Below, piece by piece: positions 1 to 20,848 of a stretch of DNA of 20,848 nucleotides. The notes under the pieces were generated by a model that searched no databases, was not told the DNA's origin, and saw only the letters and a program-made list of their open reading frames with translations. A program made the position numbers and the translations under genes. Positions within the stretch are counted from its first letter, which is position 1. Every line of letters starts with the position of its first letter. This DNA comes from a virus, in IMG/VR virus record IMGVR_UViG_3300032291_001749, positions 1 through 20,848 of that record. One strand, 5' to 3'.

Positions 1-3
1 CAA

Positions 4-77
4 GGTTCCATAGATCAATTGGTTAGATCGCTACCCTGTCACGGTAGAGGCTACGGGTTCAAGTCCCGTTGGAATCG
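4..77 (+). tRNA. tRNA-Asp (anticodon GTC)
   Basis: A full cloverleaf can be drawn. The acceptor arm GGTTCCA pairs with TGGAATC (one G-T), the anticodon stem CTACC pairs with GGTAG around loop CTGTCAC with anticodon GTC at 38-40, and the T arm carries a normal GGTTCAAGTCC core. The discriminator base is G77 and CCA is not encoded. It lies at the window edge, upstream of and separate from the first protein operon, and may be the last member of a cluster extending to the left. Confidence 0.95.
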
Positions 78-166
78 CAAGCTTAAGTGGGCCCCGAGGA
101 AATTAGTACAAAACGGACATTTAAGAAACTATATAAATAATCTCAGAAAATTTAATTACGACAGAC

Positions 167-195
167 TTGCTTTTTTCCCAGTTTTTTGCTACAAT
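167..195 (+). promoter_or_regulatory. Promoter of the left small-gene operon
   Basis: TTGCTT and TACAAT are separated by exactly 17 nt and lie about 30 nt before the first ATG, which has a good Shine-Dalgarno (AGGAG, 213-217). An ATTACGA word, also repeated in the 3.5-4.2 kb region, sits just upstream at 155-161. The stretch 78-224 holds no other gene I can support. Confidence 0.65.
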
Positions 196-224
196 TAATT
201 TATGACTACCACAGGAGAAAAATA

Positions 225-437
225 ATGGAACAATTCATAGATACACTAGCAGAGCACATTACAGGTGCTATCCAACAAGAAATAGCAGAAGAACTATTTG
301 ACCAATGGTCTTACAATAATTTAGAGGAAGGTGAGGACTATGCAGAAAACAAATTCATGCAATACGCCTCAGATGAATTAAAGCAACAGTATAACGAATA
401 CTATGGGTACATAGAGGGAGATGAATTCCTACTATGA
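225..437 (+). CDS. Hypothetical acidic protein, 70 aa
   Basis: This is the first gene of the left operon. I chose ATG 225 over an upstream TTG at 186 because AGGAG lies 7 nt before it. The product is Glu/Asp- and Tyr-rich, predicted helical, without signal peptide or membrane segment. Its stop overlaps the next start as ATGA, so translation is probably coupled. I do not recognise the family; function unknown. Confidence 0.8.
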   Translation: MEQFIDTLAEHITGAIQQEIAEELFDQWSYNNLEEGEDYAENKFMQYASDELKQQYNEYYGYIEGDEFLL

Positions 438-580
438 TTACCTCTCAAGAACTAATTGATTATATGTATGACGATAACCTAATACATTTTGACGACAGAG
501 ATACATCAGATGATTGTGATTGCCACATTCATATAACACTACAAACTATGATTAAATATATGGAGGCAATTGAATGCTAG
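434..580 (+). CDS. Hypothetical protein, 48 aa
   Basis: An ATGA overlap with the preceding gene and an overlap with the following one place it firmly in the operon. The product is acidic and starts MITSQELIDYMYDD, with a Cys-Asp-Cys-His cluster (residues 28-31) that could bind a metal. No family recognised. Support comes from the tiling of overlapping frames rather than from homology. Confidence 0.65.
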   Translation: MITSQELIDYMYDDNLIHFDDRDTSDDCDCHIHITLQTMIKYMEAIEC

Positions 581-723
581 GTTATACCATTGATGATTTA
601 GATAAGATGAGCAATGCTGTACACAATGCATACAAGCATATCATTGACCCTGATGATAAAGAGGGTATTTTAATGGCACAACAATTTCTCCAGGGCCTAT
701 GGGCAGAAGGGTACTTTGACTAA
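574..723 (+). CDS. Hypothetical protein, 49 aa
   Basis: It starts 7 nt before the end of the previous gene and its TAA shares a base with the next ATG (TAATG). The product starts MLGYTIDDLDKMSNAV and is mostly helical, with no Cys pairs and no membrane segment. Function unknown. Confidence 0.65.
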   Translation: MLGYTIDDLDKMSNAVHNAYKHIIDPDDKEGILMAQQFLQGLWAEGYFD

Positions 724-854
724 TGACACTAGACGATGTATTAGATAAGATTGAGGCTATCATTGATAGTACTCATTCTGTTGTATCCCCGCTAAAAATG
801 GATCACTGCAAGTACTGTACCACTTGGCTTACTCTGACAGAGGAGTTAAACTAA
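723..854 (+). CDS. Small zinc-knuckle-like protein, 43 aa
   Basis: Joined to both neighbours by TAATG overlaps. Residues 28-33 read HCKYCT, a CxxC pair next to His; the N-terminal half is an acidic helix (MTLDDVLDKIEAIID). It may bind zinc as half of a ribbon or by dimerising. Function unknown. Confidence 0.6.
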   Translation: MTLDDVLDKIEAIIDSTHSVVSPLKMDHCKYCTTWLTLTEELN

Positions 855-1069
855 TGTGGACTAAATATGATTATCTATGTACTGACTGTGATGCTCTTAT
901 TGAGGTCACTACCCTGCAAGATCTGAGACGAGATGTCTATGGCTCTTGTCCCTGTGGATCTAATAAGACAATTAACATTGGGGTAGGAGATGCCTCTCGC
1001 CATGAAGAACCTGTGACGAACATCACACCTGTCAGACTTGTCAAAATCAACAGCAACCCCTATAATTGA
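854..1069 (+). CDS. Zinc-ribbon protein, 71 aa
   Basis: I take the ATG at 854, which overlaps the previous stop, rather than an upstream in-frame start. Residues 9-12 (CTDC) and 32-34 (CPC) make a two-pair Cys ribbon in the N-terminal half; the tail is basic and Asn/Pro-rich. Such ribbons often act in nucleic-acid or protein contacts, but nothing here fixes a role. Confidence 0.7.
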   Translation: MWTKYDYLCTDCDALIEVTTLQDLRRDVYGSCPCGSNKTINIGVGDASRHEEPVTNITPVRLVKINSNPYN

Positions 1070-1072
1070 TAT

Positions 1073-1249
1073 ATGGACCTAAATACATTAAGAGAGTATA
1101 TAAAAATTCACCTAATTTCATTGGAGCAAGATGTTGAGGACGCTAACAATGATATTCCTATTAGTGATGATGAGCACTATGAAGCAGACCTTTATTACGA
1201 GGGAGCAATCGCTACCTGTGAACACCTATTGGAGTATATAAATGGATAA
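1073..1249 (+). CDS. Hypothetical protein, 58 aa
   Basis: It begins 3 nt after the previous stop and overlaps the next gene by 8 nt. The acidic helical product starts MDLNTLREYIKIHL and ends CEHLLEYING. It resembles its operon neighbours in composition and codon use. Function unknown. Confidence 0.6.
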   Translation: MDLNTLREYIKIHLISLEQDVEDANNDIPISDDEHYEADLYYEGAIATCEHLLEYING

Positions 1250-1517
1250 TCTAACATTAGAGCCGCACCTACAACGTATGGTAGACGCAGGGGTATCAGG
1301 AACAGACATCCTGCACGGAGAGCTTAAGAACCTTATGCTAATGGCAGAGCAAGAACTAGCAGAGGCTAGCGAACGTGAGCAGGAAACAGAAGAGGCTATG
1401 GACTCTATGGTACGCACAGAAGCAGAAGGAAGACTAGACGCCTTAGTAGCAGTATATAATCTAACATATGCCTTGTCCTTTGCTATCTCTGACCGTATGA
1501 AGTTGACAAACCAATAG
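1242..1517 (+). CDS. Hypothetical coiled-coil-like protein, 91 aa
   Basis: The middle (about residues 30-65) is a long Glu/Ala-rich stretch (AEQELAEASEREQETEEA) typical of an amphipathic helix or coiled coil. No Cys, signal peptide or membrane segment. It overlaps the gene before by 8 nt, and the promoter of the next gene lies in its 3' end. Long minus-strand frames here are shadows. Function unknown. Confidence 0.75.
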   Translation: MDNLTLEPHLQRMVDAGVSGTDILHGELKNLMLMAEQELAEASEREQETEEAMDSMVRTEAEGRLDALVAVYNLTYALSFAISDRMKLTNQ

Positions 1518-1531
1518 GGTTGCTGTAAAAT
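1503..1531 (+). promoter_or_regulatory. Promoter for the Api92-like gene
   Basis: A perfect TTGACA (1503-1508) and TAAAAT (1526-1531) are spaced 17 nt, overlapping the last codons of the preceding gene. Predicted start near 1538, leaving a short leader before ATG 1564. Confidence 0.7.
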
Positions 1532-1563
1532 TATATTAAACCACCAAATAGAAAGAGACCGCC

Positions 1564-2259
1564 ATGCCAAACTGGGTATATAACGGATTAACCATTGAGG
1601 GTAATCCTGATTCCGTAAAGAAGTTAATGGAGCAGATGAATACACCATTCGTTCGTGTCCATGATAACTGGAGCACTGAGACACAGCAAATGCAAAAGCA
1701 ACAGGTGACATATCCAAACCCTGTCTTTGCTTTCTGGAACATTGTTAAGCCTACTAATCTAGAGGCATATGATGGTCCTCAACCAACCAACACAGACTTA
1801 GCACAAGCAATGCGATTTGAGTCAGACCATTGGTACGACTGGAATGTTCGTAACTGGGGTACCAAGTGGGATGTAGCCGTCTCATCTGTTGATACTCATC
1901 CTGATACATACATGGAAGATACTGTTAATGGTGAGAACCATGTCGTCTACTATAATTTTAATACCGCTTGGTCTCGCCCAATGCCTGCACTAATTAAACT
2001 ATCTAATCAGTACCCTGACTTGCTATTTACTTTATCATATGAGGAAGAAACTGGCTGGGGTGGAGAGTTAGAACTCTTGCGTGGAGAAATTATCTCAGAA
2101 TCAGAATATGACAACATGTGCCGTGAATGTGACGGTACATACGAAAACAGTGAACTTGTTGAATGTAGCGACTGCGGATACCATCTATGCCCACACTGTG
2201 GCTGGAGCAATGATATGTGTGAGACCCACCAAAAGACCTATGAGGAGAAGCATGCCTAA
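1564..2259 (+). CDS. Api92/YubB-like protein with C-terminal zinc ribbon, 231 aa
   Basis: The N-terminus MPNWVYNGLTIEG matches the start typical of the YubB/Api92-like family of plasmids and phages, which has a ferredoxin-like domain of unknown role. The central part is Trp-rich (FAFWNIVKP, NWGTKWDV, GWGGE), as in that family. Residues about 190-225 add a Cys/His cluster (CREC, CSDC, CPHC, CETH), probably one or two zinc sites. The gene has its own promoter and a weak purine-rich ribosome site. The family call rests on the start motif and Trp pattern; the molecular function is unknown. Confidence 0.75.
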   Translation: MPNWVYNGLTIEGNPDSVKKLMEQMNTPFVRVHDNWSTETQQMQKQQVTYPNPVFAFWNIVKPTNLEAYDGPQPTNTDLAQAMRFESDHWYDWNVRNWGTKWDVAVSSVDTHPDTYMEDTVNGENHVVYYNFNTAWSRPMPALIKLSNQYPDLLFTLSYEEETGWGGELELLRGEIISESEYDNMCRECDGTYENSELVECSDCGYHLCPHCGWSNDMCETHQKTYEEKHA

Positions 2260-2494
2260 GACTACTTATCTTATTGAACTATGTGTTGATGAAAAATGGT
2301 ATGAGGCCATTAGCACGCTAACCGCTGATGTATACGAGGATGAAGTATGCGAATGGGTCAGGGTACAGGCAGAGACTGAGACTGATGATCAAGACTGTGA
2401 GAACTGTGAAGAGAACCCTAAAGAGCACCCTGAAGGCAAGTGGTGTACCTCCTGCAGGGATGACTTTAAAGAGTCAGATGAGGACGACGAATGA
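2252..2494 (+). CDS. Acidic protein with paired CxxC motifs, 80 aa
   Basis: ATG 2252 is preceded by GAGGAG and overlaps the previous gene by 8 nt, which is why I prefer it to upstream starts. The first half (PKTTYLIELCVDEKWYEA) looks beta-rich; residues 50-72 contain CENC and CTSC, a plausible zinc ribbon, followed by a very acidic tail (ESDEDDE). Function unknown. Confidence 0.7.
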   Translation: MPKTTYLIELCVDEKWYEAISTLTADVYEDEVCEWVRVQAETETDDQDCENCEENPKEHPEGKWCTSCRDDFKESDEDDE

Positions 2495-2571
2495 ACTGGA
2501 CACAATTGACACTATTTGATATACTGGAAGAAACTACTACAAAAGGAGAAACACCATGGGAGCAAGAATAA
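2491..2571 (+). CDS. Candidate 26-aa protein with a clamp-binding-like QLTLF motif
   Basis: ATG overlaps the preceding stop as ATGA and the frame overlaps the next gene by 16 nt, as in the rest of the operon. The product starts MNWTQLTLFDILEE, and residues 5-9, QLTLF, fit the bacterial sliding-clamp binding consensus QL(S/D)LF at four of five positions. It may alternatively be a leader that couples translation into the next gene. No Shine-Dalgarno of its own. Confidence 0.4.
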   Translation: MNWTQLTLFDILEETTTKGETPWEQE

Positions 2572-2924
2572 ATTTTGTATTTAAAGACGCAGAGGCTGCT
2601 GTAGGGGAGCCCACATCATCTGTTGTACTTTACAGCCACTGGGGCCAGGACGGATGGGAAGTTGACATTGCCAAAGCTTTAGAACATGCCAAGCCCCGCT
2701 GGAATGATTCATCATACGGGACCAGAATGATTATTAGTTATCTTATTCAAGATAGCATTCTAGACGAAACGGGTTTTGGAATCTATTCAATCCGTGGAAC
2801 TAACTATGACCTGGGGGAGCAGACAGTGGTTATTGATTTTGTTAATAAGACTGTTACTGATAACGTTCCCGTCAAATGGGATAAGTTTATCCAAGCATAT
2901 TTACCTGAGCACGCAGTAGTATAA
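2556..2924 (+). CDS. Hypothetical protein, 122 aa
   Basis: A clear AGGAG lies 8 nt before the ATG. The protein is a mixed alpha/beta soluble protein with motifs LYSHWGQDGW (residues 25-34) and, further on, GFGIYSIRGTNYDLGE. I do not recognise a named family. It is the last gene of the operon, directly before a strong terminator. Confidence 0.8.
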   Translation: MGARINFVFKDAEAAVGEPTSSVVLYSHWGQDGWEVDIAKALEHAKPRWNDSSYGTRMIISYLIQDSILDETGFGIYSIRGTNYDLGEQTVVIDFVNKTVTDNVPVKWDKFIQAYLPEHAVV

Positions 2925-2936
2925 TCATACTGCAAC

Positions 2937-2980
2937 GGGGGAGTGCGATTTGTGGTGGGTTGCGCTCCCCCCTTATTTTT
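2937..2980 (+). terminator. Rho-independent terminator
   Basis: A 12-bp stem (GGGGGAGTGCGA with TTGCGCTCCCCC, two G-T pairs) closes an 11-nt loop and is followed by TTATTTTT. It ends the left operon. The 3' arm also carries the likely -35 of the next promoter. Confidence 0.85.
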
Positions 2981-2988
2981 GATACAAT
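2960..2988 (+). promoter_or_regulatory. Promoter nested in the terminator
   Basis: TTGCGC (2960-2965, inside the terminator 3' arm) and TACAAT (2983-2988) are spaced 17 nt and precede the gene at 3005. The -35 matches only the TTG of consensus, so this is moderate. Confidence 0.45.
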
Positions 2989-3004
2989 TAGGTAAGGGAG
3001 AACC

Positions 3005-3214
3005 ATGAGAAAAAAACTAATCACAAAAGAGGAAAAGGTAGCAATCCAACTATCCAATGTCTTAGCAGACCTACGCCTTGACCTTGACATGGTAGGCAAG
3101 TATTTGGTACAATTATCACCTAATGTAATTTATAATCGTTTAATCGTAATCGCTGACTCAGCCCAAGCAGAAAAGGAACAACAGTATGACCACTACCAAT
3201 ACAGACTATTCTAA
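3005..3214 (+). CDS. Hypothetical basic helical protein, 69 aa
   Basis: GGGAGAACC precedes the ATG. The product starts MRKKLITKEEKVAIQLSN and is basic and helical throughout; it might contact nucleic acid but shows no defined motif. It overlaps the following gene by 29 nt. Confidence 0.7.
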   Translation: MRKKLITKEEKVAIQLSNVLADLRLDLDMVGKYLVQLSPNVIYNRLIVIADSAQAEKEQQYDHYQYRLF

Positions 3215-3452
3215 AAAGATAGAAATCTTAAATGACATTTGGCTTAACCATTCCGATAACGAATTTTTTGAGTATTTTATTGAGACTAATGACTTAGGTT
3301 TACCAATGGCTCACTTTATTTTTCAGGGTATAGTAGAGTCCACCCCATTAGCAAAAGAACTAATAGATCAATCATTTGCTGACCTATTAGAATTGTTTGA
3401 GTATGAGGACGAAGGCTTTGAGGCACTAACTGATTTTTGGGGTTTTGCATAA
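3186..3452 (+). CDS. Acidic protein, paralogue of the gene at 16804-17106, 88 aa
   Basis: AAGGA lies upstream of the ATG. The core FIETNDLGLPMAHFI (about residues 31-45) matches FIEYNDIGLPIAFLI in the minus-strand gene at 16804, and the flanking pattern (IL..W, VE.T.LAK, then an acidic helix ending in F) also aligns, so the two are paralogues. Both start about 30 nt inside the gene before them. Acidic, no Cys, no membrane segment. Function unknown. Confidence 0.8.
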   Translation: MTTTNTDYSKKIEILNDIWLNHSDNEFFEYFIETNDLGLPMAHFIFQGIVESTPLAKELIDQSFADLLELFEYEDEGFEALTDFWGFA

Positions 3453-3485
3453 AATCTTTCATAAATAAAAGCTGACTTGACAAAA

Positions 3486-3512
3486 GCCCCTTCGGGGCCC
3501 CGAGAGATTTTT
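3486..3512 (+). terminator. Possible terminator after the 3186 gene
   Basis: GCCCC-TTC-GGGGC forms a 5-bp hairpin, but the T run (3508-3512) starts 9 nt after the stem. The word GGGCCCCGAG here also occurs after tRNA-Asp (about 89-98). Confidence 0.4.
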
Positions 3513-3530
3513 ATCAAACCATAAAACCTT

Positions 3531-3632
3531 ATTACGATCAAACCTTTTCTTTCCCCAAATTTGACATTACGAGCAACCAAAAAATTTTCCAGATTCATGG
3601 ATATTACGACAGCTGTAGAATTTTCCAGATTC
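3531..3632 (+). repeat. ATTACGA-headed repeats of about 36 bp
   Basis: ATTACGA occurs at 3531, 3566 and 3603, spaced 35 and 37 nt. Copies two and three are each followed 16-17 nt later by an identical 14-mer AATTTTCCAGATTC (3583-3596 and 3619-3632). Further ATTACGA copies lie at 155, 3894 and 4198, usually preceded by GAC and often followed by CAA. These look like protein-binding sites; no protein is identified. Confidence 0.7.
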
Positions 3633-3661
3633 TAGCATATCAAACCTTCTTTGTCAAACCA

Positions 3662-3670
3662 TGTTATAAT
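3662..3670 (+). promoter_or_regulatory. Extended -10 of a leaderless gene
   Basis: TGTTATAAT ends 6 nt before ATG 3677, placing the expected transcript start on the start codon. No good -35 is seen, which fits the TGn extension. Confidence 0.55.
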
Positions 3671-3676
3671 AATCTT

Positions 3677-3856
3677 ATGGGAAGAAACTATTTTTCAAAG
3701 CATGGTGGACCTTACTTTAAGAACGATGGGTTCTCTCAACACTCTCATTCCCATGATGATCCACATGATATCAAACCAGACTATGTATCTATCTTTATAG
3801 CTGTAGGGTTTGTTACTATGACAGTTTCTTTACTTATAGTAACCATACTTCTTTAG
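3677..3856 (+). CDS. Small membrane-anchored protein, 59 aa
   Basis: Too short for a usual gene caller but supported by a -10 box exactly 6 nt upstream. The N-terminal part is hydrophilic and His-rich (FSQHSHSHDDPH, residues 19-30, a possible metal-binding patch); residues 36-59 form one membrane helix (VSIFIAVGFVTMTVSLLIV) at the very C-terminus, as in tail-anchored proteins. The gene sits among repeats and contains one TCAAACC word (3771). Function unknown. Confidence 0.6.
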   Translation: MGRNYFSKHGGPYFKNDGFSQHSHSHDDPHDIKPDYVSIFIAVGFVTMTVSLLIVTILL

Positions 3857-3903
3857 ATCCCCCGCCATAACGCATCAAATAATCCTGTTAGACATTACGA
3901 TCA

Positions 3904-3933
3904 ACGCTTTAGCGTCCCCGTTTTTGACGGGGG
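3904..3933. other. Two adjacent stem-loops
   Basis: ACGCT-TT-AGCGT (3904-3915) is followed by CCCCGT-TTTTG-ACGGGG (3916-3932). Neither strand has a T run after the stem, so I do not call a terminator. It lies between ATTACGA (3894) and the AT-rich centre of the putative origin. Confidence 0.55.
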
Positions 3934-4228
3934 ATATATATAAACCATACACCAAATACCCCCTATAGAATAACAAACCTTTTCTCCTGGTTTTGGATAT
4001 GTTATTAAATATTATCAAACCTTTCTATTATATTATTGGACATTATGGGCAATTTTGTATATGTTTTTATATAGCTTTTAAACTATAAAGGTTTGACAAA
4101 TAGAGGTTTGTATGATATGATCCATGCCAGATGTGAGGTTTGAAGAAAGGTTTGTAAGGTTTGAAGGTTTGGTATGTGAGGTTTGAAAGCCGTGGACATT
4201 ACGACGCCATCTATAAAAGTGCTCAATT

Positions 4229-4258
4229 CTCCACTATCCTCCACTTCCCTCCACCCAA
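4229..4258 (+). repeat. 10-bp tandem repeat, CTCCAC-headed, three copies
   Basis: CTCCAC recurs at 4229, 4239 and 4249, with the first two units matching over CTCCACTNNC. The 10-nt period keeps copies on one face of the helix. It lies between the GGTTTGA array and the DnaA boxes. Confidence 0.65.
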
Positions 4259-4290
4259 ACCATATATTAAAAATATCAGTAAGATCTAAT

Positions 4291-4365
4291 TGTGGATAAC
4301 CTGTGGATAACTATGTGTAAAACACTAATTTACGCTATCCAAATTATCGTTTCTACTGTGGATAA
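4291..4365 (-). promoter_or_regulatory. Three perfect DnaA boxes
   Basis: TGTGGATAA, the complement of the DnaA box TTATCCACA, occurs at 4291-4299, 4302-4310 and 4357-4365, all in one orientation. Offsets of 11 and 55 nt are near-integral helical turns. The first two lie in different reading frames, so the repetition is of DNA sites rather than of peptide. DnaA binding is inferred from the exact consensus. Confidence 0.65.
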
Positions 4366-4513
4366 CTTCTATATTGGTTTGCATATAGATGTGTATTTCA
4401 AAAACGGTACAGCTCTTTGGCTATGGGGCATATCCTCAAAGCCAGGTGTTATTACCTGGTGTATTTACTATAGGGGTAATGGGGTCTTTCTTGACATACC
4501 GTTCAAAATTTAA
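4292..4513 (+). CDS. Possible hypothetical protein, 73 aa, overlapping the DnaA boxes
   Basis: The frame opens with GTG 4292 inside the first DnaA box; a weak -10 (TAAGAT, 4280-4285) ends 6 nt before it, matching the leaderless spacing used elsewhere. A later ATG lies at 4312. The C-terminal half (DVYFKNGTALWLWGISS) looks protein-like and Trp/Gly-rich. An inverted repeat (CCAGGT/ACCTGG, 4442-4459) lies within it. It may be a chance frame across an origin. Confidence 0.4.
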   Translation: MDNLWITMCKTLIYAIQIIVSTVDNFYIGLHIDVYFKNGTALWLWGISSKPGVITWCIYYRGNGVFLDIPFKI

Positions 4514-4526
4514 ACAATGCTATAAT
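4491..4526 (+). promoter_or_regulatory. Promoter for the 4548 gene
   Basis: TGCTATAAT (4518-4526) is a perfect extended -10. A perfect TTGACA (4491-4496) lies 24 nt upstream, too far for normal use with it; an alternative -10 AACAAT at 4513 would sit 16 nt from it. I think the extended -10 drives the gene. Confidence 0.6.
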
Positions 4527-4547
4527 TGATGAAAAGAAGGAGCAACA

Positions 4548-4898
4548 ATGGCATTTCCAGTAATATATGATTTTGATTGTTATGAGGGCGATACTCATAC
4601 ATTTAATGTTGTTGTAAAAGGTTTAAATGACACCAACTTCCTTGCACTTGCCAGAGCTGGAACAACTTATACATTTTCAATTGCTAACGAAAGAAGTGCA
4701 AGTGCCTCTTTTAAAACTACTGGATATATCATAGCTACTACAGACTTAATTTCATGCACTATAAGTGGATCTCTTACTCCTGGGCAATACGTATATTCTG
4801 TTAGACAAAATCAACCAGCCTTTGGTGGCGGATTAGCCCTAGTCTACACCTTTGTTACAGGAACAATAACTGTTAAGAGTAAGGTTCCATCAATTTGA
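4548..4898 (+). CDS. Probable phage particle protein, BppU-like beta-sandwich, 116 aa
   Basis: AAGGAG precedes the ATG by 7 nt. The protein is beta-rich, with the order YDFDCYEGDTHTFNVVV (residues 7-23), a middle SISCT-like strand, then LTPGQYVYSVRQNQ and VYTFVTGTITV. This matches the general pattern of the small sandwich domain at the N-terminus of baseplate upper proteins (a strand with 'GDT', then 'PG.YvY.v', then 'G.v.v'). It is followed by a coupled short gene. Tail, fibre or capsid-decoration roles are possible; the location away from other structural genes is odd. Confidence 0.5.
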   Translation: MAFPVIYDFDCYEGDTHTFNVVVKGLNDTNFLALARAGTTYTFSIANERSASASFKTTGYIIATTDLISCTISGSLTPGQYVYSVRQNQPAFGGGLALVYTFVTGTITVKSKVPSI

Positions 4899-5005
4899 AA
4901 ACAATAGAAGTTAACCAAGCAATACAAACCATTACAGTTTATATAATTGCAGATACAGTATCTGCAAAACAAAATGTTCCAGTTATTACTGCTTATCAGT
5001 ATTAA
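4895..5005 (+). CDS. Short coupled protein, 36 aa
   Basis: A TTG start overlaps the previous stop as TTGA. The product starts MKTIEVNQAIQTITVYIIAD and ends PVITAYQY; it is beta-prone and Thr/Val-rich like its neighbour. Either a small companion of the particle protein or a remnant of a once longer one. No family recognised. Confidence 0.45.
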   Translation: MKTIEVNQAIQTITVYIIADTVSAKQNVPVITAYQY

Positions 5006-5017
5006 TATATACTTTAT

Positions 5018-5046
5018 TTGACTTCCCCGCAAAAATAGGGTATGCT
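5018..5046 (+). promoter_or_regulatory. Leaderless promoter
   Basis: TTGACT (5018-5023), 17 nt, TATGCT (5041-5046), then 6 nt to ATG 5053. Confidence 0.7.
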
Positions 5047-5052
5047 TGTTTT

Positions 5053-5157
5053 ATGAAGAAAAACGAATGCCAAAAATGTGAGATGAGTCACAAAGATCCC
5101 ATCTTCTGGGATACTCATCAAACCATGTCAGATGGAAGGATCTGGTGTACTAAATGA
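5053..5157 (+). CDS. Zinc-finger mini-protein, 34 aa
   Basis: Supported by a 17-nt-spaced promoter ending 6 nt before the ATG and by an ATGA overlap with the next gene. The product starts MKKNECQKCEMSHKD: a CxxC pair (6, 9) plus His 13, His 22 and Cys 32 could form a single zinc site. It resembles the other leaderless Cys-pair mini-proteins at 6107 and 8401. Function unknown. Confidence 0.6.
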   Translation: MKKNECQKCEMSHKDPIFWDTHQTMSDGRIWCTK

Positions 5158-5372
5158 CACATGATGAATTATTAGAGGCTACAAAAAGCTCAACCTATAT
5201 GAACAGTAGAACCCTAAACCATCCATATATAGTTATACGTTCTGTCCTGGAATTACATAGGCCACAAGAAATAACTTTGCCTAACGGTGAATGGGGAACA
5301 AATTGTATGGAATGTGATGAATGGTCATATCCTTGTCCAACTATTAGGGCTATTCAAAAGGAGTTAACATGA
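5154..5372 (+). CDS. Hypothetical protein with a Cys cluster, 72 aa
   Basis: ATGA overlap upstream and downstream. The N-terminal half is helical (MTHDELLEATKSSTYM); the C-terminal half has CMECDEWSYPCPTIRA (residues 51-66), three Cys in a compact knuckle. I recall similar 'YPCPT' ends in actinophage proteins but cannot confirm this. Function unknown. Confidence 0.65.
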   Translation: MTHDELLEATKSSTYMNSRTLNHPYIVIRSVLELHRPQEITLPNGEWGTNCMECDEWSYPCPTIRAIQKELT

Positions 5373-5575
5373 AAGTAGATTACGATAAACCACTCCCAAT
5401 GTATATTTTTGAGTCATGTATTGATTGTGGCAGGTTCACTAGAACCAAAAGCAAAACCAAACTAACCCTATTTATGATGGATCATTATGGTATGAATGGC
5501 ATTAAGCGTTGTTCTCATAAGTGGTATGGTAAATTTGTATATACCCTGCTAAATTGGAAATATAGAAACTATTGA
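5369..5575 (+). CDS. Basic protein with CxxC, 68 aa
   Basis: AAAAGGAG precedes the ATG, which overlaps the previous stop. CIDC (residues 17-20) plus C48 and H50 could bind zinc. The rest is basic and aromatic (KWYGKFVYTLLNWKYRNY). It is followed by the HNH gene through a TTGA overlap. Function unknown. Confidence 0.65.
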   Translation: MKVDYDKPLPMYIFESCIDCGRFTRTKSKTKLTLFMMDHYGMNGIKRCSHKWYGKFVYTLLNWKYRNY

Positions 5576-6021
5576 GACATAAAACAGAACCTAAACATGG
5601 TACTCGCTCTGGTTATGATTGGCATAGACGTGATAGGAAAGAAGATCCCTGCATACCCTGCCAAGAAGCCGAAAGAGGCTATTGGAAGAATCAGAGAGTC
5701 ATTCGTAAGGATCAAATAAATACATTACGAAAGGACTGGAGATTTCGCACTCCTAATGCTCGTAGGCATTTTCGTAGAAACAATACAGAGCCAGGCAATT
5801 ATTCAGATGCAGATGTACTCTCAGCATATGGTTTAGACTGTCATATCTGTCAAACCCCAATAGATTTAAACGCTCCAAGAAAAGTAGGGCAGGATGGATG
5901 GGAGAAAGGTTTGCATATAGATCATGTCTATCCTTTATCAAAGGGTGGTTTGGATACCCTTGAAAATGTCAAACCTTCTCATGGAAAATGTAATATTATT
6001 AAATGGGCAACGTTGGGATAG
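5572..6021 (+). CDS. HNH endonuclease, 149 aa
   Basis: Starts with TTG in a TTGA overlap. An N-terminal basic segment holds CIPC (27-30). The C-terminal HNH module is complete: C90 and C93, then HIDHVYPLSKGG (115-126) with the metal/catalytic D117-H118, N132, H137 and C140. Such enzymes cut DNA using one divalent metal. In phages they occur both as free-standing homing endonucleases and as packaging-associated nucleases; with no terminase or portal adjacent, a homing or host-DNA role is more likely here. The GLHID segment shares 15 identical bases with 4376-4390. Confidence 0.85.
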   Translation: MRHKTEPKHGTRSGYDWHRRDRKEDPCIPCQEAERGYWKNQRVIRKDQINTLRKDWRFRTPNARRHFRRNNTEPGNYSDADVLSAYGLDCHICQTPIDLNAPRKVGQDGWEKGLHIDHVYPLSKGGLDTLENVKPSHGKCNIIKWATLG

Positions 6022-6031
6022 TAACCAATAG

Positions 6032-6065
6032 TGCTCCTTTGGAGCATGAGGTGGTATGATACCTC
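6032..6065 (+). terminator. Tandem stem-loops after the HNH gene
   Basis: TGCTCC-TTT-GGAGCA (6032-6046) and GAGGT-8 nt-ACCTC (6048-6065) followed by TATTTT. The second is a weak terminator. Its loop contains TGGTATGAT, identical to the extended -10 of leaderless promoters in this window. Confidence 0.4.
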
Positions 6066-6094
6066 TATTTTCCGCCGAACTTAAAAGAATATGA

Positions 6095-6100
6095 TAAAAT
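6095..6100 (+). promoter_or_regulatory. -10 box of the 6107 gene
   Basis: TAAAAT ends 6 nt before ATG 6107, the spacing shared by the leaderless genes here. No clear -35. Confidence 0.45.
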
Positions 6101-6106
6101 AATGCA

Positions 6107-6229
6107 ATGAATAAGTTTGAGTCATCATATAGTAAGTTTATGGGTTACAAGGTAGCGTGTAGCAAGTGTGATCAGCTATACTTTAAGCAAAACGATGAGC
6201 CTTTTATTTGTCTCAGTTGTATAGATTAG
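6107..6229 (+). CDS. Zinc-ribbon mini-protein, 40 aa
   Basis: Two CxxC pairs (CSKC, 18-21; CLSC, 35-38) separated by 13 residues make a classic short zinc ribbon; the N-terminus is MNKFESSYSKFMGYKVA. A -10 box lies 6 nt before the ATG. The 3' end overlaps the convergent dioxygenase gene by 17 nt. Possibly a nucleic-acid or RNA-polymerase contact protein, but this is speculation. Confidence 0.65.
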   Translation: MNKFESSYSKFMGYKVACSKCDQLYFKQNDEPFICLSCID

Positions 6230-7040
6230 TATCTTTGTATCCCCAGATACCTCTAAATTCCCTATCTTCTGATTTAAAACCACCTGTTACAGCATGAGCC
6301 AATTTAAATAGGTCTGGTATAACCAAGTCTCCTTGTTGCCATTTATGAACTATTCTTATGTCTTCATTTTCCATAATGATCTTTTCTATTTTTCTTATTA
6401 ATAATTTAAAATAATCCAAAGATTCTTGAGATGGATTTTCACCTTTATAAGAAACCAAAGGAATTATATGAGGATCTGGCAGTATCATGAACCTAATAAT
6501 TGGCTGACCAGTTAACCAGTGTGTATTAATAATTGGATGTTCATCTGAAAGGTTTGTGTCTTCACTTAGAAATCTAGATGACATCTGTGATTTTTTAATA
6601 AATTCTGGCTCAGTTACTACGCTGTCAATAAGAAATTGTTTCTCTTCATCTGAAAGCATTTCAAATACTACCCCTGTGTCTACAAAATATGTCTTTCCAT
6701 TCTCTGGATTAGTTTTAAAATTATACATATTCCAAGTTGAAGCGACAATTGGATTAAGATAGTATGTATGCTCAATGTGCCATTCCACGATTATATCGTC
6801 TGGACCAGATACAATGTCAGACTTGCGTACATGATTCTCTACATATTCGCTTGTATTATCAAGGTATCTCCACCCCATAAGCTTTCCAATTTTTGCTCCA
6901 AAATCAAACTGCTCTTCTTGGGTTAGATTGGCATTTCTAAAACATATTACAGAGTCATTAATAAATTTATTCTTGTAATATTCTATATTATTTATTACGC
7001 TTTCAACTCCAGGAAACTCTATTGGTTCTACGATTATCAT
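6213..7040 (-). CDS. TauD/clavaminate synthase-like 2-oxoglutarate Fe(II) dioxygenase, 275 aa
   Basis: Length and order match the TauD family. Iron ligands: WHIEH gives H88 and E90 (an HxE facial triad, as in clavaminate synthase, rather than the usual HxD), and AHAVTGGF gives H249. R260 lies 11 residues after H249, as expected for the 2-oxoglutarate-binding Arg; R263 is close by. The start has AAGGGG about 9 nt upstream and lies 19 nt after the Cys-rich gene, probably one transcript. It should oxidise a small substrate with O2 and 2-oxoglutarate; taurine is only one possibility, and the HxE and fold suggest amino-acid-like substrates too. An accessory metabolic gene. Confidence 0.75.
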   Translation of the reverse strand: MIIVEPIEFPGVESVINNIEYYKNKFINDSVICFRNANLTQEEQFDFGAKIGKLMGWRYLDNTSEYVENHVRKSDIVSGPDDIIVEWHIEHTYYLNPIVASTWNMYNFKTNPENGKTYFVDTGVVFEMLSDEEKQFLIDSVVTEPEFIKKSQMSSRFLSEDTNLSDEHPIINTHWLTGQPIIRFMILPDPHIIPLVSYKGENPSQESLDYFKLLIRKIEKIIMENEDIRIVHKWQQGDLVIPDLFKLAHAVTGGFKSEDREFRGIWGYKDTNLYN

Positions 7041-7059
7041 TTATATATCCCCTTAAATA

Positions 7060-7398
7060 TTATATTTGTCCATTACAAGGATCTGTTAGCCTATGTGATA
7101 TAGAATGTCCGCAAGGTGATATGCCTGCTCTACAATGACAATCAAGTCTAGTTGGTTCTTTTGCTACAGCAGTATCAATAACATTACATATCTTATTAAT
7201 TAAATGTGCTGTAAATACCTCACATGGACAAATGCCTTCTTTGCTGCCATCTTGGTCGTTACAGAAATTAGGATCAATCATAGACTCATCAAAAACTTGT
7301 ACGAATTCAGAACTTTTGTTGCACATATAACAGATTAAACCCTTATCTGTAAGTGCTGTTATATTATTACCACACTGACATCTATATATGTTATACAT
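7060..7398 (-). CDS. Cys-rich protein with a zinc ribbon, 112 aa
   Basis: N-terminal CQCG (8-11) and CYMC (23-26) form a zinc ribbon; the rest has at least seven more Cys/His, including CPCEVF and CHCRAGISPCGHS. Rich enough in Cys to bind several metals or a cluster. A leaderless promoter (TATACT, 6 nt, ATG) lies directly upstream, divergent from the strong plus-strand promoter at 7417. It is probably cotranscribed with the dioxygenase. Function unknown. Confidence 0.7.
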   Translation of the reverse strand: MYNIYRCQCGNNITALTDKGLICYMCNKSSEFVQVFDESMIDPNFCNDQDGSKEGICPCEVFTAHLINKICNVIDTAVAKEPTRLDCHCRAGISPCGHSISHRLTDPCNGQI

Positions 7399-7404
7399 AC
7401 ATTT

Positions 7405-7413
7405 AGTATATCA
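7405..7413 (-). promoter_or_regulatory. Leaderless promoter of the Cys-rich gene
   Basis: Read on the minus strand: TGATATACT, then 6 nt, then ATG 7398. It faces away from the promoter at 7417-7446 with 3 nt between them. Confidence 0.6.
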
Positions 7414-7416
7414 TAT

Positions 7417-7446
7417 TTGACATTCTTCTAATCTTGATGCTATAAT
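7417..7446 (+). promoter_or_regulatory. Strong promoter ahead of a tRNA-like gene
   Basis: Perfect TTGACA (7417-7422), 18 nt, perfect TATAAT (7441-7446) with a TGC extension. Predicted start near 7453, just before the tRNA-like structure. Confidence 0.8.
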
Positions 7447-7455
7447 AAAGTATAG

Positions 7456-7527
7456 TTCAGGTTCCTATAATGGATCGTAGAGCAGTTTCCGAAACTGACA
7501 ATGTAGGTCTGATTCCTGCACCTGAAG
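7456..7527 (+). tRNA. Divergent tRNA-like gene, probably Arg (anticodon CCG)
   Basis: Acceptor TTCAGGT pairs perfectly with ACCTGAA (7520-7526), discriminator G7527. D stem CTAT/GTAG encloses a loop with GG. The anticodon stem GCAGT/ACTGA has one G-A mismatch and loop TTCCGAA, anticodon CCG at 7489-7491 with U33 and A37. T stem GTAGG/CCTGC encloses TCTGATT. All four arms have standard lengths (72 nt). Odd: the T loop reads TCTGA where TTCRA is normal, and base pair 1 is U-A. Codons CGG would be read. It may be a functional phage tRNA or a decaying one. A perfect promoter ends 9 nt upstream. Confidence 0.65.
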
Positions 7528-7552
7528 CTATGCTATTAAAAAAGGATAATAA

Positions 7553-7759
7553 ATGAGATATACGTATAACATTGATATTGCTAAAATGGAAGAAGTTTAT
7601 TTTAGCCATACCCAGCAAAATTTCTTTGCAAATGATGAAGAGCGTAAAAAGTTTAATGCTGACCTTATAGTTGAAGCAGAAAACGAAGAAGAATCTGAAA
7701 AGATGAGAATGGGAATGACTGATATTACAATGTGGTCATTAGTCCATACTGAGCAATAG
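7553..7759 (+). CDS. Hypothetical acidic protein, 68 aa
   Basis: AAAGGA lies 6-7 nt before the ATG. Product starts MRYTYNIDIAKMEEVYF, with a Glu-rich middle (ENEEESEKM). No Cys or membrane segment. It follows the tRNA-like gene on the same probable transcript and is 7 nt before the first sulfotransferase-like gene. Function unknown. Confidence 0.7.
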   Translation: MRYTYNIDIAKMEEVYFSHTQQNFFANDEERKKFNADLIVEAENEEESEKMRMGMTDITMWSLVHTEQ

Positions 7760-7766
7760 TCTTGAC

Positions 7767-8360
7767 ATGAATCAAATTATATATAATTCTTTTCCTAGGT
7801 CTGGTAATGTTTATGCTGGATATGTTGGGTCTCACATAATTTGGAGTAATTATGCAACTGTTCATATACCGCAAATTTTTGGGACCAAAGATCTAGACAT
7901 GATAAGTATTTTTAGAAAGCCTGAAGATGCAATAGCATCATTGATTAATAAAAGACTTGAGTCTAATAAACACATTACAGTAAGCATTGAAGGCATACAG
8001 CGTCAATCTAAAAACCTTCGTGATGAATATAAACAATACTTGGATGGCGCAGTGATGCATAATAAATCTACATATATAATTAACTTTGATAGTTTAATTA
8101 ATAATCCTGTAAAACATTTTGTTGATATATCTAATAGATTTAAAAAGCCTCTATTAAAAGATTACGAAGAGTCATTCAACTCACTAACATTTTCTGGAAA
8201 ACTCTGGGAAGATCAATATGATGGACATGTGCCTAGAGAAAAAGATGCTACTAGACTATTCATAGAAGATGTAGTTGGATCTATGGAATGTATAAGACAT
8301 TTAAACGATGAATATACATCTTTTATTAAAGAATATGAGAGCTATAGTCCTTTGATTTAA
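7767..8360 (+). CDS. Sulfotransferase-fold protein, 197 aa
   Basis: SFPRSGN (residues 8-14) is the 5'-phosphosulfate loop of PAPS-dependent sulfotransferases, and ISIFRKPEDAIASLIN (about 46-61) is the 3'-phosphate site with R50 and S58. At 197 aa it is shorter than most family members but covers the minimal fold. It should move sulfate from PAPS to a hydroxyl or amine, perhaps on a sugar or lipid, given the glycosyltransferase downstream. There is no clear Shine-Dalgarno; coupling to the previous gene is likely. It is related in fold to the gene at 10994. Confidence 0.7.
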   Translation: MNQIIYNSFPRSGNVYAGYVGSHIIWSNYATVHIPQIFGTKDLDMISIFRKPEDAIASLINKRLESNKHITVSIEGIQRQSKNLRDEYKQYLDGAVMHNKSTYIINFDSLINNPVKHFVDISNRFKKPLLKDYEESFNSLTFSGKLWEDQYDGHVPREKDATRLFIEDVVGSMECIRHLNDEYTSFIKEYESYSPLI

Positions 8361-8385
8361 TATAATCTATTGATTATTTAGAGTA

Positions 8386-8394
8386 TGGTATGAT
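8386..8394 (+). promoter_or_regulatory. Leaderless promoter, extended -10
   Basis: TGGTATGAT followed by 6 nt and ATG 8401. The same TGGTATGAT word drives 13750 and, on the minus strand, 13696. Confidence 0.65.
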
Positions 8395-8400
8395 ATATCT

Positions 8401-8526
8401 ATGAAATCAGGAAAATGCTTTTATTGTCAAAAAGATGCCACACACTTTGATACAGTCGTAAACAATAAAGACTATATAGTAGCAGATGTCTGTCTGGACC
8501 ATTTGGCCGTAGGGTTATCGTCCTAA
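8401..8526 (+). CDS. Zinc-finger mini-protein, 41 aa
   Basis: CFYC (6-9) and CLDH (31-34) make a CxxC...CxxH zinc site; the start MKSGKCFYCQKDATHF resembles treble-clef zinc ribbons. A leaderless extended -10 lies upstream. It stands alone between two enzyme genes. Function unknown. Confidence 0.65.
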   Translation: MKSGKCFYCQKDATHFDTVVNNKDYIVADVCLDHLAVGLSS

Positions 8527-8545
8527 TAGGGTGTGACACATACCC

Positions 8546-9214
8546 ATGATACCAATTTTATCAATACCCGTTTTAAATAGGTATGACTTGTTAGATGAAA
8601 ACCTAAGTTTGATAGACTATCCCATTAAAGAAATATTAATTATCAATAATGGCAAAGAAATATACGAGCCAAAAAGAAAAGATTTAAATGTAAGAGTGCT
8701 TAACCTTCCATCTAATTTGGGCATGTCTGGATCATGGAACCTTACAATTAAGCTTTATCCTCATGAAAAATACTGGATGTTTTCTTCTGCAGATACACAT
8801 TGGATTCCAGGCTCTTTAAAAAAATTACATGAAATTAGTGGAAAATCAAAAATGATTTGTAGCAGTGAAGGTTTTAGTTGTTTTTCTGTTGGTGAAGAGG
8901 TTGTTAGACAAATTGGACTATTTGATGAATACTTTTATCCATACGTGCATGAAGATGACGATTATCGTGAAAGATTATTTATCCATAATAATAAAAATAA
9001 GTTTCCATATTTAGAGTTTCTTAACAAAGCAGTAGATGTTTCTGTTCCGCATGGAAGTGCCCAAACAATTAAGAGCGATCCACTTCTTTTGCAAAAATCT
9101 AATGAAACATATACTAAAAATAAAAAGTACTTAGAATTAAAAAAATCTCAAAATTTTGAAATAATGGGTAATTGGGATATAGATGTAAGAAGGAATCAAG
9201 AATGGCTACAATAG
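8546..9214 (+). CDS. Family 2-like glycosyltransferase (GT-A fold), 222 aa
   Basis: N-terminal ILSIPVLNRYDLL and ILIINNGKE (30-38) fit the nucleotide-binding strand-loop of GT2 enzymes; NLPSNLGMSGSWN (53-65) matches the conserved 'N.G...a.N' region; SADTHW (81-86) stands for the metal-binding DxD-like motif; GLFDEYFYPYVHEDDDY (124-140) holds the acceptor-side ED motif. It should transfer a sugar from a nucleotide-sugar to a cytosolic or membrane-side acceptor. The 3' end overlaps the sugar nucleotidylyltransferase by 13 nt, suggesting one pathway. Confidence 0.8.
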   Translation: MIPILSIPVLNRYDLLDENLSLIDYPIKEILIINNGKEIYEPKRKDLNVRVLNLPSNLGMSGSWNLTIKLYPHEKYWMFSSADTHWIPGSLKKLHEISGKSKMICSSEGFSCFSVGEEVVRQIGLFDEYFYPYVHEDDDYRERLFIHNNKNKFPYLEFLNKAVDVSVPHGSAQTIKSDPLLLQKSNETYTKNKKYLELKKSQNFEIMGNWDIDVRRNQEWLQ

Positions 9215-9867
9215 GAGTTTTACCAGCATCTGGTAGATCATCAAGAATAGGTGGAATTCCAAAGTTTTGTTTACCAATATCAGATGAAAGATCATTGTTA
9301 CAATGGCATGTTGAACAGATGCTTGAGGTTTGTGATGAAGTAAGAGTATCAACAAGGTCTGAATGGGTTCCAATTGTACAGAACATGGATATGAATGTTA
9401 AACTTATTGTTCTTGAGCCATCAACAATGTCTGATGCTATAAAATTTATGGTGGGAGATTGTAATGATACGGTTCTTGTTGGTATGCCAGACACCTACAT
9501 ACACAATACACACAAAAATATTTATAAAGAAATGCTTACGGTTGATGGAGATTTGATTTTAGGAACATGGGAATGCACTGATGATATAAAAGGAAGGGTA
9601 GGACAAGTCCTGCTGTCTGGCAATAAAGTTATTGGATCAAAGGATAAGTCTGCCGATTGTGACTATAAGCATATGTGGGGCACAATGTTGTTTAGAAAAA
9701 ACCTGGTAAGATATATAGACCCAGAGTTAGAACACCCAGGAAAGCAAATACAAGAGTGGATTAATATGAATTTAAACATCAGGTCTGTAAGTCCTGGCGG
9801 TAAATATATGGACATAGGTACGCTTAATGGTTTAAAGCAACTATATAAAGAAATGGATAAAGACTAA
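9202..9867 (+). CDS. Sugar nucleotidylyltransferase (RmlA/GlmU-like), 221 aa
   Basis: I start at ATG 9202, which has AAGGA upstream, rather than an upstream in-frame start. LPASGRSSRIGGIPK (7-21) is the NTP-binding signature (G-x-G-x-R...PK variant); VLVGMPDTYI carries the metal-binding Asp; GKYMDIGTLNGL near the C-terminus is the 'W/Y.DiGT' signature of sugar-1-phosphate nucleotidylyltransferases. It should make an NDP- or CMP-sugar. It is sandwiched between a glycosyltransferase and a 2OG oxygenase with overlapping or abutting ends. Confidence 0.8.
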   Translation: MATIGVLPASGRSSRIGGIPKFCLPISDERSLLQWHVEQMLEVCDEVRVSTRSEWVPIVQNMDMNVKLIVLEPSTMSDAIKFMVGDCNDTVLVGMPDTYIHNTHKNIYKEMLTVDGDLILGTWECTDDIKGRVGQVLLSGNKVIGSKDKSADCDYKHMWGTMLFRKNLVRYIDPELEHPGKQIQEWINMNLNIRSVSPGGKYMDIGTLNGLKQLYKEMDKD

Positions 9868-10641
9868 ATGGCAAATAAATACCCTAATGAGGATTACCTC
9901 AACAGGAATGTTTCTGAACTATATGATATATGGGAATCAAGAAAAGAATACATAGAAAAAGATTTATGGGTAATTAGAAACTTTTTGTCAGAAGAAGAAA
10001 TAGAATGGCTCAATAAAGAAGCAAATGATCCAAATGGTTGGTACGACCTAATGAGGGCTACATATTGCGGTAACATTAAAAATAAATTCTTGGGCTATAT
10101 TCCAGACTATAGTGAGGATGGCATGATGCTTGTTCCTACAGAAAATTCAAGGTGGGGCTATAGAGAGCCCGTAGGATTCTTTGAACCAAGGTTAGAAGCT
10201 GTAATGCCAAAATATTTTGGTGGAGGTGGAGCATTGCAATCATTTTTTGAAGTTCCTGATGAACAAATAATTGCAGAGCTTGGCAGAGATGTAGATTATG
10301 CTATGGGGTGGCATTATGAAAGAGATGATAGTGACGAAGAAGAGCAGCAAAAAACAATTGTAGAAAATTCAAAAACTCAAAACAAAAAAATAACTAGTCA
10401 AGGAAAAATATCAGCATCACTAAGTGTTTATATTAATGATAACTTTGATGGTGGTATCTTGGAGTTTAAAAATAAAGAGTATTCTATAAAGCCAGAGGTG
10501 GGGATGCTTGTCAATGTTCCTTTATATAAAGAGTTTGAACATAGAGTTACAAAGGTTACTAATGGCAACAGGCATACAATATATGGAAGATGTTGGGATT
10601 CTGGAGATGGTAAATATTTCTCTACTAATGAGGACTGTTAA
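9868..10641 (+). CDS. Prolyl-4-hydroxylase-like 2OG-Fe(II) oxygenase, 257 aa
   Basis: The C-terminal half has the family pattern: GWHYERDD (148-154) supplies the first iron His (H149) with E151, or less likely D153, as the acidic ligand; LSVYIND..F.GG.LEF (186-200) is the core strand pair; FEHRVTKVTNGNR gives the second His (H225) and the 2OG-binding R235, ten residues later. Residues 155-180 are a Glu/Gln/Lys-rich insert. The ATG directly follows the preceding TAA. The likely role is hydroxylation of a protein or sugar made by the neighbouring genes; the substrate is unknown. Confidence 0.75.
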   Translation: MANKYPNEDYLNRNVSELYDIWESRKEYIEKDLWVIRNFLSEEEIEWLNKEANDPNGWYDLMRATYCGNIKNKFLGYIPDYSEDGMMLVPTENSRWGYREPVGFFEPRLEAVMPKYFGGGGALQSFFEVPDEQIIAELGRDVDYAMGWHYERDDSDEEEQQKTIVENSKTQNKKITSQGKISASLSVYINDNFDGGILEFKNKEYSIKPEVGMLVNVPLYKEFEHRVTKVTNGNRHTIYGRCWDSGDGKYFSTNEDC

Positions 10642-10643
10642 TC

Positions 10644-10672
10644 TTGACATATTTGCGTTACCTTGATATACT
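10644..10672 (+). promoter_or_regulatory. Leaderless promoter
   Basis: TTGACA (10644-10649), 17 nt, TATACT (10667-10672), 6 nt, ATG 10679. A perfect TATAAT overlaps the start region (10673-10678) but is too far from the -35 (23 nt). Confidence 0.65.
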
Positions 10673-10678
10673 TATAAT

Positions 10679-10810
10679 ATGAAAGAACCACGTATTATGC
10701 AGATGGATTGGAAAGCTTTAGGATATGAAAGAGAGTACAAAAATGGACGACTCAGATGGGTTCCTCAGAATGTCACAGAAGATAAACAAGACAAAGATAC
10801 TTCCTCTTAG
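10679..10810 (+). CDS. Hypothetical protein, 43 aa
   Basis: Starts at the predicted transcript start. The product MKEPRIMQMDWKALGYEREY... is charged, with a motif KNGRLRWVPQN and a hydrophilic tail. It overlaps the next frame by about 68 nt, which is more than usual here, so one of the two may be mis-assigned. Function unknown. Confidence 0.5.
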   Translation: MKEPRIMQMDWKALGYEREYKNGRLRWVPQNVTEDKQDKDTSS

Positions 10811-10997
10811 ATGGTTTGGCAATGCCTGTAGTGGTATTGCTATTAGGAGTTTAGTTAAAGCTTTTGATTTAGATGAAGATGGTAATTATGGGTACCGTTT
10901 TAAATTCCATAGTAAGATTTGGAATTACTTTAATAAGCCATATGAGCGTTGGGGCACATACTACACTGTTGATACAAGCAAGTGGAATGAAGAGTGA
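10743..10997 (+). CDS. Hypothetical protein, 84 aa
   Basis: Possible starts are 10725, 10743 and 10770; 10743 has AGAGAG upstream, and 10770 (MSQKINKTKILPLRWFG) would reduce the overlap with the preceding gene. The C-terminal part is aromatic and basic (FKFHSKIWNYFNKPYERWG). No family recognised. It is coupled to the second sulfotransferase through a GTGA overlap. Confidence 0.55.
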   Translation: MDDSDGFLRMSQKINKTKILPLRWFGNACSGIAIRSLVKAFDLDEDGNYGYRFKFHSKIWNYFNKPYERWGTYYTVDTSKWNEE

Positions 10998-11644
10998 GAC
11001 AACCTATTCATGGGGCATTTGAGTCATACCTGCAGCCAGATAGTGGGGTATGGGACTGGAATGAATCACTACAATCTTGGGAAGAGTTAGATAATTATAA
11101 ACTACAAGAAGCCCTAACGATTTCTGGATATCCAAGAAGTGGAAATACTTTTATTAATCATGCATTCTTTAAGATGTATGGTCTTGCTCATATAAATTTT
11201 AATCGTCACACTGTAAAAAGTATTGCAGAAAGAGATCACACATTTGTTCCATTTAGACATCCTCTTGAAGCAATAAGTTCTTGGCATATATACCAACAGG
11301 TGCACTTTTTAGATATAAGGTTTATTGAAAATGATATAAAATTTTACAACAGGTTTCATGAAGAAGCATTAAAAATGAAAGATAAGATAACTTTTCTTGA
11401 CTTTGATTTATTTAAAAATAACTTAAAATACTTGGAAAATAAAGTATCAGATCTTTATGGTGTTATTGCAAAACCAGTTGCAGATTATGAAATAAAAGAT
11501 TTTATGGCCCATAGGAAATTAAACCTAAACATACCCCGCAATGATGGTGAGATTAAACAAGAAGTAATGGCTTTTGTAGAAAAGCAGTATCTATACAAAA
11601 AATCTTTAGATCTTTACAATCAAATCAAGGAATCATCTATTTAA
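10994..11644 (+). CDS. Sulfotransferase-fold protein, 216 aa
   Basis: GTG start in a GTGA overlap. SGYPRSGNTF (44-53) is a textbook PAPS 5'-phosphosulfate loop and PFRHPLEAISSW (86-97) a textbook 3'-phosphate site with R88 and S95/S96. The 40-residue N-terminal extension is unusual. Better conserved than the paralogue at 7767. It should sulfate a small molecule or glycan; acceptor unknown. It abuts the convergent pstS with no gap. Confidence 0.8.
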   Translation: MRQPIHGAFESYLQPDSGVWDWNESLQSWEELDNYKLQEALTISGYPRSGNTFINHAFFKMYGLAHINFNRHTVKSIAERDHTFVPFRHPLEAISSWHIYQQVHFLDIRFIENDIKFYNRFHEEALKMKDKITFLDFDLFKNNLKYLENKVSDLYGVIAKPVADYEIKDFMAHRKLNLNIPRNDGEIKQEVMAFVEKQYLYKKSLDLYNQIKESSI

Positions 11645-12769
11645 CTATAAGCGATTGATCTGCTTGTTTATAAACTCCAAGAATTTACCAGTAATTAGTG
11701 CAAACCCTAGCTCAGGCTTAGCATTAACACATTCTGGACTGACTATATACTTTGCCCACTCCTTTACAGATGCCTTGTTCTTGCCTGCTGTATCTGCTAA
11801 AAGGTAGGATACAATCCCTAGAGGGTATGCTCCAGCCTCTTTGGTAGAGTAGTCGTAGGTAAGTATATTGTTTGAGTCTATTGAGGCTTCTCCAAGGAAT
11901 GCTGATACATTTGCGCTATTAGGCTCAACAAAGTTACCAGAAGCATTTCCTATGTTTGCCACCTTAAGGTTAAAGAACTTGGCAAAAGAAACCTCTGCAT
12001 ATGTAATAGAATACTTAGTCTTTGATGCAAGTGTTGCTACACCCTGTGACTGATTTGCTCCAGAGATTCTTCCTATGTTATTTACATCATTAATGTTATT
12101 TGGAAATGATGTTGAAAATGAATCAGAGACGGGCTTAGTCCATGTATTAGGAGAAAAGGCCTTCATATATCTAACAAAATTATTAGTTGTGCCAGAGTTA
12201 TCTAGTCTAAAAATAACTTTAATTTTTTGGTTTGGCATAGTGTATACAATGCTTTTGGTTGACGTTCTTAATACTACTGGGCTGCCAGCCTTATCTTTAA
12301 TTAGATTACCAGTTGCATCTTTCTTATATACTACCTCTTTAATTTTTATATTGTTGTCAGCCTTAATAGCAGGATCATTCCACATTGTTATTTCTCCCGC
12401 AAAAATCTTAGCGACTGTAGTTGATGATAGATAAACCTGTCTGTTACCTGGCAGGTTGTGCATAACGGCAATAGGTGCTGCAACTACTGGAATATGAATA
12501 ATTGATGGCTTCTTAGTTGATGCAGTATGAGCTGAGTCTGAAAACCAGAAATCACCAATGCCTTTGTCAGATGAGGTCTTGCCAGCACCAGAACCGTTGG
12601 CTGAGTATGTTACTAAATTGCCTGTGTTCCTAGCATAAGATGATCTGCATTCGTCAATGAGGTTGGCTGGGAAAGATGCACCATTGCCAACAATATTTTC
12701 TGCTGCAAAGGCTGGGGTAGAAATAGATAGAGCAGCAACTACTGCCATTACGATAAGTTTAATTCTCAT
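11645..12769 (-). CDS. pstS: Phosphate-binding protein PstS, 374 aa
   Basis: A Sec signal peptide (MRIKLIVMAVVAALSISTPAFA, cleaved after A22, AFA-A) is followed by VGNGASFP (27-34), the phosphate-loop start of PstS. Further family marks are SANGSGAGK, an ITMWNDPAI segment, RLDNSGTTNNFVRY (the second phosphate loop) and GVATLASKT. Length matches secreted PstS. It binds phosphate outside the cytoplasm for the Pst ABC transporter; no pstCAB genes are nearby, so it must work with host PstCAB. It lacks the lipobox Cys. Its start has a leaderless promoter and PHO-box-like repeats upstream. A host-derived metabolic gene, as in cyanophages. Confidence 0.9.
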   Translation of the reverse strand: MRIKLIVMAVVAALSISTPAFAAENIVGNGASFPANLIDECRSSYARNTGNLVTYSANGSGAGKTSSDKGIGDFWFSDSAHTASTKKPSIIHIPVVAAPIAVMHNLPGNRQVYLSSTTVAKIFAGEITMWNDPAIKADNNIKIKEVVYKKDATGNLIKDKAGSPVVLRTSTKSIVYTMPNQKIKVIFRLDNSGTTNNFVRYMKAFSPNTWTKPVSDSFSTSFPNNINDVNNIGRISGANQSQGVATLASKTKYSITYAEVSFAKFFNLKVANIGNASGNFVEPNSANVSAFLGEASIDSNNILTYDYSTKEAGAYPLGIVSYLLADTAGKNKASVKEWAKYIVSPECVNAKPELGFALITGKFLEFINKQINRL

Positions 12770-12775
12770 AATAAG

Positions 12776-12781
12776 AGTATA
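12776..12781 (-). promoter_or_regulatory. Leaderless promoter of pstS
   Basis: Minus strand: TATACT, 6 nt, ATG. No TTGACA-like -35 at the right distance, as expected if an activator recruits polymerase. Confidence 0.6.
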
Positions 12782-12818
12782 TAGTAAATAAACTATATTA
12801 TGATAAAAAATAGGCTCA

Positions 12819-12851
12819 TTTTACCAAATGTTCACCTAATGTTCTACTTGA
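12819..12851. promoter_or_regulatory. PHO-box-like 11-bp direct repeats
   Basis: TTTTACCAAAT, GTTCACCTAAT and GTTCTACTTGA run head to tail at exact 11-nt steps. Actinobacterial PhoP sites are 11-nt direct-repeat units with GTTCACC at the head; the middle unit is a perfect match. They lie 50-82 bp upstream of the pstS start and overlap the -35 of the divergent promoter at 12848. Confidence 0.6.
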
Positions 12852-12876
12852 CATACCTGTAGCCAAGCTGTATAAT
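12848..12876 (+). promoter_or_regulatory. Leaderless consensus promoter
   Basis: Perfect TTGACA, 17 nt, perfect TATAAT, then 6 nt to ATG 12883. Confidence 0.85.
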
Positions 12877-12882
12877 AAAAGT

Positions 12883-13026
12883 ATGACAAACCAAGAAATA
12901 GCAACACTGTTAGATCAAGAATCCTATCGCATTTGGGACACTACTAAGGTTATTAAGAATCAAGACTACCATGATGGATTAGTTAAGGGACTTAAGATGG
13001 CATCTAAATTGGTGGCTAAACTGTGA
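12883..13026 (+). CDS. Hypothetical protein, 47 aa
   Basis: First gene after the consensus promoter. Product starts MTNQEIATLLDQESYRIW and ends in a Lys/Leu-rich helix (LVKGLKMASKLVAKL). It overlaps the next start as GTGA. Function unknown. Confidence 0.65.
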   Translation: MTNQEIATLLDQESYRIWDTTKVIKNQDYHDGLVKGLKMASKLVAKL

Positions 13027-13163
13027 AGATTAACTATGGAACACAAACCGCTAGCTATTCTTTAGGAGTATACGTTCACAACTGGGGCTATCCAATTAAA
13101 CATGAGTGGGAAATTGGGCTATACTTATTTAAGTGGTATATAGGATTGGATTTTTTTAAATGA
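13023..13163 (+). CDS. Hypothetical aromatic-rich protein, 46 aa
   Basis: GTG start coupled through a GTGA overlap; its TGA overlaps the next ATG as ATGA. Product MKINYGTQTASYSLGVYV... is rich in Tyr and Trp (WEIGLYLFKWYIGLDFF), perhaps membrane-associated at the C-terminus. Function unknown. Confidence 0.5.
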   Translation: MKINYGTQTASYSLGVYVHNWGYPIKHEWEIGLYLFKWYIGLDFFK

Positions 13164-13333
13164 GTTTAGATGACATGATATTGAGAGAAGAGATTGCAAG
13201 GGCTATTGAGGCTATTCCAATTGAAGACTCTGTTACTAATGCACTTGGCATGCGTATACTTGCTGCTAAAGTTGCAAGGGGACAAGACAATAATCTGTCA
13301 AGCATATTTGAACAGCAGATAGACTTTGAATAA
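13160..13333 (+). CDS. Hypothetical protein, paralogue of the 13750 gene, 57 aa
   Basis: ATGA overlap with the previous gene. Contains EIARAIEAIP (11-20) and AAKVARGQDN (35-44), which match QIAQDIEATVP and AAIARGQNEK in the gene at 13750. Short helical protein; the shared 'A(K/A).ARGQ' tail might be a binding helix. Function unknown. Confidence 0.6.
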   Translation: MSLDDMILREEIARAIEAIPIEDSVTNALGMRILAAKVARGQDNNLSSIFEQQIDFE

Positions 13334-13535
13334 ACATTACGATATACCAGATCCATTCCAAACCTTTATATCCAAGAAATATGCTAACGCTAAAGGATAC
13401 ATGCATGACTTCTTTACTGGAGAATGGTCTTATAAGTGTTTAACTTGTAAGGATGATCTTTCTGGTCCATCCCGCAAAATATTGACAAAGATTAGATTGT
13501 TTCATACAAGAAATGAGTGCTTGGGTGGATACTAA
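13326..13535 (+). CDS. Protein with a CxxC...HxxxxC site, 69 aa
   Basis: TTG start overlapping the previous gene by 8 nt. CLTC (38-41), then HTRNEC near the C-terminus, forms a likely single zinc site. Basic (SRKILTKIRLFH). It meets the convergent gene at 13532 with a 4-nt overlap. Function unknown. Confidence 0.55.
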   Translation: MNKHYDIPDPFQTFISKKYANAKGYMHDFFTGEWSYKCLTCKDDLSGPSRKILTKIRLFHTRNECLGGY

Positions 13536-13696
13536 ATAAAAACGTCTTCAAGGCATCTATTACAAAACCAGTCAGCTGATCCTGCAGACTTTCTAGCGCC
13601 ACCATAAACAACTTCATTGTTATCTACCTTATCAATAACTTCCCCATACATATATCCGTATACTATGGGTATTAGCCAATGGTCGCATTCATACAT
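13532..13696 (-). CDS. Hypothetical protein with CxxC, 54 aa
   Basis: I start at 13696 rather than an upstream frame start because TGGTATGAT followed by 6 nt precisely precedes that ATG. Product starts MYECDHWLIPIVYGYMYGE and ends CNRCLEDVFI; C4, H6 and the C-terminal CNRC could bind zinc. A lone minus-strand gene inside a plus-strand group, with a divergent promoter pair upstream. Function unknown. Confidence 0.6.
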   Translation of the reverse strand: MYECDHWLIPIVYGYMYGEVIDKVDNNEVVYGGARKSAGSADWFCNRCLEDVFI

Positions 13697-13702
13697 AATA
13701 TA

Positions 13703-13711
13703 ATCATACCA
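13703..13711 (-). promoter_or_regulatory. Leaderless promoter of the 13532 gene
   Basis: Minus strand: TGGTATGAT, TATATT, ATG. It faces away from a promoter with the identical extended -10 that starts 4 nt further right. Confidence 0.65.
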
Positions 13712-13714
13712 CAC

Positions 13715-13743
13715 TTGCAATACCGCTGATTTTCTGGTATGAT
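13715..13743 (+). promoter_or_regulatory. Leaderless promoter of the 13750 gene
   Basis: TTGCAA (13715-13720), 17 nt, TATGAT (13738-13743) with TGG extension, 6 nt, ATG 13750. Confidence 0.7.
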
Positions 13744-13749
13744 ATATAT

Positions 13750-13986
13750 ATGGAAACAAATGGGTGGACTAAAGACTTAGATGATGAGCAAAAGACATAT
13801 GTCATGGATCTCATTATTACTACTGTAAAAGAAATCAGAGAGCAGATTGCTCAAGATATTGAGGCAACTGTTCCTGTGTGGCAGGGCCTAGGTTTTATGA
13901 AAAGTCGTAGAACTAAAGCTGCATTTAAGGTCTGTGCTGCTATTGCAAGAGGCCAAAATGAAAAGGTAGGGGAAAATAATGAATAA
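13750..13986 (+). CDS. Hypothetical protein, 78 aa
   Basis: Leaderless start. Starts METNGWTKDLDDEQKTYV; the second half has QIAQDIEATVPVWQGLGF and RRTKAAFKVCAAIARGQNEK. It shares the last helix with the 57-aa protein at 13160. Its stop overlaps the next gene. Function unknown. Confidence 0.7.
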   Translation: METNGWTKDLDDEQKTYVMDLIITTVKEIREQIAQDIEATVPVWQGLGFMKSRRTKAAFKVCAAIARGQNEKVGENNE

Positions 13987-14107
13987 ACGTATCTATATAT
14001 GTGAAGATCCAGAGTGTGGGACAAAGATTACTATTGAAGCTAAAGGTGATTTAGCTGAATCTATCATATGTCCATGTGATAAAATAATGCCAACCATTGG
14101 TGCATAA
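13979..14107 (+). CDS. Zinc-ribbon mini-protein, 42 aa
   Basis: A purine-rich GGTAGGGG precedes it and it overlaps the gene before by 8 nt. Cysteines at 8, 13, 31 and 33 (C-x4-C ... CPC) form a compact ribbon. Starts MNKRIYICEDPECGTKI. Function unknown. Confidence 0.6.
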   Translation: MNKRIYICEDPECGTKITIEAKGDLAESIICPCDKIMPTIGA

Positions 14108-14335
14108 ATGTGGTCATGGATTTTGGCTGTAATAGGTGTAGCTGGCATCTATTTTGTTGGTCGTAAGACTATATGGGGCTGGCTTATTCTATGTGCAAAT
14201 GAGATCCTGTGGATTACATATGCATTAATAACAAAACAATATGGTTTTATATTTTCTGCTATTGCTTATGCAGCAGTATATATTAAATCATTTATACATT
14301 GGCGTAGAGATGATGCGGAAGGAGTAACACAATGA
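14108..14335 (+). CDS. Small membrane protein, possibly PnuC-like, 75 aa
   Basis: Three likely membrane helices: residues 2-18 (WSWILAVIGVAGIYFVG), 22-40 and 46-62, then a charged tail WRRDDAEG. The pattern 'GW.I...N...W..YA......YG...S...Y......W' recalls half of a PnuC nicotinamide riboside transporter, but the protein is much shorter than the family. Starts directly after the previous stop and overlaps the next as ATGA. Transport is only a guess. Confidence 0.65.
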   Translation: MWSWILAVIGVAGIYFVGRKTIWGWLILCANEILWITYALITKQYGFIFSAIAYAAVYIKSFIHWRRDDAEGVTQ

Positions 14336-14427
14336 TTGAGTTAATTCTTTTATCTGTTGGAGCATTTGCACTTGGGTATGCAGTTTCATATTTAGTAATG
14401 ACATTTGGTATTAAACAAGATAAGTAA
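14332..14427 (+). CDS. Single-pass membrane micro-protein, 31 aa
   Basis: GGAAGGAG lies 8 nt upstream and the ATG overlaps the previous stop. Residues 3-25 form one membrane helix (ELILLSVGAFALGYAVSYL), followed by a short charged end (KQDK). It probably works with the preceding membrane protein. Confidence 0.6.
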   Translation: MIELILLSVGAFALGYAVSYLVMTFGIKQDK

Positions 14428-14434
14428 TTGTTTG

Positions 14435-14508
14435 GCTCCAGTAGCTCAGTTGGTTAGAGCCCCAAACTCATAATTTGGTCGTCGTAGGTTCAAGTCCTAC
14501 CTGGTGCA
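14435..14508 (+). tRNA. tRNA-Met (anticodon CAT)
   Basis: Acceptor GCTCCAG with CTGGTGC (one T-T mismatch at pair 3), anticodon stem CCAAA/TTTGG with loop CTCATAA (CAT, 14469-14471), T arm GTAGG/CCTAC around TTCAAGT. CAT could also be a modified Ile tRNA; base pair 1 is G-C, against an initiator. Confidence 0.9.
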
Positions 14509-14512
14509 CTAT

Positions 14513-14585
14513 TGGTCTGTAGCTCAGTTGGTAGAGCGCCGAACTGTTAATTCGGATGTCACAGGATCGTGCCCTGTCAGACCAG
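14513..14585 (+). tRNA. tRNA-Asn (anticodon GTT)
   Basis: Perfect 7-bp acceptor TGGTCTG/CAGACCA, anticodon stem CCGAA/TTCGG with loop CTGTTAA (GTT, 14546-14548), T arm ACAGG/CCTGT with loop ATCGTGC, slightly non-standard. Discriminator G, CCA not encoded. Confidence 0.9.
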
Positions 14586-14589
14586 CAAT

Positions 14590-14664
14590 GCGAAAGTAAC
14601 TCAATGGTAGAGTACTACCTTGCCAAGGTAGATGTTGCGAGTTCAAATCTCGTCTTTCGCTCCA
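14590..14664 (+). tRNA. tRNA-Gly (anticodon GCC), CCA encoded
   Basis: Acceptor GCGAAAG/CTTTCGC, anticodon stem CTACC/GGTAG with loop TTGCCAA (GCC, 14622-14624), T arm GCGAG/CTCGT. Discriminator T14661 is followed by an encoded CCA, unlike the other tRNAs here. Confidence 0.9.
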
Positions 14665-14665
14665 A

Positions 14666-14737
14666 GCCTTTATAGCTCAGAGGAAGAGCGGACGGTTTCT
14701 ACCCGTTAGGTCGGAGGTTCAAATCCTTCTAAGGGCA
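14666..14737 (+). tRNA. tRNA-Arg (anticodon TCT)
   Basis: Acceptor GCCTTTA/TAAGGGC (one T-G), anticodon stem GACGG/CCGTT with loop TTTCTAC (TCT, 14698-14700), T arm GGAGG/CCTTC around TTCAAAT. Reads AGA, a codon frequent in this AT-rich sequence. Confidence 0.9.
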
Positions 14738-14773
14738 CAAAAAACAGAAAAGCCAGCCTATTTCTAGACTGGC
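14738..14773 (-). terminator. Rho-independent terminator of the minus-strand genes
   Basis: Read on the minus strand: GCCAG stem extended by AGTCTAG/TAGGCT pairs (hairpin 14752-14773), followed by TTTTCTGTTTTTT. It ends the holin-like gene's transcript right after the convergent tRNA cluster. Confidence 0.8.
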
Positions 14774-14790
14774 AATCCTGAAAGTAAATA

Positions 14791-15105
14791 TTAATTTACT
14801 TGGTTATTTTTTCCACCACCAGAAGATTTAGCCTTCTTTGCAGCAGCCTCACGAACTGTTGAGGCTTTCTTTACAGGTGGCTTAGCAGCCTTCAGAGCCT
14901 TTTCTACGGAGCTAGCATCTGGCAAGATACCAAAAGCCTTGTCATTAGGGTTGATTGCTCTAATTGCAACGGGTGCAAGTGCTGCAACAAGTGCAGTCCA
15001 TAGATCCTTTGGATCTGTCACGCCTGCCATGTATAGGGCAAGACCTGAAGCAAGGACTGAACGTCCGTATGAAGCAAGTAGTGCCTTTAGTTGTGTTGTA
15101 TTCAT
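14791..15105 (-). CDS. Holin-like small membrane protein, 104 aa
   Basis: A perfect AGGAGG precedes the ATG. Two hydrophobic segments, about residues 13-29 (GRSVLASGLALYMAGV) and 35-51 (LWTALVAALAPVAIRAI), are followed by a long Lys/Ala-rich basic tail (KAAKPPVKKASTVREAAAKK), the usual plan of small phage holins. Holins form membrane lesions that let the lysin reach the wall; no lysin is seen in this window. Other small membrane roles are possible. It has its own terminator. Confidence 0.55.
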   Translation of the reverse strand: MNTTQLKALLASYGRSVLASGLALYMAGVTDPKDLWTALVAALAPVAIRAINPNDKAFGILPDASSVEKALKAAKPPVKKASTVREAAAKKAKSSGGGKNNQVN

Positions 15106-15148
15106 TTTTTCCTCCTAGGATATTTGATCATTTTTTATCACTATGAGA

Positions 15149-15167
15149 CTGACTATATTTTAGTCAG
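15149..15167. other. Inverted repeat across the monooxygenase stop codon
   Basis: CTGACT and AGTCAG, separated by 7 nt, flank the stop codon region of the minus-strand gene. No T run follows, so termination is doubtful. Nothing else is seen in the short gap 15106-15152 besides the ribosome site. Confidence 0.4.
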
Positions 15168-16004
15168 ACCCAATTCTCTGTATTCTTTTATAAAAGATAT
15201 TAATCTTTCTCTTTCTTCTTCTTTATTAGCATTCATTAATATTTCATTAATACCTTTTTGTTTTAATTCTTTAATAAAATTGTCAAACTCTTCGTAAGTA
15301 AAGTATTCAATATCTGTTATCTTACTTTGTTTTTCTCCATCTTTCCAAATTGGTCTTTGTGCATACTCGTTAGACCTATCAAGATCTTCCTTTGTTTTTC
15401 TTATTATTGGTGTTATTGCCAACATTATTTTTCTATTATCAATATTAAAACTATTTCCAGGATCTTCTCCACGCCCTTCACGAATTACAGTCCAGCGACC
15501 ATTTTTATAATCTCTATAAGGCAAAATAATTTTATTATCATTTACTGCTGTTGCATTAAAAACATACTCGTTTGTTGTTGATGTATAAAAATCTAAGACT
15601 GGTTTTGTTTTATTTCCAGGCATGGTGTTAAGAATGTTAACATACTCTATAAGATAGTTAGACCTATCAATACGATCAGACTCATCATTTATGTTGCCAA
15701 GAATACCGCCAAAAGATTTTTCGTGATCTTTTATATATCCAGATATCAGGTTAATCTGTACTCTGTTTGGCATAATTAAGCTTAATGATTTGTTTATCAT
15801 ACAAAGATATTGAGGAGAAATAGTGTGGGGTCTAATTGCAACTAAATATTTAATCTTTTCGTTGTGTTTAATATCTCTTGCTATTCTAGTAAAAACATCA
15901 CCCAATACTGCATCATAAACAAACATAACACCATCAAAGTGATGTTGCTCTAGTCTAGTGATCTCACCTTGTTTAAAGTTTCCACCAAAATAATAAAATT
16001 TCAT
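15153..16004 (-). CDS. Luciferase-like flavin monooxygenase (SsuD-related), 283 aa
   Basis: YLVAIRPHTISPQY (53-66) and RVQINLISGY (81-90), followed by DHEKSFGG, match the core of luciferase-like monooxygenases, especially the alkanesulfonate monooxygenase branch ('vAvRPg.isPt.aA.maatld....gR..iNlv.G'). N-terminal FYYFGGNF replaces the usual opening, and the enzyme is about 100 residues shorter than SsuD. It should use reduced flavin and O2 to oxidise a small, possibly sulfur-containing, substrate. A -10 box (GATAAT) lies 6 nt before the ATG. Unusual in a phage-like region. Confidence 0.65.
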   Translation of the reverse strand: MKFYYFGGNFKQGEITRLEQHHFDGVMFVYDAVLGDVFTRIARDIKHNEKIKYLVAIRPHTISPQYLCMINKSLSLIMPNRVQINLISGYIKDHEKSFGGILGNINDESDRIDRSNYLIEYVNILNTMPGNKTKPVLDFYTSTTNEYVFNATAVNDNKIILPYRDYKNGRWTVIREGRGEDPGNSFNIDNRKIMLAITPIIRKTKEDLDRSNEYAQRPIWKDGEKQSKITDIEYFTYEEFDNFIKELKQKGINEILMNANKEEERERLISFIKEYRELGLTKI

Positions 16005-16010
16005 ATAACC

Positions 16011-16016
16011 ATTATC
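16011..16016 (-). promoter_or_regulatory. Possible leaderless promoter of the monooxygenase
   Basis: Minus strand GATAAT, 6 nt, ATG 16004, overlapping the stop of the XapX gene. One mismatch to the -10 consensus; no -35. Confidence 0.4.
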
Positions 16017-16170
16017 TCACATATGTTGTTAAAAAAGAGTAACCTACCCAAAGACCAATGATTCCAGCTACGCCTGCAAATACTGGAGGTGCTGGAACTG
16101 GTAACTTAAAGGCTGCAAATACGATACCGCATCCAAACCCTGTAAGTGTTGATAAAATTATATCTTTCAT
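16012..16170 (-). CDS. XapX-domain membrane micro-protein, 52 aa
   Basis: Two membrane helices flank the hallmark KLPVPAPP (residues 22-29): MKDIILSTLTGFGCGIVF and GVAGIIGLWVGYSFL. This is the layout of XapX/DUF1427 proteins of about 50 aa, whose function is unknown. The ATG overlaps the upstream stop as ATGA. Confidence 0.75.
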   Translation of the reverse strand: MKDIILSTLTGFGCGIVFAAFKLPVPAPPVFAGVAGIIGLWVGYSFLTTYVR

Positions 16171-16577
16171 TGTGTCTCCTCAACTGGCAATAGCTTCTTT
16201 AGTTCTTTATATTCTGATGATATTTTTTTCATTGAATGATAATGTGGATAAGCTGAACCAACTTCACCATATTCATCAAAGTATGCTATCTCTGGTTCAA
16301 CCTCATTTACAAAATGAGAAACTCCTTTTTGAATATCTTCAATATATTCATATGCCCAATCACGAGAATCAGAAAGAAATTTAATAAAGTTTTCTTTGTG
16401 AACATCATTGTTTAAATCATCATTGTTCTTTAATGAAGAAAGACTTTCAATTTTTGAATATGCTACAGATAATACTTTTACTGCATCTCTTAGTTTTAAT
16501 ATCTTTAATAATAAAAATATACTAAGGATAGATGGAGCTATCGCTATAAAGGATAATGCTATGTTCATTGTTGTCAT
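16167..16577 (-). CDS. Membrane-anchored hypothetical protein, 136 aa
   Basis: One N-terminal membrane helix (residues 4-26, IALSFIAIAPSILSIFLLL) then a soluble helical domain with SDSRDWAYEYIEDIQKG and a C-terminal KKISSEYKELKKLLP helix. Looks like a single-pass protein with a cytoplasmic coiled domain. Starts in an ATGA overlap. Common-looking phage protein but not named. Confidence 0.7.
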   Translation of the reverse strand: MTTMNIALSFIAIAPSILSIFLLLKILKLRDAVKVLSVAYSKIESLSSLKNNDDLNNDVHKENFIKFLSDSRDWAYEYIEDIQKGVSHFVNEVEPEIAYFDEYGEVGSAYPHYHSMKKISSEYKELKKLLPVEETQ

Positions 16578-16804
16578 TTAATTGCCTCTCTTGATACTAA
16601 AACTATTGCGCCTTCCATCTCTAATGCTTTTTTTAACTGAACCACATATTGTAATGCTTCTATTTTTTCATTATGTCCCATTTTAAGAAAATGATATTCA
16701 TTCAACTTGATTGTTAAAAAATGCTCATTGTCAATTAGCTCTACCTGAAAATTTTTAGGGGAAATTATAGAGTGAAAAGCTCTACGCATATTATCTGTGT
16801 ACAT
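16574..16804 (-). CDS. Hypothetical protein, 76 aa
   Basis: Joined upstream by TAATG and downstream by ATGA. Mixed alpha/beta: SPKNFQVELIDNEHFLTIKL strands, then a helix (NEKIEALQYVVQLKKALEME) and a last strand AIVLVSREAIK. No Cys or membrane segment. Function unknown. Confidence 0.7.
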   Translation of the reverse strand: MYTDNMRRAFHSIISPKNFQVELIDNEHFLTIKLNEYHFLKMGHNEKIEALQYVVQLKKALEMEGAIVLVSREAIK

Positions 16805-17106
16805 TATTTTTTATCTTTTCTATCTACAAAGTTAAAGATATCTTCCAATGATTCCCAGCCAAGATCTTCAACAACTTCTAATGCTGCTAAAAATATGTCC
16901 CAGGTTTCATATACATATTGTTTAGCTAACTGTGTTGGCTCTACAAGCTCATTATCAATTAAAAATGCAATAGGCAAACCAATATCGTTATACTCAATAA
17001 AATCTTTAAAGTATTTATCATTCTTATAGTCCATCCATAGTTCACCAAGAATTGAACAGATTGATTCAAAACTACTTACTTGGTGTCCATTGTTAGAGTT
17101 TTCCAT
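16804..17106 (-). CDS. Acidic protein, paralogue of the gene at 3186-3452, 100 aa
   Basis: FIEYNDIGLPIAFLI (about 36-50) aligns with FIETNDLGLPMAHFI in the plus-strand gene at 3186; LVEPTQLAK aligns with IVESTPLAK. It carries a longer N-terminus and a basic end (DRKDKK). Starts 31 nt inside the WhiB gene, with GGTGAAG upstream. Function unknown. Confidence 0.75.
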   Translation of the reverse strand: MENSNNGHQVSSFESICSILGELWMDYKNDKYFKDFIEYNDIGLPIAFLIDNELVEPTQLAKQYVYETWDIFLAALEVVEDLGWESLEDIFNFVDRKDKK

Positions 17107-17363
17107 ACTTCACCCCACTGCTCCTTTGTTCTATGCTTACTAAACTCTCTAGATATTTCGCCATTTTCTAAGTATATACCGCCCCAAATTCCCCACTCTT
17201 TTCCTGATACTCCATTAGCAAAGCATACTTTTTGAACTGGACAGGCCTGACAAAGATTATCTATTATTGGTCTGATTAGTTCATCATCTTCATATTTATC
17301 AAAAAATAAATTTGTATCCATATCAAAGCAGGCGCCATTATCTTTCCATAGGTGCTGCTCCAT
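17076..17363 (-). CDS. WhiB-like iron-sulfur transcription regulator, 95 aa
   Basis: The four cluster-binding cysteines are in place: C12, then C38-x2-C41-x5-C47 (CQACPVQKVC), followed by the G(V/I)WGG turn GIWGG (58-62) and a basic C-terminal stretch. WhiB proteins bind a [4Fe-4S] cluster and contact the principal sigma factor of actinobacteria; phages carry them to redirect host transcription. This is the strongest marker of an actinobacterial host here. Confidence 0.92.
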   Translation of the reverse strand: MEQHLWKDNGACFDMDTNLFFDKYEDDELIRPIIDNLCQACPVQKVCFANGVSGKEWGIWGGIYLENGEISREFSKHRTKEQWGEVWKTLTMDTK

Positions 17364-17365
17364 AT

Positions 17366-17575
17366 CTACACCTTATATCTATTTGGAATATCCCAGCCAT
17401 TACGATCAGGTACAAATGTTTTTGCCAGATACCATTTGCCTTTACGATAGATTCCATTGATTGCAGTCTTGGCAATATCAGACTGTTTAGTTTCTACAAC
17501 TGTCCAACCATCCCAGTGTAGATTATAGTTCTTTGAAACAATTTTTTCCATTGTTTGCAAATTATTGACGATCAT
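17366..17575 (-). CDS. Hypothetical protein, 69 aa
   Basis: AAGGGG lies about 7 nt before the ATG. Product has repeated aromatic turns (NLHWDGWTVVET, YRKGKWYLAKTFVPDRNGWDIP) and looks like a small beta-domain. Directly upstream of the WhiB gene (2-nt gap). Function unknown. Confidence 0.7.
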   Translation of the reverse strand: MIVNNLQTMEKIVSKNYNLHWDGWTVVETKQSDIAKTAINGIYRKGKWYLAKTFVPDRNGWDIPNRYKV

Positions 17576-17585
17576 TTTTTACCCC

Positions 17586-17936
17586 TTAGTATCTGAAAAT
17601 TCCTACTTCAATATTATTTTTTTCAGCAACTGACACAAGCTTTGATAAAGGTTGTTTAGGTTTGCTTAAATAAATAAGATAGTTTACGTGCAATATGTTT
17701 TCTTCAACCCATGATGTAGGTGCTTTAAAGAATTTTATTTTTCTGCCACGAGATTTAAAACCACGTTCAGACAGATTACAAAACTCAGACACAAAAGAAT
17801 TAATAGCAGCAGGTCCTGCAGCATATACTGTTAATTCTTTATCTCCTTCTTTCATCCCAGAAAGAGCAACACCCATAGCACGAAGAAAGACTTGGTAGTC
17901 ATTAAAGTCAGTTGTTCCATGCACCGCTACTATCAT
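17586..17936 (-). CDS. SLOG-like nucleotide-binding fold protein, 116 aa
   Basis: The start MIVAVHGTTDFNDYQVFLRAM and the segment LTVYAAGPAAIN follow the YspA/DprA-like SLOG pattern (strand, G-(S/T)-x-D-F, then strand-GxAxG). An alternative ATG lies 12 nt upstream at 17948. SLOG proteins bind nucleotides or nucleic acids; function here unknown. It overlaps the preceding gene by 29 nt. Confidence 0.5.
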   Translation of the reverse strand: MIVAVHGTTDFNDYQVFLRAMGVALSGMKEGDKELTVYAAGPAAINSFVSEFCNLSERGFKSRGRKIKFFKAPTSWVEENILHVNYLIYLSKPKQPLSKLVSVAEKNNIEVGIFRY

Positions 17937-18327
17937 CAGAATTTCCATTCTTTAAGCTATCCAATATGAATAGCATTTTATCAATATCCCGCTTTGACAT
18001 ATTGTTTGTATCAACTGGCCTTACAGTATCTGGATTTACTAAACCTTCTACTGTATCTGCCACATAAAACATATTGTCATGTACCCAATATGCCTGACCT
18101 TCTATTATTAAAACCTTCACCGTATTACTACGCATATGCTTTCTTGCTTGAGAAAGCGGTTTTGGTATTTCAAAAAGATCTTTTGGAATAAAGTTTTTTA
18201 CTATTTGATGTATATCGCTTTGTGTATATACAACCTTAATAAAATACTTTTTACTTCTTTTTACTGCTATTATAATTATAGAGGATGTAACAAGCAATGT
18301 CAAGCCAATGGCTAATATATATGTCAT
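17908..18327 (-). CDS. Single-pass membrane protein, 139 aa
   Basis: GGGGAGAG precedes the ATG. Residues 3-22 (YILAIGLTLLVTSSIIIIAV) are a membrane helix followed by KRSKK, so the rest is probably cytoplasmic: a beta-rich segment (TVKVLIIEGQAYWVHDNMFYVAD) and a helical acidic end. Function unknown. Confidence 0.7.
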   Translation of the reverse strand: MTYILAIGLTLLVTSSIIIIAVKRSKKYFIKVVYTQSDIHQIVKNFIPKDLFEIPKPLSQARKHMRSNTVKVLIIEGQAYWVHDNMFYVADTVEGLVNPDTVRPVDTNNMSKRDIDKMLFILDSLKNGNSDDSSGAWNN

Positions 18328-18346
18328 ACTCTCCCCGTTAAATAGA

Positions 18347-18478
18347 CTAATCTTTCTTAGGATGTTTTACAGTATAGTTATCAATAATAGATTTTATAGT
18401 ACCATTTTTGTTTAAACGGACAATTTTTCCATCTTTGATCTGTGTAGCATTAAAAGATCCAGCTTTTCTTTTTGGCAT
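18347..18478 (-). CDS. Small basic protein, 43 aa
   Basis: Starts 3 nt after the stop of the 330-aa gene. Product MPKRKAGSFNATQIKDGKIV... ends VKHPKKD; very basic at both ends, likely to bind nucleic acid or the virion DNA, but without a motif. Function unknown. Confidence 0.6.
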   Translation of the reverse strand: MPKRKAGSFNATQIKDGKIVRLNKNGTIKSIIDNYTVKHPKKD

Positions 18479-18480
18479 TA

Positions 18481-19473
18481 TTACTCAACATTCTTTTTAG
18501 TTTGAAATATTTGTATTAGTTGCTGGGATGTTGTATGGTCTTTTCCAAAATCAGCAAACAAAGCCTTATCTTTTTCACGATTAACAATTCCTCTTGACCA
18601 AGAGAATCCTGCGTCTCCACCCCATGCAAGCCACATAATGTATCCATTAGAAGGATTTGCTGTGTTTCCCCAGTCCTTGCCCTTTTTGTCTACTTCATGA
18701 CGTGAGAAATATGAGTACATTCTCTTAACTGTACTAAGAGATATTGTTTCTCCTCTTGCTAACTGCCCTGCACGAGTCCAGCCAACTGCAGTACCTGCAC
18801 CAGTTGCTTTGCCATCTTCCTTAAACTTAATTGCTCTACGAGCAGCAGATCTTGCTCCTGCTGGTGGAGAATAACCTTCAGCCTTTGACAATGAATCTGT
18901 TTCGTATTCAACTGTATCATCATCTTCAAATAAATCATTTGCTTTTGCAGCAGGAACACAGTTAGGAACTGGTTTACCATTTTTACCTGGCTTCATTCCA
19001 CGCTGTACATATCCATCCCAGCATGGTGCTTTCTTGTTCATTTCTTCTCCACAAACTGGACAGTCTGGACAGTCAACATTCATTTCTTTACATGTTTCAC
19101 ATCCACAACCTTCGTATGCCTTGCTAACTGACGATGAATCATTGCAACAGTGTGACTTACCAATTGATGAATCATACATTGCCATTGCCACTTCTGAATC
19201 CATTTCTTTTTCTTTCATAGAGTGATTATTTATATCAATAATTTCAGCATCCTTGTACATCATTCCAATGCTGTATGCTGTTGGTTCCCATGTACCGTCT
19301 TCTTCTTCGTAAATTCTAACAGCCATTGCTGGGTTTTCTGGTGGCATTGATTCAATTGCATACTCTGTTCCAGGAACACCATAGGTGCCACCTTCACTCA
19401 TAATATGCTCTACCATGCCATGAATCATACCCTCTGATGTCATGCCCATAACAAAGTCGCCTTCTTTTATCAT
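18481..19473 (-). CDS. Phage-conserved multidomain protein, 330 aa
   Basis: Three parts: an N-terminal small beta domain (GDFVMGMTSEGMIHGMVEHI, then MAVRIYEEEDG.W), a Cys cluster (GCGCETCKE, CPDCPVC; about 122-142) and a C-terminal domain with SPPAGARSAARRAIKF, GWTRAGQLARGE, SYFSRHEVDK and WLAWGGDAGFSW. The first and last occur in many phage proteins encoded near capsid and portal genes, sometimes fused to the prohead protease, but the role is unsettled. A perfect leaderless promoter lies upstream. Confidence 0.65.
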   Translation of the reverse strand: MIKEGDFVMGMTSEGMIHGMVEHIMSEGGTYGVPGTEYAIESMPPENPAMAVRIYEEEDGTWEPTAYSIGMMYKDAEIIDINNHSMKEKEMDSEVAMAMYDSSIGKSHCCNDSSSVSKAYEGCGCETCKEMNVDCPDCPVCGEEMNKKAPCWDGYVQRGMKPGKNGKPVPNCVPAAKANDLFEDDDTVEYETDSLSKAEGYSPPAGARSAARRAIKFKEDGKATGAGTAVGWTRAGQLARGETISLSTVKRMYSYFSRHEVDKKGKDWGNTANPSNGYIMWLAWGGDAGFSWSRGIVNREKDKALFADFGKDHTTSQQLIQIFQTKKNVE

Positions 19474-19479
19474 ATACTG

Positions 19480-19488
19480 ATTATATCA
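19480..19488 (-). promoter_or_regulatory. Leaderless promoter of the 330-aa gene
   Basis: Minus strand: TGATATAAT, CAGTAT, ATG. The TGA of the extended -10 is the stop codon of the upstream gene. Confidence 0.7.
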
Positions 19489-19830
19489 GAGTTCTTGTTT
19501 GCCTACTACCCTTTTAAGCTCTTGTATAGACCATTTTTCTTGCTTGGAAAGCCTACTCACTTCTTCTGGATTGTATGCCTTTTCATTTAACGATATAAGT
19601 GGATCATCTTTAAAGAAATCTATATCTACATACCCTTTTTCCCATAGAGCCATGAGTTCATCATTAACAAAATTTAAGTGATCATTATATAAATCAGGCA
19701 TAAGTTCTTTAACTTTTGGGGTAAACAAATATAGCATTTCTCCAGTCTCAGGGTCAACTCCTGCAACCTCTAAACCACCCTCAAGAATTAAGTCATCTAT
19801 TATCTGACTTATAGCATCATCATCAAACAT
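19486..19830 (-). CDS. Hypothetical acidic protein, 114 aa
   Basis: I use ATG 19830, overlapping the thioredoxin gene by 8 nt, rather than an upstream in-frame start that would overlap by 47. Starts MFDDDAISQIIDDLILEGGLE, with GVDPETGEMLYLFTPKVKE resembling a short beta-hairpin in a winged-helix-like order. Function unknown; a DNA-binding fold is only a possibility. Confidence 0.7.
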   Translation of the reverse strand: MFDDDAISQIIDDLILEGGLEVAGVDPETGEMLYLFTPKVKELMPDLYNDHLNFVNDELMALWEKGYVDIDFFKDDPLISLNEKAYNPEEVSRLSKQEKWSIQELKRVVGKQEL

Positions 19831-20074
19831 CCGTGAAGTCCAAGAATTCTTGACGAGTTTTTGCACCATTCATTCTTTTAACTTCTACGCCATCTTGAAT
19901 TAATATATATGTTGGTATAGATTTAATTCCAAACTGTTCTGACAACTCTATCTCTGTATCTACATCAACGTATAAGAAATCAATCATTCCTTCACGCTTA
20001 AGCTCATCTGTAATTGGCCTAGTGCGTTGGCAAGGATTACACCAGTCAGCAGTAAAGTATAGTACGTGCTTCAC
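19823..20074 (-). CDS. Thioredoxin-like protein, 83 aa
   Basis: FTADWCNPCQ gives the redox pair C12/C15 in WCNPC, and SIPTYILI gives the cis-Pro at 54. At 83 aa it lacks part of the usual 105-aa fold's N-terminus, like compact phage thioredoxins. It should reduce disulfides, for instance for a ribonucleotide reductase or the phage polymerase. ATGA overlap with the nuclease gene. Confidence 0.85.
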   Translation of the reverse strand: MKHVLYFTADWCNPCQRTRPITDELKREGMIDFLYVDVDTEIELSEQFGIKSIPTYILIQDGVEVKRMNGAKTRQEFLDFTDV

Positions 20075-20478
20075 TTACCAGACTTCTTTCTAACTTTTGC
20101 AAGCAGGGCAAAGTCTTTAACCTTTGTGTCTCCAAGATATCCCCAAGCATAACCATCATTGATCATCATGTCATTAAGAGATACAGTGTTTCCATCTATA
20201 TATACCCAGCCTAAAATGCGACCATACTTCTCAGATGAGTCCATCTTTTCAGTCTTGATCACAACAGACTTAGCATCCTTAAGAGACTTCTTTAAATACT
20301 CCTTGGCTTCTAGCCCTAGAGCCTTCTCAGCAAGATCCTTTGTGCGGGACTCTGGGGTATCAATACCAGCCAATCTAACACGAGATGCAAATAGGATATC
20401 AAACCCCAAATCAATAAGAACGTCAATGGTATCTCCATCTACTACATTCTCTACTTTTCTTACATAGTATTCATACAT
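20071..20478 (-). CDS. Staphylococcal-type (thermo)nuclease, 135 aa
   Basis: Start at ATG 20478, with GGGGAG upstream and TAATG overlap, rather than 15 nt earlier. VVDGDTIDV (12-20), RLAGIDTPE (35-43) and EKYGRILGW (83-91) give catalytic R35, E43 and R87. It has no signal peptide, so it should act inside the cell, cutting DNA or RNA with Ca2+. Possible roles are host DNA breakdown or recycling. Confidence 0.88.
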   Translation of the reverse strand: MYEYYVRKVENVVDGDTIDVLIDLGFDILFASRVRLAGIDTPESRTKDLAEKALGLEAKEYLKKSLKDAKSVVIKTEKMDSSEKYGRILGWVYIDGNTVSLNDMMINDGYAWGYLGDTKVKDFALLAKVRKKSGK

Positions 20479-20681
20479 TATTTTCTCCCCCATTTAACTT
20501 TATTCCAACCACGCTCATGGAAGTAATAAAGAATTGTTTTTGTAAATACCTCAAAACTTGCGATTGCACCTGCTGTTACTGGCTCTTTGGTTATTACCCA
20601 AGAAATAACGAAGGTGTCTGCTGTCCCAATTATACGCCAAGTGATGGCCTTTAGTGCTGATCTTTGCTTGGATACATTCAT
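20478..20681 (-). CDS. DUF2061 membrane protein, 67 aa
   Basis: SKQRSALKAITWRIIGTADT and the ending TKTILYYFHERGWNK are the DUF2061 signature ('KaitWRiiGt.dT...E...K..LYy.HER.W'). Two membrane helices flank the middle. I use ATG 20681, which overlaps the preceding short gene as ATGA, rather than GTG 20690. Role unknown. Confidence 0.85.
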   Translation of the reverse strand: MNVSKQRSALKAITWRIIGTADTFVISWVITKEPVTAGAIASFEVFTKTILYYFHERGWNKVKWGRK

Positions 20682-20770
20682 GATGGCCACTCAATATTGT
20701 TTGGCTTGGTTATTAAGTTCCAGACTTTAGATACCCATTTCTTTACGTTTTTGCGTAGCCGATATAGCAT
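20678..20770 (-). CDS. Possible micro-protein, 30 aa
   Basis: Frame ending in an ATGA overlap with the DUF2061 gene, starting inside the end of the upstream gene. Product MLYRLRKNVKKWVSKVWN ends KPNNIEWPS; basic, Trp-rich, amphipathic. The neat coupling and protein-like composition favour a real gene; no ribosome site is clear. Confidence 0.45.
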   Translation of the reverse strand: MLYRLRKNVKKWVSKVWNLITKPNNIEWPS

Positions 20771-20848
20771 GAATGTCTGCCCCCAAATCTACTTGTTCAA
20801 TCTTATATCCTACATCACGACCATAAACAATGTTAGTAATGTTAGGTA
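20727..20848 (-). CDS. C-terminal part of a probable nucleotidylyltransferase (partial)
   Basis: Only the last 39 residues are in the window. They include ITNIVYGRDVGYKIEQ and HAISATQKRKEMGI; 'ISAT..R' preceded by a short loop is typical of the end of cytidylyltransferase/NMN-adenylyltransferase-like folds ('IS.T.IR'). The first part lies beyond the right edge. In some phages this domain follows an APS-kinase domain; that cannot be judged here. Confidence 0.4.
   Translation of the reverse strand, partial: PNITNIVYGRDVGYKIEQVDLGADIHAISATQKRKEMGI

Follow-up and report, generated by a model that had tools for sequence, protein, structure and literature searches.

Phage lambda carries divergent promoters with several operators, and one of the transcripts runs toward the replication region. 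At the iteron origins of plasmids and some phages, repeats, an AT-rich stretch and DnaA boxes occur together. In L5-type mycobacteriophages, the orientation of the stoperator sites correlates with transcription, and reversal of a site abolishes repression; the sites are 13-mers that number more than 20, are distributed genome-wide and in some cases lie in promoters (PMC9283540). In the L5 system the sites occupy promoters and short intergenic spaces and are bound by a monomeric repressor with two domains. Site motifs are similar, and not identical, among L5-related cluster A mycobacteriophage genomes (PMC6550527). BldC of Streptomyces binds cooperatively to head-to-tail directional repeats of varying number, with 9 bp per subunit (PMC5859096).

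We analyzed a 20,848-base virus record (the window) that contains a dense array of the hexamer CAAACC/GGTTTG (the word). Judged by its sequence, the locus is a genuine conserved control region in an uncultured bacterial virus family and looks like a control hub. It resembles the L5 system in having many copies of one asymmetric site oriented with transcription (here 94 sense versus 7 antisense words in promoter spacers over 55 relatives, with the putative promoter P3 as an exception). Unlike the L5 13-mers, which are spread genome-wide, the words here are 6–8 bp, lie in one 0.7-kb locus and are unbiased elsewhere, and the phage lineage is different from the cluster A mycobacteriophages. The comparison with L5 stoperators made in the original prediction, a note written from the sequence alone, holds for orientation and does not extend to genome-wide distribution. 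The likeness to lambda lies in the divergent promoters, the several putative operators and the one transcript toward the replication region; the lambda operators are symmetric and few, whereas those proposed here are asymmetric and about fifteen in number, and the putative origin is recognized by DnaA boxes only. A spacing of 8–9 bp, one of the two main spacings here, is close to the BldC repeat, but the BldC consensus, AATTXXXX(C), is unlike the word, and the MerR/HTH_17-like candidate of this phage lies below the Pfam cut-offs. Repeats, an AT-rich stretch and DnaA boxes are present as at iteron origins; in contrast to those origins, the repeats track promoters, and either of the two, words or boxes, can be found without the other. 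A literature search, with most papers judged by title and the opening of the abstract, found no such array described at that level.

With putative operators that have a direction, predicted strong promoters that face apart and DnaA boxes of the host type all in one place, the locus is an entry point to gene control in uncultured phages. The natural word series (CAAACC, mixed, CAAACA and none) allows the co-change of a phage regulator and its sites to be compared, and the locus raises the question of whether early transcription is coupled to replication by the reader of the word.

The Record and Its Viral Context

Over its full length, the window was 99.98% identical to a segment of a viral contig of 108,863 bp (G1), in which the array lies at 81.3–82.0 kb. 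A near-identical 80,207-bp contig (G002; locus L008) ends at approximately 81,196 of G1, about 150 bp short of the array, possibly as an assembly break at the repeats. G1 encodes its own helicase, primase, SSB and polymerase, and it shares with Streptomyces phage Karimac, which is placed in Stanwilliamsviridae by its own record, the order helicase, primase, SSB, polymerase, RecA-like recombinase, Cas4-type exonuclease and terminase. The terminase is 54% identical to those of Streptomyces phages such as Yaboi. The dense word array was absent from Karimac and from Actinomycetia phage DSL-LC01, and the ATTACGA cluster described below was likewise absent from Karimac.

Karimac (L403) has two exact DnaA boxes, at 119,227 and 119,251, in opposite orientations within a stretch without annotated genes.

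The window contains a WhiB-family gene (17076–17363) and, at 11645–12769, a gene for a periplasmic-binding-type protein (Pfam PBP_like_2), the product of which is PstS-like by our reading and whose three nearest relatives among genome contigs (54–57%) come from actinobacterial metagenome bins. These two genes suggest that the host is probably actinobacterial; it presumably lives in fresh water. A blastn search of positions 3001–5100 against phage records matched 18 enterobacterial records, which we take to be T5-like, with a best E value of 1e-3, and all the matches listed were restricted to the DnaA-box stretch. A tblastn search with the protein of 4548–4898 gave no match in phages, and Rfam models recognized only tRNAs over the window. 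The putative flanking genes (3005–3214, 3186–3452 and 4548–4898) all point right; the mechanically generated ORF list also has overlapping ORFs on the opposite strand near the array.

The Word Array

We found 15 words in 673 bp (3514–4186), in the order +++++-++-------. The original prediction had described 14 copies of a 7-bp word, seven in one orientation and then seven in the other with a single switch. The dense set and the opposed blocks are as described, with an additional GGTTTG at 3807 that brings the number to 15 and interrupts the left half; the invariant part of the word is 6 bp, and the seventh base is T in 11 of the 15 copies. The spacing of 8–9 nt claimed for the right array was found at 4149/4158/4166, and the AT-rich stretch claimed for the switch was found at the boundary of the blocks (Table 1). 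The array had also been said to match no gene; it encloses a small ORF, which has no Pfam match. Two additional words lie to the right, at 4256 and 4376. The spacings between neighboring words peaked at 8–9 and 14–16 bp, with smaller groups at 20–22 and 31–33 bp. The flanking columns of the sites, which were selected on CAAAC[CA], carried at most about 0.5 bit.

The density was far above chance, as had been claimed. Local dinucleotide shuffles of 3514–4186 (n = 2000) contained 0.39±0.63 words, with a maximum of 4, and the whole window contained 37 words versus 9.2±3.2 expected. When the 96 words of G1 were placed at random in 5000 trials, no 673-bp stretch held more than 8. A count over the whole contig gave the array as the sole dense cluster of the 108.9 kb, the next densest 700-bp stretch holding 5 words. 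Outside the array, 70 words lay in ORFs of at least 90 aa (36 sense and 34 antisense) and 10 lay elsewhere, so that neither the density nor an orientation bias recurs in the rest of G1. The order of orientations gave p = 0.012 (at most one misfit, either direction); the pattern is only moderately unlikely in the window sequence alone, and its strength comes from the relatives.

Table 1. Features of the array locus, in window coordinates.
Feature	Position	Strand	Remarks
Hairpin and T-rich tail, to the left of the array	3491..3504	+	Folding energy not better than shuffles; upstream operon may end here
Left array: CAAACC at 3515, 3539, 3641, 3655	3515..3660	+	Reads GGTTTG leftward
ATTACGA, five copies: 3531, 3566, 3603, 3894, 4198	3531..4204	+	
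P_left, putative promoter: TTGACA-17-TAGAAT	3629..3657	-	11/12 matches; word over the -35, another in the spacer
P3, putative promoter: extended -10 TGTTATAAT	3662..3670	+	6 nt 5' of ATG; overlaps P_left words, which are antisense to P3
Small ORF, 59 codons, between the arrays	3677..3856	+	Hydrophobic C-terminus; no Pfam match
Inner words: CAAACC 3772, 3974, 4016 (+); GGTTTG 3807 (-)	3772..4021	mixed	
AT-rich core between the opposed blocks	4022..4089		81% A+T
Right array: GGTTTG at 4090, 4105, 4137, 4149, 4158, 4166, 4180	4090..4185	-	
P_right, putative promoter: TTGACA-17-TATGAT	4093..4121	+	11/12 matches; word 4090 over the -35, word 4105 in the spacer
CTCCACT, CTCCACT, CTCCACC (4229, 4239, 4249)	4229..4255	+	10-bp period
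ATATCAGTAAGAT block 5' of the DnaA boxes	4273..4285	+	Conserved in the alignment rows shown
Three exact DnaA boxes TTATCCACA: 4291-4299, 4302-4310, 4357-4365	4291..4365	-	
Terminator-like hairpin 3' of the DnaA boxes	4441..4460	+	z -1.33 versus shuffles

Conservation in Related Loci

The 122-aa gene at 2556–2924 was used as the query, and 80 of 177 related viral loci were taken. Four loci with less than 1300 bp downstream were removed, and the remaining 76 were reduced to 55 by shared 15-mers. A dense array, defined as at least 7 words (CAAAC[CA]) in 750 bp, was found at the same place in 52 of the 55 non-redundant relatives, which keep it beside the flanking gene. The best single split of word orientation was + then − in 51 of the 52 arrays, and the mean number of misfits was 2.35 versus 4.13 for random orientations. 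The three array-free relatives (L056, L065 and L074) all retained ATTACGA and DnaA boxes. L047 has CAAACA in place of CAAACC throughout its array as far as the DnaA boxes, and several other relatives are mixed.

We aligned 14 closer relatives, picked from the 80 loci, with the window and measured their identity to it. The values were 0.955 for the DnaA boxes, 0.884 for ATTACGA, 0.842 for the promoter hexamers, 0.759 for CTCCACY, 0.683 for the words and 0.555 elsewhere. The words were kept in 6.59 of the 14 rows versus 2.81 for other 6-mers (p = 9e-5, a value computed over neighboring 6-mers and rows that are not independent). The best-kept words were 3655 and 3974 (13 rows each), 3641 and 4016 (12 rows each) and, in the right array, 4149 and 4090. 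For the right array, the number of rows with the word at the aligned position was 9 (4090), 7 (4105), 0 (4137), 10 (4149), 3 (4158), 5 (4166) and 8 (4180). The poorly kept words were 3515 and 3539 (5 rows each), 3772 and 3807 (3 rows each), 4376 (none) and, in the right array, 4137 and 4158. It looks as if outer sites are gained and lost while the core stays fixed. The DnaA boxes at 4291, 4302 and 4357 were kept in 13, 13 and 12 of the 14 relatives, respectively.

In a second search, viral contigs were scanned for GGTTTGACAAA-N3-6-GGTTTG, which gave at least 119 stretches. Among the matches listed, 68 of 80 loci had at least 8 words and two same-strand ATTACGA copies within 900 bp, 48 of those 68 had a DnaA box, and 12 of the 80 did not have this combination of words and ATTACGA. 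The second search is partly independent of the first, at least 16 of its 80 contigs being already among the relatives found with the 122-aa gene.

Predicted Promoters and Orientation of the Words

Promoter-like sites in positions 2900–5000 of the window were not above shuffles in number (10 versus 8.6±3.0). Three sites in this stretch had 11 of 12 matches, namely P_left, P_right and a site at 3084 inside a gene. In the relatives, we accepted a promoter when neither hexamer had more than one mismatch, the spacer was 16–18 and a sense word lay within it. Such sense-word promoters were found rightward in 44 of the 55 relatives, leftward in 33 and in both directions in 32, with 11 and 22 relatives, respectively, having none at this threshold (including the three word-free ones). 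In 6-mer-block shuffles (n = 1100 regions) the frequencies were 1.1% rightward and 0.5% leftward; this comparison measures chance co-location, not mechanism, in relatives that are not independent.

As an antisense control, both orientations of the spacer word were counted at all promoter-like sites. The 133 rightward sites included 58 with a sense word and 5 with an antisense word, and the 59 leftward sites included 36 and 2, respectively. The 80 bp that follow the sense-word promoters contained 174 sense and 5 antisense words. Ten long records, of which three are word-free and two of those three alike (G024 and G025), had 626 promoter-like sites; 14 sense-word promoters were located at the array locus and 4 elsewhere. 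The word thus spells GGTTTG along the predicted transcription on both sides, and the blocks are opposed because the promoters diverge. P3 breaks this orientation rule. Its pattern was found in 23 of the 55 relatives, and in 21 of those 23 a word lay upstream in antisense, mostly a word of P_left. The predicted leftward transcript would run against the genes upstream, with no product evident, and the leader RNA of P_right did not fold better than shuffles.

The opposed blocks probably constitute one directional operator array on divergent promoters, a reading to which we give somewhat better than even credence. A single sequence-specific protein, probably phage-encoded, would read the asymmetric GGTTTG (core GTTTG) and would recognize it in one orientation relative to RNA polymerase. 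P_left and P_right would be outward-facing promoters of the sigma70 type, each with a word over the −35 and another in the spacer, and further words would sit just past the expected transcription starts. Binding would then block or gate both directions simultaneously, and P3, the putative promoter of the small central ORF, would be covered too through the P_left words that it shares in the opposite sense. The P_right transcript would head to the DnaA boxes, so that the regulator may also decide origin firing. The words, the promoter-like sites, their conservation, the orientation rule and the DnaA boxes are seen in the sequence itself, and promoter activity, a single regulator, its repressing action and the origin function are inferred. 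The suggestion of many operators for one regulator, the better supported of the two offered in the original prediction, gains from the location of the words in promoters, from their variable offsets and from their nearly uniform sense orientation, and P3 counts against it. The order of the blocks across relatives, the retention of the words, the CAAACA spelling in L047 and the second search also favor the operator array; the poorly kept words, the relatives that lack sense-word promoters, the unexceptional number of promoter-like sites and the leftward transcript weigh against it.

The location of the words inside promoters, together with the WhiB-family gene of the window, would also suit words that are parts of phage-specific promoters used by an altered sigma factor, or sites of a WhiB-like activator, instead of repressor operators. 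The word was fused to the −35 as [GT]GTTTGACA in 59 of the 94 sense-word promoters, and GGTTTGACA includes the −35 hexamer TTGACA. The spacer word begins anywhere from 0 to 10 bp past the −35, and these observations fit occlusion better than a fixed promoter element. In addition, both promoters already match the sigma70 consensus at 11 of 12 positions, the words carry on past the expected starts, and WhiB is also encoded in the three word-free long records. We consider such promoter parts or activator sites decidedly unlikely, and we infer repression rather than activation as the more plausible action.

Directional repeats clustered at one locus per genome are also compatible with a partition (centromere-like) or packaging site for a segregation or packaging protein. 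Overlap with promoters and an orientation linked to transcription would be unexpected for such a site, and no partition protein was recognized among the scanned proteins, which are a portion of the ORFs. This function is highly improbable.

Extending the directional operator array to the whole group of phages, we propose, tentatively and with less than even confidence, a new phage control system in many uncultured, probably actinobacterial phages. By reading a very short directional word, one putative regulator would shut off or free transcription in the two divergent directions, and it would license a DnaA-dependent origin through the rightward transcript. The array, ATTACGA and the boxes would be exchangeable modules, and the copies of the word would drift together (CAAACC to CAAACA), with the possible result that the regulator of one phage no longer acts on its relatives.

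DnaA Boxes and the Question of an Origin

The three exact DnaA boxes of the window lie within 75 bp. A close pair of exact boxes was found in 45 of the 55 relatives, 42 with the array and 3 without it. Seven arrays (L034, L043, L046, L069, L070, L077 and L081) had no exact box in the fetched locus and 0 to 2 one-mismatch boxes within 2 kb. Three more arrays without a close exact pair were set aside: L048, whose box pair lies just past the 2-kb cut, L080, in which 153 bp separate two boxes, and L094, with an incomplete locus. The long records G006 and G030, which have arrays without boxes, contain exact box pairs roughly 10 kb away. The seven arrays without exact boxes and the three relatives with boxes and no words indicate that words and DnaA boxes are separable modules. 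The control region thus appears usually, but not always, to contain a putative DnaA-dependent origin.

The original prediction had also offered the words as iterons of a phage replication origin. According to this explanation, a phage initiator would bind the words, melt the AT-rich core and load the helicase together with DnaA, the array itself being the origin. The dense repeats with their AT-rich core, the nearby DnaA boxes, which are the best conserved element of the alignment, the joint occurrence of the array and a close box pair in most relatives, and the replication proteins encoded by G1 would all accord with it. Against it stand the separability just described and the distant box pairs of G006 and G030, the spacings of 8–9 and 14–16 bp, which are not regularly helical, and the fact that the words follow promoters and promoter direction. 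In addition, the GC skew did not turn at the array; its cumulative minimum was at 63,751 of G1 and the skew seems to follow gene direction. PHROGs scans of five neighboring proteins and Pfam scans of four detected no Rep-like protein. The neighboring DnaA boxes thus speak for the iteron claim, and the words, independent of the boxes and tied to promoters, speak against it. We regard an iteron array as unlikely, and the words are more likely to be operators than iterons, although each of the two suggestions in the original prediction is right in part.

In L074, an array-free relative, six exact DnaA boxes were located at 7561–7688, the first five being 21 bp apart.

Candidate Regulators

Two proteins of G1 were considered as putative readers of the word. 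A 180-aa protein (G1:13975–14517), encoded first before the DnaB-like helicase, showed HTH_17 and MerR_1 similarity below the Pfam cut-offs and was present in 23 of the 36 records searched. Its AlphaFold model had a mean pLDDT of 64.7 and gave no PDB fold match at E 0.001, and the one match from a profile search against PDB sequences had an E value of 0.14. This protein is a candidate only. The second protein, a 52-aa HTH-like ORF (G1:3366–3524) with HTH_40 and MerR similarity below the Pfam cut-off, is an unproven candidate.

The residues of the 180-aa protein did not separate the word classes: its HTH segment is nearly identical in G023, a CAAACC genome, and G014, a CAAACA genome.

Gene presence was also compared with word class. 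Several genes were present in all six other array records and absent from the three word-free ones; the comparison singled out no gene, because the three word-free records are distant in most proteins.

Other Conserved Elements

ATTACGA constitutes a second site family that is better conserved than the words. Over the 55 relatives, 254 of its 262 copies were on the + strand and 8 on the − strand, it was retained even in relatives without the word array, and a TCC/CCC block followed it at a fixed distance downstream. CTCCACT was found within 2 kb in 49 of the 55 relatives, and two copies were exactly 10 bp apart in 33 of the 55. The ATG of the small ORF of the window lies 6 nt past the extended −10 of P3, and at the same position the relatives have ORFs with a similar start that diverge afterwards.
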